DNA of 64,000 bases, taken from assembly GCF_004564135.1 (NCBI RefSeq), contig NZ_CP038255.1:2343501-2407500 (forward strand). The letters are read 5' to 3'. The notes beneath the pieces were generated by a model. It did no database searches. It was given only the letters and a program-made list of their open reading frames with translations, and had not been told where the DNA came from. Of this stretch, positions 1-64,000 are shown in pieces. Source of the stretch: Terasakiella sp. SH-1. GTDB taxonomy: Bacteria; Pseudomonadota; Alphaproteobacteria; Rhodospirillales; Terasakiellaceae. The position numbers and the translations under genes are program-made. Each line of letters begins with the position of its first letter. Position 1 is the stretch's first letter.

Positions 1-196
1 TGTTGTGGGAGACACCAGAACCATTGGGCGCGACGATATCCAACAAAGGGGTGTCGTTAATGGTGGTGCTTACACTGGCTGTGGGCATGCTTGGGTCCAC
101 TGTGATGGTCGCGCTTTGGGCCTGAACCATATTGGGCTGGAGCGCAATGGTGAGGCTCAGCGTCCAGCAGAGCGTTTTTTTAAGCAGCTGTTTCAT
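1..196 (-). CDS. Two-partner secretion exoprotein (TpsA, filamentous-haemagglutinin type), N-terminal fragment
   Basis: The minus strand from an ATG at 196 stays open for 65 codons to the window edge, so only the N-terminus is present. It begins with a signal peptide (MKQLLKK, a hydrophobic run, then a cleavage-like QAQS). The segment PLLDIVAPNGSGVSHN follows, which matches the opening of the TPS domain of haemagglutinin/haemolysin exoproteins. The ATG shares one base with the stop of the upstream TpsB gene (TAATG), so the two are probably translationally coupled. In this family the exoprotein crosses the outer membrane through its TpsB partner. What the passenger does (adhesin, cytolysin or other) cannot be told from 65 residues. 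Confidence 0.85.
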   Translation of the reverse strand, partial: MKQLLKKTLCWTLSLTIALQPNMVQAQSATITVDPSMPTASVSTTINDTPLLDIVAPNGSGVSHN

Positions 197-1938
197 TAAA
201 AACCAAGCTCCGCCTTAAGGTAAACTTCATGATGGCGCTCATCCAAATGAGCAGGGGACCGGATCGGTCGGGCATAGGTGCCAGACAGATTAAACATGCC
301 ACCCGATGTTTTGAGCCCAATGGCATAACCGGACAGCACGCCGCGCTCGGTGCTGTCTTTGGCATCATTTTCCAACGCACCCATATCAAAGCCAATGAAG
401 GGGGCAAAGGTACCGAACAATTTATCGGGGATGTCATAGCCCGTTTTCGGCAAGGCCCAGCTCAGGGTGTTTTGCAGATAAAGACCTTGATCCCCGCCCA
501 GAGTGCTTTCCTTAAAACCGCGCACGGAACTTTCCCCGCCAATGGAGATTTGATCGGCCCCATAAAGGGTCATGGGGCTCCATTGCGCATGGGCATTCCC
601 TGTGTAAGTGAGCTTTTGCCCAAACACATCAAAGGGCTTGTAATAGCTCAGGTCCAGTTCACTTTTTAAAAACTGGGCACGGGGTGTGGCCGGATTGGTG
701 ATGCCTTCATCTTCTGCCGCCCATAAGGCGCGGATGCCTTTTTCCATGGTCAGCTTGGCAGAGGCGATCCCGCCCCAGAGCTTATCTTCATGACCCAAAG
801 TCCAGCCGATGGAGGTCAGGCGGTAAGAGGAACTATCGAGCTTGTCTTCACCAATAAAGCTGGCAGCAGTATGTTGGCGTAGGAAGAGAGAGCTGTTGGT
901 TTTACTTTCTTTATTGCGGTGAACCACCACATCCACTTCGCCTTTGTGGGTGCGCGAATAGCCGGAACTGATATAGCTTGCCGCTGTGCCATTGATCTTG
1001 CTGGCATGATCATAAAAACTGTGGGAACTCGACAGGGTCCAATAGCCAAGGGGCACGGACCAGAAGCCGGAAAGGGATCGACTATGTTGCGGATCGCCCG
1101 CCTTGGTGTCTTTGGACCAGCTGAAAGACAGGTAATCATTGATCCCGAGCAGATCATCAATGCCAAGACTGCCTGTGGCCTGTTGCACGCCCGTGGCGAT
1201 CTTGCCGGAATTATCAAATCCCATAGTCACATGCCAAGGCTTGGACGACTGGTTTTCAATCTTAACCATGGTCGCGCCTTGGCGGCTCCCCGGTTCCAGC
1301 TTCATTTTGGCATTATTGGATTTAAGGCGATTGATCTGGTCCAGCCCTTGCTCGATATCGCGCAAGTTCAGCGGGCGATCTAAGGTGCCGGGAAAGGCGG
1401 TTTTTAGACGCCAATTCTTGCGTGATTTGTCATCATGGAGCTCATAACCTTCCACAAACCCTTCAACGATAGTGAGCTCTAGTGACCCATCGGCAATATC
1501 TTGTGGCGGGACAAAGCCGCGCGTGGTGACATAGCCTTTATCCGTATAAAGATTGGTGATGGAACGCAGCAGTTCATCAACTTGGGCAAGGGTAATACAG
1601 CGTGATAAATACGGCGCAAGCAGGCGGGCCTTTTCAATATTGCTCAGCAGGGTTGAACCCTTAAGCTCAATTGACTCGCTTTGAAAACAGGTTTGACCAT
1701 CGGGCAGCTCAGGAAGCTCCGGTTCAGGTGTAACCACAGGTTTCTTCTTGCCGAGCGATTTGTTCTTCATCTCGATCAAACGACGCAGGGTCTCATTGCG
1801 CCGCTGGATTTCATTTTGCTGCTGCTCAATCTTGTTGAGATCGTTCTGTGGAATAGCCTGAGCATGGGTCTCTTGTGTCAGACACAGTCCCCCAATCCCG
1901 AGGCCCAATAGCCCCAGCTTCTTCCCTATTCCCCTCAT
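196..1938 (-). CDS. Two-partner secretion outer-membrane transporter (TpsB, ShlB/FhaC/HecB family)
   Basis: 580 aa, the usual length for this family. The order is a signal peptide ending in THAQA, a coiled Q/N/E-rich linker (about 30-60), a POTRA-type domain beginning near CFQSESIELKG, and then a C-terminal beta-barrel rich in alternating aromatic strands that ends in Phe (AELGF), as outer-membrane barrels do. The barrel contains SIGGESSVRGF, close to the conserved strand of haemolysin activators. Its gene precedes and overlaps the exoprotein gene, the normal tpsB-tpsA order. Its inferred job is export of that exoprotein to the cell surface. Confidence 0.92.
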   Translation of the reverse strand: MRGIGKKLGLLGLGIGGLCLTQETHAQAIPQNDLNKIEQQQNEIQRRNETLRRLIEMKNKSLGKKKPVVTPEPELPELPDGQTCFQSESIELKGSTLLSNIEKARLLAPYLSRCITLAQVDELLRSITNLYTDKGYVTTRGFVPPQDIADGSLELTIVEGFVEGYELHDDKSRKNWRLKTAFPGTLDRPLNLRDIEQGLDQINRLKSNNAKMKLEPGSRQGATMVKIENQSSKPWHVTMGFDNSGKIATGVQQATGSLGIDDLLGINDYLSFSWSKDTKAGDPQHSRSLSGFWSVPLGYWTLSSSHSFYDHASKINGTAASYISSGYSRTHKGEVDVVVHRNKESKTNSSLFLRQHTAASFIGEDKLDSSSYRLTSIGWTLGHEDKLWGGIASAKLTMEKGIRALWAAEDEGITNPATPRAQFLKSELDLSYYKPFDVFGQKLTYTGNAHAQWSPMTLYGADQISIGGESSVRGFKESTLGGDQGLYLQNTLSWALPKTGYDIPDKLFGTFAPFIGFDMGALENDAKDSTERGVLSGYAIGLKTSGGMFNLSGTYARPIRSPAHLDERHHEVYLKAELGF

Positions 1939-2189
1939 CTACGATCTCATGTTTTAGTTGATTTATTGATCAGAAGCCGAACATAAGGGAAGGGCGATAC
2001 TCCTTAGAAGGGAAATCGCAAAAAATGCGACAAAATCCTGTAAAAACCGCAAAAAGGGCAAAAGTCATTCTAAACAGACTCACCCAGAGTAAGTCCGATA
2101 CACAAAAAATTATGCAATCTCAAATTTAATTAAAATACAATCTAAGGGAATCGGACAGGATTGAGGGATTCATGGAAATGCGTAAGGAA

Positions 2190-2602
2190 CTTACACATAA
2201 AGGGGAGGAGAATAGTAATTTGAAGGTCTGAAAGGCCGTAAGTTTTAATATGTGTAAGAGCCTAAAAATCAGCGAGCCTGTGAAAAAAGTACAGAAGGTT
2301 TGTGCAATAAGAGAAAGTCTGCGCGGCGAAGGATGATGTTCTCTAAGTTATTGAATTAATTGAAAAATACATATGGCGTTTATCCATATTTTCAAGCCGC
2401 ACAGCCATTAGCTAAGTTATTGAAAATAAAAGGCTATTTAATTTCAATTGTGTAAATGTGTAAGAAAATGTGTAAGTTTCACACATTTTCCAAGCGTCGT
2501 GCTTTGTACCATGATTTTTCCATACCATCGACCCGCTAATTTCATTTTTTCGTGTGGGTTCTATTTCCCAGCAGAATTTTTTCCTTCCAAGCTATGTGTA
2601 AG
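2190..2602. repeat. Cluster of ATGTGTAAG nonamers
   Basis: Exact copies of ATGTGTAAG lie at 2249-2257, 2456-2464, 2468-2476 and 2594-2602, with one in reverse orientation at 2190-2198 (CTTACACAT). A near copy (TTGTGTAAATG) starts at 2448. Two copies are 12 bases apart, about one helical turn. A related GTGTGTAAG lies just upstream of the integrase gene at 16432-16440. The arrangement suggests protein binding sites, for example regulator sites for tpsB or arm-type sites of the integrase. Neither role is shown. Confidence 0.6.
2465..2489. promoter_or_regulatory. Perfect 9-bp inverted repeat, operator-like
   Basis: AAAATGTGT (2465-2473) is separated by 7 bases from its exact reverse complement ACACATTTT (2481-2489). 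The left arm includes most of one ATGTGTAAG repeat. No T-run follows, so an operator is more likely than a terminator. Confidence 0.4.
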
Positions 2603-2666
2603 GATTTTCAAAAATACTTTTAAAAATCAAGTTGTTATCTATGCTATTGTTACGAGTGTTATGGCA

Positions 2667-3503
2667 TTAGCGGACGACAAATAGTGAAATCATTACGAAA
2701 GAAATGATGTAAAGCAGGTTTGAAATCACCATAGCTTGGGCGACTTCTTCTTTTATTTCCTCTTTGGAAAGCACCATAGAAAATGAGGAGGTGGGGAGGA
2801 TGAAAAAGACAAGCACAGAGAGCCAGATTTCAGAATGGAGCCAATAGAGCAGGGCAATTGGAAGAAATATCGGAAATCTGACGAATAGCATTTTCCCGAG
2901 GTGCTGGAAAACCGTTTTTGAAAAGTTAGTAAATGACAGAGCAGAGCCCAATTGAAAACTAATCCCGATTTTCACGACCAAGCCAATTCCGGCAATGATG
3001 AGCTCGTCAATATACGCGCCAGCTTCAAAATAATTTAGAGTGAAAGCCGTTGAGATGAGGGCAACTAAAACTCCTATTCTCGTGAGGTTTTCTCGGTTGA
3101 TTTGGTGGTGCTGGCAGGCGGGATAGACGATAGCAAGGCTTAGAAAATTAAAAAGATCAGCGATTAAAAATCCGGGCAATAAGTGCGGGGAAGTCGTTGA
3201 AAGTAAAAGCACCCCGCGGTTGCCGCCACCGTATGTGCCATATGAGAAATATGCGCTTGAAAGTTTTTTATATCTTGCCCCAAGCAAGGTTGGGAGGCAT
3301 TGGATTAAAAATCCCGCTATAGCCAGCCAGAGCCAACCGGATAGGCCATAATCAAAACTGACCGTGGTGATAGAAACGAAAATAAAAGCGTAGAGAAGGT
3401 AAACGTTTAAGCGACTGACTACACTGACGATTTCTTTTCTTTTGCGGAGAAAATAACCCAAAGCAAAAAAACAGCCCACTAACAGAAGATTTGTGGTTTC
3501 CAT
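2667..3503 (-). CDS. Polytopic membrane transporter, AEC (auxin efflux carrier)-like
   Basis: 278 aa and almost entirely hydrophobic, with about eight to nine predicted membrane spans. The N-terminal helix followed by RKRKE, the mid-protein glycine-rich YGGGNRG and the C-terminal helix pattern resemble the bile acid/auxin-efflux carrier superfamily. No signature motif is strong enough to name a substrate. It sits 2 bases after the HTH gene on the same strand, so the two probably form one transcript. Base composition is more AT-rich than the chromosomal genes further right, in keeping with acquired DNA. Confidence 0.55.
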   Translation of the reverse strand: METTNLLLVGCFFALGYFLRKRKEIVSVVSRLNVYLLYAFIFVSITTVSFDYGLSGWLWLAIAGFLIQCLPTLLGARYKKLSSAYFSYGTYGGGNRGVLLLSTTSPHLLPGFLIADLFNFLSLAIVYPACQHHQINRENLTRIGVLVALISTAFTLNYFEAGAYIDELIIAGIGLVVKIGISFQLGSALSFTNFSKTVFQHLGKMLFVRFPIFLPIALLYWLHSEIWLSVLVFFILPTSSFSMVLSKEEIKEEVAQAMVISNLLYIISFVMISLFVVR

Positions 3504-3505
3504 AT

Positions 3506-4669
3506 TTATTTCTCTTCTGTTGGGAAGCTGGGAAATGTTCTCATTACATGTGGGTGGTCACTATTTTCAAGTGGGGCACTTAGGAATTGGCTTATTTGTT
3601 CTCGTTTTTCAGCTTCTGAAATACCATATTCCTGCAATTTTCGATCTAAGTTGCTAAATGGTTCTTTCGATTTGTTTTGAAGGGCATGAGGTCTTGACTT
3701 CATAAGAATTGTCCGTCGGCTTACCAGAATATATTCCCCTTCATCAATATCGTGAAGGGTTGGGGTTGCCATATGATGACCATGCAAGGGGCCATCATCA
3801 AAGAATTTTACATGGAATGACGAAAAGTTATATTCTCCAGTAAGGTTATTGTCATGCCAAATTATATGCAGGATATTTGCTTTCTTATGTAAAAAAACAT
3901 ATCCAATTAAGTATGTCGTGTCGCCGGGGCGACGGGCTATAATATAGTCGCTTTTAGGGTCTTTTGAGAATGTGACGATAGTTGTTTTTACAACAGGTCC
4001 GGACTCTCGAATAGTGCCTTTGTTAGCCCAAACGTTAATCATATACCACGGGCTACTACAGAGCCACTTGCTAATGTAATCAGTTGCTTCAATATCGTCA
4101 TTTGCGGGACGAAAATTTAAACTTGAGGAGGACGGTGTCTCAAGGCTTCCTTTAAATTGTGGAAACTGAAGAGTTAGCTGCTGTTTAGTGAGTTTGTATT
4201 TTTCTGCAATTATATTAAGGTCAGGTTCACAGGTACCACCAAGCCATCCTTGCACGACATCAAGCTTATCAGTCATGTCTAAGGTTTTTGCAAAGTCCGC
4301 AACATCATGATCATGTATCTCTAAAAGATAGTGAATGTTTTGCCTTATGTAATCTTGCCGGAAATTTATAAATCTTTTCTCGAGCATTTCTTTAAAAGAT
4401 TGGTCTTCTAAAATTAGATCGCTGATCGTTATGGGGTTGTGAGTTAAGTAAGTGTGATTATAGATTTTTAGATATTCTTCAATTTTTGATTTTGGAATTT
4501 TTGCATCGCCACTAATCCATCGAGAAACGCTGCTACTCGTGCGTTTAAAGGCTGTTGAGATGTCTTTATGTGTCATCCCATGTTTTAAAACACCCTGTAA
4601 CAAAAGAGGCCATCGCGATTTAATTTTTTCGATTTGCTTTGGGTTGAGGGCTTTTAGAGTCTTTTGCAT
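3506..4669 (-). CDS. HTH-domain protein of unknown function
   Basis: 387 aa. Residues about 25-70 form a Cro/C1-like helix-turn-helix (GMTHKDISTAFKRTSSSVSRW), a DNA-binding segment that normally recognises an operator. The rest is not recognised: a middle helical part and a C-terminal mostly beta region with charged and aromatic residues. It lies upstream of the transporter gene with only 2 bases between them. A regulator-transporter pair or a defence-type gene are both possible, and nothing in the sequence decides between them. The 5' flank (4670-4900) is very AT-rich. Confidence 0.5.
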   Translation of the reverse strand: MQKTLKALNPKQIEKIKSRWPLLLQGVLKHGMTHKDISTAFKRTSSSVSRWISGDAKIPKSKIEEYLKIYNHTYLTHNPITISDLILEDQSFKEMLEKRFINFRQDYIRQNIHYLLEIHDHDVADFAKTLDMTDKLDVVQGWLGGTCEPDLNIIAEKYKLTKQQLTLQFPQFKGSLETPSSSSLNFRPANDDIEATDYISKWLCSSPWYMINVWANKGTIRESGPVVKTTIVTFSKDPKSDYIIARRPGDTTYLIGYVFLHKKANILHIIWHDNNLTGEYNFSSFHVKFFDDGPLHGHHMATPTLHDIDEGEYILVSRRTILMKSRPHALQNKSKEPFSNLDRKLQEYGISEAEKREQISQFLSAPLENSDHPHVMRTFPSFPTEEK

Positions 4670-4948
4670 TTTTTTATCACCTTTTCAGGTTTCATCTTTG
4701 AAAGAATCTGAGTTGCGATTTAATTCCGAAGATCGAAAACGGAATTGCATAATTGGGTTGTTTTTTCAAAAATGCAACGAGTTTTTATGATTTTTCTAGA
4801 TTTTTTGCGTAATTTTCTTTTCTATTTTTGAAAAAGTTTTGCGCATTAAATTAATATGTGAAATCTAGCAAAGGGTGTTGACAGTGAATTTCTTTGATGA
4901 CACGCTGCATGTGTGTTCAGGGAAACTTGTACAATCGGAATTAGCCTA

Positions 4949-5010
4949 GGGGCTCGTTTCTTTATCTGTATAGAGAAATAGAGCCCCTGACATTTCCTGG
5001 ATGTCAGGGG
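4949..5010 (+). promoter_or_regulatory. Two overlapping stem-loops (leader or structured RNA)
   Basis: GGGGCTC (4949-4955) pairs with GAGCCCC (4981-4987), and the second arm overlaps the start of CCCCTGACAT (4984-4993), which pairs perfectly with ATGTCAGGGG (5001-5010). The CCCC at 4984-4987 is needed by both stems, so full pairing of both is mutually exclusive. This is the geometry of an attenuator or switch. The first gene of the following cluster starts about 195 bases downstream, at 5206. The rest of the gap 4670-5205 holds no gene I can support. Confidence 0.45.
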
Positions 5011-5205
5011 CGAAACCGATAGTAGTAGAAACCATAGGTGGTCATTCCATCGGCTCCAGCGGGGTAAACCCGCCAGAGATATTATAATGAAAGCGCCTCG
5101 CCAAAGGCAAATTCACTGTCTTCTTTCTTACGGAAGAAATCCTGCTTTGTCAAAACAAAGTGGGGCCGATGGTTTGACCTCCTTCAAAGCCAAGGAGGTA
5201 ATTCT

Positions 5206-5556
5206 ATGGCTAATGATGTTAGATCAAGCTCAGAGCTCGATAGTTTTAGAGCGTCTGTGGCCTCAGAAAACCCACTCATTTCTAAAGCAAAAGCTGCTCT
5301 GCCTGTGAGCAAAGCGGATATGGTGATGATTGCGGCTGAGTATTTGCCCGTTCTTTCGGAAGAAGAGGCCGAACTCAATAGGTCTTGTGACGCAATTTTA
5401 GCTGAAATTGAATTGCTTGAAAATGAACTCCTGCAAGTCGGCATAGGTCTAGGTTGTTTTACGGAGGAGGAGCTTAATCCTTCTCCTGCGCCAAAGCCTG
5501 ATTTGCCCCGAGCGACTTTTAGTGTCGTTGAGATGATCAAGGAGGCGGCGCAATGA
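5206..5556 (+). CDS. Small hypothetical protein, first gene of accessory cluster
   Basis: 116 aa, with an excellent ribosome binding site (AAGGAGG, about 7 bases before the ATG). The product is acidic and mostly helical, with a Glu/Leu-rich segment near residues 50-85 that could form a coiled coil. I see no signal peptide or membrane span and do not recognise a family. Its stop overlaps the ATG of the next gene (ATGA), so the two are translationally coupled. The company of VirD4-like and partition genes suggests an element-borne function. Confidence 0.65.
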   Translation: MANDVRSSSELDSFRASVASENPLISKAKAALPVSKADMVMIAAEYLPVLSEEEAELNRSCDAILAEIELLENELLQVGIGLGCFTEEELNPSPAPKPDLPRATFSVVEMIKEAAQ

Positions 5557-6596
5557 CACCAGTTTCAAAAGAAGCGGCTATCGGGAAGGTTCTTCAACTT
5601 GCCAAAAAGAACATCACAAGTCTTTCAGATCAAGCTTGGGTTTTGAGCATCTCGGTAGTGTTTTTTGTGATTGCCTTTCTTGGCGAGTTCATTTTACCTT
5701 TCAAGTTTTTTCTTGAGCAAGCAAAGGATGCTCACGGGCAATATACACTTGTTGATCTTCTTGAAGTGATCGTAAAAACATTCACACTGTATTCGCCTGC
5801 TTTTCTGACGAAAATATCAATCGATTTGATAATCGAATCTTTTAAATCAAAGCCCACAAATCAGAGTGTTTTTCGGGCTAAGCAACCAGTGCGCCTTATA
5901 ACTGGTGTCGTTCTGCTCGTTTTCTCTATCCATGTTTCAATTGCAATCGGTCATGCGATTGTGACGCCAACGGTTTATTCAATGGTTGAGGAGCATGTGG
6001 AAAAGCTTGAGGACGGGCCAATTGCCGATCAGTCAGTAGAAATCTCGAATATTCCAGCATTCAGTATTTGGGGAATGCAATATTCTTTCCCCCGAACGGC
6101 AGGGGAATTTTTAAATCCAGACACTCTAACAAGCCAAGCTATGTGGTTGGCATACCTTCCCTTAACTTGCGCCTTTGTAATGACGTTTGTGTATTACCGC
6201 ATTTCAAAGGCACTAAGGCGCCGCCGCGAATATCAAGACTGGCTAATCGCAAAGCAAAAAATTGAAAAACTTGGCGCTTTACGCATCAAGTTGGCGGAGA
6301 AAAAAGCAACGTTACAAAAACTTCAAGAAAACCGTTTAGCAAGGTTGCAAGCTCATTGTGCCAAAGTCTTGTCAGGTTATGACGAAGCTTTGAATGCAAT
6401 GCTGGCACTTGATAGCCAACGAGCGGCATTTTTGGACCCCAATTATCAGGAAAGCATCAAGGATGGACAATCTCTTCATTGTCAGGTGCCATTTATTAAC
6501 CTTGATGAAGGCCTTCGAGAGAGGCTTTTAGAAGCAAAAAAATCAGTGGAAACAATTGAGCTTCCTTCATCTCTAAGCCTGCAGTCCGCCCTTTAG
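5553..6596 (+). CDS. Membrane protein with cytoplasmic coiled coil, unknown function
   Basis: 347 aa. Hydrophobic segments lie near residues 25-45, 85-100, 115-140 and 205-225. The last is followed by a strongly basic stretch (SKALRRRREYQDW) and a long Lys/Leu-rich helix (about 235-290) that should form a coiled coil in the cytoplasm. It overlaps the preceding gene by 4 bases and is 17 bases from the next. Its position before a VirD4-like gene is compatible with a membrane partner of a transfer machine, but no conjugation family could be assigned. Confidence 0.6.
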   Translation: MTPVSKEAAIGKVLQLAKKNITSLSDQAWVLSISVVFFVIAFLGEFILPFKFFLEQAKDAHGQYTLVDLLEVIVKTFTLYSPAFLTKISIDLIIESFKSKPTNQSVFRAKQPVRLITGVVLLVFSIHVSIAIGHAIVTPTVYSMVEEHVEKLEDGPIADQSVEISNIPAFSIWGMQYSFPRTAGEFLNPDTLTSQAMWLAYLPLTCAFVMTFVYYRISKALRRRREYQDWLIAKQKIEKLGALRIKLAEKKATLQKLQENRLARLQAHCAKVLSGYDEALNAMLALDSQRAAFLDPNYQESIKDGQSLHCQVPFINLDEGLRERLLEAKKSVETIELPSSLSLQSAL

Positions 6597-6613
6597 AATA
6601 AGGAAAATTTGAA

Positions 6614-7942
6614 ATGCAAAAAATTGTTTACATGAGCCTTGTTATTCTGTGCGCAATCTATACGGGTTCTTCTGAGGCATATGAAATTAAAAAGAACCTT
6701 GTCGTAGGGGTGGATATTAGTGATGACAGCGCGATCTTTACCAATCCTCAATTTATTCAGAAAGCCAGCAAGTATATTCGGAGTAAGGTAGAGAAATTAC
6801 CGACGATCTCGAAAGTTCATGCCGTAACCTTTGGTGCCTGCGCGGGGTATTTGGAGAGTAGGGGCTATGACGTCAAAAGGGTCGCCCCTTTGGACCCGCA
6901 ATCACCTTATAGGTTTAATCCGCTTCATAGAGCTAGGACTTATGAGGAACTTATGTCTTTGGGACAAACTTTGATTAAAGTGCCAGATGGGAATAACCGT
7001 GTGTTTTCTCTAGCAGCAATCAATACTCTGGCTTGTTTTTCTCGTGCACTCCATTCATTTAGTCCTGAGCACGCTGGCTTAGATGAAATTTTACACTTGG
7101 CACGTCGGGCTCAATTTTCCGAAAAAGAAGTTACTGATTTGATTTTACAAGTTGATGATCAAGCCGTCCAAGACAGCTGGTTATCAATCGTTAAAGATGC
7201 AAGTAAAGGTGGAGTGTTAAATGGCTCAATGAGTGAGTTGCAGCTTGCCTTAACCCTTTTTAACGACCCGGTGATTTGTCAAAATACAACAAATGACAAT
7301 TTGGGTGAATTTCCGACTTTGCGCAAAAAGAAAACTGCAATTTTCCTTGAATTGAATGAAAAATCAGCAGAGACGCATGGTATGACATATCTTGCCCCCT
7401 TCTTCTCTCAGGTGTTCGACAGTTTACTGTCTGACAAAAATTCAGAATTGGGGCTGAATGTGAAATTGTATTTAGACGAAGCCGCACATTTTTTACCACA
7501 CATTTCATCTGCTGCAATGGCGTACGCAACGTTACGTAGAAGGAATGTTTCGATCATGACTTGTCTGCAATCCTTGGCGCAGGCAGAAGATATTCCAAAG
7601 TATCAAACAATTCTTGATAACTGTTGGGTGAAAAATTTTCTAAACATTAATAATCCCAAGTCTCTTTCTCAAATTTCTCAATTGATGGGGCTTACTGAAA
7701 AAGAAGAAGGTGGGAGGATTATTCAGCGTGAACTTATGTCGGCGGCTGAAATAGCAAAGATGAAAAACGGGAGTGCTATTTGTTTGATCAATGGTCTAAA
7801 TCCAATCTTTATTGATGGTTTGAATGGTTTTTTCGATGATGAAACACTGTCTAAAAGAGCGCATTTGCCCGTCTATTCCAACAACAGCTCTCAGATTGTA
7901 ACAATGTCGCCACGTTTATTAAGCCCAAAAATGGAGACATGA
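6614..7942 (+). CDS. Chimeric secreted-vWA-like / VirD4-like protein lacking a Walker A motif
   Basis: 442 aa. The N-terminus has a signal peptide (about 1-22) and then VGVDISDDS and VHAVTFGA, which resemble the first strands and metal site of a von Willebrand A domain. From about residue 75 (GYLESRGYDVKRVAPLDP, then RFNPL) it matches the VirD4/TraG coupling ATPase after its P-loop. The Walker B strand (LYLDEAAH), RRRNVSIMTCLQSLAQ and ISQLMGLT follow in the normal order. The ATP-binding P-loop is missing because the vWA-like part occupies its place. The likely origin is a deletion that fused two genes, leaving an inactive protein, but a deliberate fusion cannot be excluded. The frame is intact. 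Confidence 0.6.
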   Translation: MQKIVYMSLVILCAIYTGSSEAYEIKKNLVVGVDISDDSAIFTNPQFIQKASKYIRSKVEKLPTISKVHAVTFGACAGYLESRGYDVKRVAPLDPQSPYRFNPLHRARTYEELMSLGQTLIKVPDGNNRVFSLAAINTLACFSRALHSFSPEHAGLDEILHLARRAQFSEKEVTDLILQVDDQAVQDSWLSIVKDASKGGVLNGSMSELQLALTLFNDPVICQNTTNDNLGEFPTLRKKKTAIFLELNEKSAETHGMTYLAPFFSQVFDSLLSDKNSELGLNVKLYLDEAAHFLPHISSAAMAYATLRRRNVSIMTCLQSLAQAEDIPKYQTILDNCWVKNFLNINNPKSLSQISQLMGLTEKEEGGRIIQRELMSAAEIAKMKNGSAICLINGLNPIFIDGLNGFFDDETLSKRAHLPVYSNNSSQIVTMSPRLLSPKMET

Positions 7943-8169
7943 TGTGTTGAGAAGTTTTTTACGACTTGGGGTAACGATTGAGGACGTGCAAGGGACCGTC
8001 AAGCACGCCAGTCTCCAAACAACCCGAATGTATGATAAACGGCGGTTTTCCCATGATCGTAGTGCTTGTTTACGAGTATGCTATTAATCAAAAAAATAGT
8101 ATTCCTTACCTGTTTAATGTATCTTTATTTTTTAGATATTAGGATTTCTCGTAAAAAACGGGCAAGCGA

Positions 8170-9093
8170 ATGAAAAGATATTTCACTATATTCTTTCTAG
8201 TTTTCTTTATCAGCGTGAAAGCCAGTGCCCACGACTGTACTTATGAAGATGAGAAATATGCTAAATCTCGATATTATTCCCTTCAAGAATCTCTAGATTT
8301 TGCCGAAAAAATCAAAATAATGGTGAGAGGGAAAGACCTTAGAGGCATATTTAACCTTGCGGACGGAGAACTTTATTGGGGACCTAGACGCGCCTTCGCT
8401 CTTTCAAAAAAGTTTGAAGAAATTTTTAGTGATAAGTGGGTTGAAGAAGTATTAGAGGCCCCCCTGCCATGTAGTAGTTATCCCAAATATGAAGCGTTTC
8501 CATTAGGAGGTATTTGGTACAAAAGACATTATGAGAGTAACAAATGGTATATTTGGGTTATCTCAGGAGCCTTAGAAGAAGAACTTGGAGCCCCGATTGG
8601 CTGGAAGGTTGACGGTAGTTTAATCAGTCGAAATTGCTTTGCCACAGAATGGTTGTCAGGAGATAATTTCGAATTGATTGCAGAAGAGCTAGGTCTTTCA
8701 AAGAATGTAAACTTTTCTGAGAACGTTGGTTTCTATTTAGGCAGGACACCAAGCTCATTTGAGAAAATGGCAAGCCTAATTATTCCTGTAAAGGAATGCC
8801 AAATGCAAGGTGAATACGAGGTGCGCGATGGTGCAATTTTTGTGGAGAACACTGTATATAAAGTGCTTGTAGAACTCTCAAAAGAGAGGTGTCAGAAACT
8901 GGTTCCCCATCTATGGGCTTCGTGTGAAAAAGCATATCTAGTTCAAGTTGCAGATGCTGGAGGCTCCTGGGGATATTGGTATGATCATGGAATATACGGA
9001 TTATTTGATATTCGAAATCAAGGAAAGAGTATTATTCCTTTGAAGTTTTTCAATTCTCAAAATGAAGGGCTGAATTTTGTTTTTGAAAATTGA
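8170..9093 (+). CDS. Secreted protein of unknown function
   Basis: 307 aa, beginning with a clear signal peptide (MKRYFTIFFLVFFISVKASA). The mature part is rich in Trp, Tyr and Glu and has several cysteines that could form periplasmic disulphides. I recognise no domain. It stands alone: 227 bases separate it from the chimeric gene and 134 from parA. Base use is AT-rich like the 2.6-9 kb block and unlike the GC-richer plasmid genes to its right, so it may have a separate origin from them. Confidence 0.6.
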   Translation: MKRYFTIFFLVFFISVKASAHDCTYEDEKYAKSRYYSLQESLDFAEKIKIMVRGKDLRGIFNLADGELYWGPRRAFALSKKFEEIFSDKWVEEVLEAPLPCSSYPKYEAFPLGGIWYKRHYESNKWYIWVISGALEEELGAPIGWKVDGSLISRNCFATEWLSGDNFELIAEELGLSKNVNFSENVGFYLGRTPSSFEKMASLIIPVKECQMQGEYEVRDGAIFVENTVYKVLVELSKERCQKLVPHLWASCEKAYLVQVADAGGSWGYWYDHGIYGLFDIRNQGKSIIPLKFFNSQNEGLNFVFEN

Positions 9094-9188
9094 TGTATTA
9101 GGAAGCGGAAGAAATCTATAATTATTGATTTTCTATATCAACCTCAAAACCATAACTACCGAAAAACCGTAATTATCAGTCTACTATA

Positions 9189-9207
9189 AATATGGAAAAT
9201 CCATATT
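9189..9207. promoter_or_regulatory. Palindrome upstream of parA (operator or partition-site candidate)
   Basis: AATATGGA (9189-9196) and its exact reverse complement TCCATATT (9200-9207) are separated by AAA. The parA ATG lies 21 bases downstream. Nearby are further repeats of the type ATAATTACCG, on both strands between about 9150 and 9222. ParA operons are commonly self-regulated through such sites. Confidence 0.45.
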
Positions 9208-9227
9208 CGCTATAATTACCGACAATC

Positions 9228-9869
9228 ATGGTAAACTACATCATCGGTATTGTCGGCCAAAAAGGAGGCGCGGGCAAATCAACGCTTGCCCGTGGCATTG
9301 CCACCGAAGCGGCCCGCCAAGGTTATGCGGTGAAGATCGCGGATTTTGACCTTAAGCAAAGCTCGTGCATGAACTGGCGCAAGCTGCGCCTTGAAAACGG
9401 GCTTACGCCGGACGTTCCGGTGGAAAGTTATAACAGCGTTGAAAAGGCACTTGCCGCCAATGAGGGCGCAGACCTTTTGATTATTGACCAAGCGGGCCGG
9501 GGGACCACCCTCACGCTGGATATTGCCAAGGTCGCGGATGTGATCATTCAGCCAACGCGGGCCAGCATTGATGACCTTGACCCGGCGGTAAAGGTCTTTC
9601 ACGAGCTCAAGCGGGCTGGCATTCCAAAAGACCGCCTGAAAATGGCCTTTAGCCACATCGGCACGGATGCGGAGCTTTTGGACGTGCGGGCCTATGTGGA
9701 GGAAGCGGGCTATTCCTACCTCGACGGATGTCTTTTTGAGCGTCCAGCCTATCGCAAGGCGCTCAACCGTGGGGCCGCACCAACGGAAACGCCTTTCCTT
9801 AGCCTGAACAAAAAAGCCCGCGCCTTCTTCATTTCCGCTGTTAATGCCTGCGTCGATGCCAGCAAATAA
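9228..9869 (+). CDS. parA: ParA-family partition ATPase
   Basis: 213 aa, the short plasmid type of ParA without an N-terminal HTH. The deviant Walker A box KGGAGKST lies at residues about 11-18, the IADFD strand near 38-42 and LLIIDQAGRG near 82-91, as in the ParA/MinD family. These ATPases move plasmid copies apart at division by binding DNA non-specifically in the ATP form. The next gene overlaps it by 26 bases and encodes a small partner. The pair marks the start of the plasmid-derived block. Confidence 0.9.
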   Translation: MVNYIIGIVGQKGGAGKSTLARGIATEAARQGYAVKIADFDLKQSSCMNWRKLRLENGLTPDVPVESYNSVEKALAANEGADLLIIDQAGRGTTLTLDIAKVADVIIQPTRASIDDLDPAVKVFHELKRAGIPKDRLKMAFSHIGTDAELLDVRAYVEEAGYSYLDGCLFERPAYRKALNRGAAPTETPFLSLNKKARAFFISAVNACVDASK

Positions 9870-10215
9870 ACTCCCCAACCTGAAAAAGAAAAACACCCGC
9901 CGCCGGGGGCTCGGCATTGCGCCGCCAACAGAGCTTGAGGCGGGGAACAACCTGAACGACCCGGAAATCGGCATGGAAGCCCCGGCACGGCCTGCGCGGG
10001 TGGAAATGGTCAAAGACAGCTACTCCATGCCCAAAGCGGACTATGAGATTATCGACGAGCTCACCTTTCGCATGGCGGCGCAAAAGCGCCGGGTCTATAA
10101 GGCAGAAATCTTGCGGGCCGGGCTTCACGCGCTCAAAGCTTTACCGGACGACAAAATGCTCTCGGTGCTGGATGGCTTGGTGAAGCTGAAGAAGGGGCCG
10201 GACAAGTCGGTCTAG
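9844..10215 (+). CDS. Small partition partner, probable ribbon-helix-helix DNA-binding protein
   Basis: 123 aa, with a long basic, Pro/Ala-rich, probably flexible N-terminus. It ends in a compact segment (about 60-110: YSMPKADYEIIDELTFR, then KRRVYKAEILRAGLHAL) that has the strand-helix-helix pattern of plasmid ParG/ParR-like proteins. Overlap with parA and position directly after it support a centromere-binding role. The bound site is probably the repeats just upstream of parA. The family is called from pattern only. Confidence 0.65.
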   Translation: MPASMPANKLPNLKKKNTRRRGLGIAPPTELEAGNNLNDPEIGMEAPARPARVEMVKDSYSMPKADYEIIDELTFRMAAQKRRVYKAEILRAGLHALKALPDDKMLSVLDGLVKLKKGPDKSV

Positions 10216-10246
10216 TTTTTCAATAAATATAGATTTTCTATAGCTA

Positions 10247-10279
10247 TTGGCCTTCGCTGCTTGGCGGGGCCATTTTTTT
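10247..10279 (+). terminator. Rho-independent terminator after the parA operon
   Basis: A short stem TTGGCC/GGCCA with a GC-rich loop is followed by seven T residues (10272-10278), 32 bases after the stop of the small partition gene. Confidence 0.6.
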
Positions 10280-10500
10280 ATAGGGAAAGGGGAGTAAAAA
10301 TTCGCCTCAAACAGGCCCTGATAGCAACGCAATCCGGCACAAGGCGTTTTCTTGGTTTCACCCTGTTTTTAGAGGGAAAGGCAAGCTTGTGTTATAATCC
10401 AGTGCGACCTCTTTTGCGGGTACTTCTAAAGGTACTTCTGCAACCTGAATTTCCCGTTCAGGTCCGAGGGCATTTTTAACGTTTTCTCGCGCATCTTTTC

Positions 10501-11511
10501 ATGGCTCCCAAAGCTTCCCCGGAAACGACTTTGAAGTCTATCGACGTGAAGCTTTTGTATTTTTTACAGCGGTTTCGTTTTCTCACTGCCGAGCAAGCCG
10601 TGCGGCTGGTGGGGGAGCGCCAGCACTCAGAAAAGCCGACCACCCGGTTTCGGGCTCTCCAAGAAGCGGGCTATATCGCGGGCTTTGGTGGTTCAAACTT
10701 GCACGGGGAAGACCGGGAAATCGCCGAAGATGTGCTCGGGCAAGGCTCGTCCTGCAAAGTGTGGTATTTGCTGCAAAAGGGCTATGACTACCTGTGTCAC
10801 GAAACGGATATCGCCATGGAGCTTTTAGGCTTGTTTCATGGACGGGGAAATCCGCGTTGGTCGTCTCACACGCCCCATCGCATTAAAATGATTGACGTGG
10901 CAATTGCCTTTGATCGTGCCATCCATGCGCGTGGGCAAAATATCGTGTTGGAGCAGATTTATTTTGATTTTGATATTCACCGCGCAGCATCCGGTAAGAT
11001 CGGACGCGAAACCGATATGGAGGGACTACGCGGACCCGCCGGGCCGCGTGTCAGGCCGGATTTAACGCTTTTGCTTGCCAAGGTGGATTATGAAACAATC
11101 GAAGCCGAATTTGGGCGGAAACGCCGCCGGGAAGTCCGAACGCGCCGCCGCATTCCCATTGAGATTGATTGCCGCACCGACACGGTACTTTCTGCCATCA
11201 CTAACGACCCGGCGCACCGGGACTTGGCAACGCGTTATTTACTCTATGACCAGATTTTGAATGAAAGTGGGATTAGTGATCTTGCAAGCACCCAAGGCGC
11301 AGAAGACAATTTCGTCTTGCTCACCGTCTCGCCCGATGAGCGACGCAATCAGGATATTCGGAATAAAATTTCCTTGCAGGATGTGGATGTAGCCAATGAC
11401 CGAAATTTTCGTTTCGCTACGTTCGCGCAAGTTGAAGCAGACCCGCTCGGGGCGATTTGGCTGACCCGTAAGCCTGAAAAACACGACTTCATAACCGCCC
11501 TTGAACCGTGA
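10501..11511 (+). CDS. Replication-relaxation family protein (plasmid mobilisation accessory)
   Basis: 336 aa. The N-terminal part is a winged-helix-like segment (DVKLLYFLQRFRFLTAEQA, then TTRFRALQEAGYI) typical of the replication-relaxation family found beside mobilisation genes. The middle part contains HRIKMIDVAIAF and RVRPDLTLLL, a nuclease-like fold pattern seen in that family. Its stop overlaps the GTG start of the VirD4-like gene (GTGA), so the two are coupled and probably act together in handling plasmid DNA. The upstream gap 10280-10500 contains a TATAAT at 10393-10398 and a tandem GGTACTTCT repeat near 10420-10440. Confidence 0.65.
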   Translation: MAPKASPETTLKSIDVKLLYFLQRFRFLTAEQAVRLVGERQHSEKPTTRFRALQEAGYIAGFGGSNLHGEDREIAEDVLGQGSSCKVWYLLQKGYDYLCHETDIAMELLGLFHGRGNPRWSSHTPHRIKMIDVAIAFDRAIHARGQNIVLEQIYFDFDIHRAASGKIGRETDMEGLRGPAGPRVRPDLTLLLAKVDYETIEAEFGRKRRREVRTRRRIPIEIDCRTDTVLSAITNDPAHRDLATRYLLYDQILNESGISDLASTQGAEDNFVLLTVSPDERRNQDIRNKISLQDVDVANDRNFRFATFAQVEADPLGAIWLTRKPEKHDFITALEP

Positions 11512-13148
11512 AGGTAAAGTCGTTTCATGAATTTGGCCTTGTAGCGCTGTTTCCGCTGCGTCTTGTTGGTTGGAGTGTCAGGGTAAGCCTAAAGGCGCTC
11601 CCGTGGCTCCTGCGGCCTTGGAGGGCGGTTTTTGCTGCCTTTCTGCTCTGGTGGCGGGGCTGGCGCAAAATAATGGGGTTTCGGCTGTTTGATTACTTCT
11701 ATCGCCGCATCATCCATAAAACCAATATTTTTGCCCGCTCTTTGCGCGCTAACCCGACGGGCCATGTTGAATTCTTGGCTGGAACGGAAAGCGGAAAAAG
11801 TCAGGGGATGGGCTTGGGGCTGGATGTGGACTTGCTTCGCGCTCAAGAGGGGAAAGGCGGCTTTGGCATCGTGGACCCGCATGGCGACCTTTTCAACACA
11901 CTGGCGCGGCTGCGCGACTTTGCGCCCGCTGATGTGTTTGACCACACGGGGCGCTGGCTTTTGCAATCTCTCGGGTTTCCCGTTCCCAAACATGCGGACC
12001 TGTCCAAACATTTGACCTTGTTTGATGTGGAAGACCCGCTGCATTTGCCCGGTTGTAATCCGTTTGATATTGGGTTGGAAGAATTGGCTAAAAAAGACGC
12101 CCATATCGCCCTTGGGGCGGTGAATTCATCGCTTTCCTTGACGGCCTATATTTTCTCGGAAGGTCAGGCACTGACGACGCTGCAAAAGAACATTTTCACC
12201 TATGTCGCCCGCGTCATTCAGATGGTGCCGGAGCGAAATATCTTCACCTTTCTGGACTGCCTCGCCTCACCAAACCCCATGGAAGACAGACGCTTTCAAG
12301 GCGCGATTGCAGCGATTGATGACCCGGCGGTGAAACGTTTTTTCGCCGAGGAATATTTGTCGCGCAGTGCGATTGAACGGCGTGCTGAAATCCGTAATCG
12401 CGTTTCCACCCTGCTTTCTAACCCGGTATTCCTGCGCATGTTTATGAGCCAGAAAAACACCATCGACTTTGGCAAGATCATGAATAACGGCGGGATACTG
12501 CTTGCCAATACTTCCAAGTCGGTGCTGCATGATGCCTCAGGGGCCGTGTCGCGCTATTTCGTGGCCTCTGTCCTGCAAGCAGCTTACAGGCGTGGTGCCA
12601 TGGCCCCGGAACATCGTTTGCCGTGGCGTTTGTTTGTGGATGAGGTGCAAAACGCGCGCGGACAGAAGCTGGAAGAATTGCTTTCGGAGGCGCGTAAATA
12701 CGGCATTTCCATTTGCATGGCCCACCAGCACCTAGACCAGCTTAAAACCCGCGACGGAGCGGAAATGAAAACGTCGGTGGCGTCCAATGTGAAAATCAAG
12801 ATGGTGGGGCGTTCGGGCCTTGAACTCGCCGAAGGGGTTTCAAAGCTTGTGGGTGTGAAGCCGGAGCAAATGAAAGACCTGCGTATCACGCCCAGACTAA
12901 AGGCCGATTTTTACTGCTACACATCAGGGGTCATGCATCAGGGCAAGAAAATTTCAATCCCGTTGGGTTACCTGAATAATCGCCCTAAAATGAGCCCAAA
13001 ACAGTTCGAAAAAATCCGTACCGAACAACGGGAAAGATATGCCGCCAAGATTGACGGTTTTTCTCTACTGGCGGACCCTAAAGGCGAAAAACGAAAGAAG
13101 GCCCAACCCGTGACGGACTTCAGTGGTTTGATTGGCGAAGGCGATTGA
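11508..13148 (+). CDS. VirD4/TraG-like coupling ATPase
   Basis: 546 aa, GTG start overlapping the previous stop. Two hydrophobic N-terminal stretches (about 8-25 and 28-50) could anchor it. The Walker A motif AGTESGKS is at 91-98, followed by GIVDPHGDL. The Walker B motif RLFVDEVQNA is near residue 380 and is followed by EARKYGISICMAHQHLDQL, the sensor region of TraD/VirD4 motors. These hexameric ATPases hand DNA-relaxase complexes to a type IV secretion channel. No relaxase or mating-pair genes are visible here, so the element is at most mobilisable or is decayed. A rearranged second copy of its 3' end lies at 17.2-17.8 kb. Confidence 0.85.
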   Translation: MKVKSFHEFGLVALFPLRLVGWSVRVSLKALPWLLRPWRAVFAAFLLWWRGWRKIMGFRLFDYFYRRIIHKTNIFARSLRANPTGHVEFLAGTESGKSQGMGLGLDVDLLRAQEGKGGFGIVDPHGDLFNTLARLRDFAPADVFDHTGRWLLQSLGFPVPKHADLSKHLTLFDVEDPLHLPGCNPFDIGLEELAKKDAHIALGAVNSSLSLTAYIFSEGQALTTLQKNIFTYVARVIQMVPERNIFTFLDCLASPNPMEDRRFQGAIAAIDDPAVKRFFAEEYLSRSAIERRAEIRNRVSTLLSNPVFLRMFMSQKNTIDFGKIMNNGGILLANTSKSVLHDASGAVSRYFVASVLQAAYRRGAMAPEHRLPWRLFVDEVQNARGQKLEELLSEARKYGISICMAHQHLDQLKTRDGAEMKTSVASNVKIKMVGRSGLELAEGVSKLVGVKPEQMKDLRITPRLKADFYCYTSGVMHQGKKISIPLGYLNNRPKMSPKQFEKIRTEQRERYAAKIDGFSLLADPKGEKRKKAQPVTDFSGLIGEGD

Positions 13149-13302
13149 AGAAAGTCAAGTTTCGCGGACCTTTGAAAGATTAAACGGAAGTCTTTTTGAG
13201 TTTTATAAAAATCAGCATCCCTTGTTATTGTCTTTTTGTTTCTATTGTCTTTATTGTCGGCTCAGCGAAAACCTTACCTGCCAACGACTTTCACGCTGCA
13301 TC

Positions 13303-13411
13303 GACTACACTTTAGGGGTGCTTTAACTACAAAAAAGGGGATTTCGAACTACAAGATAGGGGCTGAAAAGCTACAAATCAGGGGGAAAGAACTACAGATA
13401 AGGGGTAATTG
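13303..13411. repeat. Five iterons (plasmid replication origin)
   Basis: Five tandem 21-22-base units start at 13303, 13325, 13347, 13369 and 13390. Each has the core CTACA followed by GGGG about 7 bases later (for example AACTACAAGATAGGGG). Such iterons are the binding sites of Rep_3-type initiators, and the initiator gene lies 386 bases downstream. The region is inferred to be the replication origin. A degenerate set recurs inverted at about 17155-17226. Confidence 0.8.
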
Positions 13412-13501
13412 AGAAACTAATCCTGAGTTGAAATAATTGAATGGAGATTTTGTGCATACTTGGCTATGGTCGCTGCCAGCACTAAAACAAAAGGATGAGA
13501 A

Positions 13502-13729
13502 ATGTTAAAAATCCACGTAATCAATACAAAAACAGTAGGCGGCCTAGACGCAAAAATTAATGCACTGGACCCTTCTTCTACAGGGGACAAAATTATTGGT
13601 GAGATTAACACACCCGCTGGCTGGCGTTATGCGCAATGGGACGAAGCGGGAACATGTCGAGATGCGACAGATAGCGCGAATTTAGATAAAACTGACCCCA
13701 AATTAGCTGATGTTTTTATTATGATTTAG
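13502..13729 (+). CDS. Small hypothetical protein between iterons and repA
   Basis: 75 aa with a reasonable ribosome binding site (AAGGATGAG) before the ATG. It is acidic, contains one cysteine and shows no membrane segment or recognisable family. It sits between the iterons and the initiator gene and ends just before the 13-bp inverted repeat. A small replication accessory protein is possible but unsupported. Confidence 0.5.
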   Translation: MLKIHVINTKTVGGLDAKINALDPSSTGDKIIGEINTPAGWRYAQWDEAGTCRDATDSANLDKTDPKLADVFIMI

Positions 13730-13743
13730 CTTTGTTTTTAAAG

Positions 13744-13780
13744 GAACCGGACTACAGTTTGAAGCCGTGTAGTCCGGTTC
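13744..13780. promoter_or_regulatory. Inverted repeat containing the iteron core, probable repA operator (or terminator)
   Basis: GAACCGGACTACA (13744-13756) is perfectly complementary to TGTAGTCCGGTTC (13768-13780) with an 11-base loop. Each arm carries ACTACA, the iteron core. In iteron plasmids of the Rep_3 class, Rep dimers repress their own gene at inverted half-iterons placed exactly here, 17 bases before the repA ATG. Only a weak T-run follows, so terminator function is less likely, though not excluded. Confidence 0.6.
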
Positions 13781-13796
13781 TCTATAGTTCCCCTAT

Positions 13797-15206
13797 ATGT
13801 CCGCTCCAAAGGCCTCAGTAACATCTCCTAAAGACAAGAGCTATCAAGGCATTGTCGCCATGGCAAATCGCTTGGTCAGTGCACGATATGCTATGACGGC
13901 GATTGAAAATCATATCGTCAACGCGGTAATCGGGAAAATCAACGCAGATGACGAAGATTTCAAGGATATTGAGATCACCGTGGTTGAAGTCGCCAAAAGC
14001 GGCAAAATGTCGGAGAAATCCAAGAATACTTATGAGTACGTCAAAGAAGCCGCCAGCCGCGTGAGGCAACGCACTTTGAGGATTCAGGAAGAAGACGGCT
14101 TGCTGGAAACAAGTTGGTTTTCCTCGGTGAAATATTATGAAGGCAAAGGCAAAATGCGTTTTCGCTTTGACCCGGCTCTCAAGCCCTATTTACTCGGTCT
14201 CAAACAGCAATTCACCACGTATTTTGACCGCGACTTGAAAGGGGCGAAATGTTCGGCATCTTTTCGATTTTATGGCCTCATTATGGAATTTTCTGGCTCT
14301 GGGCGGATGACGAAAAAATATTATGATCTTCCCGAATTAATCGCCACGATCACCGAAGGTGGTTACGAGCGTTTTTACAATTTCCAAAAACGCGTCTTAG
14401 ACCCGGCGCAAAAGGAATTGAAAGTTCTGCCGCACACACGCAAATATTTTGATTATGAAATTGTGCGAGAGGGGAGAAAGGCCGTTGGACTTTGGATTTA
14501 TGCGCGGGAAAAAGAGCCGGAAAATTTGCAAATGCGATTGTCTGCGGGGGAAATTTCAGAAGCCGAAATCGTCGGCAAAATTAGTCCAAAAACCCGCGAG
14601 CTTTTGGCGTACTATGGTGTGCGCCTAAAAGATAGAGATTTGGCAGGTTTGAGCGAAGACGATGTGCTCAAAAGCCTGAATGAGGGCCTTGAATGGGTCA
14701 AGCGCCGAGAAAAATTTGGCGACCCTGTGCGCAATGTCCCCGCAGCCCTTGCCACGGCCATCCGAAAAGGCTTTGGCAAACAAACGGAATTTGAAAAAGA
14801 AGCCAAAGGCAGGGCTGAGGAAAAGCACGCCCGTCAGGCAGCACTCTCAAAGAAACGCAAAGATGTGGAAACGCTTGTCCAACGGGTGAAAGATGATCAC
14901 TGGAAATTCCTAAACGCAACCATCCAAGCTACTTTTAAGGGGCTGTCAAAAAAAGAAAAAACTGCGATCTTGGAGAAAACCCAAACACGCGGGGCAAAGT
15001 TCGGACCGAAAGTCCAAAAGGCGATTGGGGCACAGGATTGGGAAAACTCTCTCGCACTTTCATCTCGCAACTTGGTGATGCTGGAAGGTCCGCTCAAAGA
15101 TGAAACGGAGCTCACCGATATCAGCGCCTTTTGCGAGGCGCGAAAAGTGGAATACGGGCAGGAAAAGGAGATTTTTCAAAGCGTGCTGGATGCGCTCAAA
15201 AATTAA
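13797..15206 (+). CDS. repA: Plasmid replication initiator, Rep_3 family
   Basis: 469 aa. The N-terminal half follows the Rep_3 double winged-helix pattern (ANRLVSARYAMTAIENHIVN, then SFRFYGLIMEFSG, RFYNFQKRVLDPAQKEL, and KAVGLWIYAREK near 225). The C-terminal half is a Lys/Glu-rich helical extension without a recognised domain, making the protein longer than minimal Rep_3 initiators. It should bind the iterons upstream and open the origin. Autoregulation through the inverted repeat before the gene is likely. Convergent with the integrase gene. Confidence 0.88.
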   Translation: MSAPKASVTSPKDKSYQGIVAMANRLVSARYAMTAIENHIVNAVIGKINADDEDFKDIEITVVEVAKSGKMSEKSKNTYEYVKEAASRVRQRTLRIQEEDGLLETSWFSSVKYYEGKGKMRFRFDPALKPYLLGLKQQFTTYFDRDLKGAKCSASFRFYGLIMEFSGSGRMTKKYYDLPELIATITEGGYERFYNFQKRVLDPAQKELKVLPHTRKYFDYEIVREGRKAVGLWIYAREKEPENLQMRLSAGEISEAEIVGKISPKTRELLAYYGVRLKDRDLAGLSEDDVLKSLNEGLEWVKRREKFGDPVRNVPAALATAIRKGFGKQTEFEKEAKGRAEEKHARQAALSKKRKDVETLVQRVKDDHWKFLNATIQATFKGLSKKEKTAILEKTQTRGAKFGPKVQKAIGAQDWENSLALSSRNLVMLEGPLKDETELTDISAFCEARKVEYGQEKEIFQSVLDALKN

Positions 15207-15232
15207 GCCCGCTCCGGTGAGGAAGCGGGCTT
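15205..15232. terminator. Bidirectional terminator between repA and integrase
   Basis: AAGCCCGCT (15205-15213) pairs with AGCGGGCTT (15224-15232). It lies between the convergent repA and integrase stops and can serve both. Confidence 0.7.
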
Positions 15233-15236
15233 GAAA

Positions 15237-16409
15237 TCAAGATCGTGCGCGTGGTCGTTTCTTTGGCTTTACAACTTTCTTGCGCTTGCGCTTCACATTG
15301 ATGGCGGAAGCGTTGATGCTGTTTTTGATATGGGCGGCGTAGTGCTTTTCAATCATCTCCACTGAGGTGCGACAGTTCTTTGCTATTTGGTAGACGTCGG
15401 CCCCATCCATAAGGCGAAAGCAAATGTAAGAATGGCGTAGGCTGTAGGCCGTGCGGCGGCTTCCGTCGCGATCAAACTTGAGGCCCTCTTTCTCAAGGAT
15501 ATTATTGAATTGCTTTTTGTGGTCGGCAGGAAAGACCAAATCATCGCCGCGCGGGTTGTTGCGCTCAATCAGCCGTTCAAAGGGGCGCACGGCCCCGACC
15601 ATGCTTTTGCAGTAGCCTACGCCGCGTTTGCCGCGCACCTCAATCAGCAAAATGGTTTCATCGGTGTCTTCATCGTCAATGATTTCCACGTCGCGATATT
15701 GAATACGTTTGATTTCATCCGGGCGTAAGCCCGTATTTGCCATGAACAAGATGTAGTCATGAAGCTGTTCAGCGGCCCATTGCCAAGGCTTCCCTTGGCC
15801 TTTTTTCGCGTGTTCACGCGTGGCCTCATAGAGGCGTTTATATTCTTCAGGTGAAAACCACGCCCGGTGGGTGACTTTGCCCGAGGCTTTGTAGGGCATG
15901 GATAAATCGGGCAGGTTTTGAAGCCAATCATGCCGGATTGCTGTTTTTAGGACTTGACGAAGCGTGACGATCTCATGATGCATGGTGCTTCGCGATGGAG
16001 GTCGTTCTGGATTTTCCATGCGAAAAATCCGGTAGTCTTGAACAGCCCCAGCGGTAACTTCTGAGAGTCCGTAATTGCCAAAGAAGGGGATCAGGTGATT
16101 GCGCAAGCGCGCTTGATGATCCTGCACATATTTGGCGTTTCTCTCGCCGTTGGTCAGGACTTCATACTCGCGGGTGAATTGTTCAGCGGCTTGTTTGAAA
16201 AGCTTCTCATTCTTGAGGTTTCCAGTTTTTGCCTTTCCTCTTAAGCCCAAGTACCAGTCTTCGGCAAAGTCCTTGGCTTGGGCAAGACTTTCTTCCTTGG
16301 TGCTTGTCCTGTGGTTTTTACCCAGAAGATAGGTCGAGCATTGCCAATATTTTGAATTATCGCGTTTATAAACGTGGACTTTTCCGCCCATGATTTCGTG
16401 TTTTGCCAT
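15237..16409 (-). CDS. int: Tyrosine recombinase / phage-type integrase
   Basis: 390 aa. An N-terminal arm-binding-like part is followed by a SAM-like core-binding domain (about 60-160) and a C-terminal catalytic domain. Catalytic residues are visible in order: Arg in TGLRPDEI, the box II motif YSLRHSY, and the tyrosine in EKHYAAH near residue 365. It ends in a very basic tail. The gene starts 104 bases from the 3' end of tRNA-Phe, the classic site of an integrative element. It shares the block with plasmid replication genes, so the element is an integrated plasmid or mobilisable island. No excisionase gene was seen. Confidence 0.9.
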   Translation of the reverse strand: MAKHEIMGGKVHVYKRDNSKYWQCSTYLLGKNHRTSTKEESLAQAKDFAEDWYLGLRGKAKTGNLKNEKLFKQAAEQFTREYEVLTNGERNAKYVQDHQARLRNHLIPFFGNYGLSEVTAGAVQDYRIFRMENPERPPSRSTMHHEIVTLRQVLKTAIRHDWLQNLPDLSMPYKASGKVTHRAWFSPEEYKRLYEATREHAKKGQGKPWQWAAEQLHDYILFMANTGLRPDEIKRIQYRDVEIIDDEDTDETILLIEVRGKRGVGYCKSMVGAVRPFERLIERNNPRGDDLVFPADHKKQFNNILEKEGLKFDRDGSRRTAYSLRHSYICFRLMDGADVYQIAKNCRTSVEMIEKHYAAHIKNSINASAINVKRKRKKVVKPKKRPRARS

Positions 16410-16513
16410 CTAATCCTCCACTATGTGAAAAGTGTGTAAGGACTGTGCAAGTGTAAACCAGTATCGGCGTTTCCGCAAATATCTGAGCAACCATTTGATT
16501 TTTAAGGAGAAAA

Positions 16514-16589
16514 TGGTGCCCGGGGGCGGACTTGAACCACCGACACGCGGATTTTCAATCCGCTGCTCTACCGACTGAGCTACCCGGGC
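16514..16589 (-). tRNA. tRNA-Phe (anticodon GAA)
   Basis: The minus strand gives a 76-nt cloverleaf: acceptor GCCCGGG pairing with CCCGGGC, D-arm GCTC..GAGC, anticodon arm GCGGATTGAAAATCCGC with anticodon GAA, T-arm with GGTTCAAGTCC, and an encoded 3' CCA. The 3' end faces the integrase gene, which suggests it is the integration target. I did not find a clear duplicate of its 3' end in the window. Confidence 0.97.
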
Positions 16590-16867
16590 AAACCTTTAAT
16601 ATGCAACATATATTTGCTTTATCCAACTTACCCAGCAGAGTGCAATATTGGGCAAAATGTTGGGCAACGCACGACTTTCAACGTAGGTTCTGACCGCTAA
16701 AAATCTGTTATTGGACAACCGCGTTAGGTTGTTGAGGCGGTTTATAAAGATATGACCCGATAGTGTCAAACCCTAAAATTTAAAAAAATGAAAAAAAAAT
16801 GATGTTTGGTAAATTGCTCATTAAATAACACGAATAATCTTGTTAAATAATTGCTTCAAGCGCAAGC

Positions 16868-17050
16868 ATGAAACGCTTGGATGATGCTTGTGCCCATAGC
16901 TTTGAGGATGAAACCATTACATTAAACAAAGATGACTTGGAAAACCTTTTAGAAGGCACAGAAGAAGGCTTTAGCACCATTTTGTTTAAGTGTGAAAATG
17001 GACAAATCAAATTATGGCGCACAGAACCCGATGAAAGCTTTGTGTGGTGA
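16868..17050 (+). CDS. Small acidic hypothetical protein
   Basis: 60 aa, starting MKRLDDACAHSFEDE. Acidic, with no recognised motif. Its last codons overlap the start of a 111-bp repeat found elsewhere in the window. No strong ribosome binding site is visible. It lies in a region of plasmid debris, so it may be a fragment. Confidence 0.3.
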   Translation: MKRLDDACAHSFEDETITLNKDDLENLLEGTEEGFSTILFKCENGQIKLWRTEPDESFVW

Positions 17051-17151
17051 TGCTGGAGGCATCATAAGCAAATCTTGACGCCTTGACGGGCGAACATAAG
17101 GCTACCCTTTGGGTCAAGGTCTCAAGGGCAACTGTCGCGTCAACACGTTTA
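17041..17151. repeat. 111-bp dispersed repeat, copy 1
   Basis: This stretch matches 32300-32410 at 105 of 111 positions. It contains small stem-loops, for example GATGC..GCATC. Copy 2 lies inside a MITE with intact ends; this copy has no terminal inverted repeats and is therefore an internal fragment. Confidence 0.85.
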
Positions 17152-17812
17152 TTGTGTAGTTTTAGAACCAACTAATGTGTAGCCTGAAATCCCCTGTCTT
17201 GTAGCATGAAAACCCTCTAAGTGTAGTCATACGCGCTCAAACCTATTGGTACATATAGTTTTTGGCAGGCCGACAATAAAGACAATAGAAACAAAAATAC
17301 AATAACAGGGAGTGGTCTTTTTATAAAACTCAAAAAACTCTCCGTTTGATCTTTCAAGAGCCCGCGAAACTTGCCCTTCTTCAATCAACTTCGCTAATCA
17401 AGCCACTGAAATCCGTCACAGGTTGGGCGCTCAGGGCTTGAGTTGGCAGACAGTGTTTCAAAACTTGTGGGCGTGAAGCCGGAGCAAATGAAAGACCTTC
17501 GGGTTACACCCAGATTGAAGGCAGGGTTTTATTGCTATACATCAGGAGCGATGCATCAGGGCAAGAAAATTTCAATTCCATTGGGCTACCTGAATAATCG
17601 CCCCAAAATGAGTGCCAAACAGTTTGGAAAAATCAGGGCTGAGCAACGCGAAAAATACGCCGCCAAGATTGATGGGTTTTCTCTCATAGAAGGGCCAAGC
17701 CCTGGAAAACGAAAGAAGGCCCAACCATCTTGATTTTGACGTTTGAGGCCACTGACGTTTTCATTTCTGCGCCGTCGTTGGTTTTAAGCTGGTCAAGGTG
17801 TTGGTGAACGGG
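17152..17812 (-). pseudogene. Rearranged remnant of a second virD4 3' end with degenerate iterons
   Basis: Bases 17152-17428 are an inverted, diverged copy of the region just after the virD4-like gene at 13.1-13.4 kb, including three degenerate iterons near 17155-17226. Bases about 17430-17726 are a direct-orientation copy of the gene's last 300 bases, encoding KLVGVKPEQMKDLRVTPRLK onward. Bases 17727-17812 are again inverted and match 12.72-12.80 kb. The simplest reading is one inverted copy on the minus strand whose middle 300 bases have flipped. Perfect 8-bp arms GGTTGGGC (17421-17428) and GCCCAACC (17719-17726) border the flipped part. Confidence 0.85.
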
Positions 17813-18137
17813 CTGTTTGATTTTGAAGCAGGTGGAAATATGATTTTTTCGTTCTGCCTCAGAAAAGCAATGCTTTACCTATGCAGGATCAATGGGTTAC
17901 AAGCACCCTGTTTTACATGACTGCTAGGTTTACAGCAGACTTGACAAGGAATGGCGACTGCCGGGCTCCTTGTTAAGTTGGAAGTTCAGTATCACAGCTT
18001 ATTTAACAGCTGACTGAAACGCTTATGAGAGAAGAAATCTAGCTATCAATCTTTAGTCTGAACACCTGCTTTTTTTACAGCAGTACTTCGAACTGTTTAC
18101 ATGTGACAAATTGAAAACTCGGACAGTTTTGTTCGAA
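17813..18137. other. Non-coding stretch with no recognised feature
   Basis: The 325 bases between the virD4 remnant and the terminator at 18.14 kb show no gene, repeat or RNA structure that I can support. The virD4 similarity stops at about 17812. Confidence 0.5.
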
Positions 18138-18163
18138 AAAAAAGAGCTCACCCTCGGGTGAGC
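18138..18163 (-). terminator. Rho-independent terminator (minus strand)
   Basis: On the minus strand the stem GCTCACCC/GGGTGAGC with a 2-base loop (18146-18163) is followed by CTC and a run of eight T residues. It ends the minus-strand transcript of the interrupted gene that stops at 18199. Confidence 0.85.
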
Positions 18164-18198
18164 AAACGAAGACCAAAACGTTCAGCATGACCGCTTTG

Positions 18199-18519
18199 TT
18201 ACAGTGGACTAAGGTTATAGTCAAGGCGATCTTGAAGCCGGGCCAGGCTGGTACAGTTTTTGACGGTTTCTAAATATTGGTCGTAGGTCAGGAAATTTTC
18301 ATTTTCAATCAAGACTCAGGCTTCATCAGCTAAAGGACGTGCCATGAGACCTAACATGTGCAGCCGACTGAGGCGACGTTCCACCACCGCATCGACGGCT
18401 TCGGGGCTATCGGCGACTTCCCAATCGCCAACATAATGATAATCAGCATCATTGCTTCGAGCGGGATCAGGCAACCCTAAAACTTCGAAAACCCGTGTCT
18501 CATACCCTTGTGAAGACAT
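18199..18519 (-). pseudogene. Hypothetical gene interrupted by an in-frame TGA
   Basis: A strong ribosome binding site (AAGGAGGGG) precedes an ATG at 18519. The reading frame gives 67 residues (MSSQGYETRVFEVLGLP to RPLADEA), then TGA at 18316-18318, then continues open in the same frame for 38 codons (VLIENENFLTYDQYLETVKN to LDYNLSPL) to a TAA at 18199, just before the terminator. The unbroken frame on both sides and the terminator position suggest a recent nonsense change in a gene of about 106 codons. Read-through is an alternative. Family unknown. Confidence 0.6.
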
Positions 18520-18849
18520 GCAAAATGCCCCTCCTTTTCCTCTAAAAATAGCATACACTATAGGGCAACACCGAGGATTAAATTATTCCCTGTAACTACA
18601 GTTACTTACTTCTTGTTTTTAATTAAAAAGCCCCATCAGTTTCCTGTGGTGCTTATATTCTCATCACTCGTTCGCATTGCCTCGCCTTCAGCTCTTCAAT
18701 GCTCACTCCCTCTTGCGAGACGTGCTCCTCGTCAACATGAGAGGGGCGCGGCGCAGCGCGAACGCATTTTTCAGCGAAAATCAACCGGGGGAGGGGGTGA
18801 GCTCCCCTACTTCGAGTTTGATTGATTTTAATATCTGAATTTTGTTACA
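18520..18849. other. Intergenic region before the toxin-antitoxin pair
   Basis: No gene is supported in these 330 bases. A small palindrome GTAACT-AC-AGTTAC lies at 18592-18605. The transcript start of the following parDE pair is presumably near its right end. Confidence 0.4.
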
Positions 18850-19128
18850 ATGACTGCACCAATTGAGATGAAAGAATTTCCAATGCCCATCACGTTGCCA
18901 CAAAAACTGGAAGATCAAATTCAGGAAAAAGTTTCTTCCGGGGCTTATGCCTCTGTCGAAGAAGTTGTAGAGAAAGGACTGGTTTTGCTCCAGGAACAAG
19001 AGGAGTTGCTGGATAGTGTACGGGCAAAAATTCAGGTTGGTGCTGACCAGCTCAAACGGGGTGAAGGCATTGATGGCAAAGAAGTGTTCGCAAAGTTACG
19101 TGATAAATACAACTTTTCTGCACAGTAG
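18850..19128 (+). CDS. parD: ParD-type antitoxin
   Basis: 92 aa. Residues about 13-60 (ITLPQKLEDQIQEKVSSG, then YASVEEVVEKGLVLLQEQEE) follow the ribbon-helix-helix pattern of ParD/CopG antitoxins, and the tail (DSVRAKIQVGADQLKRGEG) is the toxin-wrapping helix. These proteins dimerise, bind the operon promoter and neutralise ParE. The toxin gene starts 3 bases after its stop. The first ATG was taken as the start, but MPITLPQ at residue 13 is a possible alternative. Confidence 0.85.
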   Translation: MTAPIEMKEFPMPITLPQKLEDQIQEKVSSGAYASVEEVVEKGLVLLQEQEELLDSVRAKIQVGADQLKRGEGIDGKEVFAKLRDKYNFSAQ

Positions 19129-19131
19129 CTT

Positions 19132-19431
19132 ATGATGCCTCAGTACACGTTTGCCCCAGAGGCAGAAGCGGATTTGGATGAAATTCTTGAATATGTTTTT
19201 CAGGAAAACCCTACTGCTGTAGAAAATTTGCTAAATTCATTTGATGAAAAACTCAGTTTGTTAGCTCACAATCCAATGATGGGGGTTCAGCGTGATCGCT
19301 TAATGTTGGGATTGCGCGTTTTTAGCGTTGGTAATTTCCTCTTGTGTTATTTCCCTGTTGAAAACGGCGTTGAAGTTGCCCGTATTCTTCACGGCGCACG
19401 AGATGTTCACGCTGCTTTTAAGTCAAACTGA
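19132..19431 (+). CDS. parE: ParE/RelE-superfamily toxin
   Basis: 99 aa, typical length. The N-terminus YTFAPEAEADLDEILEYV and the C-terminal VEVARILHGARDV are characteristic of ParE toxins, which inhibit DNA gyrase in the studied members. It is directly downstream of the antitoxin and surely in the same operon. Such pairs often stabilise plasmids and islands, which fits the surrounding debris. Confidence 0.88.
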   Translation: MMPQYTFAPEAEADLDEILEYVFQENPTAVENLLNSFDEKLSLLAHNPMMGVQRDRLMLGLRVFSVGNFLLCYFPVENGVEVARILHGARDVHAAFKSN

Positions 19432-19481
19432 TAGCTCCCCTAAAAAAAACTTTCTCCCTTTACCTCCTAAAACTTTTCTGT

Positions 19482-19507
19482 CGAGGCGTTTTGTCTCGCC
19501 TTTTTTG
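19482..19507 (+). terminator. Terminator after parDE
   Basis: AGGCG (19484-19488) pairs with CGCCT (19497-19501) and is followed by further T residues, 50 bases after the parE stop. Confidence 0.55.
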
Positions 19508-19807
19508 CATTTCCGGTAGAATAAACAGGCACCCATTGGCTTTTCGACCTGATGGACCATAGGCTTCTCTAAAAAGCCTTACCCAACACCCATTGACATG
19601 GTTACTGTCGAGAGCCTGGAGATGCCAGACACCCGAAAGGCAAAAGTATTGGTCATTGGAACCCCGACTTTCCAATAGGGAAAGTAAAGACACTCCCTCG
19701 TGAATGCAAAAAACCAGCTCCAGAAGTAATTGATCTTATATGCTCTGAGCAAAACCTAGATAAGCGGTATTATGTAGCAAACACACCTAAGGTTTTTCTT
19801 TTTTATT

Positions 19808-20089
19808 TCAATGTGTTATGAGTGAGTTCTTTCTCCGAAGAGTGCCTACGTCAATAAACCATTCGGTTTGCCATCGCTTTATATTCAACCAGCTATAAAA
19901 ACCCAAGGCGGCGTATGTGTAAAAACCGAACATTGAAGCCAGCATTCGGAAGTATGATGGTTTTCTTGCTGAAAACCCCGCTTTCATCATTCTTTCAGGT
20001 TTTGCCAATGGTGAGAGGATAATAACTTGGCACTGGTCACTAATTGCTTGATTCTGAGTTATAGCGGTAAAGAGAGCGTCTAGTTCCAA
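19808..20089 (-). pseudogene. Possible 5'-truncated hypothetical gene next to IS remnant
   Basis: A frame of 93 codons on the minus strand begins 8 bases from the left end of the IS1595-type remnant, as if the insertion had removed its true start. It contains one hydrophobic segment (ASMFGFYTYAALGFYSW). I do not recognise it and see no ribosome binding site. It could be chance. The remainder of 19508-20097 shows nothing else. Confidence 0.25.
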
Positions 20090-20097
20090 TTTTATTT

Positions 20098-20524
20098 GGG
20101 GCTGAAGTAGCTAAGGACTGAAAGAGGTTCTATAATGGCTACGATGTACATCCGAAAAAGTCGTCTGACTTTACGTCAGCAAAGCAAGTTGATTGAGCAT
20201 TTTGTCGCAGGCAGCACGGCTCGTGCGACTGCTGAAATTGTAGGTATCCAAGCGAACACATCGATCCGCTTCTTCATGCGGCTTCGCCAATTGATTGCCA
20301 GCAAGTTGCCGAGCTATCGTTTGCAAGGCGAGATTGAAGCTGATGAAAGTTATTTTGGCGGTGTCCGTAAAGGAAAACGAGGTCGTGGTGCTGGCGGCAA
20401 AGTGGCTGTGTTTGGCCTTTTAAAGCGGAGTGGCAAGGTCTATACGGCAATCATTCCCAATGCAAAGACAGAGACGCTGTTACCGATTATTCAGGAGAAG
20501 GTCGAGCCTGACAGTATCGTCTAA
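20098..20524 (+). mobile_element. IS1595-family element, left remnant with truncated transposase
   Basis: The left end GGGGCTGAAGTAGCTAAG (from 20098) leads to an ATG at 20135. The product begins MATMYIRKSRLTLRQQSKL and contains EIEADESYFGGVRKGKRG, the first catalytic Asp region of IS1595-type transposases, and KVAVFGLLKRSGKVY. Coding stops making sense at about 20521, where the sequence passes into the HigA fragment, so only about 129 of the expected residues remain. An inverted partner end lies at 21267. Confidence 0.8.
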
Positions 20525-20755
20525 AGGCTCAATCGGGTAGTTTTCTTCCTCGTATGCGACAATTAGATTTACAAGAGCATTTAACTTGCGCCCTTCTGGT
20601 GTATCCTTTTGTGCTCCCCATACTTTTTTAAGTTCGGCAAGAGCGTGTATATATTCATCCGCAGACGAGATTGACAGATCATCAAAAACTTGATCGTTTT
20701 CACCATTCCACTCAATGAAAGTGGGAAATGGGTCGTCTTCATTTTCCATAACCAT
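20522..20755 (-). pseudogene. Truncated HigA-like antitoxin, N-terminal part
   Basis: From the ATG at 20755, MVMENEDDPF leads into ADEYIHALAELKKVWGAQ and LVNLIVAYEEENYPIEPLD, closely matching the N-terminal region of HigA antitoxins. The expected C-terminal helix-turn-helix is missing: at about 20521 the frame runs into the antisense of the IS transposase. The upstream gene overlaps it by 17 bases. It is probably non-functional. Confidence 0.65.
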
Positions 20756-21017
20756 ACTTTTTTAGCTTTCGTAGTTTGCGTAAAAGACGCAAGCGCCATT
20801 CTGGATCGGTCAAGTTATCGGAGAGAAAAGGTGTGCTACAGCGCCATCTCTCCATTTCCTCTGTTGGTCGTGTGATGATCCTAGCAATTTCATCATCACT
20901 GAGCGAAAGAATGCTTTTCCAAGCAGCAACGTATAGAGGTTGCGGTTCAATAGAATTTTCCCATTCACTTACTTTTTGCCGAGCACGCTCCAGTACATCA
21001 GACCCCTGCCTAATTTG
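20739..21017 (-). pseudogene. 5'-truncated gene upstream of the HigA fragment
   Basis: The minus strand reads QIRQGSDVLERARQKV through WRLRLLRKLRKLKKYGYGK to a TGA at 20739, with no start codon before the in-frame stop at 21018-21020. It looks like the C-terminal part of a real gene cut by the right IS remnant. It overlaps the next ATG. The family is not recognised; it does not look like the RelE-type HigB toxin. Confidence 0.5.
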
Positions 21018-21267
21018 TCATTCGATACGAAAACCAATCTGATGTATCTGATATCGTCTCAAAAATGGTTGAGCCGGGAACGGTTCTCTATGCAGATGAA
21101 AACACCGCCTATGATGCACGCCAACAATCTCAGCAGTCGCTCGGGCAGTGCTGCCGGCGACAAAATGCTCAATAAGCTTGCTTTGCTGACGTGATGTCAG
21201 GCGACTTTTTCGAGTGTACATCGTAGCCATTATAGAACCTCTTTCAGTTCTTAGCTACTTCAGCCCC
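21018..21267 (-). mobile_element. IS1595-family element, right inverted remnant
   Basis: Reading leftwards from 21267, the same end sequence (GGGGCTGAAGTAGCTAAG) and start (MATMYTRKSRLTSRQQSKL) recur in inverted orientation. The frame breaks after about 37 codons. Bases about 21027-21119 on the plus strand then encode a middle transposase piece (DVSDIVSKMVEPGTVLYADEN). Two broken copies in opposite orientation thus enclose the HigA fragment. No matching target duplication is visible at the outer ends. Confidence 0.75.
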
Positions 21268-21367
21268 TTAAAAATTTAGTTAGTTGATTGTTTTCACATC
21301 ATTTTTAAATCGCTGTGCTGAAAACGTTTGACCATGTGAATCCAGCGGATATTAATTGATACGGCGT

Positions 21368-21829
21368 TTAGGCCGCATCTTGGGCTTCCAGTGTTTTCGC
21401 ATGTGAAGTTGAAATTTCAATTTTTCGCGGTTTCAGGCTTTGGGGTAATTCACGCACCAAATCCACATTCAACAAGCCATTTTCAAGACTGGCCCCAACG
21501 ACCTTAACATGATCTGCCAGTTCAAAGCGGCGTTCAAAGGCACGTCGGGCAATCCCACGATGGAGATATTCTTTCAGTTCCCCTTCCTGCTTCTGGGCGG
21601 ATGCCTCAATCAACAAGCTGTTCTCATTGGCTGTAATTTCAATATCTTCTTCACGAAAGCCTGCAACAGCCAATGAAATACGATAGGAATCTTCACCAGA
21701 GACTTCAATATCATAAGGCGGATAGGCATTCGCTGCATTATCCAGACGCGATGCTGTTTCCAGTGCACGCTGCATACGGTCAAAACCAACAGAAGAACGC
21801 AATAAGGGGGATAAATCAAAAGTACGCAT
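21368..21829 (-). CDS. Hsp20 small heat-shock chaperone (IbpA type)
   Basis: 153 aa from the ATG at 21829, chosen because GGAG lies 9 bases upstream and homologues start MRTFD. The alpha-crystallin domain is visible: YDIEVSGEDSYRISLAVAGF, IEITANENSLLIEA and GIARRAFERRFELADHV, then the strand ASLENGLLNVDLVRELP and the C-terminal IEI anchor motif. It binds unfolding proteins and holds them for refolding. The start codon may be hidden in a short stem (21827-21855), suggesting thermosensor control. Confidence 0.92.
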   Translation of the reverse strand: MRTFDLSPLLRSSVGFDRMQRALETASRLDNAANAYPPYDIEVSGEDSYRISLAVAGFREEDIEITANENSLLIEASAQKQEGELKEYLHRGIARRAFERRFELADHVKVVGASLENGLLNVDLVRELPQSLKPRKIEISTSHAKTLEAQDAA

Positions 21830-22010
21830 GTCCATATTCTCCATTGAGCAACATGGTTAAAATAAAAACCTTCTCTTCATGAGCAAGGCCGGTTCATTGC
21901 GTAAGTCAATAAGGGTTGTAAGACCCGCTTGGCGGCATCCATTTCTCATTGCTTACAAATGAGAATTAGGCAGGTCCATATTTCAGCGCAAGGGGGCCTT
22001 TTGATCTTTT

Positions 22011-23267
22011 TTAATAACCGTCGCTAAACAGTTCCAGATGCCAGTTCATTTCATCTTCTGTCAGGGAAAACTCCCCATCCGGTGTGGCCTTTCGAATATT
22101 CTTAATCGGTATTTTAGCCAATTTAAATTGCAAGCTTTCCGCCAGTGTTGCCTCCAGTCCGGCTTTCCACACCAATGACATGATCCCCTTTGCACTTTGG
22201 GCGGTGACAATTTTTTTCACGGAATGGCGGCTGACTTCTGCCATAACGGCTAAGGCCGAAGACACATAATCCCACTGCCCTTCATCCATCCAGTCCATGA
22301 CTTTATCTTCATTTAATTGACCAGATACGTGAAGCTTCATCACTTCATCAAAGGGATCAACTTTTTGTTCCTCAGCCTCTAAACCCAGCTGTTCCTCATC
22401 ATCAATACGTTTTTTGACTTCCCCTTTGATCATGTCAATCACGTCTTCGGGTAAATCTTTACGTTTTTCCAATACAGCCAACAGGTTATCAGCCAAATAA
22501 TAGGCCATCCGCTTTGCCGCATTGGCACTTAATTGCGGACGATGGACCAAAGGAGCATGCCAGGCAGCCACATCCTTTGCCCGATCAGCCAACAGGTCCA
22601 GCGCATCTTCACGGATTTGGGCACTGTCATTACCCAGCAGGTCCCCGATGGCCGTTACCTCATTTGTTGCAATCACCGCATCAGAGATCGCTTCGGATAC
22701 AAAATTACGCTTGGAAATCGCACTTAACGCCCCATCGGCATAGGAAGACGAAATAATTTCCAGAAGGTCTTCATCACTTAAAACCGGGGAAAACTGCAAA
22801 ACCGGACCGGCCACAACCAGTTCAATATCTTTTGCCAGTTGCTTGATCAGTCCCTTTGGTGCATCAGCAACATCTTTTAAAGTTTCCGAGAGAATCTGGC
22901 GGACCAATGTGGCCTGATCACGTGAAAGCACCATCAGGGCATCATAGGTTAAAGACTTAATCTTATCACGTTCAGCATCGGAAATATCCGGTGCCAGCTT
23001 GGCAATCTTTTCCGTCAGGCCAACACGAACCTTTTCTTCACAATCGCGTGCCAACAACAAATCAGCCTGACGCGGAGTCGTCGGGTTCACAGCGATACAA
23101 CGACGAACCTCAATTTCCTTATCTTCCGCCAAAAAATAAAGAATTTCCGGGCGCAGGTCCCGGCGTTCAGCCAATTGACAGCGCACACGTACATCCGGAT
23201 GGGCAGCTAACTGCTGCATTTCCTCATAAGATAGGTTTTCCTTATGGACGAGCTTACGATCAATCAC
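22011..23267 (-). CDS. DUF2336-family protein
   Basis: 418 aa, all helical with HEAT-like repeats. The N-terminal region (LAAHPDVRVRCQLAERRDL, then DKEIEVRRCIAVNP) and the central AADLLARDC-type repeats are typical of DUF2336 proteins, which are frequent in Rhodospirillales and related alphaproteobacteria. The C-terminal domain (about 315-418) has YVSSALAVMAEVSRHSVKK. Function is unknown; a cytoplasmic scaffold or regulatory role is commonly supposed. It is separated from rpmE by a terminator. Confidence 0.8.
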   Translation of the reverse strand: MIDRKLVHKENLSYEEMQQLAAHPDVRVRCQLAERRDLRPEILYFLAEDKEIEVRRCIAVNPTTPRQADLLLARDCEEKVRVGLTEKIAKLAPDISDAERDKIKSLTYDALMVLSRDQATLVRQILSETLKDVADAPKGLIKQLAKDIELVVAGPVLQFSPVLSDEDLLEIISSSYADGALSAISKRNFVSEAISDAVIATNEVTAIGDLLGNDSAQIREDALDLLADRAKDVAAWHAPLVHRPQLSANAAKRMAYYLADNLLAVLEKRKDLPEDVIDMIKGEVKKRIDDEEQLGLEAEEQKVDPFDEVMKLHVSGQLNEDKVMDWMDEGQWDYVSSALAVMAEVSRHSVKKIVTAQSAKGIMSLVWKAGLEATLAESLQFKLAKIPIKNIRKATPDGEFSLTEDEMNWHLELFSDGY

Positions 23268-23350
23268 GGTTATTTCTCGGTTTGTTATCTCTATTTAAGC
23301 ACCTTACCTTATGATTTTGCGCAAGTTTCTCCCAATCTTCAACAAAAAAC

Positions 23351-23385
23351 AAAAAGCGATGGACCAATTGATCCATCGCTTTTTT
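23351..23385 (-). terminator. Terminator after rpmE
   Basis: AAAAAGCGATGGA pairs with TCCATCGCTTTTT around a short loop. On the minus strand the stem is followed by a T-rich run. It lies 74 bases after the rpmE stop. Confidence 0.85.
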
Positions 23386-23458
23386 AATTTTGCGTACACT
23401 GACGACAGTGTCGCGGCGTTCCCGACAAAAGAGGGTCGCAGGATAAGTTGCGCGCGCC

Positions 23459-23680
23459 TTATTTGATGCCGAAGCCAGAGAAACGCTTGTTGAATTTCGC
23501 CAGCTGGCCCCCGGAGTCGAGCAGACGGTGTACACCAGTCCAGGCCGGGTGAGATTTCGGGTCGATGTCCAGTTTCATAACGTCACCTTCTTTGCCCCAA
23601 GTAGAGCGAGTTTCGAAAGTAGAACCGTCAGTCATTTGAACTGTAATTGTGTGGTAATCAGGATGAATATCTTTTTGCAT
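23459..23680 (-). CDS. rpmE: 50S ribosomal protein L31
   Basis: The start at 23680 gives [20 protein letters not shown], the standard L31 N-terminus. An upstream ATG at 23704 in the same frame has a poorer ribosome binding site. The protein has 73 residues and contains the L31 core [12 protein letters not shown] and [14 protein letters not shown]. It lacks the CxxC zinc pair, so it belongs to the zinc-free class. It is monocistronic, with a strong terminator downstream. Confidence 0.93.
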
Positions 23681-23862
23681 TTTTCGTCTCAATTTTGTTG
23701 CCATGCCAAGCAGGGCAAGGTTGTCGGGAAAACGAGGCGCCTATATAACCACAATGTTAAAACTGTGCAAGGCATTCTTTGCATTTTTATGCAAATCAGC
23801 TTGTGACAGACAGGCATGGTTGCTATATCGTGCCTAAATCGTAAGCTTTATGGGGATTTACC

Positions 23863-24171
23863 ATGTCACTGGACGAAAGCCAATACCATAAACTGGCAGA
23901 TGAACTGCTGGAAATGCTCTTTGACGGGCTGGATGAAGCCATTGGCGATGAAGCCGATGTCGACCTGCAAGACGGGATTCTCAATATCGAATTTGATGCC
24001 GGTGGTGTCTATATCATCAACAAAAACGCTCCCAATAAAGAAATCTGGCTGGCGTCCCCTAAAAGCGGGGCAAGCCATTATGCCTATAAAGAAGGCGCAT
24101 GGATGGGCACACGTGCCGACGTCAACCTGCTTGAATTGCTTAATGACGAGCTGAAAGTCTCTTTATCATGA
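23863..24171 (+). CDS. cyaY: Iron donor protein CyaY (bacterial frataxin)
   Basis: 102 aa, standard length. The acidic N-terminal helix (LADELLEMLFDGLDEA), the strand DGILNIEFDAGGVYIIN, the motif QIWLAS-like KEIWLASPKSG and the C-terminal helix ELLNDELKV are all frataxin features. It binds iron and modulates Fe-S cluster assembly. The asparaginase gene overlaps its stop by 4 bases. Confidence 0.93.
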   Translation: MSLDESQYHKLADELLEMLFDGLDEAIGDEADVDLQDGILNIEFDAGGVYIINKNAPNKEIWLASPKSGASHYAYKEGAWMGTRADVNLLELLNDELKVSLS

Positions 24172-25169
24172 ACCCGGTTCTGGTCGAAGTCACCCGTGGT
24201 GATACGGTTGAAAGCCGCCATAGCGGCGCATTTTGTGTCTCAAACGGTGCAGGTGATATCCTGCTGTCCCAAGGTGACATTGACCAGCCTGTTTTCCCTC
24301 GCTCCAGCATCAAGGCCATTCAGGCCCTTGCCATGATGGAAAGCGGGGCTGCTGACGCCTTTGGCTTTAGCGATGAAGAACTTGCCCTCGCCTGTGCCTC
24401 CCACGGTGGTGAGGTTGCCCATACCGGGGTGGCACAGTCCATGCTCAACAAAATGGGGCTTACAAAAGAGCTTTTGCAATGCGGGTCACACTGGCCGATG
24501 AATGAAGAGGCTGGGCGGGCCTTGGCGATGGAAGGGGAAACACCCAATCCCTTGCACAATAACTGTTCGGGCAAACATTCCGGCTTTCTGGCCTACCTGA
24601 AACATATGAAAGTCACCCCCAGGGGTTACACGCAGATAGACCACCCTTTGCAACAAGCTATCAAGAAAGCTCTGGAAGAGGTTTGTGAAACGGACCTGAG
24701 CAATGCCCCTGTCGGCATTGATGGTTGTGATATCCCCACATGGGCCATCCCCCTTAAAAACCTTGCTCTTGGTTTTGCAAAATATAGTGATCCGGTAACA
24801 TATTTCACGCCAGAACGTGCCAAAGCCGTCACACGTCTCAATAAAGCCATCTTCACCTACCCTTATATGGTCGCAGGTAAAGACCGTTATGACACCAGCC
24901 TTATGGAAGCCTTCCCCAGTCAGGTTTTTGCCAAAGTCGGAGCAGAAGGTGTCTTTACAGCTTTTATCCCCAAACGTGATATCGGGATTGCCGTCAAATG
25001 TGATGACGGGGCCTTTCGTGGGGCAGAACATATCCTGACAGCTGTGTTGGAAGACCTGAAAATTTTCAGTAAAGATGACTTTGACAAAGCTGGTATCGCC
25101 CATCTTTATGCAACACCGCTGCTCAACCGCAATGGTAAGGTCGTTGGCGAAGTCCGCCGCGCTTTTTAA
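24168..25169 (+). CDS. L-asparaginase II family protein
   Basis: 333 aa. PVLVEVTRGDTVESRHSGA at the start, FPRSSIKAIQALA, CASHGGEVAHTGV and HNNCSGKHSGFLAYLKH are the hallmark motifs of the rhizobial-type asparaginase II family, which hydrolyses L-asparagine to aspartate and ammonia. It is coupled to cyaY by a 4-base overlap (ATGA) and converges on the MFS gene with one base between the stops. Confidence 0.9.
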   Translation: MNPVLVEVTRGDTVESRHSGAFCVSNGAGDILLSQGDIDQPVFPRSSIKAIQALAMMESGAADAFGFSDEELALACASHGGEVAHTGVAQSMLNKMGLTKELLQCGSHWPMNEEAGRALAMEGETPNPLHNNCSGKHSGFLAYLKHMKVTPRGYTQIDHPLQQAIKKALEEVCETDLSNAPVGIDGCDIPTWAIPLKNLALGFAKYSDPVTYFTPERAKAVTRLNKAIFTYPYMVAGKDRYDTSLMEAFPSQVFAKVGAEGVFTAFIPKRDIGIAVKCDDGAFRGAEHILTAVLEDLKIFSKDDFDKAGIAHLYATPLLNRNGKVVGEVRRAF

Positions 25170-25170
25170 T

Positions 25171-26367
25171 TTACTCTGTGGCTTCCACAGCCTTTGGGGC
25201 ACGGCTTGATCCCAGCTTGGCAAAAGCAATCACTGTGATCACCAGCATAATCCCCATACCCGCAAAGTAAGGCATATCGCGCCCCATTTGGGCAAACAGA
25301 ACACCCGCTGAAATAGGGCCGAGCACACGAGCCAAAGTGACCGCAGATCGCGTTGCCCCCATCACCGCGCCCCGTTCGGTTTCTGCAGCCTCCAATGAGA
25401 TCAGACTATTGAGAGACGGCGTTGATAAGGCAAAACCAATCGCCAAAATCATGGTGGCCCCGGCCAACATCACCGTTGTTTCACAAAATGGGATCAAGCC
25501 TAAACCAAGCCCAAGACACAACGTCCCAAAGACCACCAGCTTGCCTTCACCAAATTTCTTGGACAAGCGCCCAATCAAGCCCCCTTGGATAACAGCACTG
25601 ATCACCCCAAGAAAGGCAAAAAGATAGCCATTTTGTTCCGGCCCCCAATTAAATTCGCGTCGTGTCCACATGGCAAAGGTGGTTTCCATTCCGGCAAAAA
25701 CAAAAATACAACCAAAAGACAGCATGACCAGCAAACCCAAGCGCGGGCGCGTCAGGGTTTCAAAGAAAGATTTCCAATGATTGCGTGGGCCTAAAGCCGC
25801 AATTTTTTCACGAATTTCATCAGAAAGGGATTCTTTCAACTTTACCAAAGCAATCACAAAAGCAATAGCTGACAAAACAGCTGCACACAAAGCCGGAAGC
25901 TGGAAGTTTGCATTAGCTGGATCACTACCGGCCAAGATCCCACCAATGGCAGGCCCCATAATAAAGCCAAGCCCAAAGGCTGCACCAATCACCCCCATGC
26001 CCTTTGCCCGGTTTTCAGGGGTGGTAATATCGGTAATATAGGCAAAGGCTGTGGCGATATTCCCCGCCATAAAGCCATTAAAGGCACGCGCAATAAACAA
26101 CATCATCAGGCTTTCAGCAAAACCAAGCCAGACGTAGCTCACGATGGAGCCCAACAAAGACAACAGCAATACAGGACGGCGACCATAGCGATCACTTAAG
26201 CGCCCAAGAATAGGGGCTGAAATCAACTGCGTGATGGAATAGGTCGCCAGCAACAAAGTCACCACATCAGGGCTTGCCTGAAAATGTTCACCAAAAAACG
26301 GCAATAGAGGAATGACAATGCCAAAACCAACAAGGTCGATAAACACGACAAGAAATAAAACAAACAT
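25171..26367 (-). CDS. MFS drug:proton antiporter, TetA-like
   Basis: 398 aa, about 12 membrane spans. The N-terminus LVVFIDLVGFGIVIPLLPFF and motif A GRLSDRYGRRPVLL are typical of the TCR/Tet subfamily, and GAAFGLGFIMGPAIGG is motif C of the antiporters. The C-terminal half carries the weaker motif A copy GRLSKKFGEGK. It likely exports a hydrophobic compound; the substrate is unknown. No tetR-like regulator is adjacent, and the promoter must lie within 26368-26460. Confidence 0.85.
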   Translation of the reverse strand: MFVLFLVVFIDLVGFGIVIPLLPFFGEHFQASPDVVTLLLATYSITQLISAPILGRLSDRYGRRPVLLLSLLGSIVSYVWLGFAESLMMLFIARAFNGFMAGNIATAFAYITDITTPENRAKGMGVIGAAFGLGFIMGPAIGGILAGSDPANANFQLPALCAAVLSAIAFVIALVKLKESLSDEIREKIAALGPRNHWKSFFETLTRPRLGLLVMLSFGCIFVFAGMETTFAMWTRREFNWGPEQNGYLFAFLGVISAVIQGGLIGRLSKKFGEGKLVVFGTLCLGLGLGLIPFCETTVMLAGATMILAIGFALSTPSLNSLISLEAAETERGAVMGATRSAVTLARVLGPISAGVLFAQMGRDMPYFAGMGIMLVITVIAFAKLGSSRAPKAVEATE

Positions 26368-26471
26368 GTTGGGGCGTCCCTCTTATTAGAAACTTCTTTT
26401 ATCCGAATGGGGCCTTATGCATAACAAATTTGGCTGAATAAGGGCAATGCTAATTTAGAAAGCTTATAAAG

Positions 26472-27644
26472 TTAACGTTGCGTCAGCTTCAACTCAATCC
26501 GGCGGTTACGACGTCGGGCAATTTCATCGGCGCGATCATCTAGTGGCTGAAATTCCCCAAAGCCTGTTGCCGCTAACCGATTTGCCGGTATCCCCTGCTT
26601 AATCAGTTCTTTCACCACAGAAATGGCACGTTGCGTAGACAGCTCCCAGTTAGAGGGGAACTTGCTGGTTGCAATCGGAATATTATCCGTATGTCCATCC
26701 ACACGTAAAATCCAGTCGATCTTGCCCGGAATGCGGGACGCAATATCTTTTAAAGTCCTTGCCAATTGCTGAAGCTGGAACTGTCCGGCAGGTTCCAGCG
26801 TGGCTTCACCTGAATTAAACAGCACTTCGGACTGGAACACAAAACGATCGCCCACAATGCGAATGCCTGACTGATTACCCAAAAGCTGGCGCAGCTCCCC
26901 AAAAAACTCTGAACGATATTTTGATAATTCCTGCACCTTGGTCGCAAGGGCTGCATTCAACCGTTTCCCCAAGGAACGGATTTGTGCTTTCTGATTTTTA
27001 TTCAAGGTTTCTGAGGCTTGCAGGGCTTCCTGAATGGCAGCTAACTGTTCGCGCAGGCTTGCCAATTGCTTGTTCATCAAAGCTTGCTGGGCTTGTGCGC
27101 TGTCAGCCAGTTTGCGTTCTTCAACAATCTCACCATCTTTTCTCTCAAGCTTGGCGGCCTGTTCCTTGACCTGTTTGGTCAATTCATCGCGCAAAGCTTC
27201 AAGGGCCGCTGCATCTTGTTGCAACTTGGCAATTTCCGCCAATTTCAATTCGATGGTTTCTTTATCGGCCTCAATAATCTGGAAAGCATCTTCCAGCTGG
27301 GTTGTTATGCGAGCATTATCTTCTTGCAGGGATTTGACCTTCACAGTGAATTCATCACGCATCTTCACCGATGCCTGTAATTCAGATGACAGGCTGGCCA
27401 TATTGGCACGCAGGTCTTTATTGGCCTTACGTTCCAGATTCAACAGCTCGCTCAGCTCTCCCATATCAGTGCTAAGCTTTTCCAGTGTATTTTCACGCCC
27501 AGACAGGGTCTCACTGAGGAAAATCTGGGCAAGGACAAAGATCATCAGCAAAAAGATAATGACCATCAACAAGGTTGCCAAAGCATCAACAAAGCCCGGC
27601 CAGATATTATCCTGTTGAATTCGTCTGCGTCGCCCCAGCGCCAT
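26472..27644 (-). CDS. MotB/OmpA-like protein with coiled coil and peptidoglycan-binding domain
   Basis: 390 aa. One N-terminal membrane helix (WPGFVDALATLLMVIIFLLM) with an Asp, as in MotB/ExbD proton-channel subunits, is followed by a long coiled coil (about 55-230) and a C-terminal OmpA-like domain (about 250-390). That domain contains DGHTDNIPI, SNWELSTQRAISVVKELI and RRNRRIELKL. It should be a stator partner of the upstream MotA/TolQ-like protein, one base away. Together they probably energise a cell-envelope process using the proton gradient. Not a canonical flagellar motB. Confidence 0.85.
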   Translation of the reverse strand: MALGRRRRIQQDNIWPGFVDALATLLMVIIFLLMIFVLAQIFLSETLSGRENTLEKLSTDMGELSELLNLERKANKDLRANMASLSSELQASVKMRDEFTVKVKSLQEDNARITTQLEDAFQIIEADKETIELKLAEIAKLQQDAAALEALRDELTKQVKEQAAKLERKDGEIVEERKLADSAQAQQALMNKQLASLREQLAAIQEALQASETLNKNQKAQIRSLGKRLNAALATKVQELSKYRSEFFGELRQLLGNQSGIRIVGDRFVFQSEVLFNSGEATLEPAGQFQLQQLARTLKDIASRIPGKIDWILRVDGHTDNIPIATSKFPSNWELSTQRAISVVKELIKQGIPANRLAATGFGEFQPLDDRADEIARRRNRRIELKLTQR

Positions 27645-27645
27645 A

Positions 27646-28785
27646 TTATGTATCCTTGGCTGCGATGGTACGAGCCAACAGGCGGATTTCCTGGCGCACC
27701 TGAGAAATCATTTCTTCACGTCCGGCTGACATATCTTCCACCAGCCGCTGGGTATAAATATCAATATTGCGCAGATGGCTCTTACTGGTATCATCCAGAC
27801 CACCGCCTGTACCACTGGTCCCATTGACCATTTTGTCCAACAAGGCTTTTTGCGCCAATTGACCTTCCGCCAGCTTCGCCATCAGGGCCTGTTCAGTGCG
27901 CATGGTATCACTGAGCGTGCCAAGCTTGGAAGTCAGTTCCATGAACTGGGCATTGGCTGCGGCCTTGTTTTCTTCCCCCTTGGTCATGGTGCGTTGCAAT
28001 TTTTCCAGGCTATCAGCCGTTTGTTCCAACAATGCCTGCACATAGGCAGGAACAGACTGATCACCGCCCGCATCAGAAAGTGCCCCGCTGGATAAGCGCG
28101 TCTGACTTGCCAGCCAGTCTTCAAGGTCTGTGTAAAAACGATTTTGCGACTGCCCCATTTGCAGATCAAGGAAGCCAAGCACCAGCGATCCTGCCAAACC
28201 AAATAGGGAAGAACTAAAGGCCGTGCCCATCCCTTCAATCGGAGCTTCCAACCCGCGTTTCAAATCATTAAAGACAGCGCCCAAATCCCCGCCTGTGCCA
28301 ATGGTCAAATTACTGATGACATCACCAACAGACCCAACCGTACTTAACAAACCCCAAAATGTCCCCAGCAGGCCAAGGAAAATCAACAGGCCGATATTAT
28401 AACGTGACAGGTCGCGCTGTTCTTCCAAACGGGTGGCAATCCCATCAAGCAAAGAACGCGTCGAAAGGGCTGATAAGGTAAACTGACCGCCCTCACGTTC
28501 CCCCAGCATGGTTGCCATCGGGGCCAGCAAATGAGGCTGGGCACTTGAACTCGCCGTCGGACGGTCTGATTTAAATTCTTCGATCCAGCGCACTTCAGGA
28601 TTGAGCATCAAGACCTGACGAAAGCTGTTCATGATGCCAATCAGCAAAACACCCAGAATCAAGCCATTCAATGCCGGATTGGCAAAAAAGGCTTCTTGCA
28701 GCTGCCCATAAAGCAGAAAGGCCGCTGCGCCCACTGCAACGAGAAAGAATATCATCCGAATAAGATATCGTTGGGGGCGGGTCAT
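27646..28785 (-). CDS. MotA/TolQ/ExbB-like membrane protein
   Basis: 379 aa. Two N-terminal membrane helices (about 10-27 and 38-52) are followed by a third hydrophobic region (NIGLLIFLGLLGTFWGLLSTV) and FSSSLFGLAGSLVLGF, the TolQ/MotA proton-channel helices. A C-terminal helical domain (about 240-379) is probably cytoplasmic. It is immediately upstream of the MotB/OmpA-like gene and forms a two-gene operon. The promoter is within the AT-rich 28786-28910 gap. Confidence 0.8.
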   Translation of the reverse strand: MTRPQRYLIRMIFFLVAVGAAAFLLYGQLQEAFFANPALNGLILGVLLIGIMNSFRQVLMLNPEVRWIEEFKSDRPTASSSAQPHLLAPMATMLGEREGGQFTLSALSTRSLLDGIATRLEEQRDLSRYNIGLLIFLGLLGTFWGLLSTVGSVGDVISNLTIGTGGDLGAVFNDLKRGLEAPIEGMGTAFSSSLFGLAGSLVLGFLDLQMGQSQNRFYTDLEDWLASQTRLSSGALSDAGGDQSVPAYVQALLEQTADSLEKLQRTMTKGEENKAAANAQFMELTSKLGTLSDTMRTEQALMAKLAEGQLAQKALLDKMVNGTSGTGGGLDDTSKSHLRNIDIYTQRLVEDMSAGREEMISQVRQEIRLLARTIAAKDT

Positions 28786-28910
28786 CTGTCGGCTCCTGAC
28801 CTGTTATATAGCTACATCAATTGATTAAGCTAGAATTCTTTGACTTTACACAAATACATCATCGTAATTTTTAATCAAAATTACTTGAAGTTTGCTATAT
28901 TTGATTAGGC

Positions 28911-30032
28911 TTAACGTGGCGCAATTTGAACATCCACACGATCAAACGGTTCTTGTGTGGTCTTGTTACCCAACGCACGTACATCAATGCGTGTACTGCG
29001 CACACCTTTGTTAATCAGATAAGAACGTACTGCCAAAGCACGAGACAGGGACAAGCGACGCGCCTTGCTCGCAGACAGGTCTTCCCCACCCGCATACGCC
29101 AGAAGCTGAACACGGTTATCCGGATTGTTATTCAATGTGCTTGCCAGTTCATTCAGGTTTTTCTGCGCACTGGCTGGCATTTTGCTTTGCCCACCATCAA
29201 AGGCAATACGAATGGAAGCTTCTGACTTTGAAGGCAGGGCAGCCGTTGCTGTTGGCTTGCTCTTTTTCTCAGTCGTTGCCATCTTCGACGCAACTTTTTT
29301 CGGTTCAATCGCCGTTACCGGTGGCGGTGGAGGTGCTGCAGCCATCACAGCCTCAGGTGCTGGAACCGACGATGCCGGAGCCGGGGCAACAGCAGCAGGC
29401 TGCGGGGCCGGAGCTGGGGCTTCAACCTTTTTTACCATTTCCTTAGGCGCAACAGGAGCTTCCTTCACCACCTCAACCGTTTTTACAGGAGCTGGGGCTG
29501 GCGCAGGAGCCGGAGCGGGCATTTCTGTGGCAACAGGTTCAGGCTGCACCTGGGGCGCAGGCTTGACCATAGGCTTTGGTTCAGCCTTGGCAACTTCAAC
29601 TTTTTTCACAACAGGCTTGGGCGCAGGTGCCGGTTTTGTCAGCACAATGGACTGACTTTTCTGGCTGGGCAGCATTGGTTTTTGAACAGGTTTCTGAGCC
29701 GTTGGCTGGCGCAAAACAATGCGAGATTGCGGCTGACCTGTCGGGGCTACAGTCTGACGCGCCAATTGCCCCTGAGCGGGACGTATCCCTTGAGGAATAC
29801 CATGCAACATAGAACGCGGCATGGCTGCTGGTGGCATTTTCGCCTGAGAAAACGGTGTAGAAACAACAGGACGTGTCTGATTGAAACCGTTGTCATTTAG
29901 CACACTAAGATCGACCACAACATTATTGTCATATGTCATCGTCATTTGTGCCTGTGCAGATGCGGTGCAAATCAGGCCCACAGCCAGTGATGTGCTTAGA
30001 AGAACTTTACGAAAAGCAAACATCTTTCCCAT
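28911..30032 (-). CDS. Periplasmic OmpA-family protein with long Pro/Ala/Lys-rich linker
   Basis: 373 aa from the ATG at 30032, chosen for its AGGGGGA ribosome binding site; an upstream in-frame ATG at 30116 would add an unlikely leader. A signal peptide (MFAFRKVLLSTSLAVGL to SAQAQ) is followed by about 200 residues rich in PAP and KPV repeats, which would form an extended periplasmic linker. The C-terminal OmpA-like domain (about 275-373) contains RIAFDGGQSKMPASAQKNL and DLSASKARRLSLSRALAVR. It lies next to the MotA/MotB-like pair and could act with it at the cell wall. Confidence 0.82.
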   Translation of the reverse strand: MGKMFAFRKVLLSTSLAVGLICTASAQAQMTMTYDNNVVVDLSVLNDNGFNQTRPVVSTPFSQAKMPPAAMPRSMLHGIPQGIRPAQGQLARQTVAPTGQPQSRIVLRQPTAQKPVQKPMLPSQKSQSIVLTKPAPAPKPVVKKVEVAKAEPKPMVKPAPQVQPEPVATEMPAPAPAPAPAPVKTVEVVKEAPVAPKEMVKKVEAPAPAPQPAAVAPAPASSVPAPEAVMAAAPPPPPVTAIEPKKVASKMATTEKKSKPTATAALPSKSEASIRIAFDGGQSKMPASAQKNLNELASTLNNNPDNRVQLLAYAGGEDLSASKARRLSLSRALAVRSYLINKGVRSTRIDVRALGNKTTQEPFDRVDVQIAPR

Positions 30033-30130
30033 TAAACAATTCCCCCTAAAAACAGGGGTGCTCCCATTACCTGTAGATTCAATTAGCAAACAAGATAACC
30101 AAGCTTTGCCTTTCAAACAACCATGAAGAC

Positions 30131-30168
30131 AAAAAAAAGACCCTCAATCACAATGATCAGGGTCTTTT
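30131..30168 (-). terminator. Terminator after suhB
   Basis: On the minus strand the stem AAAGACCCT/AGGGTCTTT with inner pairing is followed by a run of eight T residues (plus-strand A run at 30131-30138). Confidence 0.88.
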
Positions 30169-30188
30169 CTCTTCAATTTGAAAAGGAC

Positions 30189-30992
30189 TTAGGCGCGTTT
30201 GCGCGCATCGCGGAACACTTTTAACAACAGGTTATGTTGGAATTCATTCCCGCAAACAACGTCACCGGATTGCAGCATCTTCTGACGGGCATCAAATTCA
30301 GAAACAAAACCACCCGCTTCTTTCACCAACAAAATACCCGCTGCAATATCCCATGCAGCCAAGCCTGTTTCCCAAAAACCGTCATAACGCCCCGCTGCAA
30401 CGAAAGCCAAATCCAGAGAAGCCGCCCCAAAACGGCGCACACCGGCTGACACCTTCATGATGGCTTCCAACTCGTTTAGGAAACGGCCATGATCGCCGCG
30501 ACCACGAAACGGAATACCTGTAGCATAGACGGCATCTTCCATATTGCGTCGTCCCGCCACACGCAGGCGACGACCATTCAAAAAGGCACCCTGGCCTTTT
30601 TCTGCCCAGAAGTTCTCATCTGTGATCGGGTTATAAACCATGCCGGCTATAATTTCGCCGCGCTCTTCCAACGCAATGGAAATGGCGAAATGCGGAATAC
30701 CGTGAAGGAAGTTTGTTGTGCCATCCAGCGGGTCGATGATCCAGCGTTTGGTTTCATCTTCGCCTTTGATCTCCCCGCCCTCTTCCAGCAGGAAACCAAT
30801 TTCCGGACGTGCCTTGGTCAGTTCCTTGATCAGAATTTTTTCTGTACGGGTGTCAGCGGTACTAACAAAATCAGCCGGACCTTTTTTAGAAACCTGGAGG
30901 TTTTCCAATTCACCGAAATCGCGAACCAGACCGCGACCAGCAGCTTCAACAGCTTTCGCCATCACATTGATATTGGCAGAACGAACAGCCAT
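30189..30992 (-). CDS. suhB: Inositol-1-monophosphatase family protein (SuhB)
   Basis: 267 aa. The metal-binding motifs of the family are in order: the Glu in FLLEEGGE, then WIIDPLDGTTNFLHG and near the C-terminus GLAAWDIAAGILLVKEAGG. It dephosphorylates inositol-phosphate-type substrates in the cytoplasm. Bacterial SuhB also associates with NusA in ribosomal RNA antitermination, which may be its main role here. Monocistronic, ended by a strong terminator. Confidence 0.92.
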   Translation of the reverse strand: MAVRSANINVMAKAVEAAGRGLVRDFGELENLQVSKKGPADFVSTADTRTEKILIKELTKARPEIGFLLEEGGEIKGEDETKRWIIDPLDGTTNFLHGIPHFAISIALEERGEIIAGMVYNPITDENFWAEKGQGAFLNGRRLRVAGRRNMEDAVYATGIPFRGRGDHGRFLNELEAIMKVSAGVRRFGAASLDLAFVAAGRYDGFWETGLAAWDIAAGILLVKEAGGFVSEFDARQKMLQSGDVVCGNEFQHNLLLKVFRDARKRA

Positions 30993-31107
30993 GACATCAC
31001 CGTATATATAAGTTCAAGGAGCAGGTTAATCCCAAGCCAAGCATCTTGCGGCTCAAGGAAGGGCGCAGATGTACTCTTTTACGTTTCTCAATGCAAGAAG
31101 TTAATTC

Positions 31108-32199
31108 TCAAAACAGTTCGACCTCTTCTTCATTGCCCTGTTCGCTTTGGGTTTCAGCAGCATTGACGTCCGCCACATAGTCCTCGTAACGCCCCTGATA
31201 AGCAGCTTCGACAAAACCTTTGCGACGGGGGCCAATATTCAGGCTATCGGCAATTTTCCCGACCATTTCGACACCTTCCTGCCCATTCACCATACCTTTC
31301 AGGGCATGATGACATTCTTGCTGATATTCATTGATCAAACGCACCATCACATCCATTGCCGCTAAAACCCCGGTCATGGATTGGGTTGCACGGTCCTGAA
31401 ACTGCATATCTGTAATGACCTGGTTGATATTTTCCGCAAATTGGTGGGTTTCCTGCGCCGACACATTCAACAAACGTTCCGTACTTCTGTTCTTTTCAAG
31501 CAGTCCATGGGAAATCTGCTCCAAGCGATCTTTAACCATCAGGTTTTCCGACATATCCATAGTGGTCAGTGCCTCCATGGAAGACTGGCTTTTCGTCACA
31601 CTGTCAAAAATCTGGTTCATCTTGGCATTGATGTTGGTCGAAATCTTGTCGATAGATTGGGAAAGCAGGCGAACCTCATTTGCCACTACATTAAAACCTT
31701 TGCCTGCCGCCCCGGCCCGTTGGGCCTCAATTTTGGCATTGATCGCTAAAAAATTTGTCTGCTTGGTCACGCCTTGAATTTCACTCATCAACGCATGGAC
31801 TTCATCCACATAAGTACCCAAATCCTGTAGCGTATAGGACATCTGTATCCCATGTTGGGACAATTGAAGGATCTTTTCCACAACAATGGAAAGATTCTGT
31901 TCCAACGTGGCAAACGCATCTGCAATGGAAATTTCTTCGTCATCAATGGTAATTTTAGAAGAGGCATGGGCAAATTCATCCATGCGACGCGATTGGTTTT
32001 CTGCCAGACTTGCCATTTCAAGAAACTTAGCCGTCATGCCCTGAATGCTGGATTCAGAAAGTTCAGAAAGCTGTTGCAGCTCCTGCACCATCGCCAGAAG
32101 CGCCTTTTTTTGCGTCTCCCCCAAACCGTACCAATGGGTGAGCAGCTCCTGCGCATCTGCATCATGGGTAATATCAAGTGTATCGTTTTTTGTCAGCAT
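31108..32199 (-). CDS. Soluble methyl-accepting chemotaxis-like protein
   Basis: 363 aa without membrane segments, so cytoplasmic. The signalling hairpin is recognisable in KQTNFLAINAKIEAQRAGAA, then GFNVVANEVRLLSQ, matching the MCP tip and conserved glutamates for adaptation. The N-terminal part (about 1-110) is helical and carries no recognised ligand domain. The C-terminus is acidic. It probably feeds a CheA-type kinase not present in this window. Confidence 0.82.
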   Translation of the reverse strand: MLTKNDTLDITHDADAQELLTHWYGLGETQKKALLAMVQELQQLSELSESSIQGMTAKFLEMASLAENQSRRMDEFAHASSKITIDDEEISIADAFATLEQNLSIVVEKILQLSQHGIQMSYTLQDLGTYVDEVHALMSEIQGVTKQTNFLAINAKIEAQRAGAAGKGFNVVANEVRLLSQSIDKISTNINAKMNQIFDSVTKSQSSMEALTTMDMSENLMVKDRLEQISHGLLEKNRSTERLLNVSAQETHQFAENINQVITDMQFQDRATQSMTGVLAAMDVMVRLINEYQQECHHALKGMVNGQEGVEMVGKIADSLNIGPRRKGFVEAAYQGRYEDYVADVNAAETQSEQGNEEEVELF

Positions 32200-32234
32200 T
32201 ACTCAATTCGCGGCAAAGTTACATGTGTTTCTTA

Positions 32235-32500
32235 GAGCCTGCCCCGAAAGTATTTGTTTCTTTTCATAGCCTTATGTTTGTTCGTCAGTAGAAAAGATTT
32301 GTGCGGTGATGCTGGAGGCATCATAAGCAAATCTTGACGCCCTGATGGGCGAACATAAGGCTACCCTTCGGGTCAACGTCTCAAGGGCAACTGTCGTGTC
32401 AACACGTTTAACCGATGCCCCGCATCGCTTTGCACATGTTTCCTAACTTTTGCCCTTGAGTAAGTTGATGAAAAGCAACAAATACTTTCGGGTCAGGCTC
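32235..32500. mobile_element. MITE with IS5/IS1031-type ends
   Basis: The left end GAGCCTGCCCCGAAAG (from 32235) and the reverse complement of the right end, GAGCCTGACCCGAAAG (from 32500), are near-identical inverted repeats of about 33 bases, differing at two positions. TTA flanks both sides (32232-32234 and 32501-32503), as expected for the 3-bp TNA duplication of IS1031-type elements. No transposase fits in 266 bases, so it is non-autonomous. Internal segments pair strongly, for example TAGCCTTATGTT with AACATAAGGCTA. Confidence 0.85.
32300..32410. repeat. 111-bp dispersed repeat, copy 2 (core of the MITE)
   Basis: Matches 17041-17151 at 105 of 111 positions. It is the central part of the MITE. 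Confidence 0.85.
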
Positions 32501-32616
32501 TTATTATTTAAGAGCACTTTACCACGAAACAAATACACCTCGAAAGGGCAGTTTTAAATTTTCATAAAATTTTATTGATTATCCATCAACCCTGACGTCT
32601 CATTCCAGACAAGGCA

Positions 32617-33072
32617 TTACGACAAGAAATCACGCAACATTGCGATCAAGGGGACATCTGCCCCCGGCATAGGCAATTCACTCATCTTATGCGGATAGAC
32701 CCATTTCAGCTTTTGACCTTCCTTGCCATGGGGCTCTCCTTTCCATACGCGGCAAAGATACAGTGGCATAAACAGGTGAAAGTCATCATAGGAATGTGAG
32801 GCAAAGGTAAAAGGGGCCAAGCAGCTTTCCGTAATATCAATGCCGAGTTCTTCATGAAGTTCTCGCACCAGGGTGGCTTCCGGGGTTTCGCCTTCTTCCA
32901 CCTTGCCACCGGGGAATTCCCATAAGCCCGCCATAGATTTACCTTCCGGGCGTTGTGCCATCAACACACGCCCATCCATATCGACCATGGCAACAGCAGA
33001 CACATAAACAGTTTTAAGGCCAGATTTCGTTACCTGCTGGCCGTAGCATCCCATTTCATCCCCATCCATCAT
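32617..33072 (-). CDS. mutT: MutT-type Nudix hydrolase (8-oxo-dGTP diphosphatase)
   Basis: 151 aa. The Nudix box is complete: GGKVEEGETPEATL, then VRELHEELGI, which gives the GX5EX7REUXEEXGU pattern. The strand ALL-type VLMAQRPEGKSMAGLWEFPG precedes it. It cleans oxidised nucleotides from the pool. The ATG overlaps the argJ stop (ATGA), an arrangement common in alphaproteobacteria. Homologues often start further in, near MDGDEMG; the first ATG was kept because of the overlap. Confidence 0.92.
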   Translation of the reverse strand: MMDGDEMGCYGQQVTKSGLKTVYVSAVAMVDMDGRVLMAQRPEGKSMAGLWEFPGGKVEEGETPEATLVRELHEELGIDITESCLAPFTFASHSYDDFHLFMPLYLCRVWKGEPHGKEGQKLKWVYPHKMSELPMPGADVPLIAMLRDFLS

Positions 33073-34304
33073 GAGCGATAATCCGCATTAATCGTGATAT
33101 AGCCATGGGTCAAATCACAGGTCCAAACCGTGGCCTGACCGGAAGCAATCCCGACATTGACCCGCACATCAATATTATCACCCTTCATATGGGCGGCAAC
33201 CGGGCCTTCGTCATACCCTTCAACGGCCTCGCCCTCACCGGCAATCAACACCCCACCGATGGAAATTTCCAACTTGTCGCGATCTGCCTTTTCACCAGCC
33301 TTGCCCACGGCCATAACAATACGGCCCCAGTTGGCATCTTCCCCGGCAATGGCCGTTTTCACCAATGGGGAATTGGCAATTGCCATAGCAATGCGCTTGG
33401 CTGCTCCATCGGTTTCAGCCCCGTCCACTGTAATGGAAACAAACTTGCTTGCCCCTTCCCCATCGCGCACGATCTGCTGGGCGAGATCAATCATGACCTC
33501 CTCAAACGCTTGCTTGAATTCCTTTAATAGAGGATCGTTCAGGCTGGTGATTTCCCCATGCCCCGCCTTGCCTGTTGCGGCCAATAAAACCGTATCACTG
33601 GTTGAAGTATCACTATCCACCGTAATGGCGTTAAAGGATTTATCGGTCGTTTCTTTTAACAGCCCTTGCAGCACATCCGGGGCAATAGCTGCATCGGTAA
33701 AGACAAAAGACAACATCGTCGCCATATCCGGCGCAATCATGCCAGAACCTTTCGCCACACCTGAAATCGTCACGTCGACATCGCCAATCTTGACGCTTTT
33801 GGACGCCCCTTTCGGGTAGGTATCGGTCGTCATGATGGCTTTGGCCACATCTTCAAAAGAAGCTTGGCCCAATTCCGCCTTCATCTCCTCAAGAGCACCG
33901 GTAATTTTCGCATCCGGTAGTTCTTCGCCAATCACCCCGGTGGAAGCGGTGAAAATTTCGTGTTCACCACAGTCAAAAGATTTGGCTGCTGCGGCAACAA
34001 TCCGTTCAACCGAGGCCGATCCCTTTTTCCCGGTAAAGGCATTGGCATTGCCGGAATTCACAATAATCAGACGCCCCTTACCCTTCCCTTCTTGTAAGGC
34101 AACCCGACAGGCATCCACAGGGGCAGAACAAGTCAGCGACTTGGTAAAAACACCTGCGATATTGCTACCATCATCAAGGGTGGCGACCATCAAATCTGTG
34201 CGGCCTTCATATTTCACACCAACGCCGCGCGTTGCAAAATGCACCCCCTCAACCGGGGCAACATCGGGGAATTTTTCAGGAGCCAATGGGGAAATGTCTG
34301 TCAT
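33069..34304 (-). CDS. argJ: Glutamate N-acetyltransferase / ornithine acetyltransferase
   Basis: 411 aa from the ATG at 34304 (MTDISPLAPEKFP), preferred because the longer frame would start inside a terminator. The self-cleavage site is visible as KGSGMIAPDMATMLSF, where the Thr becomes the nucleophile of the beta chain. NSGNANAFTG is another family motif. It transfers acetyl from N-acetylornithine to glutamate, the cyclic version of arginine synthesis. Coupled to mutT downstream and preceded by a parvulin gene. Confidence 0.95.
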   Translation of the reverse strand: MTDISPLAPEKFPDVAPVEGVHFATRGVGVKYEGRTDLMVATLDDGSNIAGVFTKSLTCSAPVDACRVALQEGKGKGRLIIVNSGNANAFTGKKGSASVERIVAAAAKSFDCGEHEIFTASTGVIGEELPDAKITGALEEMKAELGQASFEDVAKAIMTTDTYPKGASKSVKIGDVDVTISGVAKGSGMIAPDMATMLSFVFTDAAIAPDVLQGLLKETTDKSFNAITVDSDTSTSDTVLLAATGKAGHGEITSLNDPLLKEFKQAFEEVMIDLAQQIVRDGEGASKFVSITVDGAETDGAAKRIAMAIANSPLVKTAIAGEDANWGRIVMAVGKAGEKADRDKLEISIGGVLIAGEGEAVEGYDEGPVAAHMKGDNIDVRVNVGIASGQATVWTCDLTHGYITINADYRS

Positions 34305-34316
34305 TGTTCTACACCA

Positions 34317-34356
34317 TAAAAAAAACGTCATCCGCACATCAAATGCACAGATGACG
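34317..34356 (-). terminator. Terminator between the parvulin gene and argJ
   Basis: On the minus strand CGTCATC pairs with GATGACG, with further inner pairing GTGCA/TGTGC, and the stem is followed by eight or more T residues. It lies 14 bases after the parvulin stop and 12 bases before the argJ start, so argJ either has its own promoter or depends on read-through. Confidence 0.8.
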
Positions 34357-34370
34357 CCTTACACTACACT

Positions 34371-35210
34371 TTATTTGTCTTGTTTAATTTCTTTACCGTC
34401 TGCATCAAACAGCTTGATTTCCGCTTTTTTGCGCAAGCTATCCACATAAGTCTTCACAGCTTCATTGGCAATTTTACCCTTGATCTGCTCTTCAGACTCT
34501 TCCAGGCTCGGTGCTTTGGACTGACGTGTCTCTTCAACCTTGATCACGTGGAAGCCAAACTGGGTTTTCACCGCTTCTTTGGTGAATTCCCCTTTTTTCA
34601 GAGAAAAGGCTGCTGCTTCAAATTCCGGCACCATCATGCCTTTGCCAAAGAACCCAAGATCACCACCATTGGGGCCAGACGGGCCTGTGGATTTCGTCTT
34701 TGCCAGCTCAACAAAGTCTGCACCGCCTTTAAGCTCTTTGATCACCGCATCGGCTTCTTCTTTTTTCTCAACCAAAATGTGACGGGCATGGACTTCCATT
34801 TGCGGGGTGAAGTCTTTGACCATTTTATCATATTCCGCCTTAACAGCCTTATCCGTCATCTTGGCTTCGGCAAATTTGGTCAGATGTTCACGCTGGAGTA
34901 CATGTTCTTCGATGCTCATCATGCGCTTTTTGAAATCTTCTGTTTTATGCACGCCGTTCATACGCGCAGCAGCAGCCACCAGTTTACGATCAGCAATGGA
35001 ATTGATCAGCATGCTTTGGATCATTTCAAGCGGCATGGCCTGAGCCTGACCACCCATAGCTTTTTGCGCTTCGATCAGCTCTGAATAAAAGATGTTCGCC
35101 CCGTTCACAGTGGCAACCACACGGTCTTTTTGATGGTCATCAGCCAAAGCCGGAAGTGAAAGTGCCAGTGCGCCAGCCAATGCCAAACCACGGAATGTTG
35201 TTTTCAACAT
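34371..35210 (-). CDS. Parvulin-type peptidyl-prolyl isomerase (PrsA/SurA-like), exported
   Basis: 279 aa from the ATG at 35210, which has AGGGA upstream and gives a clean signal peptide (MLKTTFRGLALAGALALS to PALADD). A longer frame to 35342 would hide it. After an N-terminal helical chaperone part, the parvulin domain (about 135-230) contains VHARHILVEKKEEADAVI, GPSGPNGGDLGFFGKGMM and FGFHVIKVEE. It assists folding of exported proteins. Situated just upstream of divergently transcribed secA. Confidence 0.9.
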   Translation of the reverse strand: MLKTTFRGLALAGALALSLPALADDHQKDRVVATVNGANIFYSELIEAQKAMGGQAQAMPLEMIQSMLINSIADRKLVAAAARMNGVHKTEDFKKRMMSIEEHVLQREHLTKFAEAKMTDKAVKAEYDKMVKDFTPQMEVHARHILVEKKEEADAVIKELKGGADFVELAKTKSTGPSGPNGGDLGFFGKGMMVPEFEAAAFSLKKGEFTKEAVKTQFGFHVIKVEETRQSKAPSLEESEEQIKGKIANEAVKTYVDSLRKKAEIKLFDADGKEIKQDK

Positions 35211-35407
35211 AGAAATGATCCCTAAAACAGGTGTTATGAAAAATCGTTTAAAAGCATAATGCACATCTATTTTCAGACGTCCAGATTTTATCAGTAACCC
35301 GATTGTAACAGGTATGTGTAATTGACAGACGGGCCGAACCATTCTATCTCTGTCCGGTTCGTAATTTTTATACGATCCACAACTATCTTTTTACTCAGGG
35401 GATTTCC

Positions 35408-38116
35408 ATGTTTGGCGCTATTGCCCGTAAGCTTTTCGGCACTGCTAACGAACGCTATATTAAAGGTCTGCAAAAATACGTTGATGGCATCAACGCACTT
35501 GAAAGCGAACTTGAACCTTTAAGCGATGACGATCTGCGTGCGCGCACAGACTGGCTGCGCACACGTGTAGCTGATGGTGAAACCCTTGATGACGTTCTGG
35601 TCGATGCCTTCGCCACTGTACGCGAAGCCGCCAAGCGCGCCATTGGCCTGCGCCATTATGATGTGCAGCTGCTTGGTGGTATTGTGCTTCATCGCGGCCA
35701 GATCGCTGAAATGGCAACGGGTGAAGGTAAAACACTGGTTGCCACACTGGCCGCTTACCTCAACGCCCTTGAAGGCAAAGGTGTGCATGTGGTCACCGTC
35801 AACGACTATCTCGCCAAACGTGACAGCGACTGGATGGGCAAGGTTTATAACTTCCTGGGCATGAGCACATCCTGCATCCTCAATTCCATGGATGATGTGC
35901 AGCGCCAGGAAGCCTACGCCTGTGACATTACCTATGCCACCAACAACGAACTGGGCTTTGACTATCTGCGTGATAATATGAAATTCACGCTGGAAACCAT
36001 GGTTCAGCGCCCGTTCAACTTCGCCATCGTCGATGAAGTCGACTCCATTTTGATTGACGAAGCGCGGACACCGCTGATTATTTCCGGCCCCTCTGATGAC
36101 AGTTCCGAACTGTATGGTGCGGTGGACAGCATTATCCCGCATCTGAGTGAAGATGATTATGAAAAGGACGAAAAGGTTAAATCCGTCGCCTTGTCTGAAA
36201 AAGGTGTGGAAACAGCCGAAGAACTGCTGCGCCAAGCCGGCCTGCTGGAAAGCGGTGGCCTCTATGATCTGGGTAATGTGTCCTTGCTGCACCATGTAAA
36301 CTCTGCCCTTCGTGCGCACCACATCTTCACCAACGGGGTGGATTATCTGGTGAAAGATGGCAAAGTCATGATCGTTGATGAATTCACTGGCCGTGTTATG
36401 GATGGGCGTCGTTATTCCGATGGTCTGCACCAGGCACTGGAAGCCAAAGAAAACGTAACAGTTCAACAGGAAAATCAGACACTGGCGTCTGTGACCTTCC
36501 AGAATTATTTCCGCCTTTATCCGAAACTGTCCGGCATGACCGGTACAGCCATGACCGAGGCAGGCGAATTTGCCGAGATTTACAAGCTGGAAGTGGTCGA
36601 CATGCCGACCAACCGCGTGATCTCGCGGAAAGATTTCGATGATGAAGTCTATCGCACACGTGGCGAAAAGATTAACGCCATCGTCCAACAAATTGAAGAT
36701 TGTGTGAAACGCAAACAACCAATCCTTGTCGGTACGGTTTCGATTGAACAATCCGAAGAACTGGCCCGTGCGCTGAAAAAGAAAAAAATCAAGCACGAAG
36801 TCCTCAACGCCAAACAGCATGAGCGCGAAGCCTATATTGTTGCTCAGGCTGGTGTACCGGGTGCGGTCACGATCGCTACCAACATGGCAGGCCGTGGGAC
36901 GGATATTCAGCTGGGTGGTAACTTGGACATGCGGGTCAGCACGGAACTGGGTGAAAACCCGACTGATGATCAAATCGAAAAAATCCGTGAAGAAATCGCA
37001 ACTGACAAGCAAGTCGCACTGGATGCGGGTGGTCTTTATGTTCTGGGTACAGAACGTCACGAAAGCCGCCGTATTGATAACCAGCTGCGTGGCCGTTCTG
37101 GTCGTCAGGGTGATGTGGGTGCGTCTAAATTCTACCTGTCACTTGAAGATGACCTGATGCGCATCTTTGGCTCAGAACGTATGGACAGCATGTTGACCAA
37201 GCTGGGTCTTGAAGAAGGCGAAGCCATCGTTCACCCTTGGATCAATAAAGCCCTGGAAAAAGCCCAGCAGAAAGTGGAAGCGCGTAACTTTGATATGCGT
37301 AAGCAGCTGCTGAAATTTGACGATGTGATGAATGACCAGCGTAAGGTGATCTTTGAACAGCGCCGTGAAATGATGTCCACAGATGATGTGTCTGAGACCA
37401 TTTCCGACATGCGCTATGAAGTGATCGACACCATCGTTGATAAATGTATCCCGGAAAAAGCGTACGCAGAACAATGGGATACCGATAGTTTACATGAAGA
37501 AGTCTTACGCGTCTTTAACCTTGACCTGCCATTACAGGATTGGGCGAAAGAAGAAGGCGTGGCCGATGAAGAAATTCGCAAACGCATCATTGACGAAGTT
37601 GACCGTAAAATGGCCGCCAAGGTTGCCAATTATGGGGAAGAAGTCTGGCGTTCTGTTGAAAAATCCGTTCTGCTGCAACTGCTCGACACCATCTGGAAAG
37701 AACACCTGCTGGCACTGGACCATCTGCGCCAAGGCATTGGCCTGCGTGCCTATGCCCAGCGTGATCCGCTGAACGAATATAAAGCTGAAGCGTTCAACCT
37801 GTTTGAAGAAATGATCTCCATCCTGCGTGATCGTGTCATTACTCTTCTGGCCCATGTGGAACTGCAAGTCGGTTCTGCCGAAGAAGAGTTGGAAGCTTAC
37901 AACCAGCATGATGATCAGGTCATGTCTGAAAGCCGTACAGACCCAGCAATGGCAGGTCAACAAGATGACACGCCGGAATATGGTTCTGCCACACCGCGCA
38001 GCAACAAGCCGGCTGATCACATTGATCCCAACGATCCCAGCACATGGGGCAAAGTCTCACGTAATGCCCCCTGCCCGTGTGGCTCTGGCAAAAAATTCAA
38101 ACATTGCCATGGCTAA
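35408..38116 (+). CDS. secA: Preprotein translocase ATPase SecA
   Basis: 902 aa, full length. Walker A region [13 protein letters not shown] (about 101-113), DEAD-type [17 protein letters not shown], the second helicase half with [14 protein letters not shown] and RGRSGRQGD, and the C-terminal zinc motif [14 protein letters not shown]. It drives proteins through SecYEG by ATP hydrolysis. The ATG follows an AGGGG ribosome binding site. A cytochrome c gene overlaps its last 8 bases. Confidence 0.99.
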
Positions 38117-38465
38117 GAAAACCGCTCTTTTCTGTCTTTTAAGCGCTTTACTCTGTAGCCCCCTGCAAAGTAAAGCGCATGAGCATGAAGAAACGGGTGA
38201 GGCCCTCTATCTCAAATATTGCGCACCCTGTCATGGAACGGATGGGTCAGGAAATGGAAAAGAGGGTATCCGGCTTTCACCGCCACCTGCGGACTTACGC
38301 CTTGCCATGGGCGAACAGATTATTTCAGATGAATATCTGATGTGGACCATCCGTGAAGGTGGGCAAAACATCCACACCGACATGCCCTCTTTCGAAGAAA
38401 GCAGCGCACTTACCCAGCGCGAAGCTTACAAGATTATTCGTTATCTTTGGGATGCGTTTAAGTAA
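38109..38465 (+). CDS. Small periplasmic cytochrome c
   Basis: 118 aa, beginning at an ATG inside the last codons of secA (8-base overlap). A signal peptide ([16 protein letters not shown] to KAHE) is followed by the haem motif CAPCHG near residue 38, [11 protein letters not shown] and a possible distal ligand Met in TDMPSF, all typical of class I c-type cytochromes. The redox partner is not indicated by neighbours. Confidence 0.88.
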
Positions 38466-38471
38466 TTCAAG

Positions 38472-38537
38472 TCGTTCCCACAAAAGTGGGAACCTCCATC
38501 CATCATTCAAGAGATCCCCGCATTCGCGAGGATGGCC
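38472..38537. repeat. REP-type intergenic palindrome
   Basis: GTTCCCAC-AAAA-GTGGGAAC (38474-38493) and a second imperfect stem ATCCCCGCATTCGCGAGGAT form a palindromic unit of the kind scattered between genes in alphaproteobacteria. It lies in the convergent gap after the cytochrome gene and may also act as a terminator. Confidence 0.6.
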
Positions 38538-38605
38538 GTTCTCCGACTCAGGGTCAGGAGCTATTAATTTACTGAGTTTGGCGGCGCTAAAAATAGGTCC
38601 TGGCC

Positions 38606-39619
38606 CTAACGGATTGGCATGGCATACATCATGCCGCCATCTTTCCACAAGGCATTAAGGCCGCGTTCCATTTTCAAACTGCTGCCCTGACCAAGATTGC
38701 GTTCAAAGAACTCTCCATAATTCCCCAATGTCTTGATGGTATCAAGTAACCAGCTTTCACGCAGGCGCAACGGCTTGCCAATGCCTTCATCCACCCCCAG
38801 CATAAAACGTACAACCTGGCTATTTTTCTTTTGCATATCTTCCACGTTGGCTTTTGTAATGCCACGCTCTTCAGCCTCAATCAGGCCATAAACCAGCCAT
38901 TTGACGATATCATACCATTCACCGTCATCATCACGTACCACAGGCCCCAACGGCTCTTTGGACAAGGATGTCTTGAGAAATACATAATCTTTAGGGTTGG
39001 GAGCACTGGTTGCCACAATCGCGGTTAAAGCCGACTGGTCGGCGGCATAGAGATCACACTGGCCTGAAAAGAAAAAGTTGTTTAATCCTTCGCGAGAATT
39101 AAACATTTTAATGGTGATATCCTTGCCACTGACTTCGCCATATTCACGTACCGTTTCCAATGTTGTCGTGCCCGCCGCAACACACAGCGAGCCCTGTTTC
39201 ACCTCATCAAGAGAGGAAACACCAATAGATTTATGGGCGAGAATTCCCAGTTGATCATAAAATGTCACACCGGGGTAATCAATGCCATAAGAGCTATCAC
39301 GAGTGAAAGTCCAGGTGGTGGAACGCAACAAAATATCAATCTGCCTGCGTTGCAAGGCTGTAAAACGTGTTTGGGCATTAAGGGGAATAAACTGCGCCTT
39401 GCTTGGATCATTGAAAATCGTGACAGCCAAGGCACGGCAAAAATCCACTTCAAACCCTTGCCAGGTTCCCAATTCATTTAAAAAAGCAAAACCAAAATGC
39501 TGTTCATCCACCCCACAAGTCACATGGCCGCGTTCCAGCACATCATCCAGCGTCGCCGCTTCTGCTTTTAAAACTGAAAAAGACAGAAAAACAAATAATC
39601 CCGCAACCAAGAACCGCAT
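38606..39619 (-). CDS. Amino-acid ABC transporter substrate-binding protein (AapJ-like)
   Basis: 337 aa from the ATG at 39619, which has GGGTGAG upstream and a signal peptide (MRFLVAGLFVFLSFSVL to KAEAA). The mature part starts TLDDVLERGHVTCGVDEQ and contains GFEVDFCRALAVTIF, FTALQRRQIDILLRST and ADQSALTAIV, as in general L-amino-acid binding proteins. No permease or ATPase gene is next to it, so it is an orphan component. The longer open frame to 40147 runs through a tRNA gene and was not used. Confidence 0.88.
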   Translation of the reverse strand: MRFLVAGLFVFLSFSVLKAEAATLDDVLERGHVTCGVDEQHFGFAFLNELGTWQGFEVDFCRALAVTIFNDPSKAQFIPLNAQTRFTALQRRQIDILLRSTTWTFTRDSSYGIDYPGVTFYDQLGILAHKSIGVSSLDEVKQGSLCVAAGTTTLETVREYGEVSGKDITIKMFNSREGLNNFFFSGQCDLYAADQSALTAIVATSAPNPKDYVFLKTSLSKEPLGPVVRDDDGEWYDIVKWLVYGLIEAEERGITKANVEDMQKKNSQVVRFMLGVDEGIGKPLRLRESWLLDTIKTLGNYGEFFERNLGQGSSLKMERGLNALWKDGGMMYAMPIR

Positions 39620-39751
39620 CAAGCTCACCCTTTTTGCATTGAAAACACCCAACCATATCTTGTTTTCAAGCTTTAGGCAAAACTCTATATTATTTGCGGT
39701 ATGACTAGGCCCTCCCGAGGGCCTTCTCAATCTATACAGGGAGTTCCAGCA

Positions 39752-40048
39752 ATGCCTGCTGCAAAAGTATATTCTATCGTCGATGTTGAAATTCTTGATC
39801 CGGCTCTTTTTCAAAAATACGTCGATGGACATCAAAAAACACTTGAACCATTTGGTGGACGTTTTCTGGTTGCTGGTGGTAATTTTGATGTCATTGAAGG
39901 CGACTGGACCCCAAAAACAGTTGTCATTCATGAATGGCCAAACCGTGAGGCTTTTCAAAAATGGTATAATTCTGACGACTATACCCCCTGGAAACAAATC
40001 CGCCACCAGGCCGCAAAGGCAAATGTCATAGTGGTTGATGGCCTGTAA
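39752..40048 (+). CDS. DUF1330-family protein
   Basis: 98 aa from the ATG at 39752, which has AGGGAG about 9 bases upstream. AYVIVDVEI-like VYSIVDVEILDPALFQKY, the GGRFLVAGG turn and VVIHEWPNREAFQKWYNS are typical of DUF1330, a dimeric alpha-beta-barrel fold. The biochemical role is unknown. Monocistronic with its own terminator. Confidence 0.9.
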   Translation: MPAAKVYSIVDVEILDPALFQKYVDGHQKTLEPFGGRFLVAGGNFDVIEGDWTPKTVVIHEWPNREAFQKWYNSDDYTPWKQIRHQAAKANVIVVDGL

Positions 40049-40051
40049 AAA

Positions 40052-40082
40052 CAAAGCCCCAAGGGATAACCTCAGGGCTTTG
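40052..40082. terminator. Terminator between DUF1330 gene and tRNA-Thr
   Basis: CAAAGCCC (40052-40059) pairs with GGGCTTTG (40075-40082). It can serve both the plus-strand gene and the minus-strand tRNA that converge on it. Confidence 0.7.
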
Positions 40083-40086
40083 ATAA

Positions 40087-40161
<75 letters not shown>

Positions 40162-40276
40162 ATACATGCGTTTGTGGGCTCGGCTTATCGCATAGGCCAT
40201 AAAAACGTTCAAGTGCTTTTTTACAAAAATCGTACTTTTACTTGACCGTTTTCAGCCAATCAGGCACCTATAGGTC

Positions 40277-40420
40277 ATGAGTGACAAGAAACCACATATC
40301 ACCTCAGAAAAGCAGGATGAAAAAAAGGCCAAGGAAGCCCGTTTGGCCGAAGCCCTGAGGGCAAATTTACGCCGTCGCAAAGCCCAGACCAAAGCCCGTA
40401 AAACAGACGATAAGGCTTAG
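40277..40420 (+). CDS. Small basic conserved-type protein upstream of murA
   Basis: 47 aa: starts MSDKKPHITSEKQDEKKAK and ends in an Arg/Lys-rich tail with RANLRRRKAQTKARK. It is predicted to be one long charged helix. Similar short basic proteins of this kind sit before murA in related alphaproteobacteria, from memory. The 92-base gap to murA suggests co-transcription. Function unknown; nucleic-acid binding would fit the charge. Confidence 0.65.
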   Translation: MSDKKPHITSEKQDEKKAKEARLAEALRANLRRRKAQTKARKTDDKA

Positions 40421-40512
40421 GCGATTTCTTTGCTTGAGACTCTGCCAGCTTTGCTTTAAAAGGCTGCTTGAAATTTCATCTCTCAGATTGCTGAACATAA
40501 GGAATACCATTA

Positions 40513-41808
40513 ATGGACAGAATCCACATTCGCGGCGGACAGAGCCTGCGAGGGTCCATTCACATTGGCGGCGCGAAAAACGCAGCCCTGCCCCTGATGG
40601 CCGCCAGCCTGCTGTCTGAAGAAACACTGACCCTTTCCAACCTGCCCCATCTGGTGGATATCACCACCATGACTCACCTGTTGGCAGAACTGGGTGTGGA
40701 AGTCGGCATGAACGGCCATAACCCCAATGGCGGGCATATTGGTCGTGTCTTTGAACTCACCGCCCATGATGTGGGACGCACGGTTGCCCCTTATGATGTG
40801 GTGCGCCGCATGCGTGCTTCTGTCCTCGTGCTTGGTCCATTGCTCGCGCGCTATGGCAAAGGTAAAGTCTCCCTGCCCGGTGGTTGCGCTATTGGTACAC
40901 GCCCGGTGGATATTCACCTGTCTGCACTGGAACAAATGGGTGCACAGATTGAACTGAAAGAAGGTTACATTGTGGCCGAGGCCCCCAAAGGCTTGCAGAG
41001 TGCCCATATCACCTTCCCTATGGTGTCCGTTGGTGCCACAGAAAACCTGTTGATGGCGGCAACACTGGCCAAGGGTGAAACCGTACTATCCAATTCCGCG
41101 CGCGAACCTGAAATTACCGATCTTGCCAATTGCTTGGTCGCCATGGGCGCACAGATTGAAGGCATCGGCAGCGATACATTGCGCATTCAAGGGGTGGAAA
41201 AACTCCATGGTGCGGAATATTCCGTTCTGCCAGATCGCATTGAAACCGGTTCTTACGCTGTCGCAGCCGCAGTGACCCAGGGTGATTTAACCCTGCTTGG
41301 CACCCGTATGGAGCTGATTGAGTCCGTTGCCGAAGTCATGGCGAAATGCGGTGTAAACTTTGAAGAAGTTGAAAACGGCATTCGTGTCTGGACAGACGGT
41401 CCGATCAAGGGTGTGGATGTGATGACCGAACCATTCCCCGCCTTCCCAACAGATATGCAAGCACAATTCATGGTGATGATGGCCGTGTCCAACGGGGCCT
41501 CCATGATCACAGAATCGATTTTTGAAAACCGTTTCATGCATGTGCCTGAACTGAACCGTATGGGCGCAGATATTAACGTCCATGGTCGTTCTGCCATCGT
41601 GCGCGGCGTTGAAAGGCTGTCTGGTGCGCCTGTTATGGCGACAGATTTACGTGCCTCCATGTCATTGGTCTTGGCAGGGCTTGCAGCCGAAGGTGAAACC
41701 ATAGTAAACCGCGTCTATCATTTGGACCGCGGTTATGAAGCCTTGGAACAAAAATTATCAGCCTGTGGGGCGATCATTGAGCGCGAAAAAGGCGCCCCTG
41801 CAGAATAA
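40513..41808 (+). CDS. murA: UDP-N-acetylglucosamine 1-carboxyvinyltransferase
   Basis: 431 aa. The N-terminus [20 protein letters not shown] and the catalytic-loop Cys in [15 protein letters not shown] (about 117) mark MurA, the first committed step of peptidoglycan synthesis and the target of fosfomycin. The Cys is present, so sensitivity is expected. Followed after 17 bases by hisG in the order usual for alphaproteobacteria. Confidence 0.98.
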
Positions 41809-41825
41809 AACCGGAGCACAAGAAC

Positions 41826-42494
41826 GTGTCTGAGCAAGAAAAACTGGTCATTGCCCTTCCAAAAGGGCGCATCCTTGACGAAGTGATGCCATTGGTGAAA
41901 GCCTGCGGGATTGAACCCGAAGCTGCTTTTTTCGATTCCAAATCCCGTGCGTTGAAATTTGCCACCAACCATGACCATATCGAAATTGTCCGTGTACGCA
42001 GTTTTGATGTTGCCACCTTCGTTGCTTTTGGTGCCGCCCAGATCGGTGTGTGTGGTGGTGATGTACTGCTGGAATTTGATTATCCTGAAATTTATGCCCC
42101 GCTGGATCTGGATATCGGTTATTGCCGCATTTGTGTGGCCGAACCGAAAGACTTATCCAAAGACGATGACCCAAGCCGTTGGTCCCACGTACGTGTGGCA
42201 ACAAAATACCCCAACATCACCAGCAAATATTTTGCCCAACGTGGTGTTCAGGCTGAATGTATCAAACTGAACGGTGCCATGGAACTGGCCCCAAACATGG
42301 GCCTGTGTTCGCGCATTGTTGATCTGGTTTCTACAGGATCGACACTGAAAGCCAATGGGCTGGTTGAGGTTGAACAGATTTGCGAGATCACATCGCGTTT
42401 GGCGGTGAACCGTACTGCGTTGAAAACACGCCCAGAAGAAATCAAAGACCTGATTGAAAAATTCCGCGAGGCCGTCAATGACGTTTCGTCTTGA
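41826..42494 (+). CDS. hisG: ATP phosphoribosyltransferase, short form
   Basis: 222 aa, GTG start. The sequence [16 protein letters not shown] and the phosphoribosyl-binding [14 protein letters not shown] are HisG motifs. The short form lacks the regulatory C-terminal domain and needs HisZ as partner; hisZ is not in this window. It catalyses the first step of histidine synthesis. hisD overlaps its end by 17 bases. Confidence 0.97.
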
Positions 42495-43776
42495 AACCAC
42501 ACAAGCTGATTTTGAAGACCAGTTTAGCGCCCTTCTCTCTGCCAAACGCGAAGAATCCCCGGATGTAAATAAGGTTGTTGAAGACATCCTTGCCGATGTG
42601 CGTGCCCGTGGCGATGAAGCTGTTGTTGAATATACCAACAAATTCGACCGTATGGACATTGCCATTGATGGGCTTGCCATTACAGCCGAAGAAATGGACC
42701 GCGAAATCGCCAAGGTTTCAGATGACGCCATGGCAGCCCTTAAGGTCGCTTCTGATCGCATCAAGGCATTTCACGCCAAACAATTACCAGAAGACCTCGA
42801 TTATACCGATGATGCAGGTGTGCGTTTGGGCTATCGCTGGAAAGCGGTTCAGGCTGCGGGCCTCTATGTTCCTGGCGGCACAGCAGCCTATCCGTCATCT
42901 GTCTTGATGAATGCCATTCCGGCCAAGGTGGCTGGCGTTGATCGTCTGGTCATGGTCGTGCCGACACCGGATGGGGTGATTAACCCCTTGGTGATGGCAG
43001 CGGCCCGTCTGTCCGGTGTAGATGAAATTTACCGTATCGGTGGCGCACAAGCTGTTGGCGCCTTGGCGTACGGGACAGAAACCATCAAACCCGTTGATAT
43101 TATCGTCGGCCCAGGCAATGCCTTTGTCGCAGCCGCCAAACGTCAGGTGTTCGGCACAGTCGGCATTGATATGATTGCTGGCCCCAGTGAAATTCTGGTC
43201 ATTGCCGATAATAAAAACGATCCGGCCTGGATGGCGGCAGACCTACTATCCCAAGCAGAACATGATACCGCCGCCCAATCCATCCTCATCACCGATGATG
43301 CCAATTATGCCCGCGCGGTTGAAGATGCCATTGAAACCCATCTGGAAACCCTGCCGCGTGCAGATATTGCGTCTGAAAGCTGGGAAGAACACGGCGCACT
43401 CGTCGTGGTGCAAAACTGGGATGAAGCCATCACCTTATGTGACCGCATTGCACCGGAACACCTGGAACTTGCGATTGATAACCCGGATGAGTTGGAACGT
43501 AAAATCCGCAACGCGGGCGCTGTCTTCATGGGGCGTTATACACCGGAAGCCATTGGCGACTATGTGGCAGGTCCAAACCATGTACTGCCCACAGCACGCA
43601 GCGCACGCTTTTCTTCCGGCCTTGGTGTGCTCAATTTCATGAAGCGCAACAGCTTGATCCAGTGTGATGCCCCCAGTCTGAATAATATCGGCCCGGCAGC
43701 TGTGACCTTGGCAAGAGAAGAAGGACTGGATGCCCACGGCCTGTCTGTCGCCATCCGTTTGAATGTGGAGCGCTAA
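42478..43776 (+). CDS. hisD: Histidinol dehydrogenase
   Basis: 432 aa from the ATG at 42478, overlapping hisG. Motifs include [20 protein letters not shown], the stretch [20 protein letters not shown] and the catalytic region [12 protein letters not shown]. It oxidises histidinol to histidine in two steps using a zinc ion and NAD. Followed by a REP-type palindrome. Confidence 0.98.
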
Positions 43777-43784
43777 ACTCTTCT

Positions 43785-43856
43785 CGTCATCCCCGTGAAA
43801 ACGGGGATCCAGAGTGCTTGAAACACGCCAGATTCCCAATCAAGTTGGGAATGACG
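43785..43856. repeat. REP-type intergenic palindrome
   Basis: CGTCATCCCCGT-GAAA-ACGGGGAT and GATTCCCAA-TCAAG-TTGGGAATGACG form two adjacent stems, and the outer CGTCAT/ATGACG also pair. The same style of element lies at 38472-38537. Confidence 0.75.
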
Positions 43857-43944
43857 CTGAGCTGTACGATTTCAGCCTTCCCCATTTTCTTTCTTTATGC
43901 TTTTATGCAGCCTATGACCTTGCACATCAAAAGGACAACAGCCC

Positions 43945-44424
43945 GTGCATCATTTGCAGAAAATTGCCAATATTCATATTGAAGAATTGGACGGCATCCG
44001 CCTGAAGCCCGAAGTCGAACATGAACGCAAAGTTGCGATTTTCGACCTGTTGGAAGAAAACTATTTCGCCCCTGTCGGCGATCAAACCGGGCCTTATGAT
44101 GTGCATCTTTCCATTGAAGATGGCAAACGCCTTGTTCTGGATGTGGCGATGGAAGGGGAAACGGATTTTTTCACCCAGATCAAAGTTCCCCTGATGCCTG
44201 TGCGCAAGATTGTCAAAGACTATTTCATGGTTTGTGACAGCTACTTTAAAGCCATTAAGACCGCCTCCCCTGCCCAAATCGAAGCCATTGATATGGGGCG
44301 ACGTGGCTTACACAATGAAGGGTCTGTGATCTTGCGCGAAAGACTGGAAGAAAAAGTGCGCATCGACCACGATACAGCACGACGCCTCTTTACGCTTGTC
44401 TGCGTTCTCCACATTCGCCAGTGA
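43945..44424 (+). CDS. UPF0262 family protein
   Basis: 159 aa, standard length. EHERKVAIFDLLEENYF, FTQIKVPLMPVRKIVKDYF and the C-terminal LEEKVRIDHDTARRLFTL are family signatures found across alphaproteobacteria in this gene order. Its function is unknown. A tyrosine-phosphatase-like gene follows after 7 bases. Confidence 0.93.
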   Translation: MHHLQKIANIHIEELDGIRLKPEVEHERKVAIFDLLEENYFAPVGDQTGPYDVHLSIEDGKRLVLDVAMEGETDFFTQIKVPLMPVRKIVKDYFMVCDSYFKAIKTASPAQIEAIDMGRRGLHNEGSVILRERLEEKVRIDHDTARRLFTLVCVLHIRQ

Positions 44425-44431
44425 GGCTGTG

Positions 44432-44878
44432 GTGAGCGAACTTCCTTCCGCCATTTTATTTTGCTGTACAATGAATGCCATTCGCTCGCCCATGGCCGAA
44501 GGTATCATGCGCCTCATTCATGGGCGACGGATTTATGTGAATTCCTGCGGTGTACGTTTGGGTCAGGAGACGGATGGATTCGCCATTGAAGTCATGGATG
44601 AAATTGGCATTGACCTCATCCAGCACACCCCCAAAACCTTCGATCAACTCGAAGACAGTTTTTATGACCAGATCATCAGCCTGTCCCCAGAAGCCCATCA
44701 CCATGCCTTGGAAATGGCTGCTTATATGGATTGTGAAGTCACCCTGTGGAATACTTTTGACCCCAGCCTGACATCAGGAAGCCGGGACCAACGTCTGGAT
44801 GCCTATCGCATGGTACGTGATCAATTGATGATGAAAATCAAACAGACCTTCCCGCGTCATCGCATTGGCGATGTATAA
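44432..44878 (+). CDS. Low-molecular-weight protein-tyrosine-phosphatase-like protein
   Basis: 148 aa from the GTG at 44432, which has GAGG upstream; an ATG at 44396 in the same frame would overlap the previous gene by 29 bases. The P-loop CTMNAIRSPMAEG gives the CX5RS motif, and the general-acid Asp lies in NTFDPSL near residue 110. Family members hydrolyse phosphotyrosine or related phosphates. Position between UPF0262 and infA is conserved in relatives. Confidence 0.87.
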   Translation: MSELPSAILFCCTMNAIRSPMAEGIMRLIHGRRIYVNSCGVRLGQETDGFAIEVMDEIGIDLIQHTPKTFDQLEDSFYDQIISLSPEAHHHALEMAAYMDCEVTLWNTFDPSLTSGSRDQRLDAYRMVRDQLMMKIKQTFPRHRIGDV

Positions 44879-44885
44879 TCCAGAC

Positions 44886-44941
44886 AAAAAAACACGCCAA
44901 CTTCGAGGGTATATAGAGGGCACTGAGATGAAGCTGGCGTG
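44886..44941 (-). terminator. Terminator of the Fur-box gene (convergent gap)
   Basis: CACGCCAACTTC (44893-44904) pairs imperfectly with GAAGCTGGCGTG (44930-44941). On the minus strand a run of seven T residues follows. Confidence 0.7.
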
Positions 44942-44980
44942 CTAAGGGGGTATATGGAGAATTCTTTATAAGATCGTAGT

Positions 44981-45187
44981 TTAGAAGAACTTTTTCGTGC
45001 GTTTCGCAGGCATGGCAAATTCACCTTTGCCTTTTTTCGCCGGACGATCAAGCATTGTCGCCGCCCACATGGCAACTGGAATTACACTGGCAACCGGTGC
45101 AACAGCTGCGGCCAAGACACAACCACCACCCATTGCAAGAGTACCCATATTTACGACTGAAGGCTTTGGCTTGTGAGGACGTGACAT
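44981..45187 (-). CDS. Small, probably iron-regulated, membrane-associated protein
   Basis: 68 aa: an N-terminal basic segment (MSRPHKPKPSVVN), a hydrophobic middle rich in Gly, Ala and Val (about 15-43) that could span the membrane once or twice, and a very basic tail (RPAKKGKGEF to KRTKKFF). A ribosome binding site (AAGGAG) lies before the ATG. A Fur-box-like site is 36 bases upstream, so expression is likely repressed by iron. No family recognised. Confidence 0.65.
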   Translation of the reverse strand: MSRPHKPKPSVVNMGTLAMGGGCVLAAAVAPVASVIPVAMWAATMLDRPAKKGKGEFAMPAKRTKKFF

Positions 45188-45222
45188 GATTTAGCTCCTT
45201 TGAATAACTCGTTACAGATATT

Positions 45223-45241
45223 AATAATCATTCTCATTTGC
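45223..45241 (-). promoter_or_regulatory. Fur-box-like site
   Basis: Read on the minus strand, GCAAATGAGAATGATTATT agrees with the 19-base Fur consensus at 14 positions, counted by eye. It sits 36 bases before the start codon of the 68-aa gene, where it could cover the promoter. Confidence 0.6.
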
Positions 45242-45403
45242 ATGTCAACAGCTTTTTTATGGTTTTTCTCAAAACATAAAATCATCCTGTTTTAAGCTCC
45301 CTTCCTTTCCTCCTGCTAAAAATACAAAAAATGCTTGACCTGAAAGGGATTCACGAGCATTTTCCCCACCAAACAAGCTTGACTTAAGATAAAGGATATA
45401 TCC

Positions 45404-45622
45404 GTGGCCAAAGAGGACATGATTGAATTTCAGGGCGTCGTAACTGAACTTCTCCCTAACGCAATGTTTCGTGTAAAACTGGAAAATGATCACGAGATTC
45501 TCGCACATACATCCGGCAAGATGCGCAAAAACCGTATCCGCGTACTGGCTGGTGATAAGGTCACTGTAGAGATGACACCCTACGACCTGACCAAAGGTCG
45601 TATCACGTTCCGTTTCAAATAA
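45404..45622 (+). CDS. infA: Translation initiation factor IF-1
   Basis: 72 aa with a GTG start. [20 protein letters not shown], then [17 protein letters not shown] and [15 protein letters not shown] give the full S1-like fold of IF-1. It helps place the initiator tRNA on the small ribosomal subunit. maf follows after 24 bases. Confidence 0.98.
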
Positions 45623-45646
45623 GCCTGAAAAGAGAGTTCCTTTCCA

Positions 45647-46216
45647 ATGGCTCTCGTTCTGGCATCAGCCTCTCCACGTCGTGTGGATTTGTTGGATCAA
45701 ATCGGCATTACGCCCGATGTGGTTGCGCCTGCCCATATTGATGAAATGCCCTTAAAAAATGAACTTCCGCGTCAGTTGGCTGCCAGATTGGCCAAAGGGA
45801 AAGCCTTGGCTATTGCCCAAGAACATCCCGGCGATCTTATTTTAGGGGCCGATACAGTTGTGGGTGTGGGACGACGCTGCCTGCCCAAAGCAGCTGATCG
45901 TGATGAAGCCCGACGTTATCTTGAACTCCTGTCTGGACGTAAACATCATGTCTATGGCGGGCTCTGCATTGTCGCCAAAGACGGTACCCCTCATAATCGG
46001 CTCATAGATACCACCGTTAAGTTCAAACGCCTTTCCTCCCAAGAGATTGATGACTATATCCAATCCCGAGAATGGGAAGGCAAGGCTGGTGCCTATGCCA
46101 TTCAAGGATTAGGTGGTGCCTTTGTTGAAAAGATCATAGGCTCTTATTCCAATGTGGTTGGTTTATCCCTGTGTGAGACCAAAAACCTCCTGCTTGGGTT
46201 AGGATATGCAAGGTAA
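45647..46216 (+). CDS. maf: Maf-type nucleotide pyrophosphatase
   Basis: 189 aa. The opening LASASPRRVDLLDQIG and LILGADTVVGVG are Maf motifs. These enzymes hydrolyse non-canonical or excess nucleoside triphosphates and influence septation. Between infA and the RNase E/G gene, the usual order in relatives. Confidence 0.94.
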   Translation: MALVLASASPRRVDLLDQIGITPDVVAPAHIDEMPLKNELPRQLAARLAKGKALAIAQEHPGDLILGADTVVGVGRRCLPKAADRDEARRYLELLSGRKHHVYGGLCIVAKDGTPHNRLIDTTVKFKRLSSQEIDDYIQSREWEGKAGAYAIQGLGGAFVEKIIGSYSNVVGLSLCETKNLLLGLGYAR

Positions 46217-46221
46217 GCGAT

Positions 46222-47568
46222 ATGAGACGCTTGCTTATTGACCATATCCCCGGCGAAACCCGCATTGCCCTGCTTGAAAATGACCGCCTTGTGCGCCTTG
46301 AAATTGACCGTGCCACCATGCCCGGTCACAGTCCCTGCCATGAAGGCAATATCTATTGGGGCCGTGTCGTTAATATTGTTCCCTCCTTGCAAGCTGCTTT
46401 TGTCGATATTGGTACAGGCATAAACGGGTTTCTGCCCGTTAACGGAACCTTTGGGGAAGAGATCAACAAGGCTGTCCATGAAGGTCAAGCCCTGCTCGTT
46501 CAGGTTCGCAAAGCCCCGCAAGGCGACAAAGGCCCCCTTCTAACCTGCAAGCTGGACCTCAATAGCCCTGACTGTGTTCTAACCATTGGTCGCCCCGGTG
46601 TGAATGTCTCACGTAAAATCGCAGACCAAAAAAAACGCACCCAATTTAAAAGCTATTTCACCGACATGATAGCCCCCCCGTTAGGACTCATCATTCGTAC
46701 AAGTGCCCAGTCTTTCTCCCTTGAAAAGCTGGAACAACAGATCCACCCTCTTTTGGAAAAATGGTCCTCTATCAACACCGTGCCTGAGAAAATTCCTGCT
46801 CTTGCAGAAACCTCTGAGCATTTTATCGAAAACCTGTGGCATGAGTTTGAAACTTATGACTTTGACGAAATATTGGTCGAAGGCTTGGAAGCCTATCAAA
46901 TTCTTCACCGCCTTAGCCCAAAGGCCACTCTCTATAGCGCCCCTCTCCCCCTTTTTCAACAGGAAGGGGTTAACGAAGAAATTGAACAAGCTAACCAAAA
47001 AGTGCTGCCCCTCCCCAGTGGTGGAACTCTTGTGATTGAACCCACGACTGCCTTGATTGCAATTGATATCAATATGGGCAATCGCACAGATGGCCGGGAT
47101 GCCCAAACCAATAGACTTACGACTAACCTAGAAGCTCTGGAGATTTTATCCAGAGAGATCACCTTGCGAAACCTGTCCGGTCAAATTGTCATTGATTTCA
47201 TTAACCTGAAACAAAAAACGGCCAGAGACAAACTGCTTGCTGCCTGTAAAACACACCTTGAAGATGATCGAACAACAGTGCATGGCTTTACTCGCTTGGG
47301 TCTAATGGAAATATCGCGCCAACGCCAGGGCTACCGCCTTGACGAACTCCTCAACACTCCGGAAAATGCTTTTTACGATTTAATCAAAGCCCTATCTAGA
47401 ACACCACAACTCAAAGCTCTCCTGCTCAGCCCCAACCTTTATCAGCATTGGCATATGACCAAATATGCTCCCACTTTAAACTGGCTGTTTGACCGCCTTG
47501 GTTATGTGATCAAACCAACAGAAAGTAACAGCCTGCCTGCTTTCACTTATCAAATTCAAGAAAACTGA
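46222..47568 (+). CDS. Ribonuclease E/G family protein (RNase G-like)
   Basis: 448 aa, the size of an RNase G-type catalytic core without the long C-terminal scaffold of RNase E. The S1 part ([20 protein letters not shown]) is followed by the catalytic aspartates in LIAIDINMG and [10 protein letters not shown]. It cleaves single-stranded RNA endonucleolytically. It shows no obvious zinc-link CPxCxG motif after residue 340, as some alphaproteobacterial members. yacG follows directly. Confidence 0.92.
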
Positions 47569-47569
47569 C

Positions 47570-47731
47570 ATGAACACCCAATGCCCAACCTGTAACAAAC
47601 CAACAACCAAACAATACCGCCCCTTTTGCTCAAAACGATGCGCCGACCTTGATTTGGGACAATGGCTCAACGAAGGCTATAAGATTGAATCAGAAGAAGA
47701 AAGTAACCTGGACGAATATGAACCCGGCTAA
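47570..47731 (+). CDS. yacG: DNA gyrase inhibitor YacG, zinc-binding
   Basis: 53 aa. CPTC near the start and [15 protein letters not shown] give the four zinc-ligand cysteines of YacG, with an acidic tail ([14 protein letters not shown]). Characterised members bind GyrB and inhibit gyrase. The ATG follows the RNase gene by one base. An IS3-type element begins one base after the stop, so the coding region is intact but its downstream context is lost. Confidence 0.9.
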
Positions 47732-47770
47732 GTGGATCCGTTCCCTAAAACTGGAGAGTACCTTCTCCGT

Positions 47771-48652
47771 TTAAGCGGCCTTCAACTCATATTGCATTGG
47801 ACTGATATTGCCCAAGTATGAAGGACGACGTTTCGGATTATAAAAACGATTGATATATCCGAACAAGGCTTTTTCCGCCTGTTCTCTTGTTTGCATTTTC
47901 CTTCTCCAGATCAATTCGGCTTTCAGGGATTTGAAAAAGGTTTCCACGACGGCGTTGTCATAGCAATTACCCTTGCCAAACATGGAAGCCTTGAAGCCGT
48001 GTTTTCCGAGCAGTTTCTGATAATCATGTGAGCAATATTGGCTGCCACGATCTGAATGGAATATCACGCCTTCCGGTGGTTGCCGCAGAGCAATGGCCTG
48101 TTGCAAAGCATCAATCACCAATTTGCGTTTCAGTCGCTTGCTTGTTGCCCAGCCAATGACACGGCGGGAAGAAAGATCAATCACAATTGCCAGATACAAC
48201 CAACCTTCCGCTGTTTTGATATAACTGATGTGGCGTTCCGCCAGCTTCGCAAACACCCGCCCATTTCTGGTTTGGCCCCGTGGTCGTAAAATCACCATCC
48301 AACAGGTTAGGTGCCACATTGAAGTTATGGTCGCTGTCTGTTGTCTTCTTGAAGATATGTGTGCGTATCACTCTGATATTGTTATCTTTCATCAAACGAG
48401 TGACCCGTTTTTCACTGACCCTAAAGCCCAGGTCACGCAATTCACCTGTCATGCGTTCACGTCCATAAGATTGACAATTTTCTTTATGAATGGTGCGAAT
48501 ATTGGTCAGCAAAACCAGATCATCTCGCTGGCGTTGAGACATGGGGCGTTTACGCCAATCATAATAACCACTGGGGCTGACGTTGAAAGCTTTGCACAAC
48601 AGATGAAGGGGGGGAGATCGGCCTTCTTCGCATCAATGAACTTGAACCTCAT
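47771..48652 (-). pseudogene. IS3 orfB transposase, frameshifted
   Basis: From MRFKFIDAKKADL at 48652 the frame changes near CKAFNVSPSGYYDWRKR. It changes again near residue 110, where about two dozen extra bases separate NQKWAG from ISYIKTAEGWLYLAIV. The DDE catalytic motifs remain readable (IDLSSRRVIGW, FHSDRGSQY, NAVVETFFKSLKAEL). The protein cannot be made without recoding, so the copy is inactive. Confidence 0.85.
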
Positions 48653-48947
48653 CGCTTTTGGCTCGCAAAGACCCCAGCAAAAGCCGGGACGATGAGGCCG
48701 TTGCCTTTTTTAATATCTCGCGTTCCTCCTTGAGAATGCGGTTCTCTTTACGAAGACGGGCAAGTTCCTTGTACAGATCATCATGCGGACCTGACATCAA
48801 GTCATCATGTTTATGCTGCCCCCCCACTTGTTCAAGGTGGATAGGCCAATGCCAAGATTGGCAGCAACTTGTTTGCGTGACAGTCCGCTTGTCAGTGCAA
48901 GTTGGACAGCTTCATGTCTAAATTCATCAGATTTTTTTAAGACTCAT
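48649..48947 (-). pseudogene. IS3 orfA, frameshifted
   Basis: The start (ATG at 48947, AGGAGG upstream) is followed by a run of seven A residues that brings a TGA into frame at codon 7. The correct frame continues as KSDEFRHEAVQLALTSGLSR, then shifts again in a run of seven G residues before QHKHDDL. Near the end, about 24 extra bases follow KKATA. The leucine-zipper part (ELARLRKENRILKEEREILK) is intact. Confidence 0.8.
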
Positions 48948-49014
48948 TTATTCCTCCTGTAAATCTCAGTTTAACAGAAGGTGCTCTCCAGTTTTAGGGA
49001 ACGGGTCCAAAAAG

Positions 49015-49194
49015 TCAGCGGCGCTTTTCACTCAATCTAATAACATTTTCTGTTTCAGCAGCTTCTAAACGTTCTGTCATATCTATTGTCTTTTGGGCAA
49101 CTTCAATAAAATCCGCTACCCGCTTTGTGAGAGACGCATTATCAATTGCCCTAAGCTTTTCAATAATGCGTTTCTCGTCTGCCGTTAATTTCAT
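49015..49194 (-). CDS. Small helical protein near luxI
   Basis: 59 aa, starting MKLTADEKRIIEKLRAIDN and ending ETENVIRLSEKRR. Predicted to be almost entirely helical, with charge patterning of a coiled coil. It lies between the IS3 end and the luxI gene, on the same strand as the cluster. No family recognised. Upstream bases contain GGGGGCATTT before the ATG, a possible ribosome binding site. Confidence 0.55.
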   Translation of the reverse strand: MKLTADEKRIIEKLRAIDNASLTKRVADFIEVAQKTIDMTERLEAAETENVIRLSEKRR

Positions 49195-49237
49195 AAATGC
49201 CCCCTACAACTAGAAGGCATGATAATCAAAAATACAA

Positions 49238-49375
49238 TTACTGTTGAGTCTTTTCTTTATCTTTCACGGCCTCAAGTAAAGCAAACAGTATCTCCCCAGC
49301 TTCAATGAGAATACCTTCAGCATCAGGATACTTTCTGAGTTCAGCAACGACCTCTTCAATTCTAGGCGCGTCCAT
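49238..49375 (-). CDS. Small acidic protein overlapping the luxI end
   Basis: 45 aa, starting MDAPRIEEVVAELRKYPD. The start at 49375 is set by a near-perfect AAGGAGGT about 7 bases upstream; a longer in-frame reading to 49504 has no such site. It overlaps the last 14 bases of luxI, so it is probably translated from the same message. Helical and acidic. A role alongside the autoinducer synthase is possible but only position supports it. Confidence 0.6.
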   Translation of the reverse strand: MDAPRIEEVVAELRKYPDAEGILIEAGEILFALLEAVKDKEKTQQ

Positions 49376-50153
49376 GTTCCAGTACCTCCTTAGTGATTGC
49401 TTTTTCGATAGAACCAATCTGATTCGCAATATCAGACATGCCAACACTTTTTGCTTGTCCCCGTAGGTATTCCAAAGATGCATAAATACCGCGAATTTGT
49501 TCATCTACAGAACTTTCGGTCATAACGTTATGCGCTCCCACAGGACGAGTCCACAACACAGGTTCGTGAATATTGTTTTTCTTACGTATCGAATGTAAAT
49601 ATTCAGTACTGATTGGTAAACGCACGGCAACAGCCCGTGAGTTTCCAATTTTATGTTCGTCCCCAATTCTTTCAGAATCCCATCCTGCATGTTTGAAAAG
49701 GCGCTCAATAAAAACGTCTGTTACAGTGATTAATTCCGTTTTTCCATGCGCCAGTCCATATTCGATACCCCCAAGAAACAATTCGACACAGCCGCGCGAC
49801 AAAAGGCGTGTTACTTTCTCATCTCCCTCAGTCTCAACCGCAAATCGGCTTGATTCGAAATATATTGAGGATTCGGGGCAAATAGCACCATCTAAAAGCT
49901 GAGGAAAAGTGTCACGAAGCATGTTCGGCCCAGTCATCGGCAAAAAACGAACCGAGCCTCTTAACATACCGTCTGGACTGTAATAAAGCATATAAGTTGG
50001 GTTAAAAGCATCATATTGGTCACGCTCTCGACCATTATCAATCGTGACATCCCAACCCAAACGGCCATTAAAAACTCTCGCTCTTTGCCGGAACATTTGA
50101 TCTAATCGTTCCATAAAAACATGATGATCTGATGGTTCAATGAGAATAAGCAT
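49362..50153 (-). CDS. Acyl-homoserine-lactone synthase, LuxI family
   Basis: 263 aa. The conserved LuxI pattern is present: Arg, Phe and Trp in RARVFNGRLGW (about 23-34), Asp residues in ERDQYDAF (about 43-50), Arg in GSVRFLPMTGPNML (about 69) and ESSRF (about 99-104). These form the acyl-ACP/SAM pocket in characterised members. The C-terminal 50 residues extend past the minimal enzyme. It lies directly downstream of the luxR-type gene, with a lux-box-like palindrome between them. The acyl chain cannot be predicted. Confidence 0.93.
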   Translation of the reverse strand: MLILIEPSDHHVFMERLDQMFRQRARVFNGRLGWDVTIDNGRERDQYDAFNPTYMLYYSPDGMLRGSVRFLPMTGPNMLRDTFPQLLDGAICPESSIYFESSRFAVETEGDEKVTRLLSRGCVELFLGGIEYGLAHGKTELITVTDVFIERLFKHAGWDSERIGDEHKIGNSRAVAVRLPISTEYLHSIRKKNNIHEPVLWTRPVGAHNVMTESSVDEQIRGIYASLEYLRGQAKSVGMSDIANQIGSIEKAITKEVLEHGRA

Positions 50154-50210
50154 TTTCGCCCCCGTTTAATAAAACTAAAAGGCAATGTGCTGGATTTTAC
50201 GTATTACACA

Positions 50211-50230
50211 TATCGGGGTTTACCCTGATA
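50211..50230. promoter_or_regulatory. lux-box-like inverted repeat upstream of luxI
   Basis: TATCGGGGTT (50211-50220) and TACCCTGATA (50221-50230) form a 20-base palindrome with 8 of 10 pairs matching, the length and form of LuxR-type operators. It lies 58 bases before the luxI start and 4 bases after the luxR stop, consistent with positive feedback on luxI. Confidence 0.65.
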
Positions 50231-50233
50231 TAC

Positions 50234-50947
50234 TTATGGTGAGATCAATCCCATTGTCAGCCCACGTACAACCGCTTGCGTACGTGAGTAAACGCCAAAC
50301 TTATTAAAAACATTCGTAAAATGGCTTTCGACTGTCTTTGTTGATATTCTCATTATGTCAGAAATTTCACTATTGGACTTACCGTCTTTCGCCCATTTTA
50401 AACATTCCAACTCTCTGGCAGTCAAAGGACCACTGCTATTTTCAGGTAAGGTTAAGTCTGCAAAATAAGCATCAAAATGAAGTGCTAACAAATGAAGATC
50501 AGCTGCATTGTGGGTTAAGGCTTGTTTAAATGCTCGATCAGCTTCATCACTGGCTACAGAAATAAAGGAGGACTTAAAACCAACCGATCTATTAGGAATA
50601 GTCAAACCATTACCAAGGCCACACTCCTTGGCTTCCCCCATCATTTGTTGCTGGCGTGCCGTCATACCTGTACTGTCATTACAACTCCACGCAAAGGGTA
50701 ATTTGGCTGTCGTACCATGTTCAAATACAGGGTCGATCTCCCCATAGGACTCATTAAGGTATCTTTCTTCCCAAATGGAACCATAATTATGGCGATGGGC
50801 AACCCAATCCCCCTCAGGTACGCCAAAATTGAAATAGGCAAATGTAGAAAAACCTAAAGAGTTAATTTGTACCGAAAACAAATCCGCCAAAATATCTGGT
50901 GTTTTAGCCTCTGATAATTCACCAATAAAACTTTGCAACCGATTCAT
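50234..50947 (-). CDS. LuxR-family quorum-sensing regulator
   Basis: 237 aa. The autoinducer-binding domain (about 1-165) keeps the pocket residues seen in TraR/LuxR: Trp and Tyr in WEERYLNESYGEIDP, Asp-Pro at its end, and PFAWS. The C-terminal GerE-type helix-turn-helix (about 172-230) reads LTARELECLKWAKDGKSNSE, then ISTKTVESHFTNVFNKF. It should bind the AHL made by the neighbouring synthase and activate lux-box promoters. It follows the PLD gene with a terminator-like hairpin between. Confidence 0.93.
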   Translation of the reverse strand: MNRLQSFIGELSEAKTPDILADLFSVQINSLGFSTFAYFNFGVPEGDWVAHRHNYGSIWEERYLNESYGEIDPVFEHGTTAKLPFAWSCNDSTGMTARQQQMMGEAKECGLGNGLTIPNRSVGFKSSFISVASDEADRAFKQALTHNAADLHLLALHFDAYFADLTLPENSSGPLTARELECLKWAKDGKSNSEISDIMRISTKTVESHFTNVFNKFGVYSRTQAVVRGLTMGLISP

Positions 50948-51048
50948 GTGTCTAATGAGTAATCACTACCTAGACCATATTAGAAAGACTATTAGGCATA
51001 GAGTCTAGTCATTTTTATAATCTAACGAAGATTGACCCCACAAGATAC

Positions 51049-51069
51049 AAGGGAGCTTAGGGCTCCCTT
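51049..51069. terminator. Hairpin after the PLD gene
   Basis: AAGGGAGC (51049-51056) pairs with GCTCCCTT (51062-51069), 12 bases after the PLD stop. The T-run on the minus strand is weak, so termination may be partial and luxR could receive some read-through. Confidence 0.65.
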
Positions 51070-51080
51070 GCTTTTATTGC

Positions 51081-54000
51081 CTACTCTTCTTCAAATTCAA
51101 AAGGTTCCCCTTTTGCCCGATCTTCTTCGAAGCTTTTAATTGTTTTGCCCACTTCAACAGAAACCTGACGTTTTTCCTGAATCAGTTTCGTGGTCTCGCT
51201 TGAGAAAAGCTCCTCTTCAGAATCGGATAATTCATTCAGGCTTTCCTGAATATTATAAGTATTCTTCATCTGGGTCTGGACAACACTTGCCATCTCATTT
51301 GCCGGCGGATCAAAAAGGTCTGTTTGCGCCTTACCAATTTTATTGGCAGATTCAGACAAGCTTTGACGTCCTGCCCTGCTCATTTGCTGTTCATAAGGCA
51401 CCATCTCTTCAACCGTTTCAAGCTGGGCAGTGGTTCGTCTTTGCAATTGAGCACGAGAAAGCTCGGCCAATTCAATTTCGCGATCAGGTGAAGTCACCGT
51501 TGTTGGGTTTTCTTCCCCATAACGCCCAACAGCATCATCGTCTTTTTTGAGACGGCCATATTCAGCCCGCTGTCTTTGCTGGGCAACCTTTTTCCAGATA
51601 AAGCAGCCAAGAGCCAAAAGAAGCGCCCCAAGAGCAATAGCCCCAAAAACCCAAACCACTGTGGGCCAACCTTTGGTATCCGGGTTCGGATTTGGCCCCG
51701 GAGGGGTCTGTGGCGAGCGGCCATAAATACTATAGACCCCTTTGAAATCACCACTGCTATCTTGCGGATAGGTAATCGTCCCAAAAAATTCCATGCCAGT
51801 GAAACCTTCATTCAACGTCGCACGGGAAACCTGACCGAAGAATAAGTTGGCAGACGTCTCGTTTTCCCCCATTTCCCACGTCAGGCTGTTATTATTATAG
51901 ACTGGATTAACGATAACTGTGTCACCCAGCTTAACCGTTCCGTCACTGGTTACTGTAAGGCTATCGGTAATTTGTGGGAAAGGCTGCTCTTCAGTCTCAG
52001 TAAACGGCTGTTGGGTTAACAAGCGAGCTGAATTTTCCGGCAGTGTATAAGACTTCCCACCATCATCTGTAACCCATGTTTTGTAGGTCCCTTGCCAATA
52101 TTCCAGAACCTTTAAACGCATTTGATTGAAGGCACTCAAAATCTCCAATGCATTACAGTGATAGCCATTATCTTTCAGGAACTTGTTAATATTGGCGTTG
52201 GCTTCTTCCACAGTATCTGTTTTCTGATCCACCACTTTAGAGAAACCTGCCATAAGAACGGTTGAATCCATCACATTCGCAACAAAACGCAAGGCTTCCG
52301 GTGTGGCCTCTGTCGGCGGTGGATTTTCACTAAAGAATGGGTTCTTCAACGCCTCCAGCACAAAGGTTGCCTGTGTCTGAAAACCGCTATTGGAAATATG
52401 TTCGTTCATTCTGGCTTGAACAATATTTTTCTGCGCGGGGTCTTGCGTTTCGTCCCATTGCTTTTTCAGTTCCCCCCAAATTACCCTGGATAAGGTATTG
52501 GATTGCAGGTCTGCGATAAAAAGCATCGCCTCTAATTGTTCGCTGGTTTCTAAGTCTTCATCCATCGCATTTGTGCACGTTGTTGAGGAAAAATTCCATA
52601 ATGGTGTCCAGTAGTTTTGTAAGTAGCTGGTAACGACCTGTTCATCCTGAACCATATAGCCAAATTCATTCAAATTGGCCGGATAAAGATTTTGCGACCC
52701 AATATAGAACAATGCATCATCCACCATAAACGTCTTGGCATGGTTCGGGATCGGAGCATCACCCGGATATGTTTTTTGGGCAGAATAACGGAAAGATGCC
52801 ACACGGAACTTACTCTTAATCAGGTCTGTGGCTGCAGCGTCCGTCATCCAAAGCGTCTCAGTCAGGACGATTTTCATTTTCGCATTCACAGTATCAGGAT
52901 TATCACCATAATAAGGCGCGACAGTTGCACTCAATCCACCAGCAACCGCATTGGGGTTGGACAGCACAATTTTCATCTCTACGCCCCGCTGCAAGGCTTC
53001 CCCCATCTTCTTGAAGAGGTTTTCATTCCAAATCAAAGAACAATAGCGTAGTCCGGGAATGTCATTTGGAATTAAACGGAAAGCCTGTAAAGACATACGG
53101 ATGGACTTTTTCGCCAATGAAACAGCCTTCAAAATGGCTTCGTCGCTGGGCTCTGTAAAAGAGAATAAAAAGCTGGAAAGCGTCGGCAGCGCATAATAAC
53201 GTCTTGTATCCGCCCCTCGCCCGATCGCAAGAACCGAACTTCCCGTTTTTGATGGTTGGGGAGGAAAACGTTTCTTACAATCTTCATAAAGAGAAGCTGG
53301 TGGATAGGCCCAATATTTGCTGACGCATTTCTTCTGCTTTTCATCGTAGGTATAAGAGGCATGCAATTTGACTTCTTGCTCAGGTGCCAAAGGGGCAAAG
53401 GAATTGCTACGTGCCAATTCAAAGGCCCAGAGACTATTGGCATATTCATGTGCATCAAGAGCAGCTTCTCCTTCCAGCATCATGGAAACATCAAAAACCG
53501 GATTTTTCCCCAGATATTGCTCCCCCCAGACATTATGCCCACCGGTTAAAGCTTTTTTCCCATCTGCTGCCACAATCTTTGAATGGTTCCATGATGAAAA
53601 ACTGGAACTCATCACAGTGACATAAATGGTCATCTTTTTACTCGGGTCCAATTGCTTGGTAATCTCCGATAAAAAGGGCTCAGCCGTTAAAGGTGGAATA
53701 TTGGGCAAGGGATTGGAATAAAGAATACGAATAACCGGTCGCTGGTCTTCCGGTAAATTGCTCAAATATGTAATCGCATTTTGAAATGCTGTTAAAAACT
53801 TTCCGGTCGGGACCGTCAATGTCGTGAAATCAAGAAGAACCCGTGCTGATGTCATCACATCATAGATGGCATCATAGATACGATAGGAATGCCCCACCAA
53901 TAAATTGGCAGGTTCTGCCCCCGGTTCCGTCACCGTTGCTGAAACAGCTTTACACTGTTGTGTCGGCCCTTCTGCCGTCGTGCAGGCTTGCAGATGGAAA

Positions 54001-54188
54001 TCTGTACTATCGCCCGCAACCGCCTGCTTAAACTGGTCATAAGGCAGCCCCCACACATTTGTCGGTGTGGCATAAAGCCAGTCTGGGGCAAAGCTATTGT
54101 TATCTGAATACCCCCAATGGGCTGTGTCTTTAGGGAATTTTTCGTTTAAAAACTGCTTTATCTGGTCAATATATGTTGGATCGCTCAT
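51081..54188 (-). CDS. Phospholipase D-superfamily membrane protein with C-terminal beta domain and tail
   Basis: 1035 aa. Two HKD motifs define the PLD fold: HSKIVAAD with His at 202 and HAKTFMVD with His at 483, each followed by the family's G(G/S)xN element (TGGHNVWG, IGSQNLYP). A helical part follows, then a beta-rich domain (about 735-830), a single membrane span (about 842-865, ending WKK) and a 170-residue acidic, coiled tail. No signal peptide is present. PLD-superfamily enzymes cleave or transfer phosphodiesters in lipids or nucleic acids. The ATG overlaps the oxygenase stop (TGATG), coupling it to the borosin cluster. Substrate unknown. Confidence 0.82.
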   Translation of the reverse strand: MSDPTYIDQIKQFLNEKFPKDTAHWGYSDNNSFAPDWLYATPTNVWGLPYDQFKQAVAGDSTDFHLQACTTAEGPTQQCKAVSATVTEPGAEPANLLVGHSYRIYDAIYDVMTSARVLLDFTTLTVPTGKFLTAFQNAITYLSNLPEDQRPVIRILYSNPLPNIPPLTAEPFLSEITKQLDPSKKMTIYVTVMSSSFSSWNHSKIVAADGKKALTGGHNVWGEQYLGKNPVFDVSMMLEGEAALDAHEYANSLWAFELARSNSFAPLAPEQEVKLHASYTYDEKQKKCVSKYWAYPPASLYEDCKKRFPPQPSKTGSSVLAIGRGADTRRYYALPTLSSFLFSFTEPSDEAILKAVSLAKKSIRMSLQAFRLIPNDIPGLRYCSLIWNENLFKKMGEALQRGVEMKIVLSNPNAVAGGLSATVAPYYGDNPDTVNAKMKIVLTETLWMTDAAATDLIKSKFRVASFRYSAQKTYPGDAPIPNHAKTFMVDDALFYIGSQNLYPANLNEFGYMVQDEQVVTSYLQNYWTPLWNFSSTTCTNAMDEDLETSEQLEAMLFIADLQSNTLSRVIWGELKKQWDETQDPAQKNIVQARMNEHISNSGFQTQATFVLEALKNPFFSENPPPTEATPEALRFVANVMDSTVLMAGFSKVVDQKTDTVEEANANINKFLKDNGYHCNALEILSAFNQMRLKVLEYWQGTYKTWVTDDGGKSYTLPENSARLLTQQPFTETEEQPFPQITDSLTVTSDGTVKLGDTVIVNPVYNNNSLTWEMGENETSANLFFGQVSRATLNEGFTGMEFFGTITYPQDSSGDFKGVYSIYGRSPQTPPGPNPNPDTKGWPTVVWVFGAIALGALLLALGCFIWKKVAQQRQRAEYGRLKKDDDAVGRYGEENPTTVTSPDREIELAELSRAQLQRRTTAQLETVEEMVPYEQQMSRAGRQSLSESANKIGKAQTDLFDPPANEMASVVQTQMKNTYNIQESLNELSDSEEELFSSETTKLIQEKRQVSVEVGKTIKSFEEDRAKGEPFEFEEE

Positions 54189-54856
54189 CAGTGATAACCT
54201 TCTGCTACGTTTTTATCGGTGGGAATTAAAGTTTGTATGGGTCTGTCTGCTAATACGTCACACCAGGGACTGGGGGTATGTTCCAGGTCCAGAGGTTTAA
54301 AGCGAAAATCACAACTGACCCGCGTTGTTGGGGTATCATTAAAACGGGTGCCATGACGCAAACGCCCCCCGTCCCAAATCAGGGCCTGACCATATTTCAG
54401 GTTAATCGCCTCATAGTCGCCCTTGCCATATCCCGTTTCAACAAACAGGCTGCAACCGTCATAAACATCGGTGAAAGGCAGATAACAATTGATCTGCTCT
54501 TCACGCTTGGTCACATCGGCATCTTCATGAAAAGCGCTGACACAACCGGTTTGGGCAAGATGAACCCGCATTTTGGGATGAGCCGAATAGCTGATCTGAT
54601 TATTATAATGCGGTGCAATGTGATCCTTGATCCACTTATGATAGACCTTGTAAAACAAGGCATCATCAGGCAGACGCTGCATCAGTTTGCGCAAGCGCAT
54701 ATTATCATTATAGCTCAGCGCCTCACGCCCGGTTTGGCGCAACCATGACAAATGCAGAATATTCAGTTTGCGCACCCTGAACACTTCCCTTGAGAGTGTA
54801 TATGCAAAAGGATAATCCCTTACATTGTAATCAATCACAATAAAGCGCCTGTTCAT
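54188..54856 (-). CDS. 2-oxoglutarate/Fe(II)-dependent oxygenase, StrG-like
   Basis: 222 aa. The iron ligands of the jelly-roll fold are visible as AFHEDAD (His110, Asp112) and LRHGTRFND (His168), with the 2-oxoglutarate Arg in TTRVSCDFRF (Arg179). The strand pattern INCYLPFTDVYDGCSLFVE and KYGQALIWDGG resembles StrG-type oxygenases of natural-product pathways. It lies between the borosin methyltransferase and the PLD gene and is translationally coupled to the latter. The natural suggestion is hydroxylation or oxidation of the methylated peptide. Alternative substrates cannot be excluded. Confidence 0.82.
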   Translation of the reverse strand: MNRRFIVIDYNVRDYPFAYTLSREVFRVRKLNILHLSWLRQTGREALSYNDNMRLRKLMQRLPDDALFYKVYHKWIKDHIAPHYNNQISYSAHPKMRVHLAQTGCVSAFHEDADVTKREEQINCYLPFTDVYDGCSLFVETGYGKGDYEAINLKYGQALIWDGGRLRHGTRFNDTPTTRVSCDFRFKPLDLEHTPSPWCDVLADRPIQTLIPTDKNVAEGYH

Positions 54857-54900
54857 CCTTCCCCTCCCCTTTTAGTTATAGGTTTTACGCAAATACATGA

Positions 54901-54944
54901 TCGCAAGCCTAAGAGCCTGTCTCAAAACAGCTCAAGACTTGCGA
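54901..54944. other. Stem-loop between methyltransferase and oxygenase genes
   Basis: TCGCAAG (54901-54907) pairs with CTTGCGA (54938-54944), with a weaker inner GAGC/GCTC stem. It starts 6 bases after the methyltransferase stop in the 94-base gap. It has no clear T-run and may tune expression of the two downstream genes. Confidence 0.45.
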
Positions 54945-54950
54945 CACATG

Positions 54951-57185
54951 CTACACAATGGAAGAAATCAGGTTCGCAACCGTCAAGTTGGTCAAGTCCG
55001 CTTTTTCCCATTTGTTCCACAGCATCAATCCACCTTTCGACAAATTATCTTGCGAAATTTTCATCAAGGAAGATTGCGCCCATTCAGGTAAAGCCGGTCC
55101 ACCATACTCACCTGCGAGAAAAGACGTACGGGAACCATAACATTTCAGCTGCGTCTCTTCTTCTTCTTTGGCACGACATTGCCCATAAAGTTCAACCGAG
55201 CCAATGATCGGGTCCAAAATGAAAGAGATTTCTCCACTGTAAAAATCACGCGTACCGCCCGACCATTTCAAGACATTGCCCGTAATCTTAAACCAATCCA
55301 CATCCTGACCATCAATCTGCATGTGTTCAGGACTGATGGAGGCTGCTGTCAATGTATTAGCAAAACGCCCATTGGAACGCAGAACATACTCCCCACTGAT
55401 TTGGTCAAGCTGTGTTGAACCGATAAAATCAAGTAAGCGCGGCAGGACATCCTTGCGCTGCGGATTAACCTGACTGGCATAAAACGGCGGGATATCACCC
55501 TGTTCTTCATCTTCTGTCCAGATTTTACCGACCAAACGGCGTGTTCCATCACCTTGCAAATCAAGACGTAAGTAACCGTTGAAATCCACATCCCTTTGGG
55601 TGTTCCAAACGATTGAACCGTTTTTCAGTGAAAACTTTCTGATCGGCGTATCATTGATATAAAGAATGCTTTTCTGGCGGTGTTTGCGATTACCGATCAA
55701 TGTGATGATAATCTGTTGATCTTCATCAACCATATAAAGCCCCGTCCAGGGATAAAGGCTGTTGCGATAAATGAAATCAACCGAACTGTGGAACTGTGAC
55801 CAGTCTGGTTGATAATTCTTATCACTGACCCAACCATTAAAGGCTGCACGGGCTGTGGGGACGGGTTTGGATTTGATCAACTGAATAATATCAGCACAAT
55901 CTTTTTTCGAATTGAGCAAATCATCAATCAAGCGTTCATTTTCACTTGACCGTTTAAAGGCCCCTTTGGCCGCAATTTGAATGGCACCGGAATCCCGACT
56001 GGTCAACAAGGCCCTTTCACGTTCTGACAAATTATCAAAACGACTATCTTCCAAGGCTTCAACAGGGGCATAACGGTATTCGTCCTGTAAATCCATATCA
56101 AAGCGCAGCTCAATCAAAAAATTACTGGCGGCTGTTTCTTCCTGCCATTTATAGGATTTAGGAATGGCAAATTTCTTAAACGCATCAAAGGCTTTCATCT
56201 CACGCGGGCCATATTCCCCGATCTCGCGCAATGGCGATTTCGGCGTAATCAGTTCCTGACCTTTTTTAACGACACCCAACTGTAAAGCCATATCCCTGTT
56301 GGTTGCCACCACATCACGCGGCGCAATATAAAAGGTCGAAATTCCTGTTATTTTTTCCTGCACTTCTGGGTTATGCAGCTCATGTAAGGGGTACACCTCA
56401 ATCATCGGATCAATGGTTGGATAACGCGATCCGATATAATGGGTAATTTCATAATCCGGCCCATAAATATCAATCAGCCAATTCACAAAAATAGAAAAGC
56501 CATTATTCAAATAGCCTTGCCGGCGATAGCCCAGTTCCCCAATCAAGCCCACTTGCCACAAGATCACATGCAGGGTCGGATCAATATGGCGCTGGCGGAT
56601 CAAACAATCCGTTGCCTCATGAGTTTGCATACCGGGGTGACACGGGTCGACCCCCAAATCCGCACATAAGGTGTCCAATGCGCAAACACCTGCCTTCATA
56701 ATGGCGCGGTGTCCTTCACGTCGGGCCAGTAAAATGGCACGATGGGTGGATAAAACAAAAACACCGGGATGACCATAAAACACAACCACAACCTTGAGCC
56801 CTTGGCGAACCCAATAAAGCTGCGCCTCTGTCATTTGCATATAGGTTGTGTAGCGAATTTTATTTTCGCCATAAAGTACATACAAATCCAGTGCATCCGG
56901 CCTTGCCCGCTTTAACCAAACCACTGTTGCCGGGTCCGCCACACAATAGAGGACCTTATCTGCACTTCTAATCAGTTCCTCATCTCCCATGGAAAACCCA
57001 AGGGTTTCAATGCCGGATCCGATAATCGTCAGGCTCCCCTTGGGTTGAGCGGAGGTTTCCCCCCGCTCTGCCAAGGACTGAACATCGTCTTTTAAAGAGG
57101 CAATACCGTTTGCCAGTTCTTCCCATGCTTTTTGATGGTCTTCATAGCTTGGGTATTGCTCGTTTGTCGTTGTTGTCATTGTCAC
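54951..57185 (-). CDS. Borosin-type alpha-N-methyltransferase fused to beta domains and a C-terminal candidate core peptide
   Basis: 744 aa. Residues about 50-290 match the SAM-dependent methyltransferase of fungal and bacterial borosins: KGSLTIIGSGIETLGF, CVADPATVVWLK, the catalytic tyrosine/arginine segment YGENKIRYTTYMQM (about 105-118), VFYGHPGVFV, HPGMQTHEATDCL and HVILWQVGLIG. The helical clasp follows (LSERERALLTSRDSG, then AIQIAAKGAF, about 386-410). Unlike the fungal prototype, two beta-rich segments (about 470-556 and 585-672) come next. The last residues (LTNLTVANLISSIV) are hydrophobic and uncharged, like a borosin core to be methylated on backbone amides. SAM is the methyl donor in the family. 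That the tail is the substrate is inference. Confidence 0.85.
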   Translation of the reverse strand: MTMTTTTNEQYPSYEDHQKAWEELANGIASLKDDVQSLAERGETSAQPKGSLTIIGSGIETLGFSMGDEELIRSADKVLYCVADPATVVWLKRARPDALDLYVLYGENKIRYTTYMQMTEAQLYWVRQGLKVVVVFYGHPGVFVLSTHRAILLARREGHRAIMKAGVCALDTLCADLGVDPCHPGMQTHEATDCLIRQRHIDPTLHVILWQVGLIGELGYRRQGYLNNGFSIFVNWLIDIYGPDYEITHYIGSRYPTIDPMIEVYPLHELHNPEVQEKITGISTFYIAPRDVVATNRDMALQLGVVKKGQELITPKSPLREIGEYGPREMKAFDAFKKFAIPKSYKWQEETAASNFLIELRFDMDLQDEYRYAPVEALEDSRFDNLSERERALLTSRDSGAIQIAAKGAFKRSSENERLIDDLLNSKKDCADIIQLIKSKPVPTARAAFNGWVSDKNYQPDWSQFHSSVDFIYRNSLYPWTGLYMVDEDQQIIITLIGNRKHRQKSILYINDTPIRKFSLKNGSIVWNTQRDVDFNGYLRLDLQGDGTRRLVGKIWTEDEEQGDIPPFYASQVNPQRKDVLPRLLDFIGSTQLDQISGEYVLRSNGRFANTLTAASISPEHMQIDGQDVDWFKITGNVLKWSGGTRDFYSGEISFILDPIIGSVELYGQCRAKEEEETQLKCYGSRTSFLAGEYGGPALPEWAQSSLMKISQDNLSKGGLMLWNKWEKADLTNLTVANLISSIV

Positions 57186-57198
57186 GAACCTTCACCTC

Positions 57199-59025
57199 TT
57201 ACAGAATCTTGACAATGAATTTCTGAGCAACACCGGCCCCGACTTTCACAGGCAATTCTTTACCATTGTAGGTATAATTCGCCAATGTGGTGTAGGCTTT
57301 CGGCCAGTCTTTCTGATCACTATATTGGCACATGGCATCCACGGCCTTTTGTTCATCATCCTGACTCCAACGCCAATTGGACAAGGCATCGTCTTCTTGC
57401 TGGTTTTTCAGGGATAGAATGCCACTGACCACCATGTTCTGTTCATCCGGGGTTGCCCCTTCTGCCACATAGAACGAGAATGTCGTCCAGCGTTCTTCAA
57501 TCGAATTGGCCGGATTTTCCATATAGTTCATCAACAGCCCGACAGGAGAGGCAGAAGACGGCTGTTCCCCTGCATAACTGACGGCGGCCTTCTTATACCA
57601 GACCTCCAGCAGTTTCTGGGCTGCGATCATACCGCCCATAACGGCTGCATTTTTCAAAACAAATTTAAAGATCGCGCCCTTATTCTTCCAAAGCGCACTG
57701 CCCAGTCGGCTGGCAAGTCCTTTAACCGCATTGGCATCCACATCAATATCCGTGTCTATATCCGTATCCACATCAGTGACGTTATCAACCACATTGTCGG
57801 TGTCCGTGTCGGTATCAATATCAATGTCGATATCCACATCCACAACGACCAGTGCATCAATATCCACATCAATATCAACGTCCACATCAACATCAACATC
57901 CACGTCAATATCGACGTCCACATCGACATCAACATCCACGTCCACATCGACATCAACATTGACCAGATCACCGTTTTCCGCACCCGCCTCATTAAAGACC
58001 TTGGACAGGGAGTCTGCCAGTTTATTAGCCCCTTGTTTGACCGCATTGATAATGGCCTTGCCCCCTGTCTGCAGGGCTTTAAACAAGGTCGGGACAACTT
58101 TTGCCAAATCAATGACCGTATTGACGATCATCACAAGGTTCAGGGCCGTAAAGGCCACATTAGACAGGTTATAAGCTGCCATCCACCAGGCGATTTTCGG
58201 TACTTCATAAGGCTGGGCAATTAAATCATCGCCATCTTTTTTACCTTGTAAAAACGGCTCATAAGTCCCGGCATCCCCATCATGCAACACCATATCCTGA
58301 ATGATCAGTTGCAGGCTAATGCCTTTGCTTTCTGTTGCCCCCTTGCTGCATAAGGCGCGCTTGCTGTAAGTCAGGTCAACCGCGTCCCCGCCATCAGTCG
58401 GTGTATATGTCGCAGTTCCATCACTGCTCAGTTCAATTTTACCATTGAGTTCACGCGGCAGCACCAATGGGATGATGGGCTTGGGTGGTTCTGGAGCATA
58501 GACATAAAATGTCTTGCCCTCGCTCCCTGCCCAGGCCCGAATATCATTATCGGCCCAATAGGTCACGGCACTGAAAAGACCGTAGTCAAACTTCATCCCG
58601 TTTTCTTTAAACCATTTATTCAAATCGTCCTGTTGCTTGGTCAGGTCCGTCTGGGTCAAAACGATATCATTGAATTGCAGGCTTTGTGGGCTATAGGGAC
58701 TTCCAAGATAATCCTGATAAAACTCAAATGCTGATTGTGCAATGCCCGGATCATCTTTGGTAATGGTGATATCCGTATCAGACAGTAACTGCGTCACGGT
58801 TTCTGCGACAGGCATCCCGGTTTTAGGATTAACGAAAGAAAGCTTTTCCAGCGGTTCACTCGGCGTATATGTGGATTTTTTATCCGCAGCAACCGATCCC
58901 ACCTTAGAATAAGCCGGATACATTGTGCTGGGATCATCGGCCGTCGCCCCACTTGGGACTGTGAACGTATAGATATCAAGATCTATGTCGAGCTGGTTAT
59001 CGACATTAACAACATGAGAAGACAT
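57199..59025 (-). CDS. Large membrane protein with Val-Asp/Ile-Asp repeat tract
   Basis: 608 aa, no signal peptide. A beta-rich N-terminal region (about 1-240) contains RAWAGSEGKTFYVYA at 163-177. A long hydrophobic region (about 278-312), an amphipathic stretch and a tract of alternating Val/Ile/Thr and Asp (about 356-430) follow. A second hydrophobic helix (about 450-472) precedes a C-terminal globular domain (about 480-608). The same AWAG..TFY motif occurs in the gene upstream, so the two are related. It ends 13 bases before the methyltransferase gene. No known family was recognised; pore-forming, surface or receptor roles are speculative. Confidence 0.7.
   Translation of the reverse strand: MSSHVVNVDNQLDIDLDIYTFTVPSGATADDPSTMYPAYSKVGSVAADKKSTYTPSEPLEKLSFVNPKTGMPVAETVTQLLSDTDITITKDDPGIAQSAFEFYQDYLGSPYSPQSLQFNDIVLTQTDLTKQQDDLNKWFKENGMKFDYGLFSAVTYWADNDIRAWAGSEGKTFYVYAPEPPKPIIPLVLPRELNGKIELSSDGTATYTPTDGGDAVDLTYSKRALCSKGATESKGISLQLIIQDMVLHDGDAGTYEPFLQGKKDGDDLIAQPYEVPKIAWWMAAYNLSNVAFTALNLVMIVNTVIDLAKVVPTLFKALQTGGKAIINAVKQGANKLADSLSKVFNEAGAENGDLVNVDVDVDVDVDVDVDVDIDVDVDVDVDVDIDVDIDALVVVDVDIDIDIDTDTDTDNVVDNVTDVDTDIDTDIDVDANAVKGLASRLGSALWKNKGAIFKFVLKNAAVMGGMIAAQKLLEVWYKKAAVSYAGEQPSSASPVGLLMNYMENPANSIEERWTTFSFYVAEGATPDEQNMVVSGILSLKNQQEDDALSNWRWSQDDEQKAVDAMCQYSDQKDWPKAYTTLANYTYNGKELPVKVGAGVAQKFIVKIL
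57736..57957 (-). repeat. Hexanucleotide-derived repeat coding for (Val/Ile/Thr-Asp)n
   Basis: About 74 codons are dominated by GT(N)-GA(Y) and AT(H)-GA(Y) pairs, interrupted at ALVVV and NVVDNV. Synonymous codons vary between units, so the repeat is maintained at the protein level more than the DNA level. Slippage could change its length. Confidence 0.85.
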
Positions 59026-59074
59026 GAAACATTCCTTTAGGAAAAGTAAAAATCAAAGGCGATAAGAAACCGTG

Positions 59075-60832
59075 TTACAGCTCCGGTTCAATCGGCTCAT
59101 CTTTCGGGTCGAATTCTTCTTTGACCCTTTCCTGCTCTTCATTTGCCGTTTTGATTTCCTCACTCACCCGTTCCACATTTTCAGTATTTTCGGCGATATT
59201 AGCTTTTGTTGCCTCACTGATCTTCTCTCCCATACTCTCGGAAAATTCAGTCATTTTACCCGAGAAGTCCTTCATTTGCGTATCCAGGTCTTTCATCGTT
59301 TTATTCAAGTCTCTGGTTGTTGCACTATCGAGAGTATCTTGCATTTTGTTCAGCTCGTTGCCCATTTCTTCCAGCTGCCCTTTTTGCTCCATAGTCATCG
59401 CTTCTTCATACTGCGCCAGATCTTCCAGCGATTTCGCCATACTATCAAGGGACCCCTCGAATTTATCGGCATTGGCGATATCGGTCATTTCGCCTCTTTT
59501 CTCCACCAACTGCTGAAGCGCATCTTTTGGATTACGTGGGCCTGGGTTCTCACCATTACTGATCCGTTCGGCAATACGGTTGCTTTGAGCGTCCAATTTA
59601 TCGCTCAATTCTTTTTGCATCTTGTCAAACAGCTCTTTGGTCGTTGGCTCTTTTTTGCCAAAGATTTTTTTACCGATCCCCCACAAGAGAGAGCCAAAGA
59701 AATGCAACATCATCAGGGCACCACCCCACATCATGATGCATTGGAAAATTTGCGCTGCCCCCTTAGGGTGGAAAACCAAATTCCAGAAATCAGAATTATC
59801 GGGATCATCTTTCTTCTGCGGCTGGTTAAAGCCTGTACAAATCAAGCCGTTCACTGTCCCCGTCAACAACGGAATAATATCCGTATCGTTCGGGTTTTGC
59901 GTCAGTGTAGACTTAACCTGAAACGTTCCCTTAATCGCCAATCCCGGGTTATCCGGATCATCCTTATATACAAACAGACTATCCGTATACAGTAACTCTT
60001 TCGCCTTGGACGTATCCACTGCCAATGTTGACGTATCAGACGGGTCTGTGGAAGGGGTAAACACACATTTATAACCGCCATTGGGCTGGGTTAAATCAAT
60101 TGTTTCCGGCTTGGTTAGGCTAATTGTTCCCAAAAAGCTCGTCGACTTTCCATCACTGCTGTAAAGATAAAACGTGCTGCTGCCATAACCTGCCCAAGCA
60201 AAAGGGAAGTCTTGATAATAGCTTTGCATGGAGACAAAATCACCAAGCGTCACATCCTGATAGCTTTGCGTGCTTTTAAAGAATTTATTGACGTTATCGG
60301 TAATCGAATTCCCAATATTCTTGTTGGAATCTGCAGAACCGTCTGCCTGATTACCCGCCGCTGTCGTCGCACTCGACATCGCAGCCTGAAAGTCCGTCGA
60401 GAGTTTTGATGTCGGATAAGCGCTGATCGTTTGATAGAAATTCGCCGCCTGCTTCATGGCGTCGTAATTCTTTTTGGTAATCGTTTGGGGCATAAACTTA
60501 TGCAAAAGCTGCATCACACCAATATTTGCTACAGGCATATACCAGTCACTTGTTTGCCCTAAAATATTATAAACTGTGGAATATTCCTGCTGATGGGTAT
60601 CTGAATCCTCATAATACTGTTCCAGCAAATAGTTTTTATTTGAATCGTTGGATAAAACGCTTCCACCATCGGTATCTTTTAAAATGACCAGATCCTGATC
60701 ATAGACAACAATACCATTGGGAACTTTTGACGGGTCCTCAACAGTCGGTGTCAGGATAGAAATATCCGTCCCACTGTTGTTTGTAATGTTGATAATTTTG
60801 CTTTGGTCGTCTGTAGTTGATGTTGTGGACAT
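59075..60832 (-). CDS. Large membrane-anchored protein with C-terminal coiled coil, first gene of the borosin cluster
   Basis: 585 aa, no signal peptide. A beta-rich N-terminal region (about 10-70), a helical part, and a region with FAWAGYGSSTFYLYS at 211-225 related to the 608-aa neighbour. One membrane segment (about 358-388) ends in GIGKKIFGKK and is followed by a long Glu/Lys/Met-rich coiled coil (about 397-575). A GAGGGT ribosome binding site precedes the ATG. It heads the co-oriented cluster, 49 bases before the next gene. Function unknown; no enzyme motif seen. Confidence 0.7.
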   Translation of the reverse strand: MSTTSTTDDQSKIINITNNSGTDISILTPTVEDPSKVPNGIVVYDQDLVILKDTDGGSVLSNDSNKNYLLEQYYEDSDTHQQEYSTVYNILGQTSDWYMPVANIGVMQLLHKFMPQTITKKNYDAMKQAANFYQTISAYPTSKLSTDFQAAMSSATTAAGNQADGSADSNKNIGNSITDNVNKFFKSTQSYQDVTLGDFVSMQSYYQDFPFAWAGYGSSTFYLYSSDGKSTSFLGTISLTKPETIDLTQPNGGYKCVFTPSTDPSDTSTLAVDTSKAKELLYTDSLFVYKDDPDNPGLAIKGTFQVKSTLTQNPNDTDIIPLLTGTVNGLICTGFNQPQKKDDPDNSDFWNLVFHPKGAAQIFQCIMMWGGALMMLHFFGSLLWGIGKKIFGKKEPTTKELFDKMQKELSDKLDAQSNRIAERISNGENPGPRNPKDALQQLVEKRGEMTDIANADKFEGSLDSMAKSLEDLAQYEEAMTMEQKGQLEEMGNELNKMQDTLDSATTRDLNKTMKDLDTQMKDFSGKMTEFSESMGEKISEATKANIAENTENVERVSEEIKTANEEQERVKEEFDPKDEPIEPEL

Positions 60833-60893
60833 TTTACCCTCACAAGCCTTACATTTACACGTTAAGATTTACTTGTAAAAAATAAAACACCAC

Positions 60894-60917
60894 AAACAAC
60901 CTATGCACAAGTTGTTT
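60894..60917. promoter_or_regulatory. Palindrome upstream of the borosin cluster
   Basis: AAACAAC (60894-60900) and GTTGTTT (60911-60917) are exact inverted repeats separated by 10 bases, centred about 73 bases before the first start codon of the cluster. It does not resemble the lux box near luxI. The rest of 60833-61145 is AT-rich and shows no gene on this strand. Confidence 0.45.
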
Positions 60918-61145
60918 TATTATAAAAAAACCACTTTCAATTGAAACAAAACACCCTAAAAGGCGTACTCATGCCCAATTTAAACCAAATACAGCGTAAA
61001 ATATAATATTTATATCGCAAAAAGAGAAACACTTAAAGATGGTGCATCTAGCTGAAAAAATACACTTTAAGGAGCATTGCAGTGCAGCGACTCTATTCAA
61101 GAGAGAGTAAGGGAGGGAGGAAAGCCGCCGCTACAGCCCTTTTCT

Positions 61146-61322
61146 CTAAAACTGATCCGGGATCAGATCAAAGGCAAGGACGATAAAGGTGCCTATAGAC
61201 ACCGCAAGATAAATAGCACATCGGGCCCGCCATCCCTCAGGCTTTGCTTTAAAAGTCCTGAGAAACAGCCGACCCGATAAAATAAAGATAATGAGCCCCG
61301 CAATTGCAGGCAAATTCATCAT
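61146..61322 (-). CDS. Small membrane protein downstream of the CBS gene
   Basis: 58 aa, starting MMNLPAIAGLIIFILSGRLF, with a second hydrophobic stretch (IYLAVSIGTFIVLAFDL) near the C-terminus, so two membrane spans are likely. It starts 3 bases after the CBS-gene stop and is probably co-transcribed with it. Family not recognised. A plus-strand open frame here (61077-61280) is antisense to it and was not accepted. Confidence 0.6.
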   Translation of the reverse strand: MMNLPAIAGLIIFILSGRLFLRTFKAKPEGWRARCAIYLAVSIGTFIVLAFDLIPDQF

Positions 61323-61325
61323 GGC

Positions 61326-61748
61326 TTAGCCAGGTTGCTCATTATTGAAACGTTCGAAGAAGTTTTCCGTCGCCTTGAGACAACGCCGGCGTGTCACAAT
61401 ACCAACCAGACGACCATGATCGACAACGGGATAGAGACGGTATGTTTTCTCTTTAAACAAGGCAGCCGTATCCAACAGGGTGGCATCCACATCAACGGTG
61501 TCCATCTCTGTCGTCATATATTCTTCCACCTTGCCTGGTGGGCGCTCGTTATAAGATGCATCCAAAACGACTCTCACGCAGTCTGTTTCAGATAAGACAC
61601 CGACCAACTTATCGCGCTTATCAAGAACAACTGCTGCCGGAACTTCTTTGTGAACCAGAACCTGGACGGCGTGATACATGTCATCTTCAGGACGAAGCGT
61701 GACAAAATCCGTGACCATAAAGTCTTTAACGCGAACTGTGTGTAACAT
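61326..61748 (-). CDS. CBS-domain-pair protein
   Basis: 140 aa, made of two CBS motifs: VKDFMVTDFVTLRPEDDMYH to KLVGVLSETDCVRVVL, and VEEYMTTEMDTVDVDATLLD to GRLVGIVTRRRCLKA. Such pairs form a Bateman module that binds adenine nucleotides and usually reports energy state. A small membrane protein gene follows at once, so it may act at the membrane. Partner unknown. Confidence 0.9.
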   Translation of the reverse strand: MLHTVRVKDFMVTDFVTLRPEDDMYHAVQVLVHKEVPAAVVLDKRDKLVGVLSETDCVRVVLDASYNERPPGKVEEYMTTEMDTVDVDATLLDTAALFKEKTYRLYPVVDHGRLVGIVTRRRCLKATENFFERFNNEQPG

Positions 61749-61838
61749 TTTATCCTCCTCGTAACTCTATGAATATTATGCTGTTTATTTTAAAATGGAA
61801 ATGATTTTATAAGGATTTTTAGATTGATTTCAATTTTA

Positions 61839-63182
61839 TCAGTCTTCAACCTTATGTAAAAGCCCCAGCGGACGCAAGCCTAGACGATGCCAACACTGGG
61901 TTGTCAACCAAATGGACAAGCCACACAAAGTTGCCCCCATGGACCAACAGGCCCCGGCAAAACCATATTCAGGGATCAACAGGGCAAAGAGAATGACCTC
62001 AACAACCAAGGCCACAGCAATCGACCAGACGACAATCCGGCGATGCCCGGAAAACTGCAAAAACGGAACAGAAAAGCCTGCAATAAAATTCAGATAATAG
62101 GCCCCCATCAACACCAGCAAACCGGGATAGCCCACAGCATATTCCGGCCCGAAAGCCTCCAGAATATCTTCCCCCTTGATGATGAAAACAACCAGGGGCA
62201 ACAAGCCCCCCCACATCACCAGATGCATGCTGGTTCCATATAAACGCTGTAATTCTTTGCGATCCCCACGGCGCAAAGCGGGGCTGATAAAGGGAATGAC
62301 ACTCAGGTTCACCGCCATGAAAATAATCAGCAGAAAACGGGCATGCTTGAGCAAGACAGCATAGATGGCAACATCTTCCTCGCCAGCCAGAAACTCACAC
62401 ATGTAAATGCCCATCTGTTCCATTGCCAAAAATAAAACAGCGGCCACCATCAAAGAAAGTGAAGTGCTTGCCCATTCACGCGTTTCATACTGTGCCTGTG
62501 CCCGTCCTATAGGACCCACGACATGGCGACCAACAACCACCATCTGGACCAGCAAGAGCAAAAGAAAACTCATCCCAAAAACCGCAACCAGATCCCAGTC
62601 CGTCACCCTGCCCTGCAAGCTTAGATAATAGCCCCCCGCCATAATCAGCAGGGGCAGAACCACCCCTGTTGGGGCCGTCGCCATCACAATATGACGAAAC
62701 CCCCGAAGGGTTTTTGAACTCAGCAATGTCAAGGATACCAATGGTAAAATGGCAAAAGCCAATAAAGAAGGATGGCTTGTCCAATCTTCTGGCCCGAGAA
62801 AGGCCCCGCCCAAAGCCAGCCCGCTCCCCATCAAGCTGGTCACAAGCACCACACTGAAACTAAAGGTCAGAAGACCTTTTACACGGTTCCAGTCTGTATC
62901 TTCCAAATATTGCGGGAGAAATTGCATCAAGGTCTGATCGGTGCCCAACAAGGCAAACATGCCGCCAAAAACGGCAATGGAAACCGCAACCGAATAATCA
63001 CCCAAATCAGCCGGGTTGAGCCATTGAGACAATGCAAGGTTGAGCAAGTAATCCAGAGCAAACCCTGTACAGGCAATAACGATTGCCAACCAGCTGCCTG
63101 AAAGAACAGCCCGGTCAAAACGTTCCAATCTGCGACGAAAGGGAGAGAACAAATCGTTTGCCTTACTTTCAACTCTTTTCAC
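61839..63182 (-). CDS. Polysaccharide/oligosaccharide flippase-like membrane protein (MATE/MVF superfamily)
   Basis: 447 aa with about 12 to 14 membrane spans and a GTG start. The N-terminal GFALDYLLNLALSQWLNPADLGDYSVAVSI is split here as pattern GFALDYLLNLALSQWLN plus DLGDYSVAVS, typical of Wzx/RfbX proteins, and the C-terminal helices (YYLNFIAGFSVPFLQFSGH) agree. Such proteins flip lipid-linked sugars across the inner membrane. No glycosyltransferase genes are adjacent. A 10-bp stem (63183-63209) abuts the start codon and no clear ribosome binding site is seen, so the true start could be internal. Confidence 0.75.
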   Translation of the reverse strand: MKRVESKANDLFSPFRRRLERFDRAVLSGSWLAIVIACTGFALDYLLNLALSQWLNPADLGDYSVAVSIAVFGGMFALLGTDQTLMQFLPQYLEDTDWNRVKGLLTFSFSVVLVTSLMGSGLALGGAFLGPEDWTSHPSLLAFAILPLVSLTLLSSKTLRGFRHIVMATAPTGVVLPLLIMAGGYYLSLQGRVTDWDLVAVFGMSFLLLLLVQMVVVGRHVVGPIGRAQAQYETREWASTSLSLMVAAVLFLAMEQMGIYMCEFLAGEEDVAIYAVLLKHARFLLIIFMAVNLSVIPFISPALRRGDRKELQRLYGTSMHLVMWGGLLPLVVFIIKGEDILEAFGPEYAVGYPGLLVLMGAYYLNFIAGFSVPFLQFSGHRRIVVWSIAVALVVEVILFALLIPEYGFAGACWSMGATLCGLSIWLTTQCWHRLGLRPLGLLHKVED

Positions 63183-63210
63183 TTAAGGGTTTTCCAACCA
63201 AACCCTTAAC

Positions 63211-63262
63211 AAAAAAGACTCTAAAAACAGTCTGACCACGATTACCCGAAGATAACCGTGGC
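63211..63262 (-). terminator. Terminator region after nqrF
   Basis: On the minus strand, CCACGGTTA pairs with TAATCGTGG (63236-63261). A short AGACT/AGTCT stem follows and then six T residues (63211-63216 as A on the plus strand). Another perfect stem TTAAGGGTTT/AAACCCTTAA lies at 63183-63209. Confidence 0.7.
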
Positions 63263-63289
63263 CATGACCAATACATACTGTGGTTCTGA

Positions 63290-64000
63290 TTAACCGAAGT
63301 CGTCGAGCAAAATATTTTCGCGTTCAACGCCAAGGTCAAGCAGCATCTGAATCACAGAGGAGTTCATGATGGGTGGGCCACAGAGATAGTATTCACAATC
63401 TTCTGGTGCCGGGTGATCTTTCAGATATTCGTCATACAGAACGTTGTGAATGAAGCCTGTGTAACCTTCCCAGTTATCTTCCGGTTGCGGTTCAGACAGG
63501 GCACAGTGCCACTGGAAGTTCTCATTCTCTTCTTGCAGACCGTCGAAATCTTCAACGAAGAACATTTCTTTCACGGAACGTGCACCGTACCAGAAGGAAA
63601 TCTTACGTTTGGATTTCAGACGCTTGAGCTGGTCGAAGATGTGAGAGCGCATCGGCGCCATACCGGCACCACCACCAACGAAGACCATTTCGTTGTCAGT
63701 TTCACGTGCAAAGAACTCACCATACGGACCAGAAATTGTCACTTTGTCACCCGGCTTCAGGTTCCAGATGTAAGTGGACATGATCCCTGGAGGAATGCCT
63801 TCAGAACCCGGAGGAGGCGTAGCGATACGCACGTTGAGCATGATCTGCCCTTTTTCTTCCGGATAGTTCGCCATGGAATAAGCACGCAGGCAATCTTCTT
63901 CCTGTTTGTGGCTTGTTTCCCAAAGGTTGAAGTGATCCCAATCAGCGCGATACTCTTCTTCAACGTCAAAGTCTTTGAACGAAATATCATACGGAGGACA
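63290..64000 (-). CDS. nqrF: Na+-translocating NADH:quinone reductase subunit F, C-terminal part
   Basis: 237 codons are visible; the N-terminal membrane helix and 2Fe-2S domain lie beyond the window. The flavin domain has [13 protein letters not shown] and GPYGEFFA. The NADH domain has [46 protein letters not shown] and a C-terminal DDFG, all diagnostic of NqrF. It takes electrons from NADH into the sodium pump. Its presence indicates a sodium-based respiratory chain typical of marine bacteria. It is the last gene of its operon, with a terminator after it. Confidence 0.96.

Follow-up and report, generated by a model that had tools for sequence, protein, structure and literature searches.

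A probable split borosin system in Terasakiella sp. SH-1, with a long alpha-N-methyltransferase encoded beside a Val/Asp-tract protein

Borosin alpha-N-methyltransferases modify the backbone of a peptide carried by themselves or by a partner protein. We present here an analysis of 64,000 nucleotides from Terasakiella sp. SH-1 (NCBI RefSeq assembly GCF_004564135.1, contig NZ_CP038255.1, positions 2,343,501 to 2,407,500 of the forward strand), hereafter the window. Judged from its sequence, the window is likely to encode a split borosin methyltransferase that acts in trans on a Val/Asp tract in the product of the adjacent upstream gene, with a neighboring oxygenase probably adding a second modification. 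The proposal is directly supported by homology, active-site residues, linkage, co-occurrence, conservation of the tract, and homology of a scaffold at the enzyme's C-terminus. The features discussed are listed in Table 1.

Table 1. Features of the probable borosin locus, in window coordinates
Feature	Position	Strand	Remarks
Companion protein	59075..60832	-	585 aa; N-terminal half and hydrophobic helix homologous to precursor
Weak lux-box candidate	60896..60915	-	20-bp quasi-palindrome, 8/10 pairs; 63 bases upstream of first gene
Probable substrate (precursor) protein	57199..59025	-	608 aa; internal Val/Asp tract flanked by hydrophobic helices
Hydrophobic helix region before tract	58072..58179	-	Residues about 283-318; hydropathy
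Probable core, (V/I/T)D tract	57736..57960	-	75 residues; residues 356-430 of 608-aa protein
Hydrophobic helix after tract	57619..57675	-	Residues 451-469; hydropathy
Borosin alpha-N-methyltransferase ORF	54951..57185	-	744 aa; long form that bears a clasp and a C-terminal scaffold
Tetrapyrrole-methylase-type catalytic domain	56316..57056	-	Residues about 44-290; PF00590, OphMA alignment
Clasp/borosin-binding-domain-like region	55962..56315	-	Residues about 291-408; aligned to OphMA through its residue 377
Leader-type scaffold	55116..55961	-	Residues about 409-690; helix-like stretch and two beta-type repeats; the "inserted beta domains" of the preliminary description
Conserved C-terminal tail	54954..55031	-	Residues 719-744; motif LW..WEK....(V)..L; not core-like
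2-Oxoglutarate/Fe(II) oxygenase-like protein	54188..54856	-	222 aa; HxD...H...R motif
Phospholipase D (PLD)-like protein	51081..54188	-	Beta module, one transmembrane helix; PF13091, E = 9.8e-11; hydropathy
LuxR-type regulator	50234..50947	-	PF03472, E = 5.9e-24; PF00196; 133 bases after PLD-like gene
LuxI/TraI-type acyl-homoserine-lactone synthase	49362..50153	-	PF00765, E = 3.7e-48

The methyltransferase ORF starts at a GTG codon, with an ATG two codons downstream and a plausible ribosome site (AGAGGTGA). A preliminary description, made from the letters alone, had called its product a borosin alpha-N-methyltransferase; all of the motifs that it quoted are present in the translation, and phmmer searches bear the call out. 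Fungal peptide N-methyltransferases (OphMA and its relatives) match residues 44-408, clasp included, at E = 4.4e-69, the split enzyme SonM matches residues 50-305 at E = 1.7e-35, and a 14-row profile raises the OphMA match to E = 1.4e-101. Pfam recognizes only the general TP_methylase family (PF00590, 29.9 bits against a cut-off of 27.8). The active-site Tyr and Arg positions agree with those of OphMA: Y102, Y105, R111, Y115, Y137, and Q211 align with Y63, Y66, R72, Y76, Y98, and Q172, and C168 aligns with S129, for identity at 6 of the 7 positions. These OphMA numbers are the ones that we take to be its active-site residues. The residue spacing given for KchMA in PMC11395268 agrees with this numbering. 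By homology and active-site residues, the product is a borosin alpha-N-methyltransferase, with methylation itself predicted.

Six of these residues do not vary in any of 16 long homologues (window included), and the position of OphMA Ser129 holds Cys in 12 and Ser in 4. Identity to the window enzyme among the long homologues is higher in the catalytic domain (68-81%) than in the clasp (48-71%). The prevalence of Cys and the large noncatalytic scaffold would suit an enzyme that is no longer active as a methyltransferase and instead acts as a chaperone or anchor of the tract protein; the invariance of the other six residues and the stronger conservation of the catalytic domain speak against such a loss, which we regard as extremely improbable.

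The enzyme is present in one copy in the Terasakiella genome and was found in none of 59 other relatives, among them five from the same genus, which points to a patchy distribution. A scan of bacterial genomes returned 8 full-length or nearly full-length loci (a metagenome-assembled genome [MAG] labelled Williamsia twice, Pseudoduganella flava, three Methylococcaceae MAGs, Methylumidiphilus, and Methylovulum). Of 12 matches among plasmid records, 3 cover most of the query (two Mycetohabitans endofungorum megaplasmids and Azospirillum lipoferum 4B). Genome searches added 4 intact loci, for a total with the window of 16 intact loci in 14 genomes; several are close relatives, so these are not 16 independent events. 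Among 201 genomes from the order of genome G458, 6 had a match, namely, five already known and G890, whose match is a 57-residue piece holding a stop. A phage origin was considered and rejected, as 50,697 phage records held no match. Both M. endofungorum loci (L010 and L011, from Rhizopus microsporus) carry the same cluster on a megaplasmid with transposase genes near, and a giant NRPS/PKS gene lies nearby in L010.

Related enzymes occur in other arrangements. L032 is a fused protein of 1174 aa with about five beta repeats (counted by eye), a membrane helix, and an acidic tail. L013, L075, and L080 combine an enzyme of 381-450 aa with a separate precursor in which (TTDV)n or (TTEV)n lies at the end or close to it (TTEV repeats in L013, TTDV/TTEV in the other two). 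Short enzymes of about 260-420 aa, here termed type IV-like, were also found. In a tree of catalytic domains, the 16 long enzymes form one clade (bootstrap, 81), which the fused L032 joins with a support of 100. OphMA and three shorter clasp-bearing enzymes lie nearest to the long clade (support for all together, 72), and 30 short enzymes lie apart; SonM itself is not among the tree sequences.

Two of the related loci have further features. In L013 (7986-10310, Burkholderia arboris plasmid), a 450-aa clasp-bearing enzyme precedes a separate precursor, which carries a TEVT repeat in addition to two beta repeats, and just downstream of this pair is an oxygenase relative, weaker than those of the long-enzyme loci. 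L049 (5998-11010, Bradyrhizobium plasmid) contains, besides a short borosin-like methyltransferase, another annotated SAM-dependent methyltransferase together with a TauD-type dioxygenase and a prolyl oligopeptidase, a gene set that looks like a complete peptide pathway.

The window enzyme continues for 336 residues beyond residue 408, the last one aligned to the OphMA clasp. The extra region that had been noted there is real and is common to the 15 other long homologues aligned, but its length had been put at about 270 residues. It begins with a helix-like stretch (about 409-475), continues with two beta-type repeats (about 476-690), and closes with a conserved tail; the label "beta-rich" is based on sequence pattern and repeat homology. 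In profile comparisons, the extension (about residue 405 to the end) matched the separate borosin precursors, represented by a profile of three rows only from the shorter-enzyme loci, with 90.1% probability (E = 1.6e-6 over 254 columns, with matching repeat signatures; 89.2% in another run). The best score among 60 column shuffles was 19.3, compared with 54.6 for the real match, and a lectin, a propeller, and the oxygenase as controls reached at most 2.1%. Single beta repeats or the helix stretch alone matched the separate precursors weakly (1.7-16.7%), so the homology rests on the extension as a whole. The extension scored 5.9% against the N-terminal half of the tract protein, and the separate precursors scored up to 24.8% against the companions. 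The separate precursors also matched the beta regions of the fused L032 protein (93.6%) and of the PLD-like neighbor (85.4%), and the window enzyme's own repeats reached no more than 11.7% against the latter. The extension looks like a leader scaffold that is placed on the enzyme, the precursor, or a fusion in different borosin systems. No convincing relative of solved structure was found for the extension or for the leader scaffold of the precursors.

The tail reads (L/F)W..WEK....VN..L across homologues, with few exceptions; W723 is invariant in 17 aligned rows, and E727 and K728 are nearly so. The preliminary description placed the substrate in the enzyme's own C-terminal peptide, as in a fused borosin; that end reads ..LTNLTVANLISSIV. 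Fungal homologues do self-methylate, the last 12 residues are fairly hydrophobic, and the fused long relative L032 has a membrane helix and then an acidic tail at its end. However, the end of the enzyme is conserved across 16 homologues, mostly with the WEK motif, which is not core-like, and the enzyme has no alternating acidic core at its C-terminus or elsewhere, whereas an alternating tract is found in a neighboring protein at every intact locus counted. Self-methylation at this end is quite improbable on these grounds, and a short hydrophobic self-core there is unlikely; the Val/Asp tract of the neighboring gene takes its place as the candidate substrate.

This tract is composed of 33 Asp, 23 Val, 8 Ile, and 6 Thr among its 75 residues, and all 33 Asp fall on one parity. 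At the 15 other loci, the corresponding counts are 32/32, 33/33, 36/37, 29/29, 37/42, 35/40, 32/36, 38/40, 35/35, 35/35, 36/37, 40/47, and, three times, 32/34; the looser values are those of L006-L008 (32/36 to 37/42) and L074 (40/47). Many of the Asp positions are invariant across 15 aligned homologues. The codons are mixed (GAT, 24; GAC, 9; GTG, 11; GTT, 7; GTC, 5), which argues for selection at the protein level rather than a young DNA repeat. Of 264 window ORFs of at least 60 aa, this is the only one with such a tract.

Hydropathy profiles of four tract proteins place a helix on each side of the tract in three (window, L009, and L012), and in L079 only the helix before the tract passes the threshold; the protein is probably located in the membrane. 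From the tract to the end of the protein there are 178 residues in the window and 176-186 in 12 of the 16 loci, window included. The tract proteins of L006, L007, L008, and L074 have 492-575 residues after the tract, with an added C-terminal domain. The additional several hundred residues of these four look propeller-like, with one weak BNR_2 match, and a mannose-binding-type lectin gene lies near the locus in L007/L008. The window tract protein has no Pfam family above cut-off, and no solved relative was found.

A tract protein of 606-1106 aa is encoded upstream of the long enzyme in 16 of the 16 intact loci counted. Its gene directly adjoins that of the enzyme in 15, and one companion gene lies between them in L003. 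Not counted is L076, a broken copy from the same genome as L006, at which no tract ORF was detected. A tract scan covered 13 regions of short type IV-like enzymes (the roughly 3-kb loci L059-L073 not among them), and none of these held such a tract; under the same strict criterion, L013 and L032 also score zero. L013 has TTEV repeats, and L032 has a short acidic tail.

Co-occurrence was assessed with a precursor profile built from the C-terminal domain, tract excluded. Long enzyme and precursor domain were found in the same 4 of 343 genomes, and among 398 genomes of the phylum the long split enzyme and the precursor were both found in the window genome only, in enzyme searches that scored at most two candidates per genome and may have missed some. 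The genome of the fused relative (G085) has no separate precursor match. The two proteins also share the same 3 of 72,556 plasmid records. These co-occurrences are not independent, since the loci are nearly identical in three of the four genomes and a single species accounts for two of the three plasmids. The pattern marks a functional link, without telling which protein is modified.

Linkage alone names no substrate, and the companions are nearly as widespread as the precursor (15/16 loci), with which they have the N-terminal half in common. It could be, then, that a different partner is methylated (a companion, the PLD-like protein, or an unlinked peptide) and that the Val/Asp tract is purely structural. 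We consider this unlikely: no core-like alternating stretch was found in the companions of L074 and L077-L079 or in the other window ORFs, the tract alone resembles cores described as methylated by other borosin enzymes, and in related two-gene systems the partner of a shorter enzyme is a precursor with (TTDV)n or (TTEV)n. By these comparisons, the tract protein is very likely the substrate of the enzyme.

The locus comprises seven minus-strand genes in the order companion, precursor, enzyme, oxygenase, PLD-like, LuxR, and LuxI, with gaps of 49, 13, 94, -1, 133, and 80 bases, from which we infer a single transcript. A small precursor hidden beside the enzyme was also considered and was rejected, as the flanking gaps are just 13 and 94 bases. 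Pfam and NCBIfam searches found no peptidase family among the seven proteins.

The oxygenase-like protein matches NCBIfam TIGR04324 at E = 5.9e-10 (39.1 bits, below the curated cut-off of 150), and neither a Pfam family nor a solved relative was found for it. Relatives are present in 13 of the 16 loci, window included. The HxD...H...R stretch was seen in 8 of 12 loci examined; the motif search caught another stretch in L005 and L009 and none in L003 and L006. This protein is a possible second modifying enzyme.

The companion and the precursor match each other in their N-terminal halves (99.3%, E = 7.8e-21 by profile comparison), and where the precursor has the tract, the companion has a coiled-coil-like tail. 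Companions are present in 15 of the 16 loci, window included; the exception is L007, whose contig starts close by. No Pfam family matched the companion above cut-off, and weak matches of its tail to ZorA (MotA/ExbB-like; E = 5.8e-5) probably reflect coiled-coil similarity. The PLD-like gene overlaps the oxygenase gene by one base, and its product also has an acidic tail; another PLD-like gene adjoins the fused borosin in L032. A reading of the locus as a defense system was set aside; the only matches of this kind were weak ones, to ZorA for the companion tail and to DrmC for the PLD-like protein.

Sites of the lux-box-candidate kind number two in the region upstream of the first gene, with 0.32 expected per 500 bp, and none reaches 9/10 pairs. 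Together with the weak candidate palindrome, the LuxR/LuxI pair makes density control of the operon possible. In the search for relatives of the neighboring genes, none of PLD or LuxI was found in the other loci, and for LuxR there was a single 61-residue match, in L002. Beyond the LuxI gene lies an integrase-core (rve) transposase ORF (182 aa, 47771-48319), consistent with a mobile or rearranged region.

In the proposed mechanism, the enzyme would form a dimer in which the clasp and the C-terminal scaffold hold the partner tract protein, and the Val/Asp tract of that protein would thread through the active site. Backbone amides of the tract would be methylated from S-adenosylmethionine, most likely at alternate residues (Val/Ile/Thr). 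The leader scaffold, which the precursor carries in related systems, would here sit on the enzyme, with the core in another protein, and the neighboring 2-oxoglutarate oxygenase would probably add the second modification. Borosin enzymes are described as dimers with the core stretched out in the active site, and SonM is reported to methylate SonA at L63 and I65, two residues apart (PMC8429565). Type III cores are described as having acidic residues alternating with others, and the bacterial type III KchMA as receiving up to 11 modifications within residues 742-796, mainly on nonpolar residues (PMC11395268). An alternating tract is the substrate shape along which such an enzyme would be expected to work.

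Several observations weigh against action in trans on the tract. The position of OphMA Ser129 is mostly Cys, though Ser and Cys vary within the clade; an S136A variant of engineered KchMA is reported to give virtually no detectable product (PMC11395268). A 75-residue core would offer dozens of possible sites, far above the 11 modifications of KchMA. In addition, Asp parity is looser in L006-L008 and L074, no tract ORF was detected at the broken copy L076, and the companions are nearly as constant as the precursor.

The product may be the whole membrane protein rather than a released peptide, with dozens of alternate amides of a 75-residue strand N-methylated and perhaps hydroxylated by the oxygenase; we put this forward tentatively, as a possibility that we rather doubt. 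If it is true, a strand methylated at every other residue would have one of its hydrogen-bonding edges blocked, so that the tract could pair and not aggregate, and its acidic face would be presented at or in a membrane. Borosin chemistry would then be a protein-maturation system, and backbone N-methylation of the tract in place would serve to make part of a protein, not a secondary metabolite. The trans-acting reading gives one group of split borosins a defined enzyme and proposed substrate, and it could account for the extra domains of the long enzymes, which would be a leader scaffold common to the precursors of sister systems. The proposed substrate differs from a small natural-product core in being a long, nearly strictly alternating tract in a large, probably membrane-bound protein.

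Among known borosins, OphMA and dbOphMA have a catalytic domain 45% identical to that of the window enzyme, with the clasp and active-site residues in common; they differ in being compact and self-methylating, and the matched chains (386-420 residues) have no beta scaffold. The split type IV pair SonM/SonA is trans-acting, as proposed here, and has the same catalytic domain, whereas its enzyme is described as having about 263 aa and its five-helix binding domain lies on the separate precursor (PMC8429565). Type IV enzymes are short and have no fused clasp; the window enzyme has 744 aa and a clasp and lies outside the 30 short enzymes in the tree. It also stands apart from the fused types I-III, having no alternating acidic tract and a conserved C-terminus. 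The fused type III proteins AboMA and KchMA resemble it in having much protein between clasp and core, a distance that for KchMA would follow from its modified residues, and an alternating acidic core. In those proteins the core lies at the C-terminus of the enzyme chain itself, whereas here the probable core is in another gene.

PMC11395268 lists types 0-XI, of which types V-X are attributed to Imani 2022 and Cho 2022, and its legend defines class 2 borosins as having methyltransferase and binding domain in one protein and the core in another. By anatomy and co-occurrence, the same layout is present here, with the tract in the presumed role of core. The preliminary description had suggested an undescribed borosin subtype; the layout instead fits class 2 as published there. 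Type VIII is described in the same source as having about 160 residues after the core, an approximate criterion against which the window precursor has 178 after its tract, and type VII/VIII enzymes from an AboMA BLAST search are said to form their own network cluster and to lie near KchMA in a tree (PMC11395268). We therefore file the enzyme/tract pair as a class 2 split borosin, probably of type VIII, an assignment that follows the published description. A presumed core inside a large, probably membrane-bound protein, with no peptidase found in the operon, looks unusual.
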